In this document: positions 1 through 64,000 of the stretch, piece after piece | Position numbering within the stretch: position 1 is the first letter of the stretch | Layout: the number at the start of each line of letters is the position of its first letter | Translations under genes and position numbers: made by a program | The notes under the pieces: generated by a model | Databases searched by the model: none | Told to the model about the DNA's origin: nothing | What the model saw: the letters and a program-made list of their open reading frames with translations, nothing else | Assembly (NCBI RefSeq): GCF_016405855.1 | Contig: NZ_JAEFCA010000004.1 | Coordinates: forward strand, 282,075-346,074 | DNA: 64,000 bases | From: Flavobacterium sp. IB48 | Lineage (GTDB): Bacteria > Bacteroidota > Bacteroidia > Flavobacteriales > Flavobacteriaceae | Reading direction: 5' to 3'

Positions 1-98
1 TGATTTTGGAATAATTGAATACTTTATATACAAAAAGAGATTCACTACGATAATAATACCGAAAAAAGAAAGGACGATTGTAAACATTCAAAAAACAA

Positions 99-602
99 TT
101 ATTTCTTTGCCATAACAAATCTTTCAGTATTGGGTTTGCCATTTTTCAGTCCTGAAATTTCTGCGATTAAGGAGTCTTTTTCTACCAGATTGTAAATGAT
201 TTTATTCGGATAATCGTGTTTTGGGTTTTCAAAAGTTATTTGATTATCTGTCGTTGAGGTCATTTTAAAGCTAACAGGCAATTCTTTATTCTGACCAGGA
301 ACTGTTACTATGTAAGACAATTTTCCATTGGTTTCTTCAAGACGAACATGTTCTGAAAAAACGGTGTCGTTTTGTCCCACCACAAAATAAGATTCTCCTA
401 AATAAACCGAATCATTTTCTTTTTTCCAGCGTTCGGTAAGTTCGCCTTCAGCCGATTTATTTCCCCATTCTCCAATAAACCATTCTGCTTTTGCAAGTTT
501 AGGGTAGGTTTTTACAGGAGTTTCGGTTTTGACTTCTTTTTTGCAAGAAGAGAAAATTACTAAAGTTATAAGTGTCGGAAATAAAATGCTGTTTAATTTC
601 AT
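99..602 (-). CDS. DUF6265-like lipoprotein (copy 1)
   Basis: A 167-aa protein with a lipoprotein signal: hydrophobic N-terminus ending at the lipobox Cys near residue 20 (FSSC). The mature part starts with a WFIGEW motif near residue 42 and holds an FENPKHDYP motif near residue 125. These resemble the DUF6265 family of Bacteroidota lipoproteins, probably a small beta-barrel (inference). Function is unknown. The gene immediately downstream of the next one encodes a clear paralogue sharing the WxIGxW, NDS, SYF, PKHDYP and ISGxxNGKP blocks, so the pair is a tandem duplication. Likely anchored in a membrane facing the periplasm. Confidence 0.7.
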   Translation of the reverse strand: MKLNSILFPTLITLVIFSSCKKEVKTETPVKTYPKLAKAEWFIGEWGNKSAEGELTERWKKENDSVYLGESYFVVGQNDTVFSEHVRLEETNGKLSYIVTVPGQNKELPVSFKMTSTTDNQITFENPKHDYPNKIIYNLVEKDSLIAEISGLKNGKPNTERFVMAKK

Positions 603-667
603 GATTCATTGTGTTTTATAATTTTAGTAAGAGGAAAACTATCGGTAGGTTTTAGCCCAAATTCATT

Positions 668-1144
668 TTATTTCTTCGTCATAACAAACTTCTCAGAACT
701 CGGTTTTCCATTCAAATTTCCAGAAATCTCTGCCGTCAAAGTATTGTTCGTGCCTTTTGTATAAGTAATTTTTTGAGGATAATCGTGTTTCGGATTTTCG
801 AAAACAAATTGTTTATCCGATTCAGAAGTAGAAGGGAAGAAAACAGGCTGATCTTCGTTTTGACCTTTTACTGTTGCTTTGTAAGTCAGTGTTTCGCCAA
901 TTTGCGCCAAAACAATAGTTTCAAAATGAAGCGTGTCTTTTCCTTTAATAAAGTAAGAAGAAGCGCTAAAAGTACTGTCGTTTAACTTTTGCCAGTTTTC
1001 GGACAAAACACCTTCTGGAGAAGTATTTTCCCAATTCCCGATTAACCAGTCGGCTTTTTTGATTTTGTCTTTTTCAATGGTTTCTTTTTTTTGGCAAGAA
1101 ACCGAAGCTATTACAAGAGCTAAAAGAGTAATTTTCTGAAACAT
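668..1144 (-). CDS. DUF6265-like lipoprotein (copy 2)
   Basis: Paralogue of the gene 65 bases downstream. I place the start at 1144, where MFQKITLLALVIASVSC gives a standard lipoprotein signal peptide with its lipobox Cys; an open frame upstream to 1195 would add an unlikely 17-residue extension. The protein is 158 aa with WLIGNW near the mature N-terminus, FENPKHDYP in the second half and a C-terminal FVMTKK almost identical to copy 1. Both genes are co-oriented and close, so they may be co-transcribed. Function unknown. Confidence 0.7.
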   Translation of the reverse strand: MFQKITLLALVIASVSCQKKETIEKDKIKKADWLIGNWENTSPEGVLSENWQKLNDSTFSASSYFIKGKDTLHFETIVLAQIGETLTYKATVKGQNEDQPVFFPSTSESDKQFVFENPKHDYPQKITYTKGTNNTLTAEISGNLNGKPSSEKFVMTKK

Positions 1145-1195
1145 ATTTATAAGGTTTTTGATAGCACTAATGTATGAAAAAAATGTTTGCCACAA

Positions 1196-1494
1196 ATTTC
1201 ACGAATTCTGGCGAATTTCTTTTTTTATATCTGCCACAGATTAAAAGGATTAAAATGATTTTGTCTCACGTAGATTTAGCAGATTCAGCAGATTTATTTT
1301 ATACTCTACATTATAAAAATCTGTAAAATCTGCTAAATCTGCGGGAAAAAATTTGTGCAATTATTGGTAAAATACACAGAGTAAAGAATCATTTTAATCA
1401 TTTTAATCTGTGGCAAATAATATAAACACAGTAATTTTCAAAAAATAATTCGTGGAAATTCGTGGAAATTCGTGGAAATTCGTGGCAAAAAAAA
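1196..1494. repeat. Intergenic repeats with 10-bp tandem array
   Basis: A gene-free stretch holding several simple repeats. From 1450 to 1487 the 10-bp unit TTCGTGGAAA occurs almost four times in tandem. Further left, 'gccacagatt...ttaaaatgat' near 1231-1258 is mirrored in inverse orientation near 1388-1415, and an 'aaatctgctaaatctgc' element near 1320-1340 mirrors one near 1270-1290. These resemble dispersed intergenic palindromes common in flavobacterial genomes. No gene is visible. Confidence 0.7.
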
Positions 1495-3804
1495 TCAAAC
1501 GCTAGCGCTCAAGATAGAATAAACCAATTCCTTAGTAGGTTTTTGGTTTTCTAGTTTTGCACGCACTTCATCAAAAGTAACTTTAAAATCGCAACCTGAT
1601 TTATATTCGGCACAGCCATAAGCTGTTTTGCCTTTTAGAATAGTTCCCTTTTTGCATTTAGGACACATTAAAGCATCGGAACTTTCTTTCGGTTCTGCTT
1701 TTTTATCTGTTTTCTTTGGTTCTAATTTCAGTTTGTAGTTTTCTTCAAAACGAATTAAACCTTCAACAGTTCCAGATTCGGTTTTGAAACCTTTAATGTT
1801 TACTGTTGAACCTTTTTGAACCAATCGTAAATATTGGCTTTCGGTGATTTTTTTATCTTGAAAAACAAAAGGCAATACAAAGTCACAACCTGCTTTGTAT
1901 TCGCTGCATCCAAAAGCAGATTTTCCTTTAATCAGGTTTCCTTTTTGGCATTTCGGACAAGTTTCTGCTGAAATTCCAGAGGATTTTTTCTTCTCTTTTT
2001 CGGCTTTTACAACAGGTTTTTGAATCATTGCAGCATGCGAAATATTAGCATGTTTGGTCTCGCTTCGCACTTCGTAGACTAAAGCTTCAACCATGCGTTT
2101 CATGTTTCTAATGAATGCAGCAGCGGTAAAAGTTCCTTTTTCAATATCTTTCAATTGCTTTTCCCAAGTTCCGGTAAGCTCGGCTGATTTTACCAATTCG
2201 TTCTGAATAGTATCGATCAACTGAATTCCAGTTAAAGTTGGTAAAACTTGCTTTTTGTTTCTAACGATATATTGACGTTTGAAAAGCGTTTCGATAATAT
2301 TCGCTCGAGTTGACGGGCGACCGATTCCGTTTTCTTTCATCAATTCACGTAAATCTTCATCATCAACCTGTTTTCCTGCAGTTTCCATAGCGCGCAGTAA
2401 AGTCGCTTCAGTAAATTGATTAGGTGGTTTGGTTTCTTTTTGAAGAAACGAAGGTTCATGAGGACCTTTTTCGCCCACAGTAAAACTCGGCAATAAATCG
2501 GGTTCTTTTTCCTTCGCATTCGGGTCTTCAAAAACAACACGGAAACCTTTTTTCAAGATTTCTTTTCCAGTTGCTTTAAAAGTCACATCGGCAGCTTTTC
2601 CAATTACTGTCGTATTTGCAACCAAACAATCATCATAAAAAACAGCAATAAAACGTCGCGTAATAATATCGTAAACCTGCTGTTGATTATGCGGTAAATT
2701 GTTCTGAATTCCAGTTGGAATAATCGCATGGTGATCGGTTACTTTTTTATCATTGAAAACCTTTGGCGATTTTTTGATTTTTTTCTCCAAAATAGGCTGA
2801 GTCAATTCAGCATAATTGGTTAATTTCTGGAGAATTCCAGGTACTTTCGGATAAATGTCTCCTGGTAAAAAAGTCGTATCAACTCTGGGATACGTAATTA
2901 CTTTTTGTTCATATAAAGTCTGTGCAATTTTCAATGTTTCTTCGGCCGAAAAGCCAAATTTTTGATTGCAATATACCTGCAAACCTGTTAAATCGAAAAG
3001 TTTTGGAGCATATTCGTTTCCGTTCTTTTTCTCAACAGAAACAATTTCGAAATCACTTTCCTTGACTTTTGCTGCTATAATTTGTCCATCTTCTTGGTTT
3101 AGAAAACGGCCTTCTTCATAACTAAAAAGTGTTTCTCTATACAAAGTCTGCAATTCCCAATACGGCTGAGGTTTAAAGTTTTCGATTTCTCTAAAACGCT
3201 CTACAACCATTGCCAATGTTGGTGTCTGTACGCGTCCGATAGACAAAACTTGTTTGTAGCCACCATGTTTTACGGTGTACAAACGTGTAGCATTCATTCC
3301 TAAAAGCCAATCTCCAATAGCTCTAGAAAATCCAGCATAAAATAAATTATCGTAATTCGAAGAGGGTTTTAAGTTTTCAAAACCTTCTTTAATCGCTTCT
3401 GTAGTAAGAGATGAAATCCATAATCGCTGAATTTCACCTTTGTAATGTGCTTCGTTCATTACCCAACGCTGAATCAATTCTCCTTCTTGTCCAGCATCCC
3501 CGCAGTTTATAACCACGTCGGCTTTCTCAAAAAGACTTTTAATGATCTTAAACTGTTTTTGAATTCCAGAATTTTGAACGACTTTGGTTTCAAACTTTTC
3601 AGGAAGCATCGGCAGATTGTTTAAATCCCAGCTTTTCCAGTGGGGTTTATAATCGTTGGGTTCTTTTAAGGTGCATAAATGCCCAAAAGTGTAAGTCACG
3701 GCGTAGCCATTGCCTTCATAATATCCGTCATGTTTGGTATTAGCGCCCAAAACAGATGCGATTTCACGTGCTACACTTGGTTTCTCAGCAATACAGACCT
3801 TCAT
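1495..3804 (-). CDS. topB: DNA topoisomerase III (type IA)
   Basis: A 769-aa type IA topoisomerase that passes single strands through a transient 5'-phosphotyrosine break. The N-terminal Toprim domain begins CIAEKPSVA. The active-site tyrosine is Tyr305 in VITYPRVDTT, and GIGRPST lies in the following conserved block. Two C-terminal four-cysteine repeats (CPKC..GC.....GC, roughly 615-640 and 710-740) fit Topo_C_Rpt/zinc-ribbon modules. The Toprim acidic motif reads D103-A-G105-Q-E107, so the middle acidic residue of the usual DxDxE is glycine. Length suits TopB. It stands alone, with tandem repeats just beyond its 3' end. Confidence 0.93.
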   Translation of the reverse strand: MKVCIAEKPSVAREIASVLGANTKHDGYYEGNGYAVTYTFGHLCTLKEPNDYKPHWKSWDLNNLPMLPEKFETKVVQNSGIQKQFKIIKSLFEKADVVINCGDAGQEGELIQRWVMNEAHYKGEIQRLWISSLTTEAIKEGFENLKPSSNYDNLFYAGFSRAIGDWLLGMNATRLYTVKHGGYKQVLSIGRVQTPTLAMVVERFREIENFKPQPYWELQTLYRETLFSYEEGRFLNQEDGQIIAAKVKESDFEIVSVEKKNGNEYAPKLFDLTGLQVYCNQKFGFSAEETLKIAQTLYEQKVITYPRVDTTFLPGDIYPKVPGILQKLTNYAELTQPILEKKIKKSPKVFNDKKVTDHHAIIPTGIQNNLPHNQQQVYDIITRRFIAVFYDDCLVANTTVIGKAADVTFKATGKEILKKGFRVVFEDPNAKEKEPDLLPSFTVGEKGPHEPSFLQKETKPPNQFTEATLLRAMETAGKQVDDEDLRELMKENGIGRPSTRANIIETLFKRQYIVRNKKQVLPTLTGIQLIDTIQNELVKSAELTGTWEKQLKDIEKGTFTAAAFIRNMKRMVEALVYEVRSETKHANISHAAMIQKPVVKAEKEKKKSSGISAETCPKCQKGNLIKGKSAFGCSEYKAGCDFVLPFVFQDKKITESQYLRLVQKGSTVNIKGFKTESGTVEGLIRFEENYKLKLEPKKTDKKAEPKESSDALMCPKCKKGTILKGKTAYGCAEYKSGCDFKVTFDEVRAKLENQKPTKELVYSILSASV

Positions 3805-4027
3805 TTTTTCCTTTTCTTATTGAAGAGCGAAAATAACGATTTTTTTTGGAGGGCTAGTTATTCGGGAAGATAAGAAAACAAAGTTTGATTTTTCAGTTAG
3901 AAAAATTCCTACTTGACACCTCCAAAAGTTTTTAATTTATAAAATAATTAAAGCAGCTAATTTTCTTGTTAATATATTGGTTTTGATTGTTTTTATGTGT
4001 TATTTTGTAGGAATTTAATTATAATAA

Positions 4028-5524
4028 ATGAATTTTATGAAGACCTATTTTATCATTGAATTTTTGGAGTTAAAAAAAGCAAAGAAAATTTTATTCTTAT
4101 TTTTTGCTTTAACCTTTTTATTTTCGTCATGCAGTAAAGATGATGATACTTCTACTGCGCCAACATTACCAGATAAGGCTATTGGTACAGTTACAGGAAC
4201 GGTAAAAGATGATAATGCGATTCTTGCTGGCGCTACAATAATTTTAAAACAAACAGAGAGGGAAGATATAAATACAGTTGTTGGAACTGATGGAACTTTT
4301 GTCTTTGAAAATATTCCTCCTGGCAATGTTGTTCTTGTTGCTTCTTTTCCGTTACATGCAAGTAAAACTACTCAGATTGTTGTTGAAGCTGGTAAAACAA
4401 TTCATATACCAATTATTTTGACTGGTGATGATACGACTTTGACATTTATACCAGATGCTAAATTTGAAGAGATACTTATAAAATTAGGATATGATGCTGG
4501 TCCTGTTAACGGAAGTGTCCCAACGTATAAAATTGTATCAGTTAAGAATTTAAATTTAAATGATTCTGGTGTAGCGGATTTAACAGGACTTCAGGATTTC
4601 AAAGCTTTGGAACGTTTCTCATGTTCTAATATATATGGTACTTCGGTTATAAAACTAACCTCAATAGATGTGTCGAAAAACACAGCATTAAAATTCCTTG
4701 ATGTTTCATTTAATAAGATAGCTGTTTTAGATATCTCTAAAAATACTGCTTTAGAAAGCTGCGAGTTTAGTTCTAATTTAATAACTAATATAGATGTTTC
4801 TAATAATAAAGCTTTGAAGGTATTATATTGTGACAGAAATCCTCTCAGTACCTTAGACGTTACCAAAAATATAGCATTAACACAGCTATCATTTGGAGTT
4901 AGTATAACTTCTATAGACCTTTATAAAAACACAGCATTGACAAATTTATATGCTAATGATGGTAAATTAAGAAGCTTAGATATCTCTAGAAATACAGCTT
5001 TAGAAGTTTTATGGGTTAATAACAACCAGTTAACTACTTTGGATCTTACTAAAAATACAGCTTTAAAAGATTTAATGTGTCATGAAAATGCTTTAACATC
5101 TTTAGATCTGACCACGAATACTGCTTTAACTGGTATTTCGTGTTCGTATAATAAATTAACTTCAATCAATATCAGTAAATGTAGTGAGTTAGTGAGAATA
5201 ACTTGTGGAAATAATATGCTAACAAGTTTAGATGTGAGCAAAAATTCAAAATTAATAGGCTTAAGCATTTCTTATAATAAGATTGCTACTTTAGATCTTT
5301 CTAATAATCCTCTAATTGCAACTATAGGTAGTGATTATTTGTTTTGTGACAATAATCTCTTAAGTACATTAAATTTGAAAAATGGAAGTAATGTAAAATT
5401 TACTTATGGAACTTTTAAATCTAATAGTCCTACTCTTCAAATAGCCGTAGATGATGTAGATTACGCAAATGAGAAATGGAAGAATTTAAAAGATGCTTCT
5501 GCGACTTTTGTAAGTTCATTCTAA
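4028..5524 (+). CDS. Leucine-rich-repeat lipoprotein with carboxypeptidase-regulatory-like domain
   Basis: A 498-aa surface lipoprotein. The lipobox Cys follows ALTFLFSSC near residue 35. The start is uncertain: ATG at 4028 or 4037 leaves a long pre-signal stretch, and a TTG near 4071 would give a tidier signal peptide. Residues about 50-130 form a carboxypeptidase-regulatory-like Ig domain (GTVTGTVKDDNAILAGATI). The rest is about 11-12 tandem repeats of some 21 residues of the form LTSLDLTKNTALxxLxCxxNx, an internalin-like LRR solenoid common in Bacteroidota. It probably binds a protein or glycan at the cell surface (inference). A terminator follows. Confidence 0.85.
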   Translation: MNFMKTYFIIEFLELKKAKKILFLFFALTFLFSSCSKDDDTSTAPTLPDKAIGTVTGTVKDDNAILAGATIILKQTEREDINTVVGTDGTFVFENIPPGNVVLVASFPLHASKTTQIVVEAGKTIHIPIILTGDDTTLTFIPDAKFEEILIKLGYDAGPVNGSVPTYKIVSVKNLNLNDSGVADLTGLQDFKALERFSCSNIYGTSVIKLTSIDVSKNTALKFLDVSFNKIAVLDISKNTALESCEFSSNLITNIDVSNNKALKVLYCDRNPLSTLDVTKNIALTQLSFGVSITSIDLYKNTALTNLYANDGKLRSLDISRNTALEVLWVNNNQLTTLDLTKNTALKDLMCHENALTSLDLTTNTALTGISCSYNKLTSINISKCSELVRITCGNNMLTSLDVSKNSKLIGLSISYNKIATLDLSNNPLIATIGSDYLFCDNNLLSTLNLKNGSNVKFTYGTFKSNSPTLQIAVDDVDYANEKWKNLKDASATFVSSF

Positions 5525-5543
5525 AAACGAGATAGTATAAAAC

Positions 5544-5579
5544 AAAAAGCTGTAAGAAATCATTCTTGCAGCTTTTTTT
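5544..5579. terminator. Bidirectional terminator between convergent genes
   Basis: AAGCTGTAAGAA pairs with TTCTTGCAGCTT around a short loop, with A-runs on the left and T-runs on the right. It can end both the LRR gene (+) and the LprI-like operon (-). Confidence 0.8.
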
Positions 5580-5594
5580 ATAAAATCTATATTT

Positions 5595-6008
5595 TTAATA
5601 CTCAAACATTTTATAATATTCTTCCATTTCTCGCGCTCTCGTTTTTACAATATCTTTCTTTCTGTTTTCGGCAACGGCATACCACATGGTTCCTTGTTGT
5701 ACTTCGTAAAAGTATTTTGAAATAAAAGCATATTCTTTATCGCGATAAGCGAGCCATTGTTTTTGAGACTCCTTTAAAGTTTCAAAAGCTTCTTTTGGAA
5801 GTTTCGTTTTTAGTAAATTATAATATTTATTCAATTCTTTGTCCCAAGATTCGCGAGCTTGAATAGTACAATTGCACATGTCTGAATTAGAAATATTTTC
5901 TTTATTAAGACATTTTGATTCTAAGGCATCTATTGGGTTTTCTTTTTTGTTTTGTGAAAACACTACGATTGATAGAAACAGAAAACTTAAGATAAGTACT
6001 TTTTTCAT
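5595..6008 (-). CDS. LprI/DUF1311-like secreted protein
   Basis: 137 aa with a cleavable signal peptide (MKKVLILSFLFLSIVVFSQ). The mature sequence has the DUF1311 (lysozyme-inhibitor LprI N-terminal) pattern: two cysteines in SDMCNCTIQ, then W..ELN.YY..L, then L..SQ.QWLAYRD. That family includes inhibitors of host or competitor lysozymes; the function here is inferred from the fold only. Last gene of a three-gene minus-strand operon, 4 bases after the preceding gene. Confidence 0.72.
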   Translation of the reverse strand: MKKVLILSFLFLSIVVFSQNKKENPIDALESKCLNKENISNSDMCNCTIQARESWDKELNKYYNLLKTKLPKEAFETLKESQKQWLAYRDKEYAFISKYFYEVQQGTMWYAVAENRKKDIVKTRAREMEEYYKMFEY

Positions 6009-6012
6009 TCAT

Positions 6013-6441
6013 TTACAATTTAAAAACGTCTATGATCTTCATCCAGAAAATTTCTGATTTTAAAAACTGAAGTTTTGTTTTAACAACTTTATCACTTTTA
6101 TCTCTCGAATTTTTGGTAATAAATCGAGCTGTCGAATTATTAAAATCTAGAGTATATTTTGAGTCTAAATCTTCTTTTTTGTTTGCCGAAAAAGTAATCA
6201 GATTGTCTTTTGCACTCCATTTTCCTTTTCCATATTTATTGTCTTCCGTTGGATTTCCGTCTTGTAATTTTGAATACGAATGAAATACAAAAGTTCCGTC
6301 GGGATTTAAAGTTAATTTATATTCGATTGTATGTTTCTCTTTCTCAGAAAGTGAACGAGAATATTCGCCAGCAAATTGATTGGATTGTGCAAATAAAGTT
6401 AGATTAAAAACTAAGAGGAAAAATGTAATTAGTACTTTCAT
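6013..6441 (-). CDS. Secreted lipocalin-like small protein
   Basis: 142 aa with a signal peptide (ITFFLLVFNLTLFAQS). The mature part has alternating beta strands with a GxYSRS start, a LNPDGTFVFHS strand and GKGKWSAKDNLITFS, as in NlpE/META/lipocalin-like small barrels. I do not recognise a named family. It sits between the SRPBCC gene (5-base gap) and the LprI-like gene (4-base gap), so it is in the same transcript. Confidence 0.6.
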   Translation of the reverse strand: MKVLITFFLLVFNLTLFAQSNQFAGEYSRSLSEKEKHTIEYKLTLNPDGTFVFHSYSKLQDGNPTEDNKYGKGKWSAKDNLITFSANKKEDLDSKYTLDFNNSTARFITKNSRDKSDKVVKTKLQFLKSEIFWMKIIDVFKL

Positions 6442-6446
6442 AGCGC

Positions 6447-6941
6447 TTAATTATTAATCATTGGATTCAAATTGCTGTCCTTATTTCTCAAATCCAATCC
6501 ACCTTCGTAAACCGATTTAAGATTTGTGAGATAAAAATGCCAGCCGTTTGAACAGCCTAATCTAATGTATTGTTTAGAATAATCATCTGTTGGAATATTA
6601 TGATGGCGAAGTTCTACAATCGTATAATCTTCTTTTTCGCTTAAATTGATGTCTACAAGACAATTTCCTTCAAACGTAAATTGCAATTGATCTTTTCCGT
6701 TGGCGGATACGATTTTTCCTTTCATAGAATCATCGTACAAATACCAAAGCCATTCATACATATTATCTTTTTCTGCATTTTTGCCTTTGCTTAAAGGTTC
6801 TTGATTACCATCAAAAAAAGATACCTTTTCAAGAAACCATTTTTCAAGTTCTTCAGCTTTTGTCCAAGCATTGTAAATGTCAGACAGTTCGGCTCTTACG
6901 GCTATTTTCTTTGTAAAAGAAGTCCAATCGAAATTTTCCAT
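6447..6941 (-). CDS. SRPBCC/AHSA1-like domain protein
   Basis: 164 aa, cytosolic. It opens with DWTSFTKKIAVRAELSDIYNAWTKAEELEKWF, typical of START/SRPBCC (AHSA1-type) proteins, and later shows LQFTFEGNCLVDINLSE and VELRHHNIP, then a GWHFYLTNLKSVYEGG C-terminal helix. The family forms a helix-grip cavity for hydrophobic ligands or Hsp90-like clients; the ligand is unknown. First gene of the operon with the two secreted proteins. Confidence 0.75.
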   Translation of the reverse strand: MENFDWTSFTKKIAVRAELSDIYNAWTKAEELEKWFLEKVSFFDGNQEPLSKGKNAEKDNMYEWLWYLYDDSMKGKIVSANGKDQLQFTFEGNCLVDINLSEKEDYTIVELRHHNIPTDDYSKQYIRLGCSNGWHFYLTNLKSVYEGGLDLRNKDSNLNPMINN

Positions 6942-6997
6942 AGTAAACTGTTTTTAGTTCTTTTTTGTACTAAATATTTGAAAATTAAGCTCAAATT

Positions 6998-8158
6998 TTA
7001 AGATTCAAAATATTCAAGACGTTCCTCTAATTCTTTTTCCGTATAAAGTATTTTATGATCAGGATTTTTTGGATAATTATTTTGTGTGCTTTCAAAAACA
7101 TCATTTTTATGCATAGCCCAGTTCAATTGCTTGTAATGATAGTGAGAAAGCTTTTTTTCTTCTATTTCTTCGTTCTTTACTCGCCAAGTTTTTATGTAGC
7201 TGTTCCAGGTTTCATTTTCACAACATTCACATTCGTCAAAATAAACTGCCTGATAGCCACATATTTCACAATTTTCTAAACTTTTAAAATTTTCTATGTA
7301 GCTATAATCTAGGTTATTAATAGATTTTGGTAAATGATTTAAAAAATTGCCAAATCCCATAACATATTTTGAAACGTATAATTTTCGATCTTCCCAACCA
7401 GCATGTCTAACTGTTGCATTGTTGAATTCGATATTCAGAAAATTATATTTATCAGTTCCCATTAAATCTTCAAAATTTGCATTTTTAATTTCTTTCCAAG
7501 GAAAGAAATTGTCATTCAAATTAAAACCAGATTCTACAATCGTTATTTTGCCGCGATTCTCTAAATAGTGTTTTCTGCACGCGACATAATCCCAACCAGA
7601 ATTAGATCTAATTTCTCCTGGTTCGCCACAAGTTTCGCAAACATTTTGAGATTTGTTTTCGTACTTTTCAACAATATTTGAAATAGCATCACCATAAACA
7701 CATTCGGCATGAAATCTAAGGCCTGCATATTTTTCTTTTATGCAAGTCACTTTTTTATTCCAACCGTAAGCATTTAATTTTTTAATAAGTTCAATAACTA
7801 AAGGAAACCATCCTGATCGAATCTGTAAGTCAATTCCATTTAAATCAGCAAGCTTCAACAAATCAAATTCGTTAATTTCGTCATTAATAATAAAGTCCTC
7901 TAGATTTGTACAATTTTTATTTACAAATTCGACTTCGGCATAAAAATCTTGTTTTTTTGTATTTTCAATGGACAAATTTTCAAGTGAGTATTGTTCTATC
8001 GAAGCTCCATTTGCTTTAGCAATTTTTGCATGAATACTATCAATAAGATCTTGATGTTCAGATCTTTTTTTAGGTTTAAATTTATCTATATTAATTGTAA
8101 TGTATATAATTATAAAAGTAATACACAGACCTAGTATAATGGTAGTTGTTATTGACAT
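6998..8158 (-). CDS. Membrane-anchored cysteine-rich protein of unknown function
   Basis: 386 aa, not recognised. Residues about 3-24 are a single N-terminal transmembrane helix. A central block includes GWFPLVIELIKKLNAYGW and KEKYAGLRFHAE. It is followed by a probable zinc site CETCGEPG...ACRKHY near 193-218, and a second cluster CEICGYQ...CECCENE near 296-318. The C-terminus is charged. The two Cys/His clusters suggest zinc-knuckle folds on the cytoplasmic side (inference). It is 56 bases upstream of the SRPBCC operon and may be transcribed separately. Confidence 0.6.
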   Translation of the reverse strand: MSITTTIILGLCITFIIIYITINIDKFKPKKRSEHQDLIDSIHAKIAKANGASIEQYSLENLSIENTKKQDFYAEVEFVNKNCTNLEDFIINDEINEFDLLKLADLNGIDLQIRSGWFPLVIELIKKLNAYGWNKKVTCIKEKYAGLRFHAECVYGDAISNIVEKYENKSQNVCETCGEPGEIRSNSGWDYVACRKHYLENRGKITIVESGFNLNDNFFPWKEIKNANFEDLMGTDKYNFLNIEFNNATVRHAGWEDRKLYVSKYVMGFGNFLNHLPKSINNLDYSYIENFKSLENCEICGYQAVYFDECECCENETWNSYIKTWRVKNEEIEEKKLSHYHYKQLNWAMHKNDVFESTQNNYPKNPDHKILYTEKELEERLEYFES

Positions 8159-8797
8159 GTTTTGGTTTTAATTATGGCTTTACTTTTTCAAGATAAGTGA
8201 TTTTATTTCTAGCAAATATAAGATATTTCCTCTAGCTTTTATTTCAGAAAAAAAGCTGTAGAAAATGTTTCTATTCGATCCAAGGAAACGGATTTTTGAC
8301 CATGTTTAGTTTGTTTTTGGTGATTGATGAATGATAAACAGATAGAGTAAATGTATTGAGAATCTATTTTTATAATATTAAAAAAACAGGAAAAAAGAAG
8401 ATGCCACATTATTTTGTCTATTCTTTAGAACTGCACTAGAAGTTCAAAATCGAGTTCCGTAGACTCTTTATTTTTTTGTAAGATAAAAAAGGCGTATATT
8501 GCTAAAATAATTTGATATTATAATGATCACTGCAAATTTTTATTTAATAAACAGTTCTTTGATGTGCTTAATGTGCACATTGCTGTATTTGCATGACGAT
8601 ACTTTCTTAAAAAGTTCAAAAGAGTTTATTTCTTTTACCCTGTCACAACTCTAGGCAGGGGAATCTTTTACGATTTTAATCTATTTATTTAATCTTCAAT
8701 TTTTCAGGATATGATAATACTGAATTATCACTTTATGTGGAATTTGGTAATAGAGTTGTATCATGCCTTTACTTAAATTGAAGTAAACAAGAAAGTC
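8159..8797. other. Gene-free stretch
   Basis: About 640 bases without a convincing ORF, tRNA or strong hairpin. AT-rich throughout. The 3' end must contain the promoter of the GreA-like gene, but no clear TAnnTTTG box stands out. I see nothing else I can support. Confidence 0.5.
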
Positions 8798-9172
8798 ATG
8801 TCACAAAATATAATTTTAACAACAGGAACATACGATTTAATTAAAGACCATATTAGAAGAAAAAAAGTAACAATAGAGGAAGAAGAATTGTTATTGAATC
8901 AATTAAAAAACGCTTCTCAAGTATTGCGAAAAAACTTGCCCGAAGATATTGTTTCGATAAACCGAAGAGTTACATACAAAGACCACAATAAAAATGAAGA
9001 AAAAACAATTCTTTTAGTTGGTCCAGAAAATGTAAAAGTAAGCAAAAACAAAATTTCTGTTCTTTCAGACGAAGGAATTGCAATGGTAGGCTACAAAGAA
9101 GGCGATATTATCGAATGGCCTGCTAAAAAAGGGAATCTGAAACTAGAGATTCTTAAAGTACAAGAGGTGTAA
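8798..9172 (+). CDS. GreA/GreB C-terminal-domain protein (Rnk-like)
   Basis: 124 aa. An N-terminal helical part (residues 1-50) is followed by a GreA/GreB C-terminal FKBP-like domain: INRRVTYKDHNKNEEKTILLVGPE, then ISVLSDEGIAMVGYKEGDIIEWPA. This is the arrangement of Rnk-like transcription factors that bind the RNA polymerase secondary channel; it lacks the long GreA coiled coil. Probably a modulator of polymerase or nucleotide metabolism (inference). Monocistronic, with a strong terminator 20 bases after the stop. Confidence 0.78.
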   Translation: MSQNIILTTGTYDLIKDHIRRKKVTIEEEELLLNQLKNASQVLRKNLPEDIVSINRRVTYKDHNKNEEKTILLVGPENVKVSKNKISVLSDEGIAMVGYKEGDIIEWPAKKGNLKLEILKVQEV

Positions 9173-9191
9173 ACTAATTTTTGCTTTAAAT

Positions 9192-9235
9192 AAAAAACAT
9201 CCCAAAAAGAAGATCTCTTTGCGGGATGTTTTTTT
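9192..9235. terminator. Bidirectional terminator
   Basis: AAAAAACATCCC pairs with GGGATGTTTTTT around a 19-base loop; T-runs on both strands. It separates the convergent GreA-like and DoxX-like genes. Confidence 0.85.
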
Positions 9236-9246
9236 ATTATTTGAGT

Positions 9247-10071
9247 TTAAATTGCTTCCGAAGTTAAAAGCTCTTTTTTAGAATCGTTTGTTAATGCAAT
9301 TACCAATGCAATGCCACAGAAAAGTAAAGCAATAATAGCGCGTACAATTTCATTTCCGCCACCAACAGTTGGGTTTGCAACAGCATCTTGAATATGGAAG
9401 AAAAGTACAAAAAGTAAAAGCATTAGAGCCAAAAGAAGCGAAATAGGTTTTATCCAAAGCTTGAAAATTATCGAAATGCCCGAACAAATAAGTGCAACAC
9501 CTACAAAATAAGTCCAAAACATAGTTCCTGGAAGCCATTTCGGAACCATTGTAGACACAAACTCAGCAAAAAGAAAATGACTTAACCCAAACAAAAGCAT
9601 TAAAAGCGAATAGAAAATTCGTCCAACAGGAATAAGTTTTTCTAGAAATTTGTCGAATTTGCTTTCGCTTTTATTAGCACTATAAGAACCCGCCAATACA
9701 AACGCTCCGCCGCTATACGTTAGTTCCTCAATAGCATTGATCCAGATTTGTGTGGCGTTGGTTTTATCGGTATTAAAAACGAAAATAAACGGAAGATGCG
9801 AAACAACAAAAGCAGCAAGAAAAGCAAAACCTAAATAAAGACAGACTTTTCTGGTGTCGATAAACTTAGTGGTAACGATTCCCGAAATAATAATTCCTGC
9901 TAATATTAAAACAATTCCGGTAAGGATAGAAAAAACAGAATATTGATGCGCCCAAGCGGGAAAAGGAGACAGAATTTCAGATCGAAAATCTTTAATAATA
10001 AGCTGATGCACTCCCAAAGCAATAATGCCGATACCGTAAAATAAACGGCCGAGTTTAATAAGTCCTTTCAT
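9247..10071 (-). CDS. Duplicated DoxX-like membrane protein
   Basis: 274 aa with about eight membrane segments. The two halves are homologous: LGRLFYGIGIIALGVHQL...FPAWAHQYSVFSILTGIVLILAGI at the N-terminus matches VGRIFYSLLMLLFGLSHFLF...PKWLPGTMFWTYFVGVALICSGI from about residue 148. This is an internal duplication of a four-helix DoxX-like unit. DoxX-type proteins sit in the inner membrane and are linked to quinone or redox functions; the role here is unknown. Confidence 0.72.
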   Translation of the reverse strand: MKGLIKLGRLFYGIGIIALGVHQLIIKDFRSEILSPFPAWAHQYSVFSILTGIVLILAGIIISGIVTTKFIDTRKVCLYLGFAFLAAFVVSHLPFIFVFNTDKTNATQIWINAIEELTYSGGAFVLAGSYSANKSESKFDKFLEKLIPVGRIFYSLLMLLFGLSHFLFAEFVSTMVPKWLPGTMFWTYFVGVALICSGISIIFKLWIKPISLLLALMLLLFVLFFHIQDAVANPTVGGGNEIVRAIIALLFCGIALVIALTNDSKKELLTSEAI

Positions 10072-10189
10072 TAATAGTGGTTTTAGATAGTAAATTGGTT
10101 TTTGGTGTAACCAAATATATAAATTTCTTACTAAAATACTGATTTAATGAGGATTGGTTTTTCGTTTAGTTTGTCTCTCGCCAGTTTCT

Positions 10190-10515
10190 CTGCACAATAT
10201 TGTCATTTCGACGTAAGGAGAAATCTTCGCAAGTAGCTCTACAAAGATTTTCCATATTGTAACCACAAAGTTTTGTCATTTCGAGGAACGAGACTCGAGC
10301 GATAGCAAACTGGCGAAGCAAATCACATTAGAAATTCCGCAAAGCATACTTGCCAATCTTTGTAGAGTTACTCGCGAAGATTTCTCGTTCCTCGAAATGA
10401 CAAAACTAGAAGAGAATAGAATGAGAAAATAGACTTCCTACGTAGATTGCGTTCACGAGCGAGACGCTCGCGCTAGCAAGGAGAAATCTCCGCAAGTAGT
10501 TCTATGAAGATTGTG
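10190..10515. repeat. Dispersed palindromic repeat block upstream of the IS element
   Basis: Two long inverted arms: 'gtcatttcgacgtaagga' with 'gaaatcttcgcaagtagctc' at about 10203-10243, mirrored by 'agttactcgcgaagatttct' and 'cgttcctcgaaatgacaa' at about 10366-10406. A GC-rich hairpin element (cgagcgagacgctcgcgc) follows at about 10456-10474. The same modules recur at 42182-42661. They resemble REP/BIME-type mobile repeats. Nothing in the block is a plausible gene. Confidence 0.75.
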
Positions 10516-10583
10516 TTCTAATTTGTTGTAAATTAGATTGTTATTTTTTTATATAAATGAAATTAATAATAAAACTTCTTAAT

Positions 10584-11744
10584 ATGAATGAAAATGTTAG
10601 ACATTACGACCCAATCTTCAAAGAGAATGCAGTTCTATTAAGCTATATAAGAAAGACCGTTTCAGAAACTGCAGAAGAATTAGGCATTAATCCTAAAATG
10701 CTTTCTAAATGGCGTAGCGCTTACCTAAAGTTTGGTAAAGGGAGTTTTCTAGGAGTAGGTATTAAAAGAGTATATTACGAAAACAAGCAAATCTATGAAT
10801 TAGAAAAAAAGCTTGCAGATTCTCAACTGCGGTTAGAAATACTGGAGAAAGGTCTTAAATATATGAATCAAGGCAAACATGTAATTTGTAATTTCATACA
10901 TCAGAATAGAGATAAATATCCTTTATATACAATGTTTGAGGTCTTAGGAGCTTCACATTCAACCTATTATTTATGGACAAAACAACCTTTTTCAAAAAGA
11001 GAAATCCGCGTTAATCTGCTTAAAAAAGAAATAGATTCTATATTTTTTGAATTCAAGCAGTATAAAGGAGTTATATTAATTACAAGAGAACTTAATAATC
11101 GAGGATTTAAAATTTCTGAAGCACAGGTATCGTTTTGGATGAAAGAGCTTGGTTTGAGGAGTAAAGTAAAAAAGAAATTCAAAGTTACAACTGATTCAAA
11201 GCATAATTTATGTATTGCTTCCAACTTATTAAAAAGACAGTTTAAAGTAGATGAACCTTGTAAAGTTTGGGTTTCAGATATTACTTATATTCAAATAAAG
11301 AGAAGGTTTTCATATCTCACTGTTGTTATGGATTTGTATGATAGAAAAATAGTAGGATGGCATTTGAGTTGTGAACTTTCTACTAAGGTTACAACTTTAC
11401 CTGCTTTTGAAAAAGCAATAATTAATCGTCCTATTTCAGACGGATTAATATTCCATTCTGATAAAGGATCTCAGTATGCGAGTAAATTGTTTACTAATAA
11501 ATTAGCTGAATATAATTGCAAGCCTAGTATGAACAGAACAGCAGACAGTTTAGATAATGCTGTTATGGAAAGTTTTTTTAATACTTTAAAGAGAGAAGTA
11601 ATTTATAAACAGAAGAGATTACTAACAACAGGTGAATTGAAAATCGTCATACTTGAATATATAGAAAACTGGTATAATAAAAAAAGAATACATTCCAGTC
11701 TTAATTACAAGACAATCGAGGAATTTAATAATTATAATTTATGA
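10584..11744 (+). CDS. IS3 family transposase, single-ORF OrfAB form
   Basis: 386 aa from the preferred ATG at 10584 (MNENVRHYD); an in-frame ATG at 10557 would add nine residues. An N-terminal HTH_Tnp domain (ETAEELGINPKMLSKWR) leads into a leucine-zipper-like coiled coil (IYELEKKLADSQLRLEILEKGL), an HTH_21 segment and an rve integrase core. All three catalytic acids are visible: Asp in WVSDITYIQ, Asp in IFHSDKGSQY and Glu in NAVMESFFNTLKRE. Most IS3 elements make OrfAB by -1 frameshifting; here HTH and catalytic parts are already one frame. It appears intact. Its stop overlaps the next start (ATGA). Confidence 0.88.
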   Translation: MNENVRHYDPIFKENAVLLSYIRKTVSETAEELGINPKMLSKWRSAYLKFGKGSFLGVGIKRVYYENKQIYELEKKLADSQLRLEILEKGLKYMNQGKHVICNFIHQNRDKYPLYTMFEVLGASHSTYYLWTKQPFSKREIRVNLLKKEIDSIFFEFKQYKGVILITRELNNRGFKISEAQVSFWMKELGLRSKVKKKFKVTTDSKHNLCIASNLLKRQFKVDEPCKVWVSDITYIQIKRRFSYLTVVMDLYDRKIVGWHLSCELSTKVTTLPAFEKAIINRPISDGLIFHSDKGSQYASKLFTNKLAEYNCKPSMNRTADSLDNAVMESFFNTLKREVIYKQKRLLTTGELKIVILEYIENWYNKKRIHSSLNYKTIEEFNNYNL

Positions 11745-12376
11745 AAAAGACCAGAGCAAATTATGACCGCGATTTCAAATTAAAGGCAGTCTTCTTAAGT
11801 TATGAAAATCGAAATTCGGCTCAAACGGCAAGAGATTTGCAAATAGATAAAAATCTTCTTTCTCTTTGGCGAAAAGAGTATAAAAAATATGGAACAGGAT
11901 GTTTTCCTGGATATGGCAATCTAACTTTAACTTCTGAAGAGAAGAAAATTTACGATCTTGAAAAACAAATTAAAGATGTGGATTTAAAGTTTGAAATCAT
12001 TAGAAATGCCAGTAAATATATTTTCCTCGGAAAACCTTTCATTTTTCATTTTATGGCAGAAAATGAAAAAAAATATTCAATAAAATTAATGTGCAGAACA
12101 TTAGATGTAAATAGAGGTACCTACCGCACATGGAAACGAGGTTTGCTTACAGAAACTCAAAAATGGCGTATAAACTTAAAAAATGAAATTAATTCTATTT
12201 TTTCTGCTTCTAAAGAAACTTATGGTTGCCATCGTATTGTTATAGAACTACAAAAATCAGGATATTTTTTATCACATACAACTGTGCTAAGATGTATGAG
12301 AGAATTAGGCATATACGTCTCAATACGAAAAAATAATTTAGCAATAAAGCAACAACAAAATATTACAAATCCTTAA
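11741..12376 (+). CDS. Truncated IS3-type protein: DNA-binding half only
   Basis: 211 aa overlapping the transposase stop by 4 bases (ATGA), so translation is probably coupled. It is a diverged paralogue of the upstream transposase N-terminal half: HTH (SAQTARDLQIDKNLLSLWRK), coiled coil (KIYDLEKQIKDVDLKFEIIRN) and HTH_21 (TYGCHRIVIELQKSGY). It stops right before the catalytic core would begin, so no DDE residues exist. It may be a remnant of a second IS or a retained DNA-binding regulator of transposition (inference). The last 14 bases overlap the 3' end of the convergent XRE gene. Confidence 0.7.
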   Translation: MKKTRANYDRDFKLKAVFLSYENRNSAQTARDLQIDKNLLSLWRKEYKKYGTGCFPGYGNLTLTSEEKKIYDLEKQIKDVDLKFEIIRNASKYIFLGKPFIFHFMAENEKKYSIKLMCRTLDVNRGTYRTWKRGLLTETQKWRINLKNEINSIFSASKETYGCHRIVIELQKSGYFLSHTTVLRCMRELGIYVSIRKNNLAIKQQQNITNP

Positions 12377-12599
12377 TTAATTCGCTTGGGTGAATTTTTA
12401 AAGCTTGAGCAATTTTAAACAAAGTGCTTACTTTCATTTCTTGTGAACCTTTAAGGTATTTTCTTAAATTTTCCACATCCATCTCAGCGTCATGTGCAAC
12501 TTCTCTTGTCTTTAATTTATTATCCTCAATCACATCTTTTATCTTAATTCCCAGTTCTTTTACAACTTCAGGAATTTCACTTTTTCTTTCTCTTTTCAT
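12363..12599 (-). CDS. XRE-type HTH regulator (module A)
   Basis: 78 aa, essentially one helix-turn-helix domain. The core reads LKTREVAHDAEMDVENLRKYLKG followed by STLFKIAQALKIHPSELI, the usual XRE/Cro recognition and second-half pattern. It is divergent from the 105-aa-family gene at 12711; the 111 bases between them hold a three-fold direct repeat that looks like its operator. The arrangement is repeated at 42647-43571 with paralogous partner genes. Probably an autorepressor controlling both genes (inference). Confidence 0.78.
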   Translation of the reverse strand: MKRERKSEIPEVVKELGIKIKDVIEDNKLKTREVAHDAEMDVENLRKYLKGSQEMKVSTLFKIAQALKIHPSELIKDL

Positions 12600-12621
12600 A
12601 GAAATGAAATTACAAGTAATA

Positions 12622-12656
12622 GATTGTTTTGATATGATTGTTAAAAATCGATTGTT
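12622..12656. promoter_or_regulatory. Three GATTGTT iterons at 14-bp spacing
   Basis: GATTGTT occurs at 12622-12628, 12636-12642 and 12650-12656, exactly 14 bp apart, between the divergent XRE gene and the 105-aa gene. The last copy overlaps the -33 region of the plus-strand promoter. Likely binding sites for the XRE protein. Confidence 0.6.
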
Positions 12657-12680
12657 TTCAACTGATATTTTATATATTTG
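12652..12680 (+). promoter_or_regulatory. Bacteroidota-type promoter for the 107-aa gene
   Basis: TTG at 12652-12654 and TATATTTG (TAnnTTTG) at 12673-12680, 18 bases apart, 30 bases before the ATG at 12711. Confidence 0.6.
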
Positions 12681-12710
12681 TTTAAAATTGTAAATTAAAT
12701 CTTATATAAA

Positions 12711-13034
12711 ATGGAGATACAAAATAAAGAAAGAGCAGAAGAATTGCTAGAATTAATAAATAAAGGAAGGTATTTCAGCAAACTAAAACCAGTGCCAAAA
12801 GAAACCAACTCGTTTACAATACCGCTAAAAGTATCTTCTTATAACGAATTAAATCTAATGGTTTCAGATTTGCTAAAAGCAAGTATTATTTTGCTTAATC
12901 CTGATGCAAACGGTTTGTCGAGTTTTACAAAAGACAATAATGTCAATGTAATGACTTTGCTTGAAATTGCCTTGCAGTTATTGCCAGAAGATGAAATGGA
13001 GTTGTTGGATGATTTGTGTAAGGTTCATTTATAA
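12711..13034 (+). CDS. 105-aa-family hypothetical protein (module A)
   Basis: 107 aa, small and acidic, no signal peptide or membrane segment. Not a family I recognise. It is a clear paralogue of the 104-aa protein at 42647-42961: both share LKP, an NSxT segment, KV..Y.EL, a DLLK motif followed by I.L, NV..(I/L)LE..L.L(L/F)P and DEME(L/F)L. Both are divergent from an XRE regulator and both sit next to a defence-like gene. Predicted mostly helical in the second half. It may be the regulator's partner (antitoxin, toxin or co-regulator); this is inference. Confidence 0.7.
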   Translation: MEIQNKERAEELLELINKGRYFSKLKPVPKETNSFTIPLKVSSYNELNLMVSDLLKASIILLNPDANGLSSFTKDNNVNVMTLLEIALQLLPEDEMELLDDLCKVHL

Positions 13035-13154
13035 ACAAGTACGATAGCGCGGATTTGCAATTCGTGCCTACAAAGATTGGCTTTTTAATTTATTTGTATT
13101 GTGTCTTACTGTTGTGGGCATGGATTGCAAATCTGTGCTAACGGGTATCAATAA

Positions 13155-13475
13155 TTATAATGTATATCTCTTGCTTAATTCAATTACCCAAGGATGGTCT
13201 GGAGCGATTTTTTTTAAAGCTTTAGCATAATTTATCATTTTATCAATTGCTGAATTTTCTTCACAGATTTTTATGATAGTAGTTAAACCAGGCATATCAT
13301 AGTCGCTAGTAGCAATTTTTTGTTCAAACTTTTCATATAGTCTTATTGCATCTGAATGCCTGTTGCAGGCCCTTAATGATGAGCAGGTTATTATAATGTC
13401 TTCAGCTCCTTTGTATTCGTAATTATCAATTTCGTCACCTGATTTGCGAAATAAATTTTTAAAAAAATCTTTCAT
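13155..13475 (-). CDS. Small TPR-like hypothetical protein
   Basis: 106 aa, cytosolic, not recognised. Helical repeats such as SLRACNRHSDAIRLYEKFEQ and MINYAKALKKIAPDHPWVIEL have the spacing of tetratricopeptide helices. It lies 72 bases downstream of the AbiGi-like gene on the same strand, so it could be a third, distal gene of that operon or an independent gene. I see no catalytic motif. Confidence 0.5.
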   Translation of the reverse strand: MKDFFKNLFRKSGDEIDNYEYKGAEDIIITCSSLRACNRHSDAIRLYEKFEQKIATSDYDMPGLTTIIKICEENSAIDKMINYAKALKKIAPDHPWVIELSKRYTL

Positions 13476-13547
13476 TTGTTTTTATATATTTTATAATTAT
13501 TCATGTTGTTCTATTTATTTATAATTCATGTTCATAAAAAATGTCGT

Positions 13548-14288
13548 TTAAAAATCATTCCAAATTTGGTTTTTTGTTAAAATTTTTGTCGCTAGAATTT
13601 TCAGCTTTTTTGCTGTTGCTATATCTTCGTATGCATCATGAATATCATTTAAAATTTCTGGAATTTCATTCTCATTGTCAACAATGATATAAGATATGTC
13701 ATCATACGAAAATTTAACATAGCAATCCTTTATTTTTGCGTTGTGAGAATCTTTGTCTTTTAAATAATCCTCGCCATTAATAATAGCGAGTTGTCCATTA
13801 ATATCATTTTCATCTGCTATGAATCTCCATTCGCGTTCATCATAGAATCTATATGAGTCAGTATTAATTTTTCCCCTAACTAGACGACCTTCATAATTTT
13901 TACAATAACTTAAAAAACCTGCAAATTCATTTAATAACGCCATATCCATCGGATCATTATCCACTAAGCGTTGACCTTGGTTTCTTAAGTTAGTACTGAT
14001 TTTAGATTTTCTTTCTAGATATAATACTGGATTTACTCCGTTTTCTTTAGCCCAATTTTTTGTTAATCCAATGCCGTATGAGCCATAAGCATCAATATGA
14101 TTTTTTATACCTGATAAAGGAATATCACAAAATGATATCATTGGTAATGCAACATTAAAAGGCGAATTAGATAATATATCTACTTCTTCTAAACAATATT
14201 TTAATCTAAAACCACTTTGTGAAATTATTCCTTTTAAATTATCAATTCTATTTGTATAATGTATTACAGAATTTGTGCTAATTGCCAT
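13548..14288 (-). CDS. AbiGi-like abortive-infection protein
   Basis: 246 aa. The N-terminal half matches what I know of the AbiGi family (Pfam 'AbiGi, antitoxin'): HYTNRIDNLKGII near residue 10, then PMISFCDIPLSG.KNHIDAYGSYGIGLTKNWA and NPVLYLER. The second half carries a REWRFIAD motif reminiscent of DUF2971/ADP-ribosyltransferase-like proteins (inference). In AbiG systems this protein pairs with AbiGii, a nucleotidyltransferase-like toxin; no AbiGii is seen here. Instead it lies 13 bases downstream of a large P-loop ATPase gene, so it may be the effector of an ATPase-gated antiphage operon. Confidence 0.72.
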   Translation of the reverse strand: MAISTNSVIHYTNRIDNLKGIISQSGFRLKYCLEEVDILSNSPFNVALPMISFCDIPLSGIKNHIDAYGSYGIGLTKNWAKENGVNPVLYLERKSKISTNLRNQGQRLVDNDPMDMALLNEFAGFLSYCKNYEGRLVRGKINTDSYRFYDEREWRFIADENDINGQLAIINGEDYLKDKDSHNAKIKDCYVKFSYDDISYIIVDNENEIPEILNDIHDAYEDIATAKKLKILATKILTKNQIWNDF

Positions 14289-14301
14289 TTATTTATCGAA
14301 T

Positions 14302-16419
14302 TTATTTGTACATGTTTTTTGCTAACTCAGTTAATTCATAAGAAAATGGGTTTACATCTTTATTTCTTTTAATTAAACCTTTTTTTAAATCTAACATTTT
14401 GTTTTTTTGACCTATTGATTGTGAGGATAGATCAAGTTCTTCTGCGATTTCTCTTGCTATTAATGGTTTGTTTTGACTCGCAAGTTCCATGATTATATTT
14501 ATATCGGTTTGTGGTAATAAATCTTTATCTTCAATCTGTTTTAGTTCGTTTTGAATATTTTCATCGATACTTTCAGAAATAACATCACTATGACATTTAT
14601 TACATTTATAATTTGTAAATTCTAATAATGGAATTTGATCTTGTGTAAAAGTTTGATTACATTCTGTATTAATGCAATGCGTTCTTTTAGAAGATGCTAA
14701 AAATTCTTTTATCAAAGGATTAAAATTAAATGGTCTTTCGATAAAATATTTTCGATGCTTTGAACCTTTAGGCTTTCCCCACATTAAATTATTTTTAACA
14801 CCTAGACCATAGTTGATGCAGTAAATTGAAACGAGTTTTCCATCTTTATCACTCATTTCTGTATACTTACTTATAAAATAGTTAAGTTCTAACGTATTTA
14901 GAAATTTTTCTAACTCAGGAATAAAATGAAAATGACTTGCATAAGGTAGACCAATGATATATGATTCACCAGAATATTCAGAGCTTGTTATTTTTCGTTT
15001 AATTTCAGTAAGTTTTTCAGTGCATTTTAGGAGTAATTCTCTTAATTGCAGAATATCAATTTTTTCATTTATTGACATTAATGAAAATGTGGTCTTGTGG
15101 AAAAATGGTTCGATCTTATCTTCATAATATTTTTGTGCAGCGGATTCTATATCGCTTTTATTTATTTTTTTATCATAGATAATTTTACTTTGATAACAAT
15201 ATGAGAGGATATAGCCTATAATTCGCGGTACGTTCATTGAAGATTGAAAAATTAACTCATAAAATTCTTCAATTGTATTCCTACTGGTGTCAAAATATTC
15301 ACTAGAGGACTTACCTGTAAAAAAATGAATTCTCTTTTCTATTAATCTTTTTGTAAAATCGATAGCTCCTTCTTCCATTTTATTTCTTTCAAATTCTGAA
15401 TATAAATTGTAGAAGTCAAGATTTATAATATCGATTTTTCCTGGATCAATCTTTCCGTAATGAATTCTATTAGGATATGCGGCAATTTTAAATTTAATAA
15501 ATTCTTCGGACCAGTTATTTAATGGAGCTAACAAAACATCTACAAAAGTTTCAATAGCTGTGTCATCTATTTCTGAGAAGTCATCTAATAGAATTACAAT
15601 ATGTTTAATATTAAGATCTTTTAAAACATCTTTAACTTCTTCGATAAATGTTTTTATTTGGAAGATCTGCATGTAAACTGAAGAGAAATTTGTTTCTATC
15701 TCAGATTTATTGTTGAGACCTTCTTTTTTTGAGAAATTATTATTAATTTCGGTAATTCCCTCTATGACTTTTTCAGATAGACCAGTTTTAACTTCTACAC
15801 CTGCTTGAGTTTGGTGCTCTTTTGATGTTGAATTTGAGTTTTTTTTGTTAAAAGCGATATTTTTTATGATTGGAATTTCTATTTCTTTTAAAACCTCATT
15901 ATCTTCAATTTTACTTTTAAGTGCTTCAATTTTTTCTTTTACTTTTGTAGATTTAGATGTAGAAATAACATCTAAAAGATTGTTAAAAAAAGTATCATAT
16001 CGCAAATTAATTTCAACTAACAGTCTAGATAAAACACTTTGAAGGAAACTTCGTTCTATTAAATATTTTTGTAATGATTTAGGATCTAAGTATTCTGTAA
16101 GATAATCTAAATTGATATATTCTGTTTGAGCAGATTCGTAGACAGTTTTAACATCAATATAGCATGGTAAGTAAAAATCTTTTTTTCGTAATTCTTGTTC
16201 GATTCTTAAAAAGATTGTAGACTTTCCAGTTCCTTTTCTTCCAACTAAATAAGTAGTATTGTCTTTTAAACTTTTCTTTAAAATATGCTCGCTTGGAAGT
16301 AAATCTGTGTAAAGTTTTTCTAAAAGATTTTTTCCCCTTTCATCAACAAGGTCTGCTCGTCTATATTTTTTTAAAGATTCAACGGCATTAAAAAAATTAT
16401 CTTTATCTACTGTATTCAT
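14302..16419 (-). CDS. Large P-loop ATPase of a putative defence operon
   Basis: 705 aa. Walker A is GRKGTGKST at residues 60-68 and Walker B is HIVILLDD at 273-280, with a long charged, helical insertion between them (about 140-240). Residues about 585-620 form a four-cysteine zinc-ribbon candidate (CINTEC...CNKC). The C-terminal 80 residues look like a winged helix (NKPLIAREIAEELDLSSQSIG). It resembles predicted NTPases of the Sll1717 type but I cannot confirm the family. First gene of an operon with the AbiGi-like gene. Low GC and a trinucleotide repeat in its promoter region suggest acquired DNA. Confidence 0.72.
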   Translation of the reverse strand: MNTVDKDNFFNAVESLKKYRRADLVDERGKNLLEKLYTDLLPSEHILKKSLKDNTTYLVGRKGTGKSTIFLRIEQELRKKDFYLPCYIDVKTVYESAQTEYINLDYLTEYLDPKSLQKYLIERSFLQSVLSRLLVEINLRYDTFFNNLLDVISTSKSTKVKEKIEALKSKIEDNEVLKEIEIPIIKNIAFNKKNSNSTSKEHQTQAGVEVKTGLSEKVIEGITEINNNFSKKEGLNNKSEIETNFSSVYMQIFQIKTFIEEVKDVLKDLNIKHIVILLDDFSEIDDTAIETFVDVLLAPLNNWSEEFIKFKIAAYPNRIHYGKIDPGKIDIINLDFYNLYSEFERNKMEEGAIDFTKRLIEKRIHFFTGKSSSEYFDTSRNTIEEFYELIFQSSMNVPRIIGYILSYCYQSKIIYDKKINKSDIESAAQKYYEDKIEPFFHKTTFSLMSINEKIDILQLRELLLKCTEKLTEIKRKITSSEYSGESYIIGLPYASHFHFIPELEKFLNTLELNYFISKYTEMSDKDGKLVSIYCINYGLGVKNNLMWGKPKGSKHRKYFIERPFNFNPLIKEFLASSKRTHCINTECNQTFTQDQIPLLEFTNYKCNKCHSDVISESIDENIQNELKQIEDKDLLPQTDINIIMELASQNKPLIAREIAEELDLSSQSIGQKNKMLDLKKGLIKRNKDVNPFSYELTELAKNMYK

Positions 16420-16475
16420 GTATTTTTGACTTAAATAAATTGAAAATTATGTAATTTATTGGGTGTATTTAGGAT

Positions 16476-16495
16476 TTATTATTATTATTATTATT
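16476..16495. repeat. (TTA)6 simple repeat in the defence-operon promoter region
   Basis: Twenty bases of TTA repeat, 57 bases upstream of the ATPase start codon. On the minus strand it lies between a TTTG (possible -33) and a TAAATACA (weak -7) box 24 bases apart, so changes in repeat number would change promoter spacing. Confidence 0.6.
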
Positions 16496-16524
16496 CAAAC
16501 ATAACTTATTTTGTTTCTAAAAAC

Positions 16525-16540
16525 TTACGGAAAACCGTAA
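16525..16540. promoter_or_regulatory. 16-bp palindrome TTACGG-AAAA-CCGTAA
   Basis: A perfect 6+6 inverted repeat with a 4-base spacer in the gap between the divergent ATPase operon and prfA, 106 bases from the ATPase start. The same half-sites with spacer TTTA occur at 40189-40204 upstream of the reverse transcriptase. Possible dimeric repressor site. Confidence 0.5.
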
Positions 16541-16734
16541 ATTTCGCAAAGAAATTTAAAATGTTTAGTACTAAGAGAAAGGGTATTCTAAAAGAATTTA
16601 TATTACAGACAAACGTCGTATTAAATTTAAATCCAACACCAAGTAAAAACACCTGATTTTCAAAAAGCAAAACCATCAAAATTTCCCTCGAAAAACACAA
16701 AAAATCAATTCTAGAATTTTTCACAAAAATTTTG

Positions 16735-16742
16735 TAATTTTG
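16735..16742 (+). promoter_or_regulatory. prfA promoter -7 box
   Basis: TAATTTTG, a TAnnTTTG match, 24 bases before the prfA ATG. I see no clear -33 partner. Confidence 0.5.
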
Positions 16743-16766
16743 CGGTCCAAATAAAGGAAAAAGAAA

Positions 16767-17843
16767 ATGTTAGATAGACTTCAATATGTAAAGCAGCGTT
16801 TCGATGAGATTTCGGATTTGATTATTCAGCCGGATGTTATTTCTGATCAAAAACGTTATAAGCAGCTTAACCAAGAATATAAAGGGATAAAAGCGCTTGT
16901 TGAAAAGAGAGAAGAGTACATCATAGTTTTAGCAAACATCGACGAAGCAAACGAAATTATTGCTGACGGAAGCGATGCTGAAATGGTGGAAATGGCCAAA
17001 ATGCAATTGGATGAAGCAAAAGAACGTCTGCCAGAATTGGAGGAGGAAATCAAATTTATGCTTATTCCTAAAGATCCTGAAGACGCGAAAAACGTTATGG
17101 TGGAGATCCGCGCCGGAACGGGTGGAGACGAAGCGAGTATTTTTGCTGGTGACTTGTTTAGAATGTACACGAAATATTGCGAATCTATGGGATGGAGATC
17201 ATCTGTTGTAGATATGAACGAGGGTACTTCTGGAGGTTTCAAAGAGGTTATTTTTGAAGTTACTGGAGAAGATGTATACGGAACTTTGAAGTTTGAAGCG
17301 GGTGTTCACCGTGTACAACGTGTTCCGCAGACAGAAACTCAGGGTCGTGTGCATACATCGGCTGCAACGGTTATGGTTTTGCCAGAAGCTGAGGAGTTTG
17401 ATGTTCAGGTAGATATGAACGATGTTCGTGTAGATTTCTTCTGTTCGTCTGGACCTGGAGGACAATCGGTAAATACTACGAAATCGGCTGTACGTTTAAC
17501 GCACATTCCAACAGGATTGGTGGCGCAATGTCAGGATGAGAAATCGCAACATAAGAATAAAGATAAAGCTTTGATGGTATTACGTTCTCGTTTGTACGAA
17601 ATGGAATTAGCTAAAAAGCAGGAAGAAGATGCTAAAAAACGTAGTTCTCAGGTAAGTTCTGGAGACCGTTCGGCAAAAATCCGTACGTACAACTATGCGC
17701 AAGGTCGTGTAACCGATCACCGTATTGGTTTAACGCTTTACGATTTAGGAAACATCATGAATGGTGATATTCAGAAAATCGTTTCTGAGCTTCAGTTGGT
17801 TAACAACATGGAGAAATTGAAAGAAGCTTCGGAAGTTTACTAA
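16767..17843 (+). CDS. prfA: Peptide chain release factor 1
   Basis: 358 aa, the usual RF1 length. It recognises UAA/UAG in the ribosomal A site and triggers peptide release. The universal GGQ motif lies in [20 protein letters not shown] near residue 230, and the downstream RVTDHRIG and NDVRVDFF segments are standard. The anticodon-recognition region around [24 protein letters not shown] is intact. Monocistronic, followed by a terminator. A core gene, which places the two accessory loci as insertions among housekeeping genes. Confidence 0.96.
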
Positions 17844-17848
17844 ATTTC

Positions 17849-17890
17849 TGAGATGCTAAGATTCTAAGATGCTGAGATTCTAAGTTTTCT
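17849..17890. repeat. 'gatgctaagattctaag' dispersed repeat
   Basis: Tandem variants of GATGCTAAGATTCTAAG directly after prfA. Inverted copies occur at about 19438-19478 and 21051-21094, a direct copy at 20913-20960 and a short related copy near 49745-49770. Confidence 0.65.
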
Positions 17891-17913
17891 TTTAGGACTT
17901 TGTAATAATATTA

Positions 17914-17941
17914 AGCCGAACATTTGTTCGGCTTTTTTTTT
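17914..17941 (+). terminator. Terminator of prfA
   Basis: AGCCGAAC-ATTT-GTTCGGCT followed by nine T. A near-identical hairpin recurs after the next gene (19263-19288). Confidence 0.85.
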
Positions 17942-18123
17942 GTGAAAAACCTTAGAATTAGAAGGTTGTAATATTTGAGAAAAAACTTAATATTTTGTTT
18001 CGAGGTATCTTAGTGTTTTTAAGAAAAAAAATGTATTTTCGGCGCGTTTATAAGAAAAATATTAAGTTAAATTTAAAACATGCTATTACCCGACATGATA
18101 AACGGGATTTATTAACAAAATAT

Positions 18124-19257
18124 ATGAAGAAAATAATTTTACTTTTTGTTCTTGCTTTAGGACTAACATCGTGTTCTAATGATTCGCAGGATGATAATTC
18201 GCAGCCAGAAGTTGTTTATGCTGACGTAAAACCAACGCAGTCAAAATATAAGGCTTATTATGGAGCTAAAATCACAAAATCTACAGGACAGACATCAAAA
18301 ACTGCTGAAGTAGGCTCTGGCACTGAAACTATAAAACCTGTTTCAGTTATTTTCTATCCAAGAACTCAAACTATCGGGTTCTCCAATATTTTTGATAATA
18401 GTACGGTGGAATACAAAGTAACTAATATTGTTAAAGAGGTATTAAAGACTATTTATAGTTTTCAAATCAACAATGTGGCGTATACTTGTACAATTTCAGC
18501 AAAAACAGATTCAACTGCTGCAAATGTTGTAATTAGTTTTTCGGGTGGTTCTTATAAGTTTGATATATCTGAATCTTCTCAAAACAAAATTGCAAAACTG
18601 GTTTCGAAAGTAATCTATACATCAAAGAATGTGAGCGATTTAGATTATGTTGTTGAATACACTTATGCAGATACTCTTTTAATAAAGTCAATTCGCAATT
18701 ATAAAGATCAAGTTACTTTAAAGCCTTCGGTTTTAACTACTGATTATAAATATGATGGTTCGAGATTAATAGAAAAAACTGTTACGAATGATAATGGAAA
18801 TTATACTAAAATAAGTTATGAATATGAGAACAATTTTATAACTAAAGCTACAAGTGTTTCGAGTACTAATCAAGTTAGGATATATATCTATGAGTACGAT
18901 AATCAGGGAAGACTTAGTAAAGCGTCTGGCAAAACAGGTACAGGTACAAGTTTTTTTGACATAACAACTTATACATATGAAAAAAATAAATTGACAAGTG
19001 TTGTTACAGATTCAGCACAATCATTCCGTGATACAGAAGTAAGTATTTACGAGAGTGATCGTAAACCTTTTTTGATCTCGCAAGAGTTGATTTTAAATCC
19101 TTTTTTGTACATGAATTTTACACATAGCGGTTACACAGATATGAATGGAGAGTATTCTGTTTATTGGGATAGAACGTTTGAATATACACCGGACGGTTAT
19201 CTAACGAAGATGTTAAGTGAAGATGATTCAATGACATACGAATACATAGAGGAATAA
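18124..19257 (+). CDS. YD-repeat-like lipoprotein
   Basis: 377 aa from ATG 18124, chosen because MKKIILLFVLALGLTSC is a clean lipoprotein signal; the frame is open upstream to 17995 without a plausible signal. The N-terminal domain (residues about 30-200) is beta-rich and unrecognised. Residues about 200-340 contain repeats with TYKYDGSRLIEK, YEYDNQGRLSKA and FEYTPDGYLTKM, the RHS/YD-like pattern often seen in Bacteroidota lipoproteins. Function unknown, probably surface-exposed. Flanked by hairpins with the same sequence core. Confidence 0.7.
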   Translation: MKKIILLFVLALGLTSCSNDSQDDNSQPEVVYADVKPTQSKYKAYYGAKITKSTGQTSKTAEVGSGTETIKPVSVIFYPRTQTIGFSNIFDNSTVEYKVTNIVKEVLKTIYSFQINNVAYTCTISAKTDSTAANVVISFSGGSYKFDISESSQNKIAKLVSKVIYTSKNVSDLDYVVEYTYADTLLIKSIRNYKDQVTLKPSVLTTDYKYDGSRLIEKTVTNDNGNYTKISYEYENNFITKATSVSSTNQVRIYIYEYDNQGRLSKASGKTGTGTSFFDITTYTYEKNKLTSVVTDSAQSFRDTEVSIYESDRKPFLISQELILNPFLYMNFTHSGYTDMNGEYSVYWDRTFEYTPDGYLTKMLSEDDSMTYEYIEE

Positions 19258-19262
19258 AAAAA

Positions 19263-19288
19263 AAGCCGAACAAATGTTCGGCTTTTTT
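19263..19288 (+). terminator. Terminator of the YD-repeat-like lipoprotein
   Basis: AAAGCCGAACAAATGTTCGGCTTTTTT, the same stem as the prfA terminator with the loop changed. Confidence 0.85.
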
Positions 19289-19573
19289 ATGGATAAAAAT
19301 TAGCATCGCTTTTTTAATGAAAATTTAATGTTCGGAATTTTAGATTTTTAAGGCTTTATTTCTTTAAAAAGAGTGTCATAAATTAAGACCAATACTACAG
19401 AAGAATATTGCGAAGTAAGATTTATAAGACTAGTGCGTAAAACTTAGTTTCTTAGAATCTTAGCATCTTAGAACCTAAAGAAAACTAGCTTTTTTTGCTG
19501 AATTTTTTATCTCATATTTGTCATGCTTTTATACCCAAAAAGAATACTAAACCAACCAAAACCAATCTAATTT
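19289..19573. other. Gap with repeat and leader of the DUF5723 gene
   Basis: Holds an inverted copy of the ctaagattctaagc-type repeat (19438-19478) and an A/C-rich leader (ctaaaccaaccaaaaccaa) just before the next ATG. No gene is visible. Confidence 0.5.
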
Positions 19574-20905
19574 ATGAAGAGAACTTTACTTCTATTTTGC
19601 TTCTTTGGAAGCTTTTTTTATGCGCGATCGCAATCGTATTTCGGATTTAGAGATGATAATTTTGCTGGAATTCAGTCGGCATTGTTTAATCCTTCTAATA
19701 TTGTGGATTCGAAGTATAAAGCCGACGTTACGTTTGTATCTGTAAGCGGAACTGGGCAAAATGATTTATACGGAGTTAATTTTGCCAATATATTAGACGG
19801 CGGTTACGATCTGGATACTCAAGCGAGCAGGAATTTCAAATCGAATAATAGGGGGAATTTTAATGCTGATATTATGGGGCCGTCTGTTATGTTTAATATT
19901 ACGCCTTTGCATAGCGTTGCACTTTTTACGCGTGTGCGTAGTGTTACAAATCTAGTTGGCATAAACGGACAGCTTATTGATGAGGTTAATAAAGATGTAA
20001 ATGCTTCTGATAATTTTTTAATTGCAGGCGGAAATCCGAATGGTGTTTCGAATTCTTGGGCTGAAATTGGAGCGAGTTATGCGACGGTTTTGTTCGATCG
20101 TGATGATCATTTTGTAAAAGGCGGAATTACTTTAAAATACTTAATGGCGGGCGTAAACGGTTATATTAACGGAAATGATTTGAACGTAGCTTTTACTAAA
20201 AATGAAGCAAATCCTTCGTTGAGCGAATATTATTCGACAGGAACAATAAAAACAGCGGCGAGTTATGATTATGCCAACGGAAATGATCCAAAGTTTGATA
20301 TGGGATCGGCAGGAGTAGGAGTAGATTTAGGTTTTACTTATGAATATCGTACAAATTGTCATTCTTGCGCAGGAAACCGATATAAGTTTAAAGCAGCAGC
20401 TTCTATAACCGATATTGGAAAACTAAACTATAAAAATATTGTAGAGAATACTTATAATATAACAGGAAGAGTAACGCAGCAAGATATTGAGGATGCAGAT
20501 GATATTTTTGAATTTTTTGACGCTAACTATACTAAAATATCTTCTAGAAAAGGAGTGAAAGCAAATTTACCAACGGCTTTGCACACCAATTTTGATTGGA
20601 ATATCAATCAAAGATTTTATTTGAATTTAAGTGGGGATTTCAGTTTAGTAGATGCCAAAAAAGTAAACGGAACTGCAATTGCCAATTCGGTAACTTTTTC
20701 GCCAAGATACGAAACAAGACAATTTAGCTTTTATGTTCCTGTAACGTATATGCAATACAGCGGAACGCAAATAGGAGCTGGTTTTAGAGCAGGTCCATTA
20801 TTTATTGGTTCTGGAACTCTATTTACCAATCTGTTTTCAAACACTTCAAAAGGCTGTAACATTTACGCAGGTTTGAAATTACCGATTTATCAGGATTATA
20901 GGTAG
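19574..20905 (+). CDS. DUF5723 family outer-membrane beta-barrel protein
   Basis: 443 aa with a signal peptide (MKRTLLLFCFFGSFFYARS). The mature start SYFGFRDDNFAGIQSALFNPSNI, the later DIMGPSVMFNI and the C-terminal barrel strands ending in an aromatic-rich segment match DUF5723, a Bacteroidota outer-membrane family. Two internal cysteines (CHSC near 256-259) are noted. Function unknown; predicted outer-membrane. Monocistronic with a strong terminator. Confidence 0.78.
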   Translation: MKRTLLLFCFFGSFFYARSQSYFGFRDDNFAGIQSALFNPSNIVDSKYKADVTFVSVSGTGQNDLYGVNFANILDGGYDLDTQASRNFKSNNRGNFNADIMGPSVMFNITPLHSVALFTRVRSVTNLVGINGQLIDEVNKDVNASDNFLIAGGNPNGVSNSWAEIGASYATVLFDRDDHFVKGGITLKYLMAGVNGYINGNDLNVAFTKNEANPSLSEYYSTGTIKTAASYDYANGNDPKFDMGSAGVGVDLGFTYEYRTNCHSCAGNRYKFKAAASITDIGKLNYKNIVENTYNITGRVTQQDIEDADDIFEFFDANYTKISSRKGVKANLPTALHTNFDWNINQRFYLNLSGDFSLVDAKKVNGTAIANSVTFSPRYETRQFSFYVPVTYMQYSGTQIGAGFRAGPLFIGSGTLFTNLFSNTSKGCNIYAGLKLPIYQDYR

Positions 20906-20974
20906 AGTTTGTGAGATGCTAAGATTCTAAGATTCTGAGTTTCTAAGTTTCTAAGTTTCTGAAATTAAAGACAT

Positions 20975-21012
20975 AAAAAAAACCGCAACTACTTTGTAGT
21001 TGCGGTTTTTTT
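20975..21012 (+). terminator. Terminator of the DUF5723 gene
   Basis: ACCGCAACTAC and GTAGTTGCGGT form an 11-bp stem around TTT, followed by T8. It is preceded by the gatgctaag-type repeat at 20913-20960. Confidence 0.9.
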
Positions 21013-21273
21013 ATTTTTAAGATTAGTAAGCAAGATTAAAAAAATCGAAGTATAAAACTTAGAACCTTAGAATCTTAGCAACTTAGCACCTTAAATATAT
21101 AATTAAGGTCCTTTTCCATCACTTGTTTCCCCAAAAACGTATGATGGAATTAGACACCTAGAAATATCCTTGTGTATTCAAAACATTTATATAGATTCGA
21201 GTAAACGTATACACCGTTTTTTATCATTATTTCGCTAAACTTTTCCATAATAATTAAAATTAAGTTAAACAAA
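21013..21273. other. Gap between convergent genes
   Basis: Contains an inverted ctaagattctaag-type repeat at about 21051-21094 and then some 180 bases in which I see no gene or strong structure. Confidence 0.4.
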
Positions 21274-21648
21274 TTACTCTCTAGACGGTTCGTATTGTGA
21301 TGATTCTTCTTCTTCGGAAGATTCATGATGAGGTTTCGAAACCAGATTTGTTACGATAAGCTGAACGATTGAGCCCAAAACACCTTTGAACATCGAATCG
21401 CCTTTGCCGACAATAAATCTTTTTGCCAGATAACCAATTCCGATACTAATTGCCGACTGAGCAATATGACTTTTAAAACCAACAGTTTCGTTAATTTCCT
21501 CCACTGTATTTCTAATTAGATTAATAGGTTTTAAATTGTTCTTAATCTCGTCGATTTCGTCTTTTATATCGCACCATTCTTTATCTTGGCGAATTTCTAA
21601 TTCCTCAATTTTTTGATTTAACTGATCAATATTGTAAATAGCCTCCAT
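21274..21648 (-). CDS. Coiled-coil membrane protein of a stress cluster
   Basis: 124 aa, not recognised by name. Residues 1-55 are a charged coiled coil (LNQKIEELEIRQDKEW); residues about 75-115 contain two hydrophobic stretches; the last 20 residues are acidic and serine-rich. It is the last gene of a minus-strand run with a holin-like, a YtxH and a 50-aa membrane protein gene, a cluster typical of stress-related envelope genes in Flavobacteriaceae. Role unknown. Confidence 0.55.
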   Translation of the reverse strand: MEAIYNIDQLNQKIEELEIRQDKEWCDIKDEIDEIKNNLKPINLIRNTVEEINETVGFKSHIAQSAISIGIGYLAKRFIVGKGDSMFKGVLGSIVQLIVTNLVSKPHHESSEEEESSQYEPSRE

Positions 21649-21676
21649 AGTCTTTTTATGTTTATTAATAATTAAA

Positions 21677-22036
21677 TCATTTATTGGTTTCTTTCAGTAT
21701 ACTTGAAATGATCGTATTACCAATAGGAGTTTTTATCAATTTATGATGCGATTTCACAACCACAATCACTACAATAAGATAAAATAATGCCATGATAAAA
21801 AAGCCATAGTAGTACTCTCCAAGTTCTTTTCCAATCCATAAACTAATGCCAATATTTAGAAACAAAGTAAAAAATGCAACAACAATACCAATCGCTATCT
21901 TTGAAGCCAATGATGAAGCACCGTCAGCAACTGAACATACTGTTTTCAGTTTTAGTAATTCTAAACTTGTTTTAGCATAGTTTTCAGCTTTTTCATAAAG
22001 ATTTAAGTCCTCGTTTGTTGTTGCATTTGGTTCCAT
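21677..22036 (-). CDS. Phage-holin-family (DUF1469-like) membrane protein
   Basis: 119 aa. A soluble N-terminal helix (YEKAENYAKTSLELLKLK) precedes two transmembrane helices (about 46-68 and 78-98), the pattern of the Holin-X/DUF1469 group that occurs with YtxH genes. Despite the name these are not known to be lytic. Lies between the coiled-coil protein gene and the YtxH gene, same strand. Confidence 0.65.
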   Translation of the reverse strand: MEPNATTNEDLNLYEKAENYAKTSLELLKLKTVCSVADGASSLASKIAIGIVVAFFTLFLNIGISLWIGKELGEYYYGFFIMALFYLIVVIVVVKSHHKLIKTPIGNTIISSILKETNK

Positions 22037-22082
22037 GATATAGGGTTTTATGGTTTGAAAATTTCACTAATTAATATCTCGA

Positions 22083-22367
22083 TTAATAGTTTGATTTTAC
22101 TGTTTTAACGTCGTCTTTCAGCGTATTGTAATCTTCTTTAACTTGGTTAAGTTTAGATTTTCCTTCTTCGATAATTTCTTTACCGTTTGAAGTGATTGTG
22201 TTTACAATACCATCAAATTTTGTTTTTAGATTATCACCGTAATCTTTTGATTTATCTTTGATTTTTTTTCTTGTGTTTGACCCTTTGTCTGGTGCAAATA
22301 AAACACCTATGAATGCTCCCGCCGCTGCGGCTCCTAAAATTCCTAAAATTGTGCTACTAGTTTTCAT
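22083..22367 (-). CDS. YtxH domain protein
   Basis: 94 aa. One N-terminal membrane helix with glycine/alanine-rich ILGILGAAAAGAFIGVLFAPDKGS, the YtxH signature including APxxGxxTRxKI, then a charged amphipathic helical tail with lysine repeats. YtxH proteins are general-stress envelope proteins in Firmicutes and Bacteroidota; the molecular role is unclear. Part of the same stress cluster. Confidence 0.82.
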   Translation of the reverse strand: MKTSSTILGILGAAAAGAFIGVLFAPDKGSNTRKKIKDKSKDYGDNLKTKFDGIVNTITSNGKEIIEEGKSKLNQVKEDYNTLKDDVKTVKSNY

Positions 22368-22428
22368 AATAAATTAATTTTAATGGATTAATATTTAATA
22401 ATTTGTTGATTTAATAAAAAGTGTGATT

Positions 22429-22581
22429 TTATACTTCTCGACCTTTAATTAGTCGAAGCAATACGGCAATAATGGCAATTACAAGAAGAATATGAATAAT
22501 GCTTCCGAAACTGTAAACAAAGAACCCAAGAGCCCAAAGTATCACCAGAATCACTGCGATTGTATATAATAAATTTGACAT
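22429..22581 (-). CDS. 50-aa membrane protein, lmo0937 type
   Basis: A short gene encoding MSNLLYTIAVILVILW... and ending LLRLIKGREV. Nearly all of it is two hydrophobic helices (about 5-20 and 27-43) with a Gly-Phe turn, matching the lmo0937-type small membrane proteins found beside YtxH genes. It has a T-rich leader and sits 61 bases upstream of the YtxH start. Small size argues for an accessory membrane peptide rather than an enzyme. Confidence 0.75.
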   Translation of the reverse strand: MSNLLYTIAVILVILWALGFFVYSFGSIIHILLVIAIIAVLLRLIKGREV

Positions 22582-22615
22582 GGTTTTTTATTTTAATGGT
22601 TAATAATCAATTCTT

Positions 22616-23263
22616 TTAATTTAACTTATAAGAAAGATATAAAGTCAAGTTGCTGTTTTTTGCGTCAGGAAATGTATATGTTGTTCCTGCAACCGTTCTT
22701 TCTTTACCTACAGTGGTTAAACCGTAATTGTAACGTAATCCTACGCTAATTGGGTTAAAATCTACTCCAACACCAGCAGAAATACCTGCGTCAAATTTGG
22801 CAAGATCATCTGTGTCAATATCTTGGTCAAAATCAATACTTCCGTTTCCGCTTACTTTAGAGCTTACTAGATAAGAAGCGTAACCACCGGCGTGAATGTT
22901 AAAGTTTTTTGTCACATTAACTCGCACTAAAAGCGGAAGCTCGATATAATTAAGTCTAAATTTTGCATCCCCACTTGCAAGAGCGTTGTTGTATTCTAAT
23001 TTTGCCCCTTTTGTGGTAAACAAAAGTTCTGGCTGAATTGCTACAAAATCTGAAATAGGAAGTGTAGCATAAACTCCGGCATTAAATCCGTATAAAACAT
23101 TGTTGTCATCTACATCATCTCCGCTGCCGTAAAGATTAGACATGTTGAATCCTCCTTTTACACCAAATTCGGTATTTACATTATTGTCCTGAGCGTGCAG
23201 CATTCCAAACGAAGCTGATAAAAAAAGTGTTAAGGCGCATAAAAAATTGGCTTGTAATTTCAT
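22616..23263 (-). CDS. Outer-membrane porin-like beta-barrel protein
   Basis: 215 aa with signal peptide (LCALTLFLSASFGMLHAQ). The mature start TEFGVKGGFNMSNLYG and internal FVAIQPELLFTTKGAKL are hallmarks of the OMP_b-brl_2 (PF13568) group; the C-terminal strand ends LTLYLSYKLN. About eight strands expected. Located in the stress cluster, 34 bases upstream of the 50-aa gene, possibly co-regulated. Confidence 0.85.
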   Translation of the reverse strand: MKLQANFLCALTLFLSASFGMLHAQDNNVNTEFGVKGGFNMSNLYGSGDDVDDNNVLYGFNAGVYATLPISDFVAIQPELLFTTKGAKLEYNNALASGDAKFRLNYIELPLLVRVNVTKNFNIHAGGYASYLVSSKVSGNGSIDFDQDIDTDDLAKFDAGISAGVGVDFNPISVGLRYNYGLTTVGKERTVAGTTYTFPDAKNSNLTLYLSYKLN

Positions 23264-23299
23264 AGTAAAAAATTTAGTTAATAGATAGATAATAGGCGT

Positions 23300-23869
23300 T
23301 TATTCATTTTGTTTTTTTATTCTTTCAGTCTCTCGTAAGAGTTTGTATTGTTCGGGCAAAAAACGGAGAACCAGTTCCAAAATTTGTTTATCATTTGTTT
23401 CCTTAGAAATCTTTTCAAGTAATTCAATTTGATCACATAAAGCTTCTGTTGTGGCGTCGAGATAGATGCTGTTAAAATCTTTGTTGCTAGCATCAATGAG
23501 GTTGTACAGGTCTCGTTTGTGCATGGCGTTTATTTCAGTAATGACAATGAGCTTAGATGTGGCCATTTTGGTTACTTCTTGTAGCAACTGATTCTCTTCA
23601 ATTTCTATTCTTTTGCTTAATTCCTGAACAATTACATCTGAACTTTTTTGTTGTGCAATTTGACTTTTTGAAATAATAGATTTGCTAATATTCGCCGCTG
23701 AAATAAAAAAGAAGACTTCCGTTTCTTCTCTGTCATTTTTTGCAAAAGCTTGATTTTTCAAAGTATTTTCAATCGGATTAATTTTTCTGCATGACGTGAT
23801 GCAGACCACTAATACAAATAAGAAAAAGACTTTAAGATAAGTAGCTTTTAATGGGGAAATTGCTTTCAT
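23300..23869 (-). CDS. DUF4142-like lipoprotein
   Basis: 189 aa. The lipobox Cys follows LFVLVVCITSC near residue 27. The helical mature part (FFFISAANISKSIISKSQIAQQKSS, IEIEENQLLQEVTKMA, NLIDASNKDFNSIYLDA) has the DUF4142 ferritin-like four-helix pattern seen in predicted periplasmic stress proteins. The gene lies in the stress cluster, upstream of the porin gene. Confidence 0.65.
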   Translation of the reverse strand: MKAISPLKATYLKVFFLFVLVVCITSCRKINPIENTLKNQAFAKNDREETEVFFFISAANISKSIISKSQIAQQKSSDVIVQELSKRIEIEENQLLQEVTKMATSKLIVITEINAMHKRDLYNLIDASNKDFNSIYLDATTEALCDQIELLEKISKETNDKQILELVLRFLPEQYKLLRETERIKKQNE

Positions 23870-24024
23870 TATTAGTTCCTAAAGTATTACATTACAAAGA
23901 TGCTAACGAATGAAAGATTTTCCTTTACAGCATAAAAATGAATCGTTATATAATTCCCATAACAGAATTATTTTTGGGTTTTATCCTTTTAAAATCAAAG
24001 GTTTGTGAAGTTTAAGTTTGGTGT

Positions 24025-24066
24025 AAAAAAAAAGAAATTATAGAAAAATCTATAATTTCTTTTTTT
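24025..24066 (-). terminator. Terminator of the histidine-kinase operon
   Basis: AAAGAAATTATAGA pairs with TCTATAATTTCTTT around AAAA; on the minus strand it is followed by a T-run. Confidence 0.75.
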
Positions 24067-24116
24067 GCTCTTAGTATAATGTAGCGATTTTTTTTCTTAC
24101 AAATTAAAATAAAATT

Positions 24117-25901
24117 TTAATCGGGCAGGAATACGGTAAATACAGAGCCTTTGCCTAAAGTGCTATCGGCTGTAATATGGCCTTTGTGATTTTCTACAAT
24201 CTTCTTGCAGATTGCCAATCCGATTCCGGTTCCTGGATAGTCTGTTTTAGAATGAAGACGCTGAAAAAGAATAAAAATAGTTTCTTTAAACTGAGGATCA
24301 AATCCCATTCCGTTATCTGTAAAAGTAATTTTATGAAATTTCTTTATAGACTGTTCTAATATTTCTGGATACTCGGAAGAATTTACTTTTTCGCTAGAAA
24401 TTGATATCTCTGGTTCAATATCAGGCTTACTGTATTTTAATGAATTTCCAATTAAGTTAATAAATAGCTGCTCGATCTGATATGGAATTACAGAAAGTTT
24501 TGGAAGTTTTGAAACCTTAATCACTGCTTTCTTTTCTTCGATTATTTCTGCCAATTCAGATTCTGCATTGCTTAAAAGGTCATTAAGGCTTGTTTTGATG
24601 AACTCTTTTTTCGTGGTATTCGTTCTCGAAAACAAAAGAAGATCGTCTATTAAAACACGCATTCTTTTTGCTGAACTTTCAATTTTAGTGATGTAATTTT
24701 TGCCGCTTTCAGACATGACTTTTTTATCGGCATCAGAAACTCTCGAAATAAAAGTTTGTATTTTTCTCAGTGGTTCCTGCAAATCGTGACTTGCCACATG
24801 ATTAAATGAAGCCAACTCTTTGTTACTTTTCTCCAACTCTTTATTTCTTTCCTGAAGTTCAATATTAAGAAGATGTTCGTCTGTAATATCAAAATTAATT
24901 CCAAGTAAAATTTTGCTTCCTTGTTGGTCGGTTACGAGTTTGCCCGTAGTTTTAAAATAACGAACTTCAAAATCGGGACGTACAATTTTGTAGTATACAA
25001 ACGGAAGATGTTTCTTTTCTATAATTCCGTCAATTGCCTTTGCAACAGATTCTTTATCATCTGGATGCACGTATTTTAAAAGTGTTGCTTTATTGGGAGC
25101 AAAAGATTTTGGCTCAAGGCCTAATAATCGAAACTGATTGTCTGAGAAATCTATTTTATCAGAATCCAAATCCCATTGCCAAGTGCTGAATTTACCGATA
25201 TTTTCAGATTCAGAAATTAATCCGCTTGAGATTAAAAGCTTTTTATTGAATACTTTCAAGCGCTCAAAATCGCGGCTAATTTGTCTGTAAGATAATAAAA
25301 TGAAGCTTAAAGCAACCAAGAACAGTGAAATAGAAAAAAGCGGACTTAATGAGATTTCGGCATCGTAAATTTTAAGCCTTTTTTTGAGATATGTTTTTTC
25401 AATATCGTTCATTTCGTCGACCTTAAAGCGAATGTTTTCCATTAAGATCCTTCCGCCAAACATGTGATTGTCGAGTTTTCTTTTGTCGTATGTTTTTGGA
25501 TCGCTGTATTTTAAACAGTTCTCAAAAGAAACAAAGCGTTGGGTAATGAGTTTGAAAAGCTTTTGAAGATTTTCCTGTTGCGGCTCATTATCAGCAGTTA
25601 GTTTTTTTAAGGTAATAAAAGAAGTATTTACCTTATCTCTCGAGTAAATGTAAGGAGTTAGAAAACGGGCATTGCGAGTGATAATATATCCTCGCTGGCC
25701 CGTTTCTGCATCTTTTATAGCCGACATTAAGCGTTCGAGCTGTATGTTGATTTCGTAGGTATGCATAACCAATTTACTCGATTCGTTCAAGTCTTGATTA
25801 TGTTTGTAAGCAATTGAAGAAAGAAATAACAGAATGAAAACTGCGATTACAAAAATAACTCTCAAAGAGTTTGAAGAATTAAAATTTGGTATCCATTTCA
25901 T
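24117..25901 (-). CDS. CHASE3-PAS hybrid-sensor histidine kinase
   Basis: 594 aa, inner membrane. Order: TM1 (13-32), CHASE3 extracytoplasmic domain (about 35-180, with AETGQRGYIITR), TM2 (185-204), PAS domain (about 235-340), then the kinase. The phospho-acceptor is His372 in HVASHDLQEPLRK; the ATP-binding domain shows Asn486 (N box), DNGMG at 529-533 and GTGIGLA at 557-563. The HDLQEPLRK form is typical of phytochrome/CHASE3-type kinases. It ends a three-gene operon with a response regulator 9 bases upstream and an AraC regulator, so the three probably form one signalling route for the stress cluster. Confidence 0.88.
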   Translation of the reverse strand: MKWIPNFNSSNSLRVIFVIAVFILLFLSSIAYKHNQDLNESSKLVMHTYEINIQLERLMSAIKDAETGQRGYIITRNARFLTPYIYSRDKVNTSFITLKKLTADNEPQQENLQKLFKLITQRFVSFENCLKYSDPKTYDKRKLDNHMFGGRILMENIRFKVDEMNDIEKTYLKKRLKIYDAEISLSPLFSISLFLVALSFILLSYRQISRDFERLKVFNKKLLISSGLISESENIGKFSTWQWDLDSDKIDFSDNQFRLLGLEPKSFAPNKATLLKYVHPDDKESVAKAIDGIIEKKHLPFVYYKIVRPDFEVRYFKTTGKLVTDQQGSKILLGINFDITDEHLLNIELQERNKELEKSNKELASFNHVASHDLQEPLRKIQTFISRVSDADKKVMSESGKNYITKIESSAKRMRVLIDDLLLFSRTNTTKKEFIKTSLNDLLSNAESELAEIIEEKKAVIKVSKLPKLSVIPYQIEQLFINLIGNSLKYSKPDIEPEISISSEKVNSSEYPEILEQSIKKFHKITFTDNGMGFDPQFKETIFILFQRLHSKTDYPGTGIGLAICKKIVENHKGHITADSTLGKGSVFTVFLPD

Positions 25902-25910
25902 TGGTATGCT

Positions 25911-26360
25911 CTATTTTAGTCGCAGCAAGAAATTATCACGGTTTAACCCAGAGGTATGATAGTGCCAGTTTACAGTTACGACTTCATTAATTATTTTTTT
26001 CAGCGTATTGAAATCGCTAGGCTTTTTGATGTAAATATTAGCGCCTTGAATAAATGTGTCTTCAATATCTTCTTCAGACGAAGAAGTAGAGTAAATGGCA
26101 ATAATTATATCTTTTAAGTGGTCCGTTTTTTTAATTTCAATTAAACACTCTTTACCTGTTTTTTTAGGCATGTTTAAATCTAGAAACAAAATATCAGGAA
26201 GTTTATTGTCTGTATTCATTAAATGATCCATTAACTGCATTCCGTCGTGGACAAAATTTACATTTGTCTGTATTTTTATTTCTTCAAATGCATCTTTAAA
26301 GAAAAGACGGTCATCTTCATCATCATCGGCCAATAAAATGTGTAATGCGTTTTTTTGCAT
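25911..26360 (-). CDS. Single-domain response regulator
   Basis: 149 aa, only a receiver domain. The acidic pocket is ADDDEDD at residues 11-17 and the phosphorylation site is Asp61 in ILFLDLNMPKKTG; the conserved Thr/Ser and Lys are in YSTSSSEEDI and YIKKP. No output domain, so it likely relays phosphate or acts by protein contact (Rcp1-like family). Coupled with the adjacent histidine kinase (9-base gap). Confidence 0.9.
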   Translation of the reverse strand: MQKNALHILLADDDEDDRLFFKDAFEEIKIQTNVNFVHDGMQLMDHLMNTDNKLPDILFLDLNMPKKTGKECLIEIKKTDHLKDIIIAIYSTSSSEEDIEDTFIQGANIYIKKPSDFNTLKKIINEVVTVNWHYHTSGLNRDNFLLRLK

Positions 26361-26381
26361 TTTGATTGTGGTATTTGGGTT

Positions 26382-26933
26382 TTATTTTAAATTTTCTCTT
26401 CGTTTCTTAATAATTCTCTGAAAAGCAGATGGAGTAATACCAGTTGTATTTTTAAACTGTGTACTCAAATGCGCAACACTAGAATAATTTAGTAAAAAAG
26501 CAATTTCAGTCAAACTCATTTCATTGATAATGATTAGCTGTTTTGCTCTTTCAATTTTCTGTAAAATAATAAAATTTTCTATAGAAGAGTATGTTACTTC
26601 TGAGAAAACATTAGATAAATATCCGTAGCTGTGGTTTAGCTTCTCTGCCAAAAACACAGAACTTTTGTAATTATTGCTATCATCCATAAATACAAGCTCA
26701 ATAATCGCATCTTTTATTTTTTGGACAAGTACACTTTTTTGATTTTCAACTACTTCAAAACCGCAAGGAGCCAATTTAGTTTTTAATTTCTCCAATGCTT
26801 CGGCATCAAGATTGTCTTCAATCTCAATTTCTCCAAATCCTAGAGTTGTAAAATTTATATTGTTTTCTTCTAAGTTTTGTTTTAAATAAAGAGAGCAAAT
26901 GGTATTGATATCGAACTTTATAAATAGTTTCAT
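26382..26933 (-). CDS. AraC-family regulator with small N-terminal domain
   Basis: 183 aa. Residues 1-75 form a small alpha/beta domain (MKLFIKFDINTICSLYLKQNLEE) that resembles ferredoxin-like ligand domains seen in short Bacteroidota AraC proteins. Residues about 80-180 are the double HTH: SSVFLAEKLNHSYGYLSNVFSE and MSLTEIAFLLNYSSVAHLSTQFKNTTGITPSAF. First gene of the operon with the response regulator and kinase, hence a candidate output or regulator of that pathway. Confidence 0.82.
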   Translation of the reverse strand: MKLFIKFDINTICSLYLKQNLEENNINFTTLGFGEIEIEDNLDAEALEKLKTKLAPCGFEVVENQKSVLVQKIKDAIIELVFMDDSNNYKSSVFLAEKLNHSYGYLSNVFSEVTYSSIENFIILQKIERAKQLIIINEMSLTEIAFLLNYSSVAHLSTQFKNTTGITPSAFQRIIKKRRENLK

Positions 26934-27090
26934 TTTATAGAAATTTGGTTAAAGATACTTATTTTATTTGGTGTTTTTGCTTTTAAATAGCATAGAATTA
27001 CATGAAAATGTGATTTTAAAATAAATTTTTCAAAAAAATACCGCCTAATATTTTTACTAGACGGTATTTCCCTGATTGAGTTGTAAGGAT

Positions 27091-27276
27091 TTACAATTCT
27101 GACAGGATTTGATGAAATTCCTCTTTTGTTTTTCCCAGTTTTTTCTGAAGTCTTCCGTACATTTCGTCTTCTTTTCCTTCAGCAAACATCAAATCATCAT
27201 CTGTTAGAGTTGCAAACTTTTGTTTCAGTTTACCTTTCAGCTCATTCCAGTTTCCTTTTATTTCTGTAGTATTCAT
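27091..27276 (-). CDS. CsbD-family stress protein
   Basis: 61 aa with the CsbD signature: [22 protein letters not shown] near the start and [14 protein letters not shown] at the end. CsbD proteins are highly expressed under general stress; their mechanism is unknown. Lies between the AraC gene and dps, consistent with a stress regulon. Confidence 0.88.
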
Positions 27277-27384
27277 GGTATCTCTTTTTTGTCATTTATT
27301 GTATTGTAAAATTGCAACTTCTCAAACAACATTTTGTTACATTTATTTTTTGGACTGTTGCATAATTTTCATTTTTTATGCCTG

Positions 27385-27858
27385 TTATTCCTGATATCGT
27401 CTCAGAATCCAAGCCATTTTTTCGTGTTCTTGCAGTAATCCTGTCACAAAATCGGCAGAACCTATATCATTATTTTCACTCTCAAAAATCGGAATATAGC
27501 CTCTAAATTCTGTAACCAATTGTTCATGGTTTTCTAAAAGTTCAGACAGCATATTTTTTTGCGAAGCATATTCTTTTGGAGATTCTTTTAAGGTAGAGTT
27601 ATCTATAAACTCTTTCATTGTTCCAATCGTTTTTTCTCCCAACTGATTAATGCGTTCTGCAACTTCATCAATATTAGCCTCAAGCACGCGATATTGCTCT
27701 TCAAACAATTTATGCAGTTCCATAAAACTATTTCCAGAAATATTCCAGTGAAATTTTCTTGTTTTTACGTACAATGTCATTTCATTAGACAAAATCGTAG
27801 CCAGTATAGAGGCACTCTTTTTTAGGTTCTTTGGTGTAATTCCGATATTTGGGTTCAT
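27385..27858 (-). CDS. dps: Dps-type DNA protection ferritin
   Basis: 157 aa, standard Dps length. The dodecamer oxidises Fe2+ with peroxide and shields DNA. The inter-subunit ferroxidase residues are visible with family spacing: His37 (KFHWNI), His49 (FMELHK), Asp64 and Glu68 (EANIDEVAERI). No long basic N-terminal tail, so DNA binding by that route is unlikely. Its stress neighbours (CsbD, AraC, YtxH) fit an oxidative or stationary-phase role. Confidence 0.92.
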   Translation of the reverse strand: MNPNIGITPKNLKKSASILATILSNEMTLYVKTRKFHWNISGNSFMELHKLFEEQYRVLEANIDEVAERINQLGEKTIGTMKEFIDNSTLKESPKEYASQKNMLSELLENHEQLVTEFRGYIPIFESENNDIGSADFVTGLLQEHEKMAWILRRYQE

Positions 27859-28051
27859 AACTGTCTTTTTAAAGGGTTTATTTCAAAGTTACTTTCAAAT
27901 TCAACCTTTTTATTACACAATTTTGTATAGATATTGCAGAAATTCAATGCATTAGTTAAATAGTTAGGAAACCGAACAATTAAATAATTTACTCTTTGAC
28001 GCCATTTCGGCCATTTGCAATTAACCATTTACAATTCACAATTATAATTTG

Positions 28052-28059
28052 TAATTTTG
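28052..28059 (+). promoter_or_regulatory. pyrF promoter -7 box
   Basis: TAATTTTG, a TAnnTTTG match, 20 bases before the preferred pyrF ATG at 28080. Confidence 0.5.
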
Positions 28060-28079
28060 CCGCACTAGCAAAATACAAT

Positions 28080-28901
28080 ATGACAACACAACAACTACAC
28101 GAACAAATTCTTCAAAAAAAATCATTTTTATGCGTTGGCTTAGATCCTGATTTGACAAAAATACCGCAGCATTTATTAGAAACAGAAGATCCTATTTTTG
28201 AGTTTAATAAAGCTATAATCGATGCAACTCACGATTTAACCGTGGGATACAAACCAAATACAGCTTTTTTTGAAGCATATGGAATAAAAGGCTGGATGTC
28301 TTTGCAAAAAACAATCAATTATATCAACGAAAATTATCCTGATATTTTTACGATTGCAGATGCAAAACGCGGAGATATAGGAAATACTTCTAGCATGTAT
28401 GCAAAAGCTTTTTTTGAAGATCTAAATTTTGATAGTGTAACGGTTGCTCCATATATGGGCAAGGATTCTGTTGAGCCTTTTCTAGCATTCGAAAATAAAC
28501 ATACTATTATGTTGGCTTTAACTTCTAACGAGGGCGCTTTCGATTTTCAGACTTTAGATACTGGTGGAAAAGAATTGTACAAAAAAGTTCTAGAGACTTC
28601 TAAAACTTGGAAAAACAGCGAAAATTTAATGTATGTTGTTGGTGCAACAAAAGCAGAATATTTTGCAGAAATTAGAAAAATTGTTCCAGACAGTTTCTTA
28701 TTGGTTCCCGGAATTGGCGCTCAAGGCGGAAGTTTATCTGAAGTATGCAAATATGGAATGAATGATAAAGTGGGACTTTTGGTAAATTCGGCAAGAGCTA
28801 TCATCTACGCTTCAAAAGGAACCGATTTTGCAGAGAAGGCTAGAGAAGAAGCTTTGAAAGTACAGCAGGAAATGGCTGAGATTATTGATTCTAAGTCTTA
28901 G
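28080..28901 (+). CDS. pyrF: Orotidine 5'-phosphate decarboxylase (type 2)
   Basis: 273 aa from ATG 28080 (MTTQQLHEQ), preferred over an in-frame ATG at 27996 because a promoter box lies between the two. It converts OMP to UMP in pyrimidine synthesis. The catalytic Asp-Lys-Asp set is in [11 protein letters not shown] (Asp94, Lys96, Asp99); substrate-loop motifs include CVGLDPD near residue 18 and VPGIGAQGG near 220. The length matches the longer type 2 subfamily. Monocistronic. Confidence 0.94.
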
Positions 28902-29110
28902 GTTTAAAGTTAGCTTTGAACATAGTTTTAACGCAAAGTGCACAAAGGTTTTCGCAAAGTTTTATCTTTTTGAATTAAAGTTTTTTTAAGTTCTCAAAGC
29001 ATAGATAAAGCAATACTTAAATTTTTCTTTGAGAACTTAAAAGACTTTTTACAAGATTACAGATAATTTCTTTGTGCACTTTGCGAAAAAACTTAGCGCA
29101 CTTTGCGTTA
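28902..29110. repeat. 'cgcaaag' palindromic repeat
   Basis: The element 'aacgcaaagtgcacaaagg' at about 28930-28950 is mirrored by 'ctttgtgcactttgcg' at 29071-29086 and 'cgcactttgcgtt' near 29097. The same family recurs at about 29973-30085 and throughout 47880-50230. Confidence 0.7.
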
Positions 29111-29111
29111 A

Positions 29112-29131
29112 AACACACACACACACACACA
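29112..29131. repeat. (AC)9 dinucleotide run
   Basis: Nine AC units ending 10 bases before the ATG of the binding-protein gene at 29141. Slippage here could alter the leader but not the reading frame. Confidence 0.8.
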
Positions 29132-29140
29132 TCAACAATT

Positions 29141-29941
29141 ATGAAGCAAATAAAAGACCAGCTAGGTACTTTACATTCTTTTGAAACTGCTCCAAAACGT
29201 ATTATTTCGCTTGTACCTTCTCAAACCGAATTATTATATGATTTAGGTTTGGAAGAAAAAATTATCGGAATAACTAAGTTCTGCGTTCATCCGTTTCATT
29301 TTAAATCTACCAAAAAGACTGTTGGCGGTACTAAGAAAATTCATTTCGAGAAAATCAAGATTCTTGAGCCAGATATTATTATTTGCAATAAAGAAGAAAA
29401 CACGCAAGAAATTGTAGAGCAGTTAAGGGCAATCTGCCCAGTTTGGGTAACAAATATCGTTTCTATTGAAGATAATTTCCAGATGATTTCAGATTTCGGA
29501 CAATTATTCAACTGTAGAACCGAAGCGCAAAAATGGAACGATAAGTTGGCTTTCGCCTTGAGCGATTTCAAAAATTATATTCAGAATATAAAAGAAAAGA
29601 AAGCGGCTTATTTTATTTGGAAAAATCCATATATGGTTGCAGGAAAGGATACCTATATAAATGAACTGCTTAAACTGAATCATTTTAAAAATATTTACGA
29701 AGACAAAGGACGTTATCCCGAAATTGAATTAAAGAAAATGCGTATTGAAGGCGATCCTGATATTGTTTTTCTTTCTTCAGAACCTTATCCTTTTAAAGAA
29801 GAAGATGCTTTTGAAATTGGAAGATTTACGCATCATGCCAAAACCATTTTTGTCGATGGCGAAATGTTTTCCTGGCATGGCAGTAGATTGTTAAAAGCAT
29901 TTCAATATTTTAAATTACTTCACGAAAGATTAAAGAATTAG
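29141..29941 (+). CDS. Helical-backbone metal receptor (BtuF/FhuD-like binding protein)
   Basis: 266 aa from ATG 29141; an upstream in-frame ATG would run through the AC repeat. The fold is of type III periplasmic binding proteins: KRIISLVPSQTELLYDLGL near the start, KFCVHP, VGGTKKIHFEKIKILEPDIII, and a C-terminal GSRLLKAFQYF. Related proteins bind cobalamin or siderophore-iron. Odd: no signal peptide is visible, so it may act in the cytosol, or export may need another start (unresolved). No transporter genes are adjacent. Confidence 0.72.
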   Translation: MKQIKDQLGTLHSFETAPKRIISLVPSQTELLYDLGLEEKIIGITKFCVHPFHFKSTKKTVGGTKKIHFEKIKILEPDIIICNKEENTQEIVEQLRAICPVWVTNIVSIEDNFQMISDFGQLFNCRTEAQKWNDKLAFALSDFKNYIQNIKEKKAAYFIWKNPYMVAGKDTYINELLKLNHFKNIYEDKGRYPEIELKKMRIEGDPDIVFLSSEPYPFKEEDAFEIGRFTHHAKTIFVDGEMFSWHGSRLLKAFQYFKLLHERLKN

Positions 29942-30130
29942 TTTTTGTTTGTTTCAGGTTTTTAGAAACTTAAACGCAAACTATGCTAAGTTATACGCAA
30001 AGTTCGCAAAGCTTTTTTTATTGCTTTGCGAACTTTGCGTTTTATTTAAAAACCTTGCAAAAGACCTTGCGCTCTTTGCGGTTAAAATAAGTTCAAAGTA
30101 AAGCAGTAAGCAACAAAAAGCTTGAAATAA
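29942..30130. repeat. 'gcaaagttcgcaaagc' palindrome region
   Basis: About 29973-30085 contains inverted copies of the cgcaaagttcgcaaag element (for example 'gcaaagttcgcaaagc' and 'gctttgcgaactttgcg'), capable of forming a long hairpin. No gene. Confidence 0.7.
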
Positions 30131-30132
30131 AA

Positions 30133-30280
30133 AATGCCGGTATCTCGAAGACGCCGGCATTATTTAACTAACCAAAACCAAAATAATAAATAACCAGTTT
30201 ATTACACTACAAATGTCCGAAATAAATAAACCTTATGCTGTTAAGGTCTTGTTATTACTTTGTTGAAAATAAGTTAATGT
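30133..30280 (+). ncRNA. Duplicated structured element, copy 1
   Basis: First of two direct copies (offset 270 bases). It starts with a hairpin ATGCCGGT...GCCGGCAT (30134-30141/30153-30160), followed by an A/C-rich stretch, an ATG with a 17-codon frame (30213-30266) and a second hairpin CCTTA-TGCTGT-TAAGG (30231-30246). Differences from copy 2 keep both stems through G-U pairs only if the plus strand is transcribed. Could be a small RNA, a leader peptide or a regulatory mRNA leader; unproven. Confidence 0.45.
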
Positions 30281-30402
30281 ATATTTTGAAAAAGTTTGCA
30301 ATACAGAAAATGTACGCTTTTGGTAAGTAAACCAAGAAGAAAATAAGGTAAACTTGAAATTAAGAAAACCCAAAACATGAAACCAAATGATGATAAAAAA
30401 AG

Positions 30403-30550
30403 AATGCCGGCATCTCGAAGAAGCCGGCATCATTTAACTAACCAAAACCAAAATAATAAATAACCAGTTTATTACACTACAAATGTCCGACATATATCAA
30501 TCTTATGCTGTTAAGGTTTTGTTATTACTTTGTTGAGCATACGTTAAGAT
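30403..30550 (+). ncRNA. Duplicated structured element, copy 2
   Basis: Second copy of the element at 30133. Hairpin ATGCCGGC/GCCGGCAT is a perfect 8-bp stem here; the second stem is TCTTA/TAAGG. The short frame at 30483-30536 encodes a 17-residue peptide ending VLLLLC, as in copy 1. On the minus strand the first hairpin is followed by a T-run (terminator-like), so the strand assignment is not certain. Confidence 0.45.
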
Positions 30551-30720
30551 TTTTTAGATCGTCGTTTTGAGCTTTCTGCAGTGCTAAATAATCTCAATTT
30601 ATCAAAATTTACTAATTCTCAGTTTTATTTAGAAATTTGACAAAGGCCATTTTGCTATCCTGATAACGTTTTTAAGTGTTTAGATGCTGAAACTCCTAAT
30701 ATGGAAAGATTGTGAAAAAA
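30551..30720. other. Gap without recognisable feature
   Basis: AT-rich, with no hairpin, repeat or ORF I can support, between the duplicated element and the purU terminator. Confidence 0.4.
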
Positions 30721-30724
30721 AAAT

Positions 30725-30754
30725 AACCCGACAGGATTTAAAACCTATCGGGTT
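30725..30754 (-). terminator. Hairpin downstream of purU
   Basis: AACCCGACAGG pairs with CCTATCGGGTT with one mismatch; a near-identical stem recurs at 55024-55054. No strong T-run on the plus side; on the minus side it is followed by 'attttttttt'-like sequence. Confidence 0.65.
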
Positions 30755-30805
30755 AAATTATATTCAAAGATTAGAAAATCTTAGAGTTCTTAGTAATTTT
30801 GAACC

Positions 30806-31660
30806 TTAAGAAAAAACAACAGTTTTATTGCTATAAACCATAGTTTTTCTTTCGGCATGCAATTTAATAGCTCTTGCTAAAACAATGCGTTCCAAATCAC
30901 GACCTTTCATGATAAAATCTTCTACAGAGTGAATATGAGAAACTCTTGCGATATCTTGCTCGATAATCGGACCTTCATCCAATTCTTCTGTTACGTAGTG
31001 GCTTGTTGCACCAATAATTTTTACACCGCGTTTAAAAGCCGAGTGATAAGGTTTTGCACCTGGAAAAGCAGGTAAGAACGAATGGTGGATATTAATAATT
31101 TTATTTTCGTAAAGCGAAATCACTTTTGGAGTAACAATCTGCATGTAACGCGCCAAAACGATAAAATTGATTTGATATCTTTTTAAAAGTTCTATCTGTC
31201 TAGCTTCACCTTCTTCTTTATTGTCTTTTGTAAAAGGAACATAGTGAAACGGAATATCAAAACGTTCTGCAATTGAACGTAAATCATTATGATTGCTTAT
31301 TATCATAGGAATTTCGACTCCTAATTCATCTGCGCTGTAACGGCCTAAAATGTCAAATAAACAATGATCATATTTAGAAACAAACAAAGCCATTTTAGGT
31401 TTTTGTTCCTGATTGTACAAATCCCAAGACATATTGAAATCGGCAGCAATAGTCTTGCTGAATTTTTCTTTTATGTGGTCAATATTACTGCTCTGATTGG
31501 TAAATTCACATTCTAAACGCATGAAAAATACATTTTGCTCTACATCGACATGCTGGTCAATGTAAGTAATGTTTCCTTCTACCTTAGCAATAAAAGTAGT
31601 CACTGCAGCAATAATTCCTTTTTGGTCTTTGCAGTGAATAAGTATCGTTATTTTTTGCAT
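30806..31660 (-). CDS. purU: Formyltetrahydrofolate deformylase
   Basis: 284 aa. It hydrolyses 10-formyl-THF to THF and formate, balancing the one-carbon pool. Residues 1-80 are an ACT regulatory domain (ITILIHCKDQKGIIAAVT), then a formyltransferase-fold catalytic domain with the Asn-His-Asp set in NIHHSFLPAFPGAKPYH and ELDEGPIIEQD. The length is standard. Monocistronic, flanked by DUF4197 upstream. Confidence 0.93.
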   Translation of the reverse strand: MQKITILIHCKDQKGIIAAVTTFIAKVEGNITYIDQHVDVEQNVFFMRLECEFTNQSSNIDHIKEKFSKTIAADFNMSWDLYNQEQKPKMALFVSKYDHCLFDILGRYSADELGVEIPMIISNHNDLRSIAERFDIPFHYVPFTKDNKEEGEARQIELLKRYQINFIVLARYMQIVTPKVISLYENKIINIHHSFLPAFPGAKPYHSAFKRGVKIIGATSHYVTEELDEGPIIEQDIARVSHIHSVEDFIMKGRDLERIVLARAIKLHAERKTMVYSNKTVVFS

Positions 31661-31757
31661 TTTGGTCGTTTTGTTTTTGATTTTTCAGTTAATTATACAA
31701 GATTCATTAGTAAAAAACTTTGAACCTTTAGCTCTATTTCTTTGAGCCTTAAAAAAA

Positions 31758-32477
31758 TTATTTTCCGTCCTGAAGAGCAAAAACACTTTTTAATAAAGGC
31801 GTTGTTCTTGCAGAGATATTATTTCTAATTTCCTTTTCTTCTACGGCAATCATTTTAAAAACACCAGATAAAGCTTGATTGGTTGTATAATCAGTTAAAT
31901 CTGGATTTACTTTTTTTACTAGCGGAATAGTGTTGTATTTCGTTATGATGTTTTTCCAAACGGCATCTGCGCCTACTTTTTCGAAAGAGCTTTTAATTAC
32001 GGGATTAAATTTGGCATATAATGCAGTTGTTGTACTGCCTTGCAAATAAGTTGTTGCTGCACTATCATTTCCTAAAAGAATGTTCTTAGCATCAGTAAAT
32101 GACATGTTTTTTACAGCAGAAACAAAGATCGGGGTTGCTTCTTTTACAGCATCTTCTGCAGCGCGATTCATCATTTTGATTCCTTCATCTGCAAGAGAGC
32201 TTAATCCAACTTTACGAAGGGTTGCATCTACTTTTTGAAGCTCTTCTGGCATTAAAATTTTTACAGCTTCATTCTTGTAAAATCCATCTACTGCGGTTAA
32301 TTTGCTTACTTGTTCTGTAATTCCTTTGTTTAACGCTTCTTTTAAACCAGAAGCAATATCAACTCCTCCAACTCCCGGAAGCTGAGAAGATATTTGAGGC
32401 AATTGATTTAAAGTCTGTTGTACCTGTGCGCAAGAAGTAAGCGAAAACGTAACGGCTAATAGTAAAATCTTTTTCAT
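31758..32477 (-). CDS. DUF4197 lipoprotein
   Basis: 239 aa; lipobox Cys16 in LLAVTFSLTSC. The mature protein is helical with GVDIASGLKEALNKGI, KILMPEELQKV and LNRAAEDAVKEA-like segments, typical of DUF4197. The family is widespread in Gram-negative bacteria; function unknown. Monocistronic. Confidence 0.82.
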   Translation of the reverse strand: MKKILLLAVTFSLTSCAQVQQTLNQLPQISSQLPGVGGVDIASGLKEALNKGITEQVSKLTAVDGFYKNEAVKILMPEELQKVDATLRKVGLSSLADEGIKMMNRAAEDAVKEATPIFVSAVKNMSFTDAKNILLGNDSAATTYLQGSTTTALYAKFNPVIKSSFEKVGADAVWKNIITKYNTIPLVKKVNPDLTDYTTNQALSGVFKMIAVEEKEIRNNISARTTPLLKSVFALQDGK

Positions 32478-32624
32478 TATGGGGTTTTATTTAAGTTTCA
32501 AAAGTACTACTTATTCAAAAACAACGCCACAATTTTATTAAGAGAGAAGAAAGATTTTGTTTGATAACTAACACAAATTACAATTGTTTAAAAACGAGAG
32601 AAAAATTACAAGCAGAAATAGATT

Positions 32625-33062
32625 TTAAATATTTTTTGAGTTCTTTTTCCATTGGAAAAGCAAATCTTCAAAAAAAGATTTTACTTCTGTTTTTTTTCCA
32701 TCAACACTAACTTTAAATGTACTTTTGTCCTTTTTTGTAATAAGCGCATAAGGACAATAAGTTACACCTGCATAATTTACTGTGTCAATTTTTATAATAT
32801 CATTATAAAATGCAAAAACTACTTCATTTCTTTCCATTTTTCGTTTATCAATCCAGTAAGAGGCAACTCTTTTATTAGTGAAAAAGTTACCAGCTGTTTC
32901 TTTGGTGTTTTCACTATAAAATTTGTAGATAGTTTCGTCTTTGTCAAGTAGATTCAAACTTTTTATAAAATTTAGATCTTTTTTATTTAAGCTTGATTGA
33001 GTTTCAATTTTATTGCATGAAATAAAACAGACTAAAAACAAAAGGAAAAAATATTTCTCCAT
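32625..33062 (-). CDS. Lipoprotein of unknown function
   Basis: 145 aa with a lipoprotein signal (FFLLFLVCFISC). The mature part has a short helical start and beta-rich rest (ASYWIDKRKMERNEVVFAF, VTYCPYALITKKD). I do not recognise the family. It lies 4 bases after the Coa1-like gene, so the two are an operon. Confidence 0.55.
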   Translation of the reverse strand: MEKYFFLLFLVCFISCNKIETQSSLNKKDLNFIKSLNLLDKDETIYKFYSENTKETAGNFFTNKRVASYWIDKRKMERNEVVFAFYNDIIKIDTVNYAGVTYCPYALITKKDKSTFKVSVDGKKTEVKSFFEDLLFQWKKNSKNI

Positions 33063-33066
33063 AAAA

Positions 33067-33489
33067 TTACTTTTTCAAAAGATCAATTTTCTCATTTGTT
33101 TTCTCAATGTAGACCGACATTTCGCTGTATTTCCATGTACCTCTTTTTTCGCCTACAACAAATAAAGTTCCTTTGCCTTTTGGACCTTTAAGTGGAACTT
33201 GTACATCGCAAGTTCGTATGTTATTATGCGAAGTCACAGTTCCAGAAACCATTCCGTCTGTTTCTACAGGAGATCCGAGTTTTTCAACTACAAGTTTGTT
33301 ATTTTCTACGGCTATCATAGATTCTTTATAAGCTTCAGAATCTTTAAGTACTGAAGTTACTTCATAGAAAACTCCTCCAATAAATAAAGCGACTAATACT
33401 AAAAGAGTTAAACATCCGCTAGGAATAAGCCATTTCCAGTTTCGGTTTAGCCAGCTTTGTTTTTGTACTAACTCGTTTGAATCTTCCAT
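33067..33489 (-). CDS. Coa1-like (cytochrome oxidase assembly factor) membrane protein
   Basis: 140 aa. An aromatic-rich N-terminal part (NRNWKWLIPSGCLTLLVLVALFIGGVFY) is one TM helix; the soluble domain has SVLKDSEAYKESMIAVENN, LGSPVETDGMVSGTVTS and VPLKGPKGKGTLFVVG, a pattern like the Coa1 family. In mitochondria Coa1 aids cytochrome oxidase assembly; many bacterial members are of unknown role. Translationally close to the downstream lipoprotein gene. Confidence 0.68.
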   Translation of the reverse strand: MEDSNELVQKQSWLNRNWKWLIPSGCLTLLVLVALFIGGVFYEVTSVLKDSEAYKESMIAVENNKLVVEKLGSPVETDGMVSGTVTSHNNIRTCDVQVPLKGPKGKGTLFVVGEKRGTWKYSEMSVYIEKTNEKIDLLKK

Positions 33490-33673
33490 AAAGTTGAGTT
33501 TTTAGGTGAAAATAACAGAAGCTAAAATAAGGATAAAATCTTATGTATTTCATGTTTTTAAATTAAAACTATTGATTTTTAGATCTTTATTAGAATTGGT
33601 TTTTGTATGAATTTGAAAAAAAAATCATCTCATAAAAAAATGAGATGATTTTAAGTTTTTTTTTGAGACTTTA

Positions 33674-34021
33674 TTAGTATGATAATTTAGATTGAGGCTT
33701 GTAAATTGGGCTATTGGTGTTTAAATCTTCTAACATAGTTTCTGTATAATCTTTTCCGCCTTTCATTAAATAAAAAAATGACATTATAATATAAATTGGA
33801 GCCAAAGGAAAAATGCGCAAGCTTAGCGATAAATTCAAAAAAAAGTGTTTAATAGCATATTTGAATGTACTTTCATTTGGTCGAATAAAATAGATATTAG
33901 TTTCTTTAATCCTTTTTACCATTTTAGAAATAATAAATGGAAAAATGATAAACTTTCCTCCTTGCTGAATTAAAAGATTTATTTCAAATGGCGTAAGACC
34001 TTCTATATTATTTGTTTTCAT
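33674..34021 (-). CDS. Small hypothetical protein, intact member of a duplicated pair
   Basis: 115 aa, not recognised. The N-terminus MKTNNIEGLTPFEINLLIQQGG is followed by a hydrophobic-basic core, a FFLNLSLSLRIFPLAPIYIIM membrane-like segment and a GGKDYTETMLEDLN tail. A second, broken copy lies about 300 bases upstream (34325-34660). Function unknown. Confidence 0.6.
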   Translation of the reverse strand: MKTNNIEGLTPFEINLLIQQGGKFIIFPFIISKMVKRIKETNIYFIRPNESTFKYAIKHFFLNLSLSLRIFPLAPIYIIMSFFYLMKGGKDYTETMLEDLNTNSPIYKPQSKLSY

Positions 34022-34324
34022 AATGGTTTAATTTTTAAACGGTTATAAAAAAAATGTGGCTAAACAATAAAGCAAAAGAAGAAAAAAAGTTAAAATAATA
34101 TTACCCTTAAAAGATTTAAGAATAACATTTTACGTTATTTCTAATATACTAATAGTAAATTTTTATGTTTTCTGTTGAGTAAAAAAGGCATCTTGCAAAG
34201 TGAATAAAATGATTTCAGATTGTAATTTTTTCAAGAGCAAAAAGCAATTCGTTTGTTTCAATCGTGCTTTTAAATTGCTTTTTTGCCTTGAAAAATTATA
34301 ATTTGTTTGGGACAAAAAAGGGCT
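34022..34324. other. Gap with an imperfect long hairpin
   Basis: 34232-34290 forms caag-a-GCAAAAAGCAATT paired with AAATTGCTTTTTTGC-c-ttg, downstream of the broken gene copy and upstream of the intact one. It may act as a weak terminator. The rest is featureless AT-rich sequence. Confidence 0.45.
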
Positions 34325-34660
34325 TTAAACGTATTGCAAGCAATATAAATTTGGATTGTAAATTGGATTGACTCGATTTAAATCGGCCAATACTTTACTT
34401 GTATAATCTTTACCGCCTATTGCCAGATAAAATAAAGATTTTGAAATATAAAATGGTCTTAAAGGAAAGTCTCGCCATCTATTCGAGATATTTTAAAAAA
34501 AATGCTTTAAGGTATATTTGAATATTTTTTCTTTAGGGCGAACAAAATAAATGCTTTTAAGTTTAGACATTATATTAGGAAACATTACAAATCTTCCGCC
34601 TTGTTGTATCAACAAATTAATTTCAAAAAGTGTTAATCCCTCAATGTTTTCAGTTTTCAT
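34325..34660 (-). pseudogene. Broken paralogue of the 115-aa hypothetical gene
   Basis: Reading from ATG 34660 gives MKTENIEGLTLFEINLLIQQ..., close to the gene at 33674. After KHFF an in-frame TAA stop occurs where the intact copy has Leu; beyond it the same frame continues RDFPLRPFYI...GGKDYTSKVLADLN to the normal end. So a single nonsense change, not a frameshift, disrupts it. A remnant of tandem duplication; readthrough is possible but unlikely. Confidence 0.75.
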
Positions 34661-34774
34661 GATCAATAAAAATTAGTGGTATTAATATGAGACAAAGGTA
34701 TAGAGCGATTAAATATATTTTTAGACCTAAAAGATTCAAAAACAGCACATTAAGGTTTTTTTATTGACGAAAAA

Positions 34775-34809
34775 AAAATCGGAAGCCCACATTGTGAGCT
34801 TCCGATTTT
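34775..34809 (-). terminator. Terminator of the L,D-transpeptidase gene
   Basis: AAAATCGGAAGC and GCTTCCGATTTT flank an 11-base loop, with a T-run on the minus strand. Confidence 0.85.
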
Positions 34810-34828
34810 ATGTTAATTCTAAATAGAA

Positions 34829-36388
34829 TTAATTTACAGTAATAGATGTTTCCGTATTTTTAGAGTTGCCATCTTTTTCATAAACATCTTGAAAGAAACC
34901 AACTTCACCTTTTTCATTTACCAATGAAGTAAAATAAGTAATATAAATAGGTACTTTTTTTGTCAGTTTAAAACTGTTTTCTACTTTACCTGCCATAGCT
35001 TTATCTATTTTTTCTTGAGTCCATTCAGGATAATCTTTCAGCATTGCAACAGCTAATTCTTTAGCCATTTTCACATTAATGCATCCGTGGCTGAAAGTTC
35101 TTTTTTCAAAATCGAATAAAGTTTTAGATGGCGTATCGTGCATATAAATATCATCTGGATTTGGAAACATAAATTTTACTAATCCTAAAGAATTGTCTGG
35201 TCCTGGTTTTTGTCTTACTTGTCCGTTAATCATTTCCATGTTTTTCTCTGCAAGATAATTTGGATCTGAAGCAATTTTAGATCTTAATTCATTTTGTACA
35301 ATGCTTTGCGGAACTGTCCAATAAGGGCTAAAAACAATTCTGTCAATTTCACCATTAAAAATGGTTGTTTTAGTTAAAGGCGCTCCCACAAATACGGGCG
35401 AAGTCAATTGAACTTTTCCGTTTTTCACATAAATCAATTCATAAGAAGGCACGTTTACCAATACATACTCATCGCTAGCAGCAATTAAAGCCGAAATTTC
35501 ACGACATCTTTCCATATTAAGTTTTAAAGTCGCAACTTTATCTTCAAGCGGAACATTCATTTCTTTAATATGTTCTTCTGCTAAAATATAATTGGGTTTA
35601 AAACCATTACGAACTTTGTATTTCATTACGGCATCCATCAATTCACGATCATAAACATCACTTTTAGAATCATTTTTTAAATCTCCTAATAAGTACAAAC
35701 GAGTTCTAACCTGTGCAATAGTATTTGAAACCGCATCTGGACGTAAATCTTTGTATGGAGTTTCAGCAGGAACAATTGGTTTCCATTTGCTAGAATTTTC
35801 TAATCTTTTGTATTTTTTTAGAATATCTTGCAATTTGTAATATTGATCATACTCCACTTTTGCATTAGCATCAACTGTAGCTGTTTCTTCGATTGTGCTA
35901 TAGTTCAAGAAATCTTTCAGCATTTCATTGTAAGCTAGTTTTTTCTTATCTGCGTTATTTTTTTTGGTGTATAAAACATACAAAGAACTTAATAACATGT
36001 CTGCATCAGTTTGAGAAAGAGTGCTTTTGTCTGATGAAGAGCTAAACAATTGATCAATTTCTTTTTGATAAGGAATCACCAAATCATTTGTTTTTTTTGC
36101 TTTTTCATACAAAACAGTTCCAAATTCGCTGATTTCGTCTTCATCAAACCAAATCGTTCCAAGAGTTCTGTTTTTGTACAACGACATCACATCAGATTTA
36201 TATTTTTTCAAATCAGAATATCTTTTAAAGAAGTCGTTCGAAATTTCGTCTACATCATGATTGTTATGGTAAACGATTGTGTTGTTTGAAGTTTTTGTAT
36301 ATGTAGTATTAGTGCTTTCAAGTTTACTAAAAGAAAATACAAAAAAACTCAAACCTAAAATTACGGTGAATGAATAAAATGTTCTCAT
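34829..36388 (-). CDS. L,D-transpeptidase (YkuD/YcbB type)
   Basis: 519 aa with an N-terminal signal/anchor (FYSFTVILGLSFFVFSF). Long helical scaffold domain, then a short peptidoglycan-binding-like segment (VSNTIAQVRTRLYLLGDL...DAVMKYKVRNGF), then the YkuD catalytic domain. The nucleophile Cys is in TFSHGCINV and the His in YMHDTPSK, both intact. It would make 3-3 or attach-type crosslinks in peptidoglycan from the periplasmic face. Size and order are like E. coli LdtD (YcbB). Confidence 0.87.
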   Translation of the reverse strand: MRTFYSFTVILGLSFFVFSFSKLESTNTTYTKTSNNTIVYHNNHDVDEISNDFFKRYSDLKKYKSDVMSLYKNRTLGTIWFDEDEISEFGTVLYEKAKKTNDLVIPYQKEIDQLFSSSSDKSTLSQTDADMLLSSLYVLYTKKNNADKKKLAYNEMLKDFLNYSTIEETATVDANAKVEYDQYYKLQDILKKYKRLENSSKWKPIVPAETPYKDLRPDAVSNTIAQVRTRLYLLGDLKNDSKSDVYDRELMDAVMKYKVRNGFKPNYILAEEHIKEMNVPLEDKVATLKLNMERCREISALIAASDEYVLVNVPSYELIYVKNGKVQLTSPVFVGAPLTKTTIFNGEIDRIVFSPYWTVPQSIVQNELRSKIASDPNYLAEKNMEMINGQVRQKPGPDNSLGLVKFMFPNPDDIYMHDTPSKTLFDFEKRTFSHGCINVKMAKELAVAMLKDYPEWTQEKIDKAMAGKVENSFKLTKKVPIYITYFTSLVNEKGEVGFFQDVYEKDGNSKNTETSITVN

Positions 36389-36679
36389 TTTTTTAATTTT
36401 TACGTTATTACTTTTCTATGTAAGTCATAGGTAAAAATTTGGGGCTTTTCTACACTGCTAAATTACTATTGGAGTACTCAAAACATGTTTCCTGATTTTA
36501 TTTAAATGTTGCGAAATTGCCATGTCTTTAAGCTTTCTTTAACTATATCAATTAATTACGTAAATTGTTACCTTATCGGTTTACGAAATCGATTTATTTT
36601 TGTTAACATAAAGCTATTGTCTTAATCAAATATTAAAATATTTTGTACATTGGTCGCATAAAATTATCATATTCATAAA

Positions 36680-39600
36680 ATGGAACAACAAATACCATAT
36701 ATTCCTAAAAATAAAGTAAGAATTGTTACTGCTGCTTCGCTTTTTGACGGACATGATGCTGCCATCAATATCATGCGTCGTATAATACAGTCTACGGGCG
36801 TTGAGGTAATTCACTTAGGTCACGACAGAAGTGTTGAAGAAGTGGTAAATACCGCAATTCAAGAAGATGCCAATGCTATTGCAATGACTTCGTACCAAGG
36901 CGGACACAACGAATACTTTAAATATATGTATGATTTGCTCCGCGAAAAAGGAGCAGGACATATTAAGATTTTTGGCGGCGGCGGCGGAGTAATCCTTCCT
37001 AGCGAAATTGAAGAATTACACGAATATGGTATTACAAGAATTTATTCTCCAGATGACGGCCGTTCTTTAGGACTTCAAGGAATGATTAATGATTTGGTTC
37101 AGCGAGCTGATTTTCCTATTGGAGATAAACTGAACGGAGAAATCGATCATATCGAAAATAAAATTCCAACGGCAATTGCACGTTTAATTTCTGCAGCCGA
37201 AAACTTCCCAGAAATTGCAAAACCAGTTTTTGATAAAATTCACGAAAGCAATGCCACTTCAAAAATTCCAGTTTTAGGAATTACAGGAACGGGTGGTGCA
37301 GGAAAATCTTCTTTGGTTGACGAATTGGTTCGCCGATTTTTAATTGATTTTCCAGAAAAAACAATCGGATTAATTTCTGTCGATCCTTCTAAGAGAAAAA
37401 CGGGAGGAGCGCTTTTAGGAGACAGAATCCGTATGAATGCGATTAATAATCCTCGTGTTTACATGCGTTCGCTGGCAACACGTCAGTCAAATTTGGCTTT
37501 ATCTAAATATGTAGCCGAAGCGATTCAGGTTTTGAAAGCTGCAAAATATGATTTGATTATTCTGGAAACTTCAGGAATTGGTCAGTCTGATACTGAGATT
37601 ATGGATCATTCAGACGTTTCTTTATATGTAATGACACCAGAGTTTGGAGCGGCAACACAATTGGAAAAAATCGATATGCTTGATTTTGCCGATTTAGTGG
37701 CTTTAAATAAATTTGATAAACGTGGCGCGTTGGATGCTTTGCGCGATGTAAAAAAACAATATCAAAGAAACCATAATCTTTGGGACAAAAGCCCAGACGA
37801 AATGCCAGTTTTCGGAACGATTGCTTCGCAGTTTAACGATCCGGGAATGAACACGCTTTACAAAGCGATTATGGATAAAGTGGTTGAAAAAACGGCTTCA
37901 GATTTGAAATCGACTTTTGAAATCACGAAAGAAATGAGTGAGAAAATCTTCGTAATTCCGCCACACAGAACGCGTTATTTATCTGAAATTGCAGAGAATA
38001 ACAGAAGTTATGACGAAACAGCCATTTCACAGCAAAAAGTAGCACAGAAATTATACGGAATTTTCAAAACCATAGAATCGGTTTCTGGAAAAGTTCCGCA
38101 GATTACCAAAGCAGGAATCGACGATTCAACTGTTTTGCCAAGCGGAATTGCTGAGCACGACGAAAACAGAATCTTTTTAAATCTTTTGCTAAATCAATTC
38201 GATAAAGTAAAAATGGACTTAGATCCGTACAATTGGGAAATTATCCTAAATTGGGATGAAAAAGTAGCGAAATACAAAAATCCAGTTTACTCGTTTAAAG
38301 TTCGTGATAAAGAAATCAAGATTGCAACGCATTCTGAAAGTTTATCACATTTGCAGATTCCGAAAATTGCTTTGCCTAAATATGAAGGCTGGGGCGATAT
38401 TTTGCGTTGGAATTTACAGGAAAATGTTCCTGGAGAATTTCCTTTTGCTTCTGGATTATATCCGTTTAAACGTGAAGGCGAAGATCCGTCAAGAATGTTT
38501 GCGGGCGAGGGTGGACCAGAAAGAACCAACAAACGTTTCCATTATGTAAGCGCGGGAATGCCTGCAAAACGTCTTTCGACAGCTTTTGACAGTGTTACTT
38601 TATACGGAAACGATCCAGATTTACGTCCAGATATTTATGGAAAAATTGGAAATGCAGGAGTTTCAATCTGCTGTTTAGATGATGCTAAAAAACTATACTC
38701 AGGTTTCGATTTGGTTCATGCTTTAACTTCGGTAAGTATGACAATTAATGGGCCTGCGCCAATGTTGTTAGGTTTCTTTATGAATGCGGCAATCGATCAG
38801 CAATGTGAGATTTACATCAAGGCAAATGAATTAGAAAAAGAAGTTGAAGCTAAAATCAACAAATTATATAAAGACAAAGGAATCGAAAGACCGAAATATC
38901 AAGGCGAACTTCCTGCCGGAAACAACGGTTTAGGATTAATGCTTTTGGGGGTTACGGGAGATCAGGTTTTACCTTTGGAAGTGTATAACGAAATAAAAGT
39001 AAAAACGTTAGCTCAAGTTCGTGGAACGGTTCAGGCCGATATTTTAAAAGAAGATCAGGCGCAGAATACTTGTATTTTCTCAACCGAATTTGCTTTGCGT
39101 TTAATGGGTGACGTTCAGGAATATTTTATTACTAAAAACGTTCGTAATTTCTATTCGGTTTCAATTTCTGGATATCATATTGCAGAGGCAGGAGCAAATC
39201 CAATTACGCAATTGGCATTTACACTTTCAAATGGTTTCACTTACGTGGAATATTATTTGAGCCGAGGCATGAATATCAACGATTTTGGACCAAACTTATC
39301 GTTCTTTTTCTCAAACGGAGTAGATCCTGAATATTCAGTAATTGGACGTGTGGCACGTAAAATTTGGGCAAAAGCCATGAAAAACAAATACGGAGCCAAC
39401 GAAAGAGCGCAAATGCTGAAATATCATATTCAGACATCTGGACGTTCGTTACACGCACAGGAAATTGATTTTAATGATATTAGAACGACTTTACAGGCTC
39501 TGTATGCGATTTATGACAACTGTAATTCATTGCACACAAATGCTTACGACGAAGCGATTACAACACCAACAGAAGAATCTGTACGTCGTGCAATGGCGAT

Positions 39601-40120
39601 TCAGTTGATTATTAATAAAGAATTAGGTTTAGCAAAAAACGAAAACCCAATTCAAGGTTCGTTCATCATCGAAGAATTAACCGATTTAGTGGAAGCTGCA
39701 GTTCTTCAAGAATTCGACAGAATCACAGAACGTGGCGGAGTTCTAGGCGCAATGGAAACGATGTACCAAAGATCTAAAATTCAGGAAGAAAGTTTGTATT
39801 ACGAAACTTTAAAGCACAACGGCGATTTCCCAATTGTGGGTGTAAATACTTTCTTGAGTTCTAAAGGTTCACCAACGGTAATTCCGGCAGAAGTTATTCG
39901 TGCTACAGAAGAAGAAAAACAATATCAAATTACAATGTTGGATAACTTGCATAATTTCCACGAAGCAAAAGTAAACGAGCATTTAAATACGTTACAGCAA
40001 GCGGCTATTAAAAACGAAAATTTATTCGACCATTTAATGGAAGCTACAAAGGTTTGTTCTTTAGGTCAGATTACTTCGGCGTTGTTTGAGGTTGGTGGGC
40101 AATATAGAAGGAATATGTAA
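36680..40120 (+). CDS. icmF: Fused isobutyryl-CoA mutase (IcmF type)
   Basis: 1146 aa carrying all three parts of IcmF in one chain: a B12-binding domain with the DGHD cobalt-ligand motif (His25), a MeaB-like GTPase chaperone domain with P-loop GTGGAGKS at 203-210 and NKFDKRG, and a C-terminal mutase barrel ([26 protein letters not shown]). It interconverts isobutyryl-CoA and n-butyryl-CoA with adenosylcobalamin, the GTPase protecting the cofactor. Classic methylmalonyl-CoA mutases have separate MeaB and no such fusion. Intact, monocistronic, ended by a terminator. Confidence 0.9.
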
Positions 40121-40141
40121 GGATTTTTTTTTATGATATGG

Positions 40142-40172
40142 AAAACCTCTCAAGATTATTGGGAGGTTTTTT
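40142..40172 (+). terminator. Terminator of icmF
   Basis: AAAACCTCTC pairs with GGGAGGTTTT around 9 bases, followed by T-run; the stem core (aacctctc) recurs at 43589 and 45307. Confidence 0.85.
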
Positions 40173-40188
40173 GTTTTTATTTTATTGT

Positions 40189-40211
40189 TTACGGTTTACC
40201 GTAATTTTTTT
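40189..40211. promoter_or_regulatory. Palindrome TTACGG-TTTA-CCGTAA followed by T7
   Basis: Perfect 6+6 inverted repeat 40189-40204 with T7 to 40211, just after the icmF terminator and about 445 bases before the reverse transcriptase start. It could be a second terminator, or an operator: the same half-sites occur at 16525-16540 upstream of the ATPase defence operon. Confidence 0.5.
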
Positions 40212-40649
40212 AGGAAGGTTTTTTATATGTTTGCTAAATATCAGTTTCTTAATATTTAGGCAAAACAAAGATTATGCTTTAAATGAACAAAGAATATTTT
40301 TAAAATGAAATCAAATATGGGCCAGAAGGTCAGAATGTTACGTTTTACTCGGTAATACCTTCTAAGATATACGTTAGTCGGGAAAGAAAATACCAATTTC
40401 CAAATTTCCCTTTAAATAAATAGAGAGAAGTAAAGAAATGGTTGCTAACAGTGTTAAAGCTGTTTGCTTCTTGAGGTTGAATCTGAAGAATCTATTTCTA
40501 AGCATTTTAATGATGTTTAAGTGATTTATTACAAAGATAACAATTTCGATACCTGAAGAGAGTAGTGTTGAAATAGCATTTTATGTGAAAGCTTCGAAAG
40601 GCATGTGCATTCTAAACCTGCTACTATTAATCTGGCCCTCCTTTTTTAT
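40212..40649 (+). ncRNA. Structured non-coding leader of the reverse transcriptase
   Basis: About 440 bases with no ORF but several plus-strand hairpins: AGAAGGT (40324-40330) with ACCTTCT (40357-40363) enclosing GTTAC/GTAAT; GGGAAA (40380-40385) with TTTCCC (40405-40410); GCTAACAG (40444-40451) with CTGTTTGC (40460-40467). Several defence reverse transcriptases carry a template or partner RNA immediately upstream, so this is a candidate ncRNA. Boundaries and transcription are not established. Confidence 0.45.
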
Positions 40650-42167
40650 ATGGAAATAGAAGAATGGTTTAAATTAAAACGTTATCCTCATATTGGAGAA
40701 CCAATAACACAAAAAGATTATAAATGGATTAAGAGGTATGTACAAGATGAAAACTGTATTAAAAAACATAGTTTTTTACCCTTAGTACATAAATGTATTG
40801 TTCAAAGAAAATATCGTGCTGATTTATCTACAAATACCAGAAATCCTAGTGGAAAAAGAAGACGAATTATAGGAACTCCTAAAATCAGAAACATTTATTA
40901 TTCATCTCATTTAGATTCTTTGATATTTTCATATTACAATTATCTACTAAGTGAAAATTATAAAGAATTGATGAAACTAAAAAATTTCAATAATTCAATC
41001 GTTGCTTATCGCAAAATTCCACTATTTGAGGGTTCAGAGAAAAACAAATGTAATATTGATTTTGCTAAAGATACTTTTGAATATATTGAAAAGAATAAAG
41101 AAAAAAAACTCAGTGTAATTGTTGCAGATGTAACATCTTTTTTTGATAATTTAAACCATAAAATATTAAAAAAACAGTGGAGTAGACTACTAAATGAGAA
41201 AACCTTACCAGACTGCCATTTTAATGTATTTAAAGCACTTACAAATCTACGATACGTAGAATCAGATCAATTATTTAATAGTTATTTGGGAACTATGATT
41301 GTGGAAAAAGGTATTCCTAATTCAGATAAAAAAGAATACAAAAGAATAAAAATTAATTCTAATAAATATTTCAAAGAAAAAAATGCTGTTGCTTATTGTA
41401 GTAAAAGTGATTTTTTAAAGAATAATTTAAATCTTATTATCTCTGCCAATAGCACTAAAGGAATACCTCAAGGTAGTCCGATAAGCGCAACATTAGCGAA
41501 TGTTTATATGATGGATTTTGATCAGGAGGTGTATGATAAGATTGTATCGAACAAAGGTTTTTATCAAAGATATAGTGATGATTTAATTATTATTTGCGAG
41601 CAAGAATTTGAAGATGATATAATTAAGTTTGTTAGAGACAGAATTCAGAATTTAGTAAAATTAGAAATTAGTGAAAGTAAGACTAAAGTTTACAGATTTG
41701 AAGAATTAAATGGAAAATTTTTAGGTTTTGAAATAGACGAAAAAACAAAAGAACCTAATTTTAATAAAACTTTAGAGTATTTAGGTTTTGAATATAATGG
41801 GCAAAAAATTTTAGTTAAAACTTCGGGTTTCTCTAAGTTTTATAGATCAATGAAAAGATCTTTTAAAAAATCTACATCTTTGGCAATTAACAGCAAAAAT
41901 CCAGATAGGGACATTTTTAAATCTAGATTATATAAAAGATTTACATATAAAGGGGCAAGTAGAAAATTAATTTTTCGCCCATCAAAAGATAATCCAAGAG
42001 TATACTTGAAAACAAAAGAATATTATTGGGGAAATTATTTGAGTTATCTTTATAAAGCAAATGATAGCATGAAATCAATAAATAGATCTGATGCCATAAA
42101 AAGACAAAGTAGAAAAATTTGGAAAAGTTTTCACAGATTAATGAGATATCATGAAAGTCGATTATGA
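40650..42167 (+). CDS. Stand-alone reverse transcriptase, defence-type candidate
   Basis: 505 aa from ATG 40650 (MEIEEWFKLK); a longer frame from 40605 adds 15 unlikely residues. RT motifs in order: VIVADVTSFFDNLNH with Asp160, KGIPQGSPISATLANVY near 270, and the catalytic YSDD at 308-311 within YQRYSDDLIII. Long N-terminal region (AYRKIPLFEG..KCNIDFAKDTFEYI) and about 180 C-terminal residues, no maturase X, no integrase or endonuclease. This matches stand-alone DRT/unknown-group RTs rather than retrotransposons or group II introns; subgroup (DRT2-like?) cannot be assigned. Followed by duplicated repeats and an XRE module. Confidence 0.82.
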   Translation: MEIEEWFKLKRYPHIGEPITQKDYKWIKRYVQDENCIKKHSFLPLVHKCIVQRKYRADLSTNTRNPSGKRRRIIGTPKIRNIYYSSHLDSLIFSYYNYLLSENYKELMKLKNFNNSIVAYRKIPLFEGSEKNKCNIDFAKDTFEYIEKNKEKKLSVIVADVTSFFDNLNHKILKKQWSRLLNEKTLPDCHFNVFKALTNLRYVESDQLFNSYLGTMIVEKGIPNSDKKEYKRIKINSNKYFKEKNAVAYCSKSDFLKNNLNLIISANSTKGIPQGSPISATLANVYMMDFDQEVYDKIVSNKGFYQRYSDDLIIICEQEFEDDIIKFVRDRIQNLVKLEISESKTKVYRFEELNGKFLGFEIDEKTKEPNFNKTLEYLGFEYNGQKILVKTSGFSKFYRSMKRSFKKSTSLAINSKNPDRDIFKSRLYKRFTYKGASRKLIFRPSKDNPRVYLKTKEYYWGNYLSYLYKANDSMKSINRSDAIKRQSRKIWKSFHRLMRYHESRL

Positions 42168-42181
42168 TATTTTCTTTGTCT

Positions 42182-42661
42182 CCTGCTAGCGCGAGCGTCT
42201 CGCTCGTGAACGCAAAGTAATGCACGAGCGAGACGCTCGCGCCAGCAAAAACAACAAAATTCCATAAAGTTTGTCGTTTCGACGTAAGGAGAAATCTCCA
42301 CAAGTAGCTCCATATAGAATGTCGCCAATCTTTGTCGAGTTTCTCGTGAAGATTTCTCCTTATGTCGAAATGACAAGATTGTATGTTAATTGGGGTTAAT
42401 ATAACTATTCAACCATCTCCCTCCTGCTAGCGCGAGCGTCTCGCTCGTGAACGCAAAGTAATGCACGAGCGAGACACTCGCGCCAGCAAAACAACAAAAT
42501 TCCATAAAGTTTGTCATTTCGACCGAAGGGAGAAATCTCCACAAGTAGCTCCATATAGAATGTCGCCAATCTTTGTCGAGTTTTTCGTGAAGATTTCTCC
42601 TTACGTCGAAATGACAAGATTGTGTGCTAATTGGGTTGAAATATAACTATTCAACAATCTC
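42182..42661. repeat. Tandemly duplicated palindromic repeat block
   Basis: Two near-identical direct copies of about 240 bases (42182-42420 and 42423-42661). Each has a GC-rich hairpin (gcgagcgtctcgctcg ... cgagcgagacgctcgcgc) and an inverted pair 'gtcatttcgac...gagaaatctcc' / 'gatttctcctta..gtcgaaatgac'. Both copies end with the last bases of the 104-aa gene, so the duplication took in that gene's 3' end. Same family as 10190-10515. ORFs in it are only read-through of the repeat. Confidence 0.8.
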
Positions 42662-42961
42662 CCCAACAAACCCCAAAAACTCCATTTCATCCATAGGAAA
42701 CAAATGTAGAATCGTTTCCAAAATCAGGCTTACATTAATAGTTGTACTTTTATCCTTTTTAGAAAAATTATGCATGTCATTATCAAGTGCTAGAATGCAT
42801 AATTTCAGCAAATCGGTAATGAGGCAGCCGAGTTCTAAATAATTGATCACTTTAAATTGTGCGGTATAAGAATTGGCTTCGTTGGTTGGTTTTAGCGTTG
42901 TAAAATACTGAGCGGTTAATTTTTGCAGTTTTTGTAGCTTTTCTGTTTCGTTCGTTTCCAT
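42647..42961 (-). CDS. 105-aa-family hypothetical protein (module B)
   Basis: 104 aa, cytosolic, no recognised family. Paralogue of the 107-aa protein at 12711-13034 (shared LKP, NSYT, KV.NYLEL, DLLK, ILE..LHLFP, DEMEFL). As there, the gene is divergent from an XRE regulator. Its 3' end lies inside the duplicated repeat block and has been copied into it. The reverse transcriptase gene is convergent with it. Function unknown. Confidence 0.68.
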   Translation of the reverse strand: METNETEKLQKLQKLTAQYFTTLKPTNEANSYTAQFKVINYLELGCLITDLLKLCILALDNDMHNFSKKDKSTTINVSLILETILHLFPMDEMEFLGFVGEIVE

Positions 42962-43139
42962 AAGGGGTATATTTTAAATGATTTACAATTTGACTTTTAT
43001 GAAATTATTATAAGAAAAATTGTACTTTTGTTTGATTCGGCGAAGGAAGAAATAGATTGTATTTTACCAAACCGATTCTGCGGGTATCGTACTGTAGTAA
43101 ATAAGTTTGTTACTCGTGGAAGTTTTCACACTTAATTAT

Positions 43140-43147
43140 TATCTTTG
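43140..43147 (+). promoter_or_regulatory. XRE gene -7 box with near-leaderless start
   Basis: TATCTTTG (TAnnTTTG) only 4 bases before the ATG at 43152, so transcription would begin at or next to the start codon. Confidence 0.5.
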
Positions 43148-43151
43148 AATT

Positions 43152-43571
43152 ATGAGCACACTAACAAAACCAAATCACATAGGGCGAAAAATAAGCCGTA
43201 TTCGTGAACTTCGTGATATGAAACAGGAAGCTTTAGCGCAGGCTTTGGGAATAAGTCAGCAAACAATATCTACTATTGAAAACAGCGAAACTATAGAAGA
43301 AGATAGACTTTCTGAAATAGCAAAAGCTCTTGGTGTTACAGTTGATGCAATTAAGAATTTTTCAGATGAAGCAGCAATTAATTATTTTAATACTTTTAAT
43401 GAAGCGGTATCAGATAGTAGTTTCGGAAGTATTCATAATAACAAATGTACTTTCAATCCATTAGATAAATTAGTAGAATCTTTTGAGGAAAATAAAAAGC
43501 TTTACGAACGTTTGCTTCAAGCAGAAAAAGATAAAATTGAGTATTTAGAAAAATTGCTAAATCAGAAATAG
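43152..43571 (+). CDS. XRE-type HTH regulator (module B)
   Basis: 139 aa. Residues about 10-65 are a typical XRE domain (GRKISRIRELRDMKQEALAQALGISQQTISTIENSE) with a DRLSEIAKALGV second half. After residue 100 comes a coiled coil (LVESFEENKKLYERLLQAEKDKIEYLEKLL), probably for dimerisation. Divergent from the 104-aa gene, as in module A. Terminator follows at once. Likely regulator of the module and perhaps of the reverse transcriptase (inference). Confidence 0.82.
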   Translation: MSTLTKPNHIGRKISRIRELRDMKQEALAQALGISQQTISTIENSETIEEDRLSEIAKALGVTVDAIKNFSDEAAINYFNTFNEAVSDSSFGSIHNNKCTFNPLDKLVESFEENKKLYERLLQAEKDKIEYLEKLLNQK

Positions 43572-43588
43572 TAAATTTTATATAAAAG

Positions 43589-43617
43589 AAAACCTCTCAG
43601 AAATGAGAGGTTTTTTT
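43589..43617 (+). terminator. Terminator of the module B XRE gene
   Basis: AACCTCTCA-GAAA-TGAGAGGTT with T7. Confidence 0.88.
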
Positions 43618-43675
43618 GTTTATAGATTTTTACTTCTATATTTACATTTAATAAGAAACTTACTAAATAAACTGA

Positions 43676-45247
43676 ATGAAAACAAAACTACTTTTATTTT
43701 TTATACTTTGTATTCTTCCTCAATCTAATGCACAGCAAAAGATATATGATTTTACAAGCTATCCGTGGAGTTTAAGAAAAATCAACGATAAGCTTATATT
43801 TGAAGCTAGTGAAGCTGATACTGGTCGAGAAATATGGAAAAGTGACGGAACTACTTCTGGCACAAAACTAATAAAAGACATCTATACAGGTACAGAGTCT
43901 TCTGTATCAGGTACATTGGAAACTGGTGCAGTAATTAATGATGTTTTTTATTTTATAGCAAAAGATAAAAGTTCTCTTGGAGAGATTTGGAAAACTGATG
44001 GAACTGACACTGGCACTGTAAAAGTAACAAGTTTTATTAATGGAAGAACTTCAAGTCTTACAGCTGTTGGCAATTCGATTTATTTTTTAATTCAAGAAGA
44101 ATATAACTTACAAGTCTGGAAAACAGATGCAACATCAGGAGCTACAGTATTGGTTAAAGATAATATGTCAATCTGGAACACACCATCTTTTCAAGGCAAA
44201 TGCAATAACACCTTTATATTTACATTTCAGCCTTATGGTACAAACGATTCTAGAGTTTGGAGAAGTAATGGTACTTCAGAAGGCACTTTTCCGATAACAT
44301 CAGAAATAGATGGAAATGGATCTTATCCTCAAGGTACATCCGGATTGACACAATATATAGAACACAATAATAAATTGTATTTTGTCAGCAGAAATTATTT
44401 ACATGAAACTGATGGAACGCTTGAAAACACAAAAGTGATAGGTAACGTTTGGGTAGCCCAACAATATTTAGTACATCATAGTAGTGTTATCGAAGCAAAC
44501 AATAATTTGTATTTTATGTTTTTTTCTGCCGATTTGAACAAATTGTCGATATGGAAATTTGATTCAGTTAATAGCAATGTAGCCGAAGTATATAGTAAAG
44601 TAAGTGATCACTATTTTTCTCCTTCAAATTTTACTAAAACAGATAATTCTTTGCTTTTTTCTACAGAAAATGAAACAGGAGGGGCATCTTTAGTGTCATT
44701 AAATCTTGTAGACAATACAGTGAAAAATTTTGGAGAAATATCAAACGGTATAAAAAAACCTTTTATTTTTATAGACAGGATAGACGCCTCTACGCTTTTG
44801 AAAATTAATGATAATGAATATTATATAGCATCAGTAGTTGAAAATAATTTTACAAAAGGGTTTATTTTAAATTTAAGTTCAAATTCACTTCAGCAAATTG
44901 GTGCATTAGACAATGTGTTAAGTATTGTTTCTTTTAAGGATTACCTGTACTATGCAAAAGATAATAAATTATGGAAATATGCTAATAATTTAAATGTTCC
45001 AGTAATAGAAAATAAATCATCTTTAGTGGTTTATCCAAACCCTTCAAGAGACTTTATAAGTATAAAAGCCGAAAATGATACTCAGATTGAAGGCTTGCAA
45101 ATTTTTGATTGGAATGGCAGATTGGTAAGCACTCCGATATTGGATTTAAATAATAAAATTGATATTTCTAAATTGAATCAAGGTCCATATCTATTGAAAG
45201 CAAAAGTGAATGGAGCTTTGATTTCGAAGAAAATATTAAAAAACTAA
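43676..45247 (+). CDS. Type 9-secreted ELWxxDGT-repeat protein
   Basis: 523 aa with signal peptide (MKTKLLLFFILCILPQSNAQ). Repeats of the form GREIWKSDGTTSGTKLIKDI, GEIWKTDGTDTGTVKV and WRSNGTSEGT are the ELWxxDGT motif of bacterial beta-propeller-like surface proteins. The last ~70 residues (VVYPNPSRDFISIKAENDTQIEGLQIFDWNGRLV...KKILKN) are a T9SS type A sorting domain, so it is exported through the type 9 system and released or surface-attached. Function unknown, possibly adhesive. Confidence 0.85.
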   Translation: MKTKLLLFFILCILPQSNAQQKIYDFTSYPWSLRKINDKLIFEASEADTGREIWKSDGTTSGTKLIKDIYTGTESSVSGTLETGAVINDVFYFIAKDKSSLGEIWKTDGTDTGTVKVTSFINGRTSSLTAVGNSIYFLIQEEYNLQVWKTDATSGATVLVKDNMSIWNTPSFQGKCNNTFIFTFQPYGTNDSRVWRSNGTSEGTFPITSEIDGNGSYPQGTSGLTQYIEHNNKLYFVSRNYLHETDGTLENTKVIGNVWVAQQYLVHHSSVIEANNNLYFMFFSADLNKLSIWKFDSVNSNVAEVYSKVSDHYFSPSNFTKTDNSLLFSTENETGGASLVSLNLVDNTVKNFGEISNGIKKPFIFIDRIDASTLLKINDNEYYIASVVENNFTKGFILNLSSNSLQQIGALDNVLSIVSFKDYLYYAKDNKLWKYANNLNVPVIENKSSLVVYPNPSRDFISIKAENDTQIEGLQIFDWNGRLVSTPILDLNNKIDISKLNQGPYLLKAKVNGALISKKILKN

Positions 45248-45306
45248 AGGGAACATAAAGTAATGCACGAGACATCTATGGCATGAGAATAATAAAATTA
45301 GAAAAT

Positions 45307-45337
45307 AAAAAACCTCTCAGAAATGAGAGGTTTTTTT
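45307..45337. terminator. Bidirectional terminator
   Basis: AACCTCTCA-GAAA-TGAGAGGTT again, between the convergent ELWxxDGT gene and the TPR gene. Same sequence as 43589-43617. Confidence 0.85.
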
Positions 45338-45354
45338 ATATCAGCTTCAAGAAA

Positions 45355-45741
45355 TTAGACTTTCTTTTTTATCGAAGTTTTTGGTTTATGTTTTAATTTT
45401 TCAATAAGTGCGTCTGCTTTTTCATTTTCAGAAATCGAACGTAACGATTCTGCGTATCGGTAATAATAAACAGGATCTAAATCTGTGGTTAGAGCAAAGA
45501 GTTCGCTGTACCATTCGGCAGCTTTTTCTAGTTCGCAATTCGAATAAGAAGAATTTCCTAGTTTCTGAAATAAATCTACAGACTTGTAGCCCTTTGCAGC
45601 AACCTTTTCGTAGGTTCTGATAACATCGACATAAGCATATTTTTCGCCGATTTTGTCTGTTTTATAAAAAGTTTCAGTTTGTGCGGCTGCACGAAACGAA
45701 AATACGATTAACAATACTAAAATAACAAGTTTTTTTTGCAT
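45355..45741 (-). CDS. TPR-only secreted protein, truncated OmpA/PorE-like relative
   Basis: 128 aa with a signal peptide (LVLLIVFSFRAAAQ). The mature part TEKFYKTDKIG-like start, then ALKLGNSYY-like YRYAESLRSISENEKADALIEKL, resembles the N-terminal TPR of the OmpA-type proteins found with type 9 secretion genes (PorE/SprF neighbours). The usual WD40 and OmpA domains are absent, and the C-terminus ends in lysines. Either a truncated remnant or a stand-alone TPR partner. Confidence 0.6.
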   Translation of the reverse strand: MQKKLVILVLLIVFSFRAAAQTETFYKTDKIGEKYAYVDVIRTYEKVAAKGYKSVDLFQKLGNSSYSNCELEKAAEWYSELFALTTDLDPVYYYRYAESLRSISENEKADALIEKLKHKPKTSIKKKV

Positions 45742-46028
45742 AGGTTTTAGTTTGGTTCAGGCATTCGTATTTTAAATTGTTTTTGAAAATAGTTTTGCTG
45801 TCAAAAAAACAGCATTAATCAATAATCAAACGTCAATTTTGGCTTCTTATTTTATGCGTAATGTTATTTATGTTGTACAAATATATGTAAATCAGTAATA
45901 TAAGTTGTTTTTTAACGATGTTTTTTTGATTTTATCGATTATATTTCGTTCTTTAAAATAATTGATTTCTATGTGTTTTACATTTTATTTATAAAAAAAA
46001 TAATTTTATATCAATTAAGATTTTCAAG
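45742..46028. other. Gap between divergent genes
   Basis: About 290 bases, AT-rich, with no recognisable motif beyond general promoter-like AT tracts. Confidence 0.4.
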
Positions 46029-46484
46029 ATGATAGTACAGCTATATTTAAATAAAATAGAGGTTTTGCAAGATGAAGAATCAAAGACTACATTTTCAGAT
46101 TTTGACGATCTAGAGCTTTGTACTCAAAAAATAAAAGGACGTAATAGCGATCTGTCTTTTACTCTTGATTTTTTATTGAATAAACAAACTCAAGAATGTA
46201 CAACTGTAAATACTGAAGTAATAAAAATGCTTTCAGATCATTTAGGATTATTTTTTATAGGAGATCAAGAATCTGAGAATGTTTGTTTTGCCAACAGCAT
46301 AGAAGTGAGGCCAGAATACAGGAAAAGTTTCAGATTGATCGATTTACTGGACTATATTTATGCTTTTGCACATTCTTATGTTTTTAAAGAATCTCAAAAA
46401 ATAATATTGACATCAGAAACTGATTTTTTTTGGAAACTCGTAAAAATAGGTTCAAACTTAAGAAAACAATTGCCTGATATTTAA
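46029..46484 (+). CDS. Hypothetical protein upstream of a Hint-like gene
   Basis: 151 aa, cytosolic, not recognised. Mixed alpha/beta with a LDFLLNKQTQECTTVNTEV region and a helical C-terminus (SFRLIDLLDYIYAFAHSYVFK). It precedes the Hint-like protein gene by 100 bases on the same strand and may be a functional partner. No catalytic motif seen. Confidence 0.45.
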   Translation: MIVQLYLNKIEVLQDEESKTTFSDFDDLELCTQKIKGRNSDLSFTLDFLLNKQTQECTTVNTEVIKMLSDHLGLFFIGDQESENVCFANSIEVRPEYRKSFRLIDLLDYIYAFAHSYVFKESQKIILTSETDFFWKLVKIGSNLRKQLPDI

Positions 46485-46583
46485 ATAGTATTGTATTGCT
46501 TGTTGCTTTAAAAACAGGTATTTATACTTTAAACGAAGTGTTTTTAATGATGTATTTTGGATGGGACTTAAAAACATAAAACT

Positions 46584-47120
46584 ATGGAACCAGATTCTAA
46601 TCAACTATTAAATGATTTAACCCTTAAATGTACGGCAGGGGACACTAAAATTGCTACTCCTTCAGGAGAAAGAGCTATCAGTAATTTGCAAAGAGGAGAC
46701 TCAGTTTTGGCATTTTCTGCAAAAGTGGAATCGGGCAAACTTGAACTATCTTCATCAGAAACGAAAGTTACTTTTAGTCAAGGCACTCCTGAATGGTATA
46801 TTACTGCACTTTATATTACTTTAGGATATGACAAAGAAATTATCTGCACTTCAGACCAACCTTTTTTACTTGCAAATGGCAAATACACTATAGGTTCAAA
46901 ATTAGGACCAGGACAAGAGCTTGTTGATTGGCAAGGCAAACCTGTGTTTATTCACATGATTTCAATTGGAACTTATAAAGGAGTGATTCATAACATTTCT
47001 GTTGGAGATTCTGAATTTGCCAGCCCTAATGGCCATTTGTTGTTGGCGCAAGGAGTCATAATAGGAGACTTTGCTTTTCAGACGTCTTTTGATTCTCTTC
47101 CAGATAATTTAAAAGCATAA
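46584..47120 (+). CDS. Minimal Hint-domain-like protein
   Basis: 178 aa. The start CTAGDTKIATPSGERAISNLQRGDSVLAF is the Hint/intein block A signature with the nucleophile-type Cys after about 16 residues. Block B reads TSDQPFLL, where inteins and hedgehog Hint domains have a conserved His (TxxH). The C-terminal block FASPNGHLLLAQG lacks the HN that ends self-splicing units. So the fold is likely, the autoprocessing activity doubtful. No signal peptide. It may modify or bind another protein; unknown. Confidence 0.6.
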   Translation: MEPDSNQLLNDLTLKCTAGDTKIATPSGERAISNLQRGDSVLAFSAKVESGKLELSSSETKVTFSQGTPEWYITALYITLGYDKEIICTSDQPFLLANGKYTIGSKLGPGQELVDWQGKPVFIHMISIGTYKGVIHNISVGDSEFASPNGHLLLAQGVIIGDFAFQTSFDSLPDNLKA

Positions 47121-47131
47121 AATGCTATGAT

Positions 47132-47165
47132 AAAAAAAAAGCAGCTCCTGGTACGAGCTGCTTTC
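47132..47165 (-). terminator. Terminator of secreted paralogue 1
   Basis: AAAGCAGCTC-CTGGTAC-GAGCTGCTTT with the A-run that becomes a T-run on the minus strand. Confidence 0.8.
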
Positions 47166-47186
47166 TAATTCTTAGGGGGCAAAAAA

Positions 47187-47573
47187 TTAACGACGAAAAG
47201 ATGGACTCTGGTTAACAGATTCGTCTAACTTTACAGTCTTTACTTTTTTAGCAGCAACTTTAATTTCGTGTTTCGCAACTTTGTCGTTTGCTTTCACTTC
47301 AAGAACATAAGTTCCAGCAGGAAAACTTTCTAAACTAATTGTTTTTGAAACCTCTAATTTGTCTGCTGCAGATTCTCCCGCATAAAGTAAGTTGTGATTC
47401 TCGTCATAAATAGAGAAAGATGCATTTTCTACAGTGTCTAAAGTAAAGCTAACTACTTTTCCGTTTCCTGTTTTGATATTTAAAATGTAATCACCTTTTC
47501 CATCAATGGCATAGGTAAACACAGTCGCTAAAAAAAAGGCAGCAACTAAACCAGCTTTGGTAAATTTTGTCAT
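47187..47573 (-). CDS. Small secreted beta-sandwich protein (array paralogue 1)
   Basis: 128 aa with signal peptide (LVAAFFLATVFTYA). The mature part (IDGKGDYILNIKTGNGKVVSFTLD, SIYDENHNLLYAGES, LESFPAGTYVLEVKAND, KHEIKVA) folds as a small Ig-like sandwich similar to DUF3244/T9SS-like domains, most diverged of four paralogues to 50768. It lacks the shared upstream operator. Role unknown, likely extracytoplasmic. Confidence 0.65.
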   Translation of the reverse strand: MTKFTKAGLVAAFFLATVFTYAIDGKGDYILNIKTGNGKVVSFTLDTVENASFSIYDENHNLLYAGESAADKLEVSKTISLESFPAGTYVLEVKANDKVAKHEIKVAAKKVKTVKLDESVNQSPSFRR

Positions 47574-48060
47574 GTTTTTTTTAAATTGTTAATTACTAAA
47601 TGTGGAACGCGTAAAACTACAAATACAAATTTAATTTTTAGCAATAAATTGGCATTTTTTAACTGTTAACTTGCTGAATTGAAACTATTTCTGTATTTTG
47701 TTTGAACTATGTACGTAATTACTGGGCTCGCGGTTTTTGAAATTTTAATATTTTTTTAAGTGTTTTAAAGCCACTTATTTTATTAATAAGAATACTTTTC
47801 TTAAATCAGACTGAAATTTATTTTTCATCAATTTTAGAAATAAAAAAAACAGCTCTGTAAGTAAAAATGATATATTAATTAACGTAAAGTGCGCTAAGAT
47901 TTTCGCAAAGCACGCTAAGTTTTTTTTTGAGTAATTTTATAAAATAAAAAAGTTCGCAAAGCTATAAGGATAAAACTTTGTGACAAAAAATCTTTGTGTG
48001 CTTTGCGAAAATCTTTGCGAACTTTGCGAAAATCTTTGCGAACTTTGCGATAGAAAAAAA
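47574..48060. repeat. Gap with 'cgcaaag' palindromes
   Basis: The long palindrome family (gctttgcgaactttgcg and inverse) occupies about 47880-48050 downstream of paralogue 2. 47600-47880 shows only AT-rich sequence that includes the paralogue 1 promoter region. Confidence 0.6.
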
Positions 48061-48084
48061 TACAGTAAGTATAAAGCAAAAAAA

Positions 48085-48115
48085 AAACAGCTCTGTAACC
48101 AACCAAGAGCTGTTT
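48085..48115 (-). terminator. Terminator of secreted paralogue 2
   Basis: AAACAGCTCT pairs with AGAGCTGTTT; strong T-run on the minus strand. Variants recur at 48983-49016 and 50260-50291. Confidence 0.8.
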
Positions 48116-48183
48116 CTTAAACAATAAAAATGTAATTTTTAATTTTTTCTAACCTTATTTTATACCTTTTTGGAGTATAAAAA

Positions 48184-48585
48184 TTAGCGTGCAGCAACAC
48201 TCGAATTTTTAGCGAAACCAGCTTTGTAAGCATAAGAAACTGCATTTCTAGATAGAGAGGCAGTATCACCAATTGTGATCTCGTATTTCGCTTTTTTTAC
48301 GCTGTCTTCAACTTCTAAGAAGTAAGTTCCTTCTGGAAATTCTTCTAGACTAAAAGTTCTCAAAATTCCTTCTTTACCTGAAGCAGTTTCAGAGTAAATA
48401 AGTGTTCCGTCCTTGTCATAAATTGCTAAGTTGGCTTTCTGTACTTTGTTAAGTGCGAAAGTAATCAGTTTTCCATTAGCTTTCATTACGTGAAGATTAA
48501 ACTCCGACGTTCCATCAATTGCGTAAGTGCTAATTCCTGTGAAAAGCAACGCAGCTACTAAACTCATTTTTGCAATCTTTTTCAT
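48184..48585 (-). CDS. Small secreted beta-sandwich protein (array paralogue 2)
   Basis: 133 aa with signal peptide (LVAALLFTGISTYA) and a mature start IDGTSEFNLHV. Core motifs: NGKLITFALNKVQKANLAIYD, then ILRTFSLEEFPEGTYFLEVED, then KKAKYEITI. Very close to paralogue 3 at 49091. A conserved operator precedes it (48690-48716). The LEEFPEGTYFLEV block resembles the T9SS sorting fold but the full domain is not present. Likely secreted or periplasmic; function unknown. Confidence 0.7.
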   Translation of the reverse strand: MKKIAKMSLVAALLFTGISTYAIDGTSEFNLHVMKANGKLITFALNKVQKANLAIYDKDGTLIYSETASGKEGILRTFSLEEFPEGTYFLEVEDSVKKAKYEITIGDTASLSRNAVSYAYKAGFAKNSSVAAR

Positions 48586-48689
48586 GGTACTTAGTTTTTA
48601 AATTATTAGTTCTAATTCTCTGATGCTAAATTACTTATGTAATACATGAAAATGCGCAACTGTATTTTCCGATTTCTATGCTATATTCT

Positions 48690-48716
48690 CATTTACGAAA
48701 CCGTTATAGGTTAAAA
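48690..48716 (-). promoter_or_regulatory. Shared operator, copy 1
   Basis: CATTTACGAAACCGTTATAGG(TTAAAA): an inverted repeat AACC-N6-GGTT about 110 bases upstream of paralogue 2. The preceding 'ccgatttctatgctatattct' is conserved too. Confidence 0.65.
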
Positions 48717-48778
48717 CATGAATTATTTTTAACGTTTTTGTTAATTAGGTTATTATTTTTCAATGTTTTGCTTGATTT

Positions 48779-48965
48779 TGAATTTACAATGAGCTAAGAA
48801 TTTATTTACATATAGAATGGTATGTTTAACCGCAAAGTGCGCAAAGATTTATTCAAAAAGACGCTAAGAATTATTATGCAAGAGGTTTATAAAAACGCAA
48901 AGTTCGCAGAGCTTTGTGAAAAAAGCTTTGCGAACTTTGCGTAATTCTTTGTGCCTTCGCGGTAA
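48779..48965. repeat. 'cgcaaag' palindrome region
   Basis: Inverted 'ccgcaaagtgcgcaaag' (about 48830-48848) and 'gctttgcgaactttgcg' with 'cttcgcggt' (to about 48962), able to form a long hairpin between paralogues 2 and 3. Confidence 0.65.
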
Positions 48966-48982
48966 AAAAACTTAGAGCAAAA

Positions 48983-49016
48983 AAAAAACAGCCCAATAAC
49001 CACAAAGAGCTGTTTT
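48983..49016 (-). terminator. Terminator of secreted paralogue 3
   Basis: AAACAGC...GCTGTTT with T-run on the minus strand; the left arm is partly degenerate (cagcccaat). Confidence 0.7.
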
Positions 49017-49090
49017 TAAAACTTTTGAAAGTTTTTAAACTTACTAACTATCTAACCTCACTTTTATACTTTATGAAAGCATAAACTTTT

Positions 49091-49495
49091 TTAGCGTGCT
49101 GCCACACTTGTATTTTTAGCAAAACCTGGTTTGTAAACCGAAGAAACTGCGTTTTTAGATAAAACAGTAGAATCATCAGTTATTGTGATTTCGTATTTTG
49201 CTTTTTTTGTATTGTCTTCTACTTCTAAGAAATAAGTTCCTTCTGGAAATTCTTCTAGACTGAAAGTTCTTAAAATTCCATCTTTACCTGAAGCACTTTC
49301 AGAATAAATTAGATTTCCTTCTTTGTCGTAAATTGCTAAGTTGGCTTTTTGCGTTTGGTTAAGACCAAAAGTGATCGATTTGCCATTAGCTTTAAGTACA
49401 TGCAGATTAAAATCTGCTACTCCATCAATTGCATATGTGCTAATTCCTGTGAAAAGCAATGCTGCTACTAAACTCAATCTAACAATCTTTTTCAT
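49091..49495 (-). CDS. Small secreted beta-sandwich protein (array paralogue 3)
   Basis: 134 aa, nearly the same as paralogue 2 through the signal peptide and the ILRTFSLEEFPEGTYFLEVED block, and with the same KPGFAKN...VAAR tail. Mature start IDGVADFNLHV. Preceded by the shared operator at 49599-49625. The high similarity of paralogues 2 and 3, including their upstream DNA, shows a recent duplication. Function unknown. Confidence 0.7.
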   Translation of the reverse strand: MKKIVRLSLVAALLFTGISTYAIDGVADFNLHVLKANGKSITFGLNQTQKANLAIYDKEGNLIYSESASGKDGILRTFSLEEFPEGTYFLEVEDNTKKAKYEITITDDSTVLSKNAVSSVYKPGFAKNTSVAAR

Positions 49496-49598
49496 GGTAT
49501 TTAGTTTTAAATTAATAGTTCTAATTCTCTGATGCTAAATTACTTCAGTTGTAAGTAAAAAAACAATACTATATTCTCCGATTTCGATGCTATATTCT

Positions 49599-49625
49599 CA
49601 TTTACGAAACCGTTATAGGTTAAAA
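49599..49625 (-). promoter_or_regulatory. Shared operator, copy 2
   Basis: Identical in its core to copy 1 (AACC-GTTATA-GGTT), about 105 bases upstream of paralogue 3. Confidence 0.65.
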
Positions 49626-49812
49626 TTTGAATTATATTTATCATTTTTGCTAAAAAACTTATTATTTTTCAACGTTTTTGATGATTTTAAATTTACATTG
49701 CGATAAAGATTTCTTTAAAAAATGTAGGAAGAAGAAAGGGGCTGAGGTGCTAAGATGCTGAGGTTCTAAGTTTTTATTTAGATTGTGTAATGTAACGCAA
49801 AGGGCGCAGAGG

Positions 49813-50278
49813 TTACGCAAAGTTCACAAAGGTTTTTTTGAGTAAATTTTATAAAATAAAAAAGTTTGCAAAGCTTTATCCTAATATAGCTTTGAGAACT
49901 TTGCATTTATATGCAAGATTTTTGATGAAAAAACTTTGTGAACTTTGCGTAAAACTTTGTGAACTTTGCGTTTAAAAAAATTTTGCGGTAGAATTTTTAT
50001 AACTCAAAAAGTAAAGAGCAAAAAAAACAGCCTAGTAACCACAAGATTTACGCAAAGTTTATAAAGATTTTTTTGAGTAAATTTTATAAAATAAAAAAGT
50101 TCGCAAAGCTTTATCCTAATATAGCTTTGCGAACTTTGCATTTATATGCAAGATCTTTGATAAAAAACCTTTGCGAACTTTGCGTAAATCTTTGTGGCCT
50201 TTGCGGTAAAAAAAAATGCAGTAAAATTTTATAACTCAAAAAAGTAAAGAGCAAAAAAAAAACAGCTCAGTAACCACA
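49813..50278. repeat. Tandem duplication of a repeat-and-terminator segment
   Basis: Two direct copies, offset about 235 bases. Each holds a cgcaaag-type palindrome, the 'gagtaaattttataaaataaa' segment and 'gtaaagagcaaaaaaaacagc', the first half of a terminator. Only the right copy has the complete hairpin. It lies downstream of paralogue 4. Confidence 0.75.
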
Positions 50279-50291
50279 AAGAGCTGTTTTT
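50260..50291 (-). terminator. Terminator of secreted paralogue 4
   Basis: AACAGCTC...GAGCTGTT with a T-run on the minus strand. Confidence 0.75.
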
Positions 50292-50402
50292 AAAACTTTT
50301 GAAAGTTTTTAACTTACTAACTATCTAACCTCACTTTTTATACTGTATTAGAGTATAAAATTTTAAGTGCCGTGAAGAATTGCACTTAACCTTAATATTT
50401 TC

Positions 50403-50768
50403 TTAGTTCAATGAAGTAGTTCCTTTTGAAGACAAAGTAGAACTATTTGCATCTACAGTAATATCGTATTTTACTTTTTTGAAGCTATCAGCAACTTCTA
50501 AAATATATTTTCCTTGTGGAAATTCTTCTAAACTGAAAGTTCTTAAGATTCCAGTTTTACCAGAAGCGTTTTCAGTATAGATTAAGTTACCATTTGTATC
50601 ATATATACTAATAACAGCTTTTTGTAATTGATTAATTCCAAAAGCAATTACCTTGCCATTTCCTTTTAATACATGAAGATTTAATGCTTCATTACCATCA
50701 ATTGCATAAGTACTCATTCCTGTTAGAAGTACTGCACATACTAAACTTAATTTCATAATCTTTTTCAT
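50403..50768 (-). CDS. Small secreted beta-sandwich protein (array paralogue 4)
   Basis: 121 aa, shorter at the C-terminus than paralogues 2 and 3. Signal peptide LVCAVLLTGMSTYA, mature IDGNEALNLHV, NGKVIAFGINQLQKAVISIYD, ILRTFSLEEFPQGKYILEVAD. It carries a consensus promoter (TAACTTTG near 50807-50814 in minus orientation) and the shared operator at 50873-50899. Adjacent to, and divergent from, the AraC regulator gene. Confidence 0.7.
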   Translation of the reverse strand: MKKIMKLSLVCAVLLTGMSTYAIDGNEALNLHVLKGNGKVIAFGINQLQKAVISIYDTNGNLIYTENASGKTGILRTFSLEEFPQGKYILEVADSFKKVKYDITVDANSSTLSSKGTTSLN

Positions 50769-50872
50769 ATTCTATAGTATTAAATTTTTTTCGTTCATTT
50801 CTCTGATGCAAAGTTATAGCAGCATGTGTGGTATTTTAACATCTATATTTTCCGATTTCTATGCTATATTCT

Positions 50873-50899
50873 CATTTACGAAACCGTTATATGTTAAAA
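50873..50899 (-). promoter_or_regulatory. Shared operator, copy 3
   Basis: Same element with one changed half-site (AACC-GTTATA-TGTT), about 105 bases upstream of paralogue 4. Confidence 0.6.
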
Positions 50900-51134
50900 T
50901 TTGACTTTAATGTTGTGTTTTTGTTAATTTGATTGTTTTTCTTCAAAGTTTTTCAAAAACTAAATACTTCATAAAATTTCCGTTTTTCTTACAATTTTTA
51001 GCATATCTATATAAAATCAAGTTTTAAATAGGATAAATAAAAAAAAAGTCAGGAAAAAAAATAAGACTCTAAAAAAAAGCCGATTTCGATGTGAAATTTG
51101 CAGTGTTAAGAACGTTATTTTAATGTAAAATTCG

Positions 51135-51161
51135 CATTTACGAAACCGTTGTAGGTTAAAA
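51135..51161 (+). promoter_or_regulatory. Shared operator, copy 4, upstream of the AraC gene
   Basis: CATTTACGAAACCGTTGTAGG(TTAAAA), 58 bases before the AraC gene start, in the opposite orientation relative to that gene compared with the other three copies. A TAAATTTG -7 box follows at 51187-51194. Confidence 0.6.
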
Positions 51162-51218
51162 TTTAAATTATTTTAGGTGTTTTTGTTAAATTTGCTATTA
51201 TTTTTTAAAGAAATTATC

Positions 51219-52091
51219 ATGAAGACTATTGCCCCAGCTCTTGAAGTGATAACTAACTCATACGGAAGTTCTTTTACCTACACTAAACACGCCGAAAAGA
51301 CCAATAGTAAAGCTCATTTATGGCACTATCATCCAGAAATTGAGTTGGTTTATATAAATGGCGGGGCTGGAAAAAGACAAATAGGAAGCCATGTTTCTTA
51401 TTATACCAATGGTAGTTTACTTTTAATAGGAGCTAATTTGCCACATTGCGGTTTTACAAATGAACAAACAGGAAATACAACGGAAACCGTAATTCATATA
51501 AAACCTGAATTTTTAGGAAGCGATTTTTTTGTTGCTCCTGAAATGAAAAGGGTGCAAAATATTTTGAAACAGGCTAAGGGCGGAATCGCTTTTGGTGGTG
51601 AAACAAAAAAACGTATCGGAAGTAAAATTGAAATGATGGAAAATGAACCGCCATTTCAAAGACTTATAACGCTTTTGAGTGTTTTAGACGAATTGGAATC
51701 GGCTGAAGAATATACCATCTTAAATGCTGATGGGTTTTCGATGGAACTGCAAACACAAGACAACGATCGTATGAATGTGGTTTTCAATTTTGTGAAAGAT
51801 CATTTTCAGGAATCTATTTCTATAGATGAGGTTTCGAGTCTGGTAAGTATGACTACGCCTTCGTTTTGCCGTTATTTCAAAAAGATTTCGAATAAAACAT
51901 TTACCGAGTTTGTAAATGAATATCGTTTAGTTCATGCTTCTAAGCTTTTGGCAGAACAGCCTATGAGTATTAACGAAGTTTGTTACGAAAGCGGTTTTAA
52001 TAATTTCAGTCACTTTAGTAAATCATTTAAACAATACACTGGTAAAAGCGCTTCGCAATACCGACATGAGCATAAGATTATTATTAGTTGA
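51219..52091 (+). CDS. AraC-family regulator with cupin sensor domain
   Basis: 290 aa from ATG 51219 (MKTIAPALEV); a start at 51177 would add an odd hydrophobic extension and lies before the -7 box. Residues about 15-140 are a cupin-type sensor (HLWHYHPEIELVYINGG, LLLIGANLPHCGF); residues about 190-290 are the double HTH (SIDEVSSLVSMTTPSFCRYFKK, MSINEVCYESGFNNFSHFSKSFK). Its own upstream region and three neighbouring secreted-protein genes share an operator, so it probably controls them, perhaps in response to a sugar or other small ligand (inference). Confidence 0.85.
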   Translation: MKTIAPALEVITNSYGSSFTYTKHAEKTNSKAHLWHYHPEIELVYINGGAGKRQIGSHVSYYTNGSLLLIGANLPHCGFTNEQTGNTTETVIHIKPEFLGSDFFVAPEMKRVQNILKQAKGGIAFGGETKKRIGSKIEMMENEPPFQRLITLLSVLDELESAEEYTILNADGFSMELQTQDNDRMNVVFNFVKDHFQESISIDEVSSLVSMTTPSFCRYFKKISNKTFTEFVNEYRLVHASKLLAEQPMSINEVCYESGFNNFSHFSKSFKQYTGKSASQYRHEHKIIIS

Positions 52092-52350
52092 TTTTTTCCC
52101 ACGAATTACACGAATTGCCACGAATTAAATTTTAGAATTTGTAAAAGAAATACAAAAACCGATTAGTCAAAAGCTGATCGGTTTTTTTATTTTTTAGGTT
52201 TACGTACTATTTTGCATTTTGCCAAGAGAGTATTTAAATTAATTAGTGAAAATTCGTGTAATTCGTGGCATCCAAAACCAGTCGGATTTTTCATATATTT
52301 TATTCTAAAAAAGTTATATTTACAAACCCTAATCAGAAAAAAATATCAAA
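52092..52350. repeat. 'acgaattacacgaatt' inverted repeat
   Basis: Copies of ACGAATTACACGAATT-type sequence at about 52099-52123 are mirrored by 'aattcgtgtaattcgtggca' at about 52251-52270, forming a potential long hairpin after the AraC gene. A smaller hairpin lies near 52162-52185. Confidence 0.6.
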
Positions 52351-53220
52351 ATGAAGAAACTTAAAATGCTATTGTCTGCATTTTTGCTTTGTCTTACCAC
52401 CATGACATATGCTGCAAAAGTAGACACACTTCAAGTTGCAAGTACCGCAATGGGTAAAACTTATAAGGCTGCTGTGGTTTTGCCAAATTCTTATGCTAAA
52501 AGCAAAACAACTTATCCTGTAATGTATCTTTTGCATGGTGCATACGGACATTTTAGCGATTGGCTTAAAAATACTCCAAACAAAAAATTGGTTCACAATC
52601 TGGCTGACCAATACAATATGATTATTGTAATGCCAGAAGGAGAGACGTTTAGTTTTTATATTGATAGTCCTGTAAATAAAGAAAGCCAATTTGAAACTTT
52701 TATTACGCAAGAAGTAATTCAGAAAGTAGATAAAACGTATCGTACAATTAGTAATAGAAGCGGAAGAGTAATTACAGGACTTTCTATGGGCGGACATGGC
52801 GCTTTATATTTATCTGCTAGACATCCTGATTTGTTTTGTGCGGCAGGAAGTATGAGCGGTGCGGTAGATATGAGTACAATGTTGAATAGAGATTCATCGG
52901 CTCAGATTGTAAAATTAATGCAGCCAGTTTTTGGAGACAAAAGCGGAAATACAGAATTGTATGAGCAGAATTCTGTTTTGAGAATGGCTGATAAATTAAA
53001 AGCAAATAAACTACCGTTAATAATAGATTGCGGAGTAGACGATTTTCTAATTGAACCAAACCGAGAATTACACAGAAGATTGGTTTATAATAAAGTTGAC
53101 CACGATTATACCGAAAGGCCAGGAGCTCATACTTGGGATTATTGGGAAAATTCGCTTCCGTATCATGTGTTATTTTTCAATAAAATACTATCTAAGAATC
53201 AGGTTACTGCAAAAAAATAA
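52351..53220 (+). CDS. Secreted alpha/beta-hydrolase esterase (esterase D-like)
   Basis: 289 aa with signal peptide (MLLSAFLLCLTTMTYA). Motifs: YPVMYLLHGAYGHFSDW, VMPEG, then the nucleophile Ser in GLSMGGHGAL, and a late Asp/His (IDCGVDDFL; PGAHTWDYW). This is the esterase D/tributyrin-esterase fold also seen in feruloyl esterases. Substrate unknown, likely an ester on polysaccharide or lipid in the periplasm or outside. Not in an obvious operon. Confidence 0.85.
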   Translation: MKKLKMLLSAFLLCLTTMTYAAKVDTLQVASTAMGKTYKAAVVLPNSYAKSKTTYPVMYLLHGAYGHFSDWLKNTPNKKLVHNLADQYNMIIVMPEGETFSFYIDSPVNKESQFETFITQEVIQKVDKTYRTISNRSGRVITGLSMGGHGALYLSARHPDLFCAAGSMSGAVDMSTMLNRDSSAQIVKLMQPVFGDKSGNTELYEQNSVLRMADKLKANKLPLIIDCGVDDFLIEPNRELHRRLVYNKVDHDYTERPGAHTWDYWENSLPYHVLFFNKILSKNQVTAKK

Positions 53221-53309
53221 AGGAATTTTAATTTTAAAATAAGCCAAATCATTTTTTTTGGTTTAATTTTTGGAATACCTTTATAGTATAATCCTTAAAA
53301 AAAATAATT

Positions 53310-53831
53310 ATGAAAAAGATACTTACCTTATTTGCAGTTATCGGTTTAATTGCATTTTCTAGCTGTGAAGGACCAGAAGGGCCTCCAGGACCTCCGGGAC
53401 CTAGTACTCCATTACCTTTTGTTTTTGAAGTTACAACAGATTTTGTTGGACCAAATTATGAGAAAAATGTTTCGATTCAAGGAATGTTAGCTAGTGATAA
53501 TGTTTTGGTTTACGAGTTAGTTGGAACAAGTGGTGGAGATAGATGGGCATTATTGCCTCAAATATATTATTTTAATGATGGCTTAGAAACGGCTCAATAC
53601 AATTTTGACTTTTCAAGAACTAATGTTAGGATTTTTATTGATGGTAGTATAAGTGACTTTTCTCAATTACCTAATAATTTCAGATTAGGCAAAACATTTA
53701 GAATTGTACTTGTTCCTGGTGAAGGTGAAAATGGTACTGCTAAATCTGTCAATAAGGCCGATTATTCAGATTATAATGCTGTTATTGCAAAATACAATAT
53801 TGATGACAGTAACGTTAAGAAGTTAAACTAA
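53310..53831 (+). CDS. Lipoprotein with short collagen-like motif
   Basis: 173 aa. Lipobox Cys after IGLIAFSSC, immediately followed by four Gly-X-Y triplets (EGPEGPPGPPGP). The rest is a small beta-rich domain with no known family that I recognise (LGKTFRIVLVPGEG near 130). Such collagen-tailed lipoproteins are common in flavobacteria. Function unknown. Terminator follows. Confidence 0.65.
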   Translation: MKKILTLFAVIGLIAFSSCEGPEGPPGPPGPSTPLPFVFEVTTDFVGPNYEKNVSIQGMLASDNVLVYELVGTSGGDRWALLPQIYYFNDGLETAQYNFDFSRTNVRIFIDGSISDFSQLPNNFRLGKTFRIVLVPGEGENGTAKSVNKADYSDYNAVIAKYNIDDSNVKKLN

Positions 53832-53856
53832 GTTTTAGTTCAATTATAATATAAAT

Positions 53857-53888
53857 AAAAAAAGGAAATCGTAAGATTTCCTTTTTTT
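53857..53888. terminator. Bidirectional terminator
   Basis: AAAGGAAATC-GTAA-GATTTCCTTT between two convergent genes, with A/T runs on both sides. Confidence 0.85.
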
Positions 53889-53913
53889 ATTTATATTATA
53901 TTTTCTAAGCTAA

Positions 53914-54885
53914 TTATTCTTCGCTTGACGAATCATTTAAAACCTTTTCTGGTCCAAATTTTAGAGAAACCAAAATTCCAACTAAAAGTGATAAAGCAAT
54001 AAATCCTAAAGAAGCCCATTCTGGAACTTCAATATAATCGTGTAGTAACATTTTTAATCCAACAAAAGCTAAAATAGCTACTAAGCTGTATTCTAAATAA
54101 CTGAATTTTGCCAACATATTTGCTAAGAAGAAATACATAGAACGCAATCCTAAAATGGCAAAAATGTTAGAGCTAAATACTAGAAAAGGATCTTTTGTAA
54201 TGGCTAAAATTGCAGGAACACTATCTACAGCAAATAGCACATCCATAACCTCAATTACAATCAAGGCAACAAATAATGGAGTTGCAGCTTTTTTTGCAGT
54301 TTTGGTTGAGATAAAGAATTTCTCGCCATCCATCTCTGATGTAATCGGAATGATTTTTCCTAATGTTTTGTATACAAACGAATCTTTTGGATGAAAATCT
54401 TCATCTTCACCAGAAAATAACATTTTTATAGCAGTAAAAATCAAGAAAATACCAAAGACATAGGTTGTCCAAGTAAATTTGCTAATTAACATTACACCAA
54501 AGAAAATCATCAAACCACGGAAAACAATTGCTCCTAGAATTCCCCAGAACAAAACGCGGTGCTGGTATTTTTGCGGAATTTTGAATGAAGCAAAAATAAT
54601 AGCAATAACAAAGATGTTGTCAACACTTAGCGAAAGCTCAATTAAATATCCGGTAATGAATTTCATTGAAGCAACTGCAGGTTTTAACTTATCTGGGTTC
54701 GCGATATAATCTGTGGTATACAGCCAGTAAATTACTCCCGAAAACAGGAAGGATAAAGTAACCCAAATAAGAGTCCATTTGCTGGCTTCTTTAGTACTAA
54801 TAATATGTGGTGTTTTGTTAAAGACACCAAGGTCTAAAGCAAGAATAAAAATTACAGCAAGTAAAAAGAGAGACCAGACTATCAT
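53914..54885 (-). CDS. TerC/Alx family membrane protein
   Basis: 323 aa with about eight or nine TM helices. TerC hallmarks are visible: ALDLGVF near the start, SLSVDNIFVIAIIF (the conserved acidic/Asn core) and DVLFAVDSVPAILA. Family members export Mn2+ or aid metal homeostasis and pH response (Alx, MneA-like). Whether it exports manganese here is inference. Monocistronic. Confidence 0.88.
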   Translation of the reverse strand: MIVWSLFLLAVIFILALDLGVFNKTPHIISTKEASKWTLIWVTLSFLFSGVIYWLYTTDYIANPDKLKPAVASMKFITGYLIELSLSVDNIFVIAIIFASFKIPQKYQHRVLFWGILGAIVFRGLMIFFGVMLISKFTWTTYVFGIFLIFTAIKMLFSGEDEDFHPKDSFVYKTLGKIIPITSEMDGEKFFISTKTAKKAATPLFVALIVIEVMDVLFAVDSVPAILAITKDPFLVFSSNIFAILGLRSMYFFLANMLAKFSYLEYSLVAILAFVGLKMLLHDYIEVPEWASLGFIALSLLVGILVSLKFGPEKVLNDSSSEE

Positions 54886-55023
54886 AAATTATTTTTTTTA
54901 ATGATATACAAAGATAAGTTTTGAACTTTAACTTAAAAATTAAATTTAATCTTAAAATTAAGTAATATTTGTTACTTGTAAAATGTTAAGTATTATAAAG
55001 TTATGAGGTTTTTTTTCTTGTTT

Positions 55024-55054
55024 AACCCGACAGATTTTTAAAACCTGTCGGGTT
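55024..55054 (-). terminator. Terminator of the GSII gene
   Basis: AACCCGACAG pairs with CTGTCGGGTT; same family as 30725-30754. Confidence 0.7.
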
Positions 55055-55117
55055 AATGCATAAAAAAAGTGCCAACAATTACGATGGCACTTTGTAGAAT
55101 ATATTGTAAGCTTTAAA

Positions 55118-56134
55118 TTATATTGCTGAGTTAACAGTTTTGATAATTCTAGCAGCAATTTTGTAAGGGTCTCCGTTTGAAGCTGGTCTTCTGTCTTCCA
55201 ACCATCCTTTCCAACCTTTTTGAACAGTCATTAAAGGAATTCTGATAGAACATCCTCTGTCTGAAACTCCATAAGAGAAATCGTGGATAGAAGCAGTTTC
55301 GTGCTTACCAGTTAAACGCTGATCGTTGTAAGCTCCGTAAACTGCAATGTGCTCAGCAGTAACAGGACGGAAAGCTTCACAGATTTTCTCGTAAACTTCT
55401 TGAGAACCACATGTTCTAAGAACTGTGTTAGAGAAGTTAGCGTGCATACCAGAACCATTCCAGTCAGTATCTCCTAGAGGTTTTGGGTGATATTCGATAT
55501 AGTAACCATATTTCTCAGTCAAACGGTCTAATAGGTAACGAGCAACCCAGATTTCGTCTCCAGCTTTTTTAGCTCCTTTAGCGAATAATTGGAATTCCCA
55601 TTGTCCGCAAGCAACCTCTTGGTTGATTCCTTCAAAGTTGATTCCAGCAGCGATACATAAATCAGCATGCTCTTCAACTAATTTTCTACCGTGTGTGTTT
55701 TTTCCACCTACAGAACAGTAGTACATCCCTTGTGGAGCAGGGTATCCTCCAACTGGGAAACCAAGTGGAAGTTGAGTTTTAGTATCCATAATGAAATACT
55801 CTTGTTCGAATCCAAACCAAAAATCATCATTATCATCATCAATTGTAGCTCTACCGTTAGAAGGGTGTGGTGTTCCGTCAGCATACATAACTTCGCACAT
55901 TACTAACCATCCGTTGATACGAGTTGGATCTGGATAGATTGCAACTGGAACTAATAAACAGTCAGAAGAACCTCCTTCGGCTTGTCTTGTAGATGATCCA
56001 TCAAATGACCAGTTTCCAAGCTCCTCTAATGTTCCTTTGAAGTTTTCGTGTTCTTCAACTTTAGTTTTACTTCTAAGATTTTGAGTTGGTTCATATCCAT
56101 CTAACCAAATGTACTCTAACTTAATTTTAGCCAT
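55118..56134 (-). CDS. Glutamine synthetase type II
   Basis: 338 aa from ATG 56134 (MAKIKLEYIWLDG); the frame extends upstream to 56176 without a good signal. It is the GSII (eukaryote-like, beta-grasp) form: short length, WSFDGSST near residue 40, FGFEQEYFI, GSGMHANFS, and RPASNGDPY near the C-terminus. It makes glutamine from glutamate, ATP and ammonium. Divergent from the GSIII gene, 429 bases away. A consensus promoter (TTTG-N18-TATATTTG) is present upstream. Confidence 0.9.
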   Translation of the reverse strand: MAKIKLEYIWLDGYEPTQNLRSKTKVEEHENFKGTLEELGNWSFDGSSTRQAEGGSSDCLLVPVAIYPDPTRINGWLVMCEVMYADGTPHPSNGRATIDDDNDDFWFGFEQEYFIMDTKTQLPLGFPVGGYPAPQGMYYCSVGGKNTHGRKLVEEHADLCIAAGINFEGINQEVACGQWEFQLFAKGAKKAGDEIWVARYLLDRLTEKYGYYIEYHPKPLGDTDWNGSGMHANFSNTVLRTCGSQEVYEKICEAFRPVTAEHIAVYGAYNDQRLTGKHETASIHDFSYGVSDRGCSIRIPLMTVQKGWKGWLEDRRPASNGDPYKIAARIIKTVNSAI

Positions 56135-56173
56135 AATAATATAAATTAATTTTTTTGTTTTTTTTCGTTGGGT

Positions 56174-56202
56174 CAAATATAGATTTATTTTTTCAGTCCC
56201 AA
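56174..56202 (-). promoter_or_regulatory. GSII gene promoter
   Basis: On the minus strand a TTTG and TATATTTG (56174-56181, reverse complement) lie 18 bases apart, 40 bases before the GSII start. Confidence 0.6.
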
Positions 56203-56506
56203 AAATTAGGGGGCTGTTTTGTTTTATGAACTATAATTTTTTGGATAAGCGCAATTTTGATAGGGGTATATTTTAAAAAAAGCAATTTTAATAACCTTAA
56301 AAAAACAAATTCGTAATAATTAAGGAACATTTTTGAATTTCTGAGTTAAGGAATTATGAAAAAATGTTTATTTAATCAATATTACCGTACAGTTTTGTTA
56401 TATTTCTGTGATTTGAATTCATTATTCTTTGAAAAAAGCGTTTTATGTTGAGAAATTCTATTTCAAAAATCTAAAATTTATATTTTAAATAGGTTCTTTA
56501 TTTGTT
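56203..56506. other. Regulatory gap between divergent glutamine synthetase genes
   Basis: About 300 bases between the two promoters, AT-rich, without a hairpin or repeat that I can support. A shared nitrogen-responsive control region is possible but no motif is recognised. Confidence 0.4.
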
Positions 56507-56514
56507 TATATTTG
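56507..56514 (+). promoter_or_regulatory. GSIII gene -7 box
   Basis: TATATTTG, a TAnnTTTG match, 49 bases before the ATG. Confidence 0.55.
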
Positions 56515-56563
56515 CTGATCATTTTTTAATGAAAATTAGTACGAATTTAAAACATACATAACC

Positions 56564-58753
56564 ATGTCAACATTACGTTTCCAAGCTTTACAACAAGCTT
56601 CTAACAGAAAGCCGGTGCATTTTGAAGAAATTGGCCGAAAATCAAATCTTTTTGGGGCAAATGTGTTTAATGAAAAGGCAATGAAGCAATATTTAACTTC
56701 AGATGCATTTAAAGGAGTAAGAGATGCTATCCAACACGGAACTAAAATCGACAGAAAACTAGCTGATTATATTGCTATGGGAATGAAAGAATGGGCTCTT
56801 TCTAAAGGTGTAACACATTATACACATTGGTTTCAGCCACTTACAGGAACAACAGCAGAAAAACACGATGCTTTTTTTGAAACTTCTTATGATGGAAATG
56901 AATCTGTAGAAAAATTTGGAGGTGCACAATTGGTACAGCAAGAGCCAGATGCATCTAGTTTCCCGAATGGCGGAATCAGAAATACATTTGAAGCAAGAGG
57001 ATATACAGCCTGGGATCCGACTTCACCAGCTTTTATATATGGTACAACTTTATGTATACCAACAGTATTTATTGCTTATACAGGTGAGGCTTTAGACAAT
57101 AAGATACCTTTATTAAGAGCATTATCTGCAATTGACGAAGCGGCTACAGAAGTTTGTAAATATTTTGACAAAAACGTAAAAAAGGTAACAGCAACTTTAG
57201 GCTGGGAGCAAGAATATTTCTTGATTGACAAAGCTTTGGCAAATTCTCGTCCAGACTTAATGATGACAGGAAGAACCTTATTAGGGCACACGTCTGCAAA
57301 AGGGCAGCAATTAGACGATCATTATTTCGGATCTATTCCAACTCGAGCTCTTACTTATATGAGAGATTTAGAGCAGGAATGTATGCTATTAGGTATTCCG
57401 GTAAAAACGCGTCATAATGAGGTCGCGCCAAATCAGTTTGAGTTGGCTCCAATTTTTGAGGAAACAAATCTTGCAGTAGATCATAACTCTTTATTAATGG
57501 ATGTTATGCAGAAAGTTGCAGAACGTCATGATTTTAAAGTATTATTTCACGAAAAGCCTTTTAAAGGAGTAAATGGTTCTGGAAAACACAATAACTGGTC
57601 ATTGGCTACAGATACAGGAGTTAATTTATTAAGTCCGAGCAAAACGCCAATGAGCAATTTACAGTTTTTGACTTTCTTTATTAATACAATCAAAGCGGTA
57701 AACGATAACGAAACTTTATTAAGAGCTTCTATCGCAACAGCAAGTAACGACCATAGGTTAGGAGCAAATGAAGCCCCGCCAGCAATTATGTCTGTATTTA
57801 TCGGAGCACAATTGACAAAAGTGTTATCTGAATTAGAAAGCGTAACTACAGGAAAACTTTCGCCAGAAGAAAAAACAGATCTTAAATTGAATGTTGTTGG
57901 TAAAATTCCAGATGTATTATTAGACAATACAGACAGAAATAGAACTTCGCCTTTTGCTTTTACAGGAAATAAATTTGAGTTTAGAGCTGTGGGTTCAAAC
58001 TCGAACTGCTCAAATGCAATGACAACTTTGAATGCAATTGTGGCAAAACAGTTAATTGACTTTAAAAATGAAGTAGAAAACCTAATCGAGTCGAAAGACA
58101 TGAAAAAGGACGATGCTATTTTTAATGTTCTAAGAGAATACATCAAACAATCTAAAAAGATTCTTTTTGAAGGTGACGGTTATAGCGAAGCTTGGGAAAA
58201 AGAAGCTGCAAAAAGAGGATTGAGTAATTTTAAAACAACTCCAGAAGCGATAAAAGCAAAAGTTTCGAAACAAGCTTTGGAATTGTTTGAAGAATTAGGA
58301 ATCTTTAATCATGTAGAAGCCGAAGCACGTTACGAAATTGAATTGGAAGAATACACTAAAAAAATCCAGATTGAAGGTCGTGTTTTAGGAGATATTGCAA
58401 GAAACCATGTTATTCCGACTGCAATTCGTTATCAGAATACATTAATTGAAAATGTAAAAGGATTAAAAGAAATTTTTGCAAAAGAATTTGATGCATTAGC
58501 AAAAGAGCAGATTGTTTTGATTAAAGAAATTTCAGGCCATATCGAAGGAATCAATTCTAAGGTATTGGCAATGACTAATGAAAGAAAGAAAGCAAATCAA
58601 TTAACTGATGCTCAAAAAATGGCAGAGGCGTATTGCAATAACGTAAAACCATATTTTGACGAGATTCGTAATCACTGCGATAAATTGGAATTATTGGTAG
58701 ATGACGAAAGTTGGACATTAACCAAATACAGAGAATTATTGTTTACTAAATAA
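56564..58753 (+). CDS. glnN: Glutamine synthetase type III
   Basis: 729 aa, the long GSIII form. Motifs include YTHWFQPLTGTTAEKHDAF, WEQEYFLID, NQFELAPIFEETN, NGSGKHNNWS (the ATP/Glu-binding region) and RNRTSPFAFTGNKFEFRAVGS. GSIII is the main ammonium-assimilating enzyme in many Bacteroidota. Divergent from the GSII gene. A good terminator follows. Length and motifs show it is intact. Confidence 0.95.
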   Translation: MSTLRFQALQQASNRKPVHFEEIGRKSNLFGANVFNEKAMKQYLTSDAFKGVRDAIQHGTKIDRKLADYIAMGMKEWALSKGVTHYTHWFQPLTGTTAEKHDAFFETSYDGNESVEKFGGAQLVQQEPDASSFPNGGIRNTFEARGYTAWDPTSPAFIYGTTLCIPTVFIAYTGEALDNKIPLLRALSAIDEAATEVCKYFDKNVKKVTATLGWEQEYFLIDKALANSRPDLMMTGRTLLGHTSAKGQQLDDHYFGSIPTRALTYMRDLEQECMLLGIPVKTRHNEVAPNQFELAPIFEETNLAVDHNSLLMDVMQKVAERHDFKVLFHEKPFKGVNGSGKHNNWSLATDTGVNLLSPSKTPMSNLQFLTFFINTIKAVNDNETLLRASIATASNDHRLGANEAPPAIMSVFIGAQLTKVLSELESVTTGKLSPEEKTDLKLNVVGKIPDVLLDNTDRNRTSPFAFTGNKFEFRAVGSNSNCSNAMTTLNAIVAKQLIDFKNEVENLIESKDMKKDDAIFNVLREYIKQSKKILFEGDGYSEAWEKEAAKRGLSNFKTTPEAIKAKVSKQALELFEELGIFNHVEAEARYEIELEEYTKKIQIEGRVLGDIARNHVIPTAIRYQNTLIENVKGLKEIFAKEFDALAKEQIVLIKEISGHIEGINSKVLAMTNERKKANQLTDAQKMAEAYCNNVKPYFDEIRNHCDKLELLVDDESWTLTKYRELLFTK

Positions 58754-58770
58754 TTAAGAAACAATTTGTT

Positions 58771-58801
58771 AAAGCCTGTCTTCTAAGACAGGCTTTTTTT
58801 G
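58771..58801 (+). terminator. Terminator of glnN
   Basis: AAAGCCTGTC-TTCTAA-GACAGGCTTT with T8. Confidence 0.88.
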
Positions 58802-59152
58802 CTTAAATAGTAATAAAGCCCCTATTTAATTGATATTTTCTTTGTTACAGATGCTTTAAATGTAAACAAATTGTAATAAGTACCTTTTTTCCTATGAAAA
58901 TTTATAAGCTTTTTGGCAGTTCATCGAGATAGTTTTACAGTTTGTCGAAAAGAGGTTAATATCTTGTAAAATAGGTATTTATACTGAATCTTGTTTTGGA
59001 GAAGTTTTATAATTTTGGTCATGAAGTTGAGAAAATAAATTAAAATTTGTTTTCAAATGGAGTTGTAAAGTCCCCGTCTTTTCCCCAAAATTTCGAATCT
59101 GCAAATTACCTACATAATAAGTTGTATTAATAACCAATTAAATATATTTATT
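58802..59152. other. Upstream region of the curli operon
   Basis: About 350 bases. A promoter-like TAATTTTG (59010-59017) with a TTG about 16-19 bases upstream suggests a leader of roughly 130 bases before the curlin gene. No other feature recognised. Confidence 0.45.
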
Positions 59153-60004
59153 ATGAAAAAAGTAATTTTAAGCATCTCAGCGATGCTGTTTGTAGGAGTA
59201 GCGGCAATCGCTCAAGGAAACACTTCATCAGTAAACCAAGTTGGAGATTCTGATCAAGGTATTGTTAATCAAAATGGTCAAACGAATGATTCAAAGATTG
59301 ATCAATTAGGAAACACAAACAAATCAGAAGTTTATCAAGGAATTCAACCAGCAACTTACAATGCCAAAAGTAACATGGCAGATGTAAAACAAAAAGGAGA
59401 CAACAACGGGGCTTTTATTTCTCAAAGTAACCATGACAACAAAGCAACACAAAGTCAGACAGGAAACTGGAATAAAGCAACTATTTGGCAAGACCAAATT
59501 GTAGAATCTACAATCCCATCAGCACTTGGAGGTAAAGATGTTGCAACTCAAACTCAAAAAGGAAATAATAATACCGCTACTATTGATCAAGGTACAACTG
59601 GTAATGAAAAACCGACAGGACTTCCTTTTAATCCTACTCAATTAAGTCAAGTAGCATTAGTTGCTGTGCCATTTGGACCACACAGCCAAAACGAAGCTAC
59701 TCAAACACAAAATGGAGATAATAATCTTGCTTATGCAAGCCAAGGTGGTGTTCAAAACAAATCTTCTCAAACACAAACTTCTCCAGGTGGTACTTCAGCA
59801 TCAGACGGCAACAAGTCATATCACTATCAATATGGAGATAAAAACGAAGCTACATCTGTTCAAAATGGTACTAAGTTGAGAGAAGATACATTGCAAATTG
59901 GTAACTTAAACAAAGCTACAGTTACTCAAACAGGTGCAGCGCACAGTAGCATTAATTTCTCTCTAGGAAACTCAAACATAATTAGTGTTACTCAAAGTAA
60001 CTAA
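59153..60004 (+). CDS. Curlin-repeat amyloid subunit (CsgA-like)
   Basis: 283 aa with signal peptide (LSISAMLFVGVAAIAQ). The mature sequence is a string of imperfect curlin-type repeats (N.A.V.Q.G.NN.A...Q.G), for example QNGQTNDSKIDQLGNTNKS and QKGDNNGAFISQSNHDNKA, with Gln/Asn-rich ladders. It likely forms the main extracellular amyloid fibre with the csgG outer-membrane pore. First gene of the curli operon. An attenuator-like hairpin follows, so downstream genes may be expressed at a lower level. Confidence 0.82.
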   Translation: MKKVILSISAMLFVGVAAIAQGNTSSVNQVGDSDQGIVNQNGQTNDSKIDQLGNTNKSEVYQGIQPATYNAKSNMADVKQKGDNNGAFISQSNHDNKATQSQTGNWNKATIWQDQIVESTIPSALGGKDVATQTQKGNNNTATIDQGTTGNEKPTGLPFNPTQLSQVALVAVPFGPHSQNEATQTQNGDNNLAYASQGGVQNKSSQTQTSPGGTSASDGNKSYHYQYGDKNEATSVQNGTKLREDTLQIGNLNKATVTQTGAAHSSINFSLGNSNIISVTQSN

Positions 60005-60020
60005 TTGAAAAGATAAAAAT

Positions 60021-60054
60021 GTGATAGTCGTAAAACGACTATCGCATTTTTTTT
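60021..60054 (+). terminator. Hairpin after the first curlin gene
   Basis: GTGATAGTCG pairs with CGACTATCGC around TAAAA, then T8. Probably partial termination between the main subunit and the assembly genes. Confidence 0.75.
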
Positions 60055-60073
60055 AATTTAAAACAGAATCAAG

Positions 60074-60595
60074 ATGAAATCTTTCATTTTATATATACTA
60101 TTAATATTCTTTTACAGTCCTGTATTTTATGCTCAGGAAAAAGAAGAAGGTTCAGAATTTAAAAATTACAGTTCATCGCTTTTTAATTCAAAAGAGAAAG
60201 CTTTTAGCATTGTTTCCAATTTGAGTAAAAAAGAACAAAGCGATTTAAATTCAAGAATCCAATCTGGAGTGCAAATTCAGCAGGTTGGCGATTTTAATAA
60301 AATTTATGCTTCTTTAAAATCGAATGATACAAAAGTTGCAATAGATCAAAATGGTGATAATAATGCGTTAGCATTAGATAAAAGTGCAAAAACAATTACT
60401 CAAAGTGTTATTCAGCAAGGCGATAACAACAAAATTTCCGATTTTACATTGCATACCAATTACAATGTTAATATGGAAATGATTCAAAAGGGAGATAATC
60501 AAAGCATTCAAAATATAGGAACCAATTCGTTGTCAAAAAACATGAAAATTACACAGACAGGAAATGGCGCTTCTATTATTCTTATAAACAAATAA
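60074..60595 (+). CDS. Second curlin-repeat protein (CsgB-like)
   Basis: 173 aa with a signal peptide (FILYILLIFFYSPVFYAQ). Curlin-type motifs GVQIQQVGDFNKIYASL, AIDQNGDNNALALD, QQGDNNKISDF and QKGDNQSIQN follow a charged N-terminal region. Shorter than the first curlin protein, so it may be the nucleator (CsgB-like), placed by order and motif. The csgE-like gene begins 7 bases downstream. Confidence 0.72.
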   Translation: MKSFILYILLIFFYSPVFYAQEKEEGSEFKNYSSSLFNSKEKAFSIVSNLSKKEQSDLNSRIQSGVQIQQVGDFNKIYASLKSNDTKVAIDQNGDNNALALDKSAKTITQSVIQQGDNNKISDFTLHTNYNVNMEMIQKGDNQSIQNIGTNSLSKNMKITQTGNGASIILINK

Positions 60596-60602
60596 AATAA
60601 AG

Positions 60603-61333
60603 ATGTATTTTATAAACAGACATATCATAATCTTTCTATTGTTTTTTTCTTTTCTTGTTTATGGGCAAGTTCCACAGGATAAGATAAAAGCCAAAATCGA
60701 AATTGAAAGAGTAGAAAACAGTGTAAAAATTACTGGTACTGCCGAAAACTTAACAGAAGTAATTCGAAGTGCAGCTTATCGCTTGTCTGTTATAAAAAAT
60801 AATAATAAAAGTAATAATCAGTCTAATAATGACCAAGTTGGTGTTTTTACTTTGCAACCCAACGAAATTCAGAAATTGTCTACATCGCAAATTAATTTGA
60901 CAGCAGATGATGAGGTAATCATTTTGCTTTTGTTTTACGATGAAGACAAGCAAATTATAGCGAAAGATCGTGTCGTTTTGGGCGAAGAAAAAAAAAAGAC
61001 GATGTAATAGTTCTTCCTGTTGACGGATTTGTTTTGAGAGGTATCATTACCGATGATACCAAAACAAAAATGGGAAAAGATTTTTACGACAGATATTATT
61101 ACAAATACAATGATATTGGGATAAATGCCGAAAAAATAGTTACAATAAGTGAAGAATACAGTTTTGCCAGAAATACAGCAATATCTATAACTATAGATAA
61201 TGAGGTTATCTATGATTTTTTAGTAAGGCCTGATGATGAGTTTTTAGATGCAGTTGCAGAGGAAGCTGTAAATACCACTTTTACTTATTTGAAAGAAAAA
61301 GAAAAACAACGCAAATATTTCACTCAGTATTAA
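60603..61333 (+). pseudogene. csgE: csgE-like curli assembly gene, split by an A10 tract
   Basis: Two adjacent frames together make one protein of about 243 aa. The first (60603-61007) has a signal peptide and a CsgH/CsgC-like small beta domain and ends at a stop just past a run of ten A (60988-60997). The second frame, from about 60998 to 61333, continues VIVLPVDGFVLRG, GKDFYDRYYYKYND and EVIYDFLVRPDDEF, matching CsgE, the adaptor that gates the CsgG pore. Adding one A (or dropping two) restores a single ORF reading EEKKKDDVIVLP. Either a sequencing error, a phase-variable/slippage site or a true frameshift. Confidence 0.75.
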
Positions 61334-61349
61334 TTTTATTATTAGCGAC

Positions 61350-61754
61350 ATGAAATTTATTTTAATCCTTGCAGTTTTTCTGCTTATTTCTCCATTTATA
61401 AATGCTCAAGCTTTAGTTTACAAACCTGTAAATCCAGCTTTTGGAGGAGATACTTTTAACTATCAGTGGCTTCTAAGTAGTGCAGAAGCGCAAAATAAAC
61501 AAAAGGACAAAACAGCAGAAACCAAACCCCAAACTGATTTAGAACGATTTAAAGCCAATTTAAACTCACAATTGCTAAGTCAGATTTCTAGTTCTCTTTA
61601 TAAACAGCAATTTGGTACAGATGGTATCAAAGAAGGCTCTTATACATTCGGAAGTTATTCAGTAGATGTCTATCCATCTTCTGACGGATTAACTTTAAAT
61701 ATCCTAGATACCAATACAGGAGAACAAACCCAAGTAATCATCCCAAATCAATAA
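61350..61754 (+). CDS. csgF: Curli assembly protein CsgF
   Basis: 134 aa with signal peptide (ILILAVFLLISPFINAQ). The mature start ALVYKPVNPAFGGDTFNYQWLL is the conserved CsgF N-terminus that docks into the CsgG channel; the C-terminus is beta-rich and ends in a variable tail. Couples the secreted subunits to the pore. 16 bases after the csgE-like gene, and followed one base later by csgG. Confidence 0.92.
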   Translation: MKFILILAVFLLISPFINAQALVYKPVNPAFGGDTFNYQWLLSSAEAQNKQKDKTAETKPQTDLERFKANLNSQLLSQISSSLYKQQFGTDGIKEGSYTFGSYSVDVYPSSDGLTLNILDTNTGEQTQVIIPNQ

Positions 61755-61755
61755 T

Positions 61756-63120
61756 ATGCGATTCCATTACTATTTATTTATTGTATTTGGATTTCTTTTT
61801 ACTGGTTGCGGCGCTTATTATAATCAACCCACAGGAGTACAAAAAGCTGTTTTGGGAGAAGGAACGCCTGCGACTTCATTATTAAAAGATTTACCAAAAC
61901 CTAAAGAGCAAGTTGTAGTTGGTGTCTATAAATTTAGAGACCAGACTGGACAATATAAACCTCAGGAAAACGGAAGCAGTTTTAGTACTGCTGTAACTCA
62001 GGGCGCAACGTCTATTCTAATAAAAGCGCTAGAAGACTCAAAATGGTTTGTGCCAATTGAGCGCGAAAATATTGGAAACTTATTGCAGGAGCGAAATCTT
62101 ATTCGAGCCACGAGACAGGAATATGTAAAAAATGCAAATCCGAACGAACCCCAGTTAACTCCATTATTGTATGCAGGAGTTTTGTTAGAAGGAGGTATAG
62201 TTTCCTATGATTCCAATATTATTACAGGCGGATTTGGTGCTCGATATTTTGGAGCTGGAGCTTCTGTGAAATATCGCCAGGATCGTGTTACAATATACTT
62301 AAGAATGATTTCTACTTCAAACGGAAAAATTCTAAAATCTGTTTATATCTCAAAAACTATTTTGTCTCAGGCTATCGACGAGAGTCTTTTTAGATATGTA
62401 AATTTTAAAAGGCTTTTGGAAGTAGAAACCGGATATACAACTAATGAACCCGTACACATGGCTGTAACAGAAGCGATAGAAAAAGCGGTAGAATCATTGG
62501 TTTTAGAAGGAATAAAAGACAATATCTGGGAAGCCGATGCACCAAAATGGCAGGTTGACAATTTATTAAAAGCATACGCAGAAGAAACCAAAACGGCAGA
62601 TGTTACAGGACTTTATGATAGGGTCTTAGAAAATAGAAGAAGCCAGTTTGCTATAGAACTTTCTGGTGGAGCTACTTTAATGGATGGAGATTATCAAGAT
62701 CCGCTTTTAAGACCTTTTGGACGCGGAGCTTTAAAATTCTTTATTACTCCAAGTTTTAATATCAGCGCTTCTACAAATGTGGTAAATCTTGCCAATAAAA
62801 ATTTAGTCGATGTCGGATACATTACATACGATCTTAATATGGAATGGGTCATACTTCCTAAAGACCGTCTTACGCCTTATTTATATGTAGGTGGCGGATA
62901 TGGAATGAATAGGAAATTTGAAAATACATATGGCAAAGTCCAATATGGAGGAGGTCTTGAATATTTGGCTTCAGATAGAATAGGAATAAAATTATTTGCG
63001 GAGCAAAATATCAATTTCAGTGATAATATCGATTATATAGTTGCTGGAACCCGAGATGATTACTATTATAAATTTGGATTAGGACTGACTTATTATTTTG
63101 TGAAGAAAAAGAAAAAGTAA
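61756..63120 (+). CDS. csgG: Curli secretion pore CsgG with C-terminal extension
   Basis: 454 aa. Lipobox Cys in FGFLFTGCGAYY. Residues about 30-280 match CsgG (VVVGVYKFRDQTGQYKP, WFVPIERENIGNLLQERNLIR, LLEGGIVSYDSNIITGG and ARYFGAGAS), the nonameric outer-membrane secretion channel. E. coli CsgG is about 277 aa; the extra ~170 residues here (AIELSGGATLMDGDYQDP, then beta strands ending YYKFGLGLTYYFVKK) look like a small outer-membrane barrel appended. Follows csgF by one base. Confidence 0.9.
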   Translation: MRFHYYLFIVFGFLFTGCGAYYNQPTGVQKAVLGEGTPATSLLKDLPKPKEQVVVGVYKFRDQTGQYKPQENGSSFSTAVTQGATSILIKALEDSKWFVPIERENIGNLLQERNLIRATRQEYVKNANPNEPQLTPLLYAGVLLEGGIVSYDSNIITGGFGARYFGAGASVKYRQDRVTIYLRMISTSNGKILKSVYISKTILSQAIDESLFRYVNFKRLLEVETGYTTNEPVHMAVTEAIEKAVESLVLEGIKDNIWEADAPKWQVDNLLKAYAEETKTADVTGLYDRVLENRRSQFAIELSGGATLMDGDYQDPLLRPFGRGALKFFITPSFNISASTNVVNLANKNLVDVGYITYDLNMEWVILPKDRLTPYLYVGGGYGMNRKFENTYGKVQYGGGLEYLASDRIGIKLFAEQNINFSDNIDYIVAGTRDDYYYKFGLGLTYYFVKKKKK

Positions 63121-63175
63121 ATCGGTCATTTCGAAGATGTAAGAAAGAAGTTTAAATTTTAAAAGTAAGGTAATA

Positions 63176-64000
63176 ATGAAGTATTTATATAAAATAGCAA
63201 GTGTACTTTTTTTATTAGGTCTGGTTTCCTGCAGCGAAGAGAAAATTGGAGAATCTCAGTTTGGAACTGTAACCGGAAAAGTAGTCAATAGTGATACTTT
63301 TGAACCAATGGAAAATGTAAAAATATTATCAAGTCCAACAACTAGCACTGTTTTTACAGATGCTGAAGGAAAATTTACGGTTTCGAATGTAAAAGTGGGC
63401 GAATATTCTTTTCAAGCCCAAAAGGATGGTTTTACAGCAAAGTTCGAAGCGGTTACTGTAACAGCCAATAACACTTCTGAAATTGTATTCGAATTAAGCA
63501 AATCGACAGCAAATAACAAACCTCCAACAGTTCCGGTTTTGGCTGCTCCAACAGATAATAGCACAAGTCAGCCTATAAATTTAGAACTCAGTTGGACTGT
63601 TGCCGATCCTGATAATGATACGATGACATACACGATAAATCTGAGAAATGATAAAAATAGCGATATCGCGGTTTTTACAGATATAAAAGACAAAAAACTG
63701 GCACTGACAAATTTAATGTATGGCACAAAATATTATTGGCAAGTTTCTGTAAGTGATGGAGTAAATGCACCAGTTTTAAGCACAATAAGCGCATTTTCTA
63801 CAATTGCATTTCCAGCAACAAGGCATTTATTTGTGAAAACCATAAATGGAAACAACGTAATTTTTACAGCAGATGATACGGGAAAACAATACCAATTAAC
63901 AAGTTCTGATAAAAATTATTGGCGACCAAGACGAAATAATCAGGCTCAAAAAATAGCATTTATAGGAACAACAGGTTCGCAAAATGATATTTATACGATG
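63176..64000 (+). CDS. Surface lipoprotein with regulatory-like and FN3-like domains (partial)
   Basis: Open to the window end; 275 residues visible. Start ATG 63176 with a lipoprotein signal (VLFLLGLVSC). Residues about 25-115 are a carboxypeptidase-regulatory-like domain (GTVTGKVVNSDTFEPMENV), then a FN3-like domain (LELSWTVADPDNDTMTYTINL...YYWQVSVSDG), then the start of a WD40/TolB-like propeller (AFIGTTGSQNDIYTM). It lies 55 bases after csgG on the same strand and may be part of the curli operon. Confidence 0.7.
   Translation, partial: MKYLYKIASVLFLLGLVSCSEEKIGESQFGTVTGKVVNSDTFEPMENVKILSSPTTSTVFTDAEGKFTVSNVKVGEYSFQAQKDGFTAKFEAVTVTANNTSEIVFELSKSTANNKPPTVPVLAAPTDNSTSQPINLELSWTVADPDNDTMTYTINLRNDKNSDIAVFTDIKDKKLALTNLMYGTKYYWQVSVSDGVNAPVLSTISAFSTIAFPATRHLFVKTINGNNVIFTADDTGKQYQLTSSDKNYWRPRRNNQAQKIAFIGTTGSQNDIYTM

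Follow-up and report, generated by a model that had tools for sequence, protein, structure and literature searches.

In the DRT2 system of Klebsiella pneumoniae (KpDRT2), a 120-nt template lies between two ACA motifs; when it has been copied into repeats, these contain a sigma70 promoter and an open frame without end, as described in PMC12039810 and PMC11100668. The repeat unit is divisible by three in 42/42 of the close homologues examined there (PMC12039810), and a length of 111 nt with the promoter TTGACA-N17-TATAAT is published for Klebsiella-like systems (PMC12039810). The Klebsiella protein Neo is reported to be helical (PMC11100668), and most of its conserved residues are said to reflect conservation at the nucleotide level (PMC12039810). 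Wilkinson et al. foresaw that other promoters, specific to phages, may be reconstituted among the diverse DRT2 systems (PMC12039810). DRT9 is described as synthesizing poly-dA, a homopolymer templated by a U-rich loop, with no coding product (PMC12483538). In Bacteroidota, the housekeeping promoter has the consensus TTTG/TANNTTTG, refined to TAHHTTTG at −12 to −5 (PMC6847099); the consensus is also given in PMC9723704.

Here, we examined a reverse transcriptase (RT) gene and its leader in the window, that is, the whole 64-kb stretch of Flavobacterium DNA that was analysed. The locus very probably encodes an antiphage system of the DRT2 type, which would form a hidden gene by tandem copying of an RNA template and drive it from a Bacteroidota promoter created at the repeat junction.

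The RNA upstream of the reverse transcriptase

The stretch upstream of the RT gene is gene-free (40121–40649), as the initial annotation had read it. We aligned it with the corresponding regions of eight close homologues, the RTs of which share 63–99% identity with that of the window: four loci of the same genus (L018, L019, L020, and L021), a Bacteroidetes metagenome-assembled genome (L001), Algoriella (L002), Dyadobacter (L003), and Belliella (L004). With the exception of the near-identical L018, the homologues are divergent up to approximately position 40315; the alignable part begins at that point and reaches a run of T residues at 40642–40647 on the plus strand. The RNA is predicted to occupy positions 40319–40638 of the plus strand (approximately 320 nt, with estimated ends), where GGGCCAGA (40319–40326) pairs with TCTGGCCC (40631–40638), and the T run lies just past it. 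The region is conserved in homologues from several Bacteroidota families; a lack of such conservation had been named in the initial annotation as grounds for giving up its reading.

The predicted fold is more stable than expected by chance (minimum free energy −81.2 kcal/mol, compared with −66.6 ± 5.5 for shuffled sequences; z = −2.68, with 1 of 100 shuffles equally stable), in agreement with the leader hairpins noticed earlier. The RNAalifold consensus contains 69 pairs, 11 of which have changes on both sides, whereas shuffled alignments gave a mean of 3.9 and none of 500 reached this number (8 distinct rows), a comparison that favours the structure on the cells paired, since this alignment was also the source of the structure. 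When the pairing partner was slid along as a control, 0 to 2 two-sided pairs were counted. At the middle pair, for example, the eight distinct rows have G-C in four, U-A in two, C-G in one, and a mismatch in one. The covariation proposed as a check in the initial annotation was thus observed, and the alignment and fold together support the view that the leader is a conserved, covarying, structured noncoding RNA (ncRNA).

A phylogenetic tree of 70 RTs placed clade A (12 sequences, including the window), clade B (3), and clade F (6) each as a single group with full support, and clade C (10) encloses L080. L018 was left out of this tree as a near copy, so that clade A there comprises 12 of its 13 members, and among the loci found here clade A occurs only in Bacteroidota. 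The 3′ domain of the RNA was also made into a covariance model, which detected one strong copy in the window's own genome, with a second match (E = 0.157) that we took as chance. Among 52 sources it gave nine matches, all in clade A and all, L018 apart, the sequences from which the model was built. Among 22 later loci it gave five: four clade-A loci fetched after those used to build the model (L070, L071, L072, and L090; E = 1e−20 to 1e−22) and L073 (E = 6e−8), with none in the other 17. Clades B (3 loci), F (6), and C (10) gave no match, and neither did the outer branch of the tree or the gammaproteobacterial controls. Rfam recognized no RNA family at the gathering score in the 64-kb window, and in 12 clade-A loci a conserved promoter from which the ncRNA could be transcribed was looked for and not found.

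A predicted template and its hidden frame

Within this RNA, a predicted template, or repeat unit, of 159 nt (40390–40548, plus strand) is bounded by two copies of ATACC. Copy 1 (40390–40394) forms the 5′ end of the template and is the predicted end point of the cDNA, and copy 2 (40549–40553) is the predicted re-annealing site at which copying would restart. The unit is 159 nt long in three and 153 nt long in six of the nine sequences first compared, and clade-A units of 153, 156, and 159 nt indicate net differences in threes. In all 13 clade-A loci found, the unit is divisible by three and its antisense strand is free of stops when concatenated. A unit bounded by ACA was considered and rejected: the ACA pairs in the window's leader are 83, 92, and 161 nt apart, none of these distances being divisible by three, and there is no pair 80–200 nt apart with a spacing that is.

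On the minus strand, the unit carries TTTG (40401–40404), the predicted −33 element, near one end and TATCTTTG (40532–40539), the predicted −7 element, near the other, the latter resembling the consensus TANNTTTG given in PMC6847099. After concatenation, TTTG lies 20 nt from the −7 element in 13/13 clade-A loci. The junction reads TTTG-N20-TATCTTTG in eight of the nine sequences first compared, with TATCTTTA in L003; by inspection, the junction of the window is TTTGGAAATTGGTATCGAAATTGTTATCTTTG, and no sigma70-type TTGACA/TATAAT pair was seen across it. In genomic order, the −33 place is occupied by ACTC in every one of the 13 clade-A loci, so that the promoter would be complete only after concatenation. 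However, the −33 motif is reported to be weak and far less evident in mapped F. johnsoniae promoters (PMC6847099), and the lone genomic −7 element might therefore already act. The comparison strongly supports a junction promoter of the type used by the host phylum, formed across adjacent repeats.

The predicted Neo coding unit, also on the minus strand (40390–40548), is stop-free and contributes 53 codons per repeat (EIVIFVINHLNIIKMLRNRFFRFNLKKQTALTLLATISLLLSIYLKGNLEIGI). Its predicted start codon, an ATG at 40503–40505, lies 26 nt after the −7 element; an in-frame ATG at this distance is present in 13/13 clade-A loci, with A at −3 in 10 of them, and L071 has two open frames as well as an ATG at 20 nt. 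Antisense frame 1 is without stops in all nine sequences first compared, whereas both other antisense frames contain stops in all nine; on the sense strand, stops occur in four of nine sequences in frame 0 and in all nine in the other frames. In dinucleotide shuffles of 20 units, the circular antisense frame was open in 9 to 91 of 500, and random change from the window unit at the same columns would leave the frame open with P = 0.03–0.14 for each of seven homologues, which are not independent of each other.

No purifying selection on the amino acid sequence of Neo was detected (pN/pS 0.92, with no codon-position bias), and conservative amino acid changes are hardly in excess. Identity is 0.81 and 0.86 at the template edges and 0.74 in the middle, compared with 0.77 before and 0.81 after the template in the rest of the RNA. 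Only stops are avoided, and the protected features are thus the open frame and the template edges rather than a particular protein. The same absence of clear amino acid constraint would fit a DRT2 cDNA that acts as DNA, whether as a decoy, a signal, or a single strand, with its open frame left untranslated. We regard this as improbable, although it is the best of the alternatives, because a single antisense frame is open in 9/9 sequences while the others are interrupted in 9/9, because conservation extends to the promoter spacing and to the ATG at 26 nt, and because the Neo of Klebsiella is described as poorly conserved too, yet its frame is needed (PMC12039810). A structure prediction for a single linear Neo unit, computed from five sequences, gave one helix (mean pLDDT 79, pTM 0.38), which agrees with the helical Neo described in PMC11100668. 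Taken together, these comparisons strongly support a template that holds a hidden gene.

The position of the template ends was approached with a generic scan, in which the end motifs were unspecified and which asked for shared 4-mer ends, a length divisible by three, an open antisense frame, and a promoter split over the junction with a spacing of 18–21. The ATACC unit of 159 or 153 nt had the top promoter score, alone or tied, in the window and in 8/8 homologues. When the scan was applied to 150 random window segments, 68 contained any candidate and 3 reached a score of 12. A second repeat, CAATTTC (40394 and 40541), delimits a 147-nt unit that is likewise in frame and open, and the exact jump point at ATACC is therefore a predicted one. 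Rolling-circle copying with a template switch at this 7-nt repeat would equally yield a stop-free frame, and in L002 and L004 its unit equals the ATACC unit in promoter score and comes first in the scan. In the window, L018, L020, L021, and L003, however, it has a lower promoter score, with TTTA or TTTC in place of TTTG; L019 has no such candidate, and in L001 the repeat is degenerate. ATAC is common to clades A and B, and we consider a switch at CAATTTC improbable to a slightly greater degree than an untranslated DNA product. In the consensus fold, TTTCC of copy 1 pairs with GGGAA upstream of the template; the CAATTTC repeat can pair with the same GGGAA, and its role may lie in the stem and not in the jump.

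Keeping to ATACC as the template end, we set a fixed rule (an ATAC pair, a length divisible by three, an open frame, and TTTG-N20-TANNTTT[GA]) before the 22 later loci were considered. All four of these loci with an RT identity of 67–71% obey the rule, and the 18 with an identity of ≤52% fail it; because the RT of L090 is identical to that of L001, only three of the four new clade-A loci are independent. The rule found nothing in 4,980 window segments and nothing in 14,320 segments taken from RT genes and the DNA downstream of them (0/19,300 overlapping segments on both strands). Among 71 upstream regions, 17 obey it, namely, 13 in clade A, 3 in clade B, and L006, which is the window itself; since clade B was known before the rule was set, it is no independent test of the ATAC rule. 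Two annotated drt2 loci served as positive controls in a scan of like design that used 3-mer ends and looked for sigma70 promoters: in Photobacterium (L049) it recovered a 111-nt unit with a perfect TTGACA-N17-TATAAT, and in Psychrobacter (L050) the result was less clear, with 10/12 promoter matches. The template, the hidden frame, and the split promoter had all been absent from the initial annotation.

The reverse transcriptase and its genomic setting

The RT frame extends over 40605–42167 of the plus strand in the list of open reading frames. Translation likely starts at the ATG at 40650 rather than at the GTG at 40605, because homologues begin at the aligned codon and the GTG falls within the ncRNA; this gives a protein of 505 amino acids (40650–42167). 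The motif RYSDD (41568–41582) is identical in the five RTs aligned, so that the Y-x-DD active site is intact, and RVT_1 (62 bits) was the sole Pfam match up to E = 0.1, with no maturase, endonuclease, or integrase domain detected in the frame at that threshold. The earlier description of a stand-alone YSDD reverse transcriptase lacking these domains was thus accurate. An AlphaFold2 model of the RT computed from five sequences had a mean pLDDT of 39.5 and was not used.

Membership of the Drt2 family was judged by profile scores, the tree of 70 RTs being one of Drt2 relatives. Among the best 25 of 52 PADLOC families, Drt2 profiles scored 455 (E = 9e−137) and 300 bits, and UG17, the next UG family, scored 90 bits, leaving a margin of 365 bits. 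The closest solved proteins are the DRT2 RTs of PDB 9c0i and 9lje (E ~1e−51), for which the organism is given as Klebsiella (PMC12039810, PMC12596737). The NCBIfam model NF041746 (“Drt2”) scored 338 bits, under its curated cut-off of 390 bits, and that naming rule does not apply to the protein; the cut-off is a threshold for naming and says nothing of mechanism. These scores support the assignment of the RT to the defence-type DRT2 (UG2) family, and with the covarying leader they support the earlier guess of a defence-associated RT with an upstream RNA of the DRT2 or DRT9 type. The profile and alignment evidence together show both the RT family and the conserved, covarying ncRNA.

A stand-alone RT with an upstream ncRNA is also common to retrons and DRT9-like systems, in which the RNA would be copied once, as msDNA, or as a homopolymer. 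This reading is very unlikely here, considering the Drt2 lead, the lack of any Rfam family at the gathering score in the window, and retron models far under their cut-offs (of the two listed, one gave 50 bits against 235 and the other 22 against 600). A group II model scored 88 bits against 300. The group II intron, retron, and DRT9 readings were accordingly rejected, and the placement with group II introns or retrons that the initial annotation had offered as its refutation did not materialize. No related viral contigs were found, and phage records gave four matches, all at ≤32% identity.

A genome of the same species, G478, is without the RT and shares positions 40100–40190 and 42179–43592 with the window; the site of the cassette is occupied there by another stretch of 1.7 kb, which contains a frame of 403 amino acids. 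Because 40121–40190 of the gene-free stretch is also present in this RT-less genome, the cassette proper spans approximately 40191–42178 on the plus strand and holds the ncRNA and RT only. In G478, a further element of approximately 17 kb, with phage-type integrases and a TIR protein like SpbK, parts the copy of 40100–40190 from the mutase gene, the own last bases of which (to 40120) stay at the far end of the element. With copies at both ends, the last 21 bases of the mutase gene thus flank this element as a direct repeat. Another genome, G526, has a DRT2 cassette at the same place, with an RT that is 99% identical. The comparison of these two genomes indicates that the site is an insertion hotspot, at which the ncRNA and RT alone can be exchanged as a unit. 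Among eight neighbouring frames of the window, the search for defence genes gave one weak type IIG-like match. The mobile repeats reported as neighbours in the initial annotation are present, and the XRE gene is a neighbour on the chromosome, but it is probably outside the system because the RT-less genome of the same species has it as well. Although the site is a hotspot of turnover, an ordinary regulatory 5′ untranslated region in front of a degenerate RT relic is hardly credible given an intact 505-amino-acid frame with its active site and an RNA that covaries and is conserved between families.

Related clades, proposed mechanism, and comparison with known systems

Candidate units recur outside clade A. 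Clade B has ATAC(C) ends, a unit of 141 nt, and TTTG-N20-TATCTTTG. Clade F (L007 and L074–L078) has ATTC or TTTC ends, units of 129–141 nt, and TTTG-N20-TA[TA]CTTT[AG], and clade C has AATT-like ends, units of 150–162 nt, and CTTG-N20 with scores of 10–11 of 12, L081 being assigned to it on its third-listed candidate. The proposals for clades C and F draw on recurring agreement within each clade and a spacing of 20; they are weaker than that for clade A because an open frame and a promoter are preconditions of the scan itself, which allows spacings of 18–21. In L073, an open unit of 144 nt with TTTG-N20-TATATTGC was recognized by eye; the locus fails the fixed rule, and its −7 element is TANNTTGY-like, as of an alternative sigma factor. 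In the outer branch of the tree (26 rows), there was no convincing template unit (for L082–L089 in the generic scan only, with a best score of 10); the TTTG-N21 units of 129 and 126 nt in L041 and L044 were not relied on. No template unit was found in L013, L014, L017, and L048, near the gammaproteobacterial controls, and no trusted one in the inner-branch loci L008, L010, L046, L079, L080, and L091, among which L010 and L046 each have an otherwise unsupported candidate with a score of 12.

For the locus in the window, we propose that the RT would bind the ncRNA made directly upstream of its gene and, upon infection, copy the 159-nt template. The nascent cDNA end, complementary to ATACC copy 1, would re-anneal to ATACC copy 2, and copying would go round repeatedly to give a tandem-repeat cDNA. 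Once this is double-stranded, every repeat junction would hold TTTG-N20-TATCTTTG, the housekeeping-sigma promoter of the phylum, from which an endless frame with 53 codons and an ATG in each repeat would be transcribed. The product, Neo, would be a repetitive, hydrophobic, helical protein that stops growth and aborts the infection. We infer concatemer synthesis, the phage trigger, second-strand formation, expression, toxicity, and defence by analogy with the Klebsiella DRT2 system.

Across the clades, we lean slightly towards a broader proposition: that the split promoter of the DRT2 hidden gene is adapted to whichever sigma factor the host lineage uses, with TTTG-N20-TANNTTTG in Bacteroidota, and that the template ends are clade-specific, namely, ATACC in clades A and B, ATTC or TTTC in clade F, and AATT-like in clade C, as against ACA. 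If this is true, the cassette would be confined to its host phylum, and tandem reverse transcription would offer a general and evolvable way of building a promoter that suits the lineage. Clade A offers a clear prediction, testable in Flavobacterium, of a like mechanism with a swapped junction promoter and different template ends, and its pattern provides a search rule for hidden genes. This suggests that pipelines keyed to ACA, to sigma70, or to the NCBIfam cut-off could miss such systems. Among the literature matches listed, supplements aside, no neo gene or promoter of a Bacteroidota DRT2 system is described: the term “Bacteroid” is absent from the main texts of PMC11100668 and PMC12632851, and the available portions of PMC12596737, PMC12483538, and PMC13213688 contain no mention of a Bacteroidota DRT2 neo. 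The “more divergent clades” referred to in PMC11100668 may include the present clade.

Group II intron and retron RTs share the RT fold and catalytic motifs with the present enzyme, which differs from them in falling under the curated cut-offs and in having no maturase domain. DRT9 (UG28) likewise combines a Class 2 UG RT with an upstream ncRNA, whereas the RT described here scores as Drt2. The closest likeness is to the DRT2 system of K. pneumoniae, as presented in PMC12039810 and PMC11100668, in the RT family, the single-gene operon, the upstream ncRNA, and the template in the middle of that RNA. Also shared are a unit divisible by three, a stop-free antisense frame, a promoter split over the template ends, and a helical, hydrophobic Neo, which in the present case is predicted. 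The two systems differ in the length of the RT (505 amino acids here, compared with 425), the RNA (approximately 320 compared with 280 nt), and the unit (153–159 compared with 111–129 nt), in the template ends (ATACC compared with ACA), and in the promoter (TTTG-N20-TATCTTTG compared with TTGACA-N17-TATAAT). A further difference from the Klebsiella system is that the ATG lies 26 nt after the −7 element here; Bacteroidota mRNAs are described as naturally lacking a Shine-Dalgarno sequence (PMC6847099). Judged from these comparisons, the locus represents a known kind of system, which differs from the described one by its predicted template-end motif and by its use of a putative promoter of the host phylum.

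Naming and phylogeny of the Drt2 reverse transcriptase

The reverse transcriptase (RT) of the window's DRT2 cassette (gene at 40650–42167, plus strand) scored 338 bits against the NCBIfam model NF041746, below the Drt2 equivalog cut-off of 390 bits; therefore, automatic annotation may fail to give it the name drt2. In the RT tree, the sequence from Dyadobacter (Spirosomataceae) clustered with those of two loci of the window's own genus (L020 and L021), whereas Algoriella (Weeksellaceae) and Belliella (Cyclobacteriaceae) were placed together, along with a Bacteroidetes metagenome-assembled genome. Given these groupings of RT sequences across family boundaries, the cassette has probably been transferred between families.

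Surroundings of the cassette

In G478, a genome of the same species lacking the RT, an element of approximately 17 kb (L065, G478:C1:1949000–1960000, and L066) lies between the mutase gene, which ends at position 40120 of the window, and a copy of window positions 40100–40190. The direct repeat at this element corresponds to the last 21 bases of the mutase gene. Two integrases of the phage type and an AAA protein are encoded within the element, as is a TIR protein that matches SpbK; it also contains a weak HEPN-like match. Its site is one of integration and can host defence genes.

On the 3′ side of the cassette, inspection by eye revealed two tandem copies of a stretch of approximately 242 bp (42179–42663), each containing a long palindrome, GCGCGAGCGTCTCGCTCGTG...CACGAGCGAGACGCTCGCGC. 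Both G478 and G526, the latter a genome with the cassette at the same place, carry relatives of these copies at the corresponding site, and the repeat is REP-like or MITE-like. Further downstream, a 151-aa frame (46029–46484) shows similarity to a portion of a type IIG restriction enzyme (E-value 2.5e−6 in PADLOC), with a Pfam Type_ISP_C match below the cut-off, and the next frame (178 aa, 46584–47120) has a weak Hint/PT-HINT match.

Upstream region of a clade A neighbour

The 3′ domain of the ncRNA was detectable in L073, a neighbour of clade A (E-value 6e−8). Upstream in this locus is an open unit of 144 nt bounded by ATACC, with the junction TTTG-N20-TATATTGC. In Flavobacterium psychrophilum, a TANNTTGY box is described as belonging to a further sigma factor motif, SM5 (PMC9723704), and the TATATTGC of the L073 junction is close to this box.
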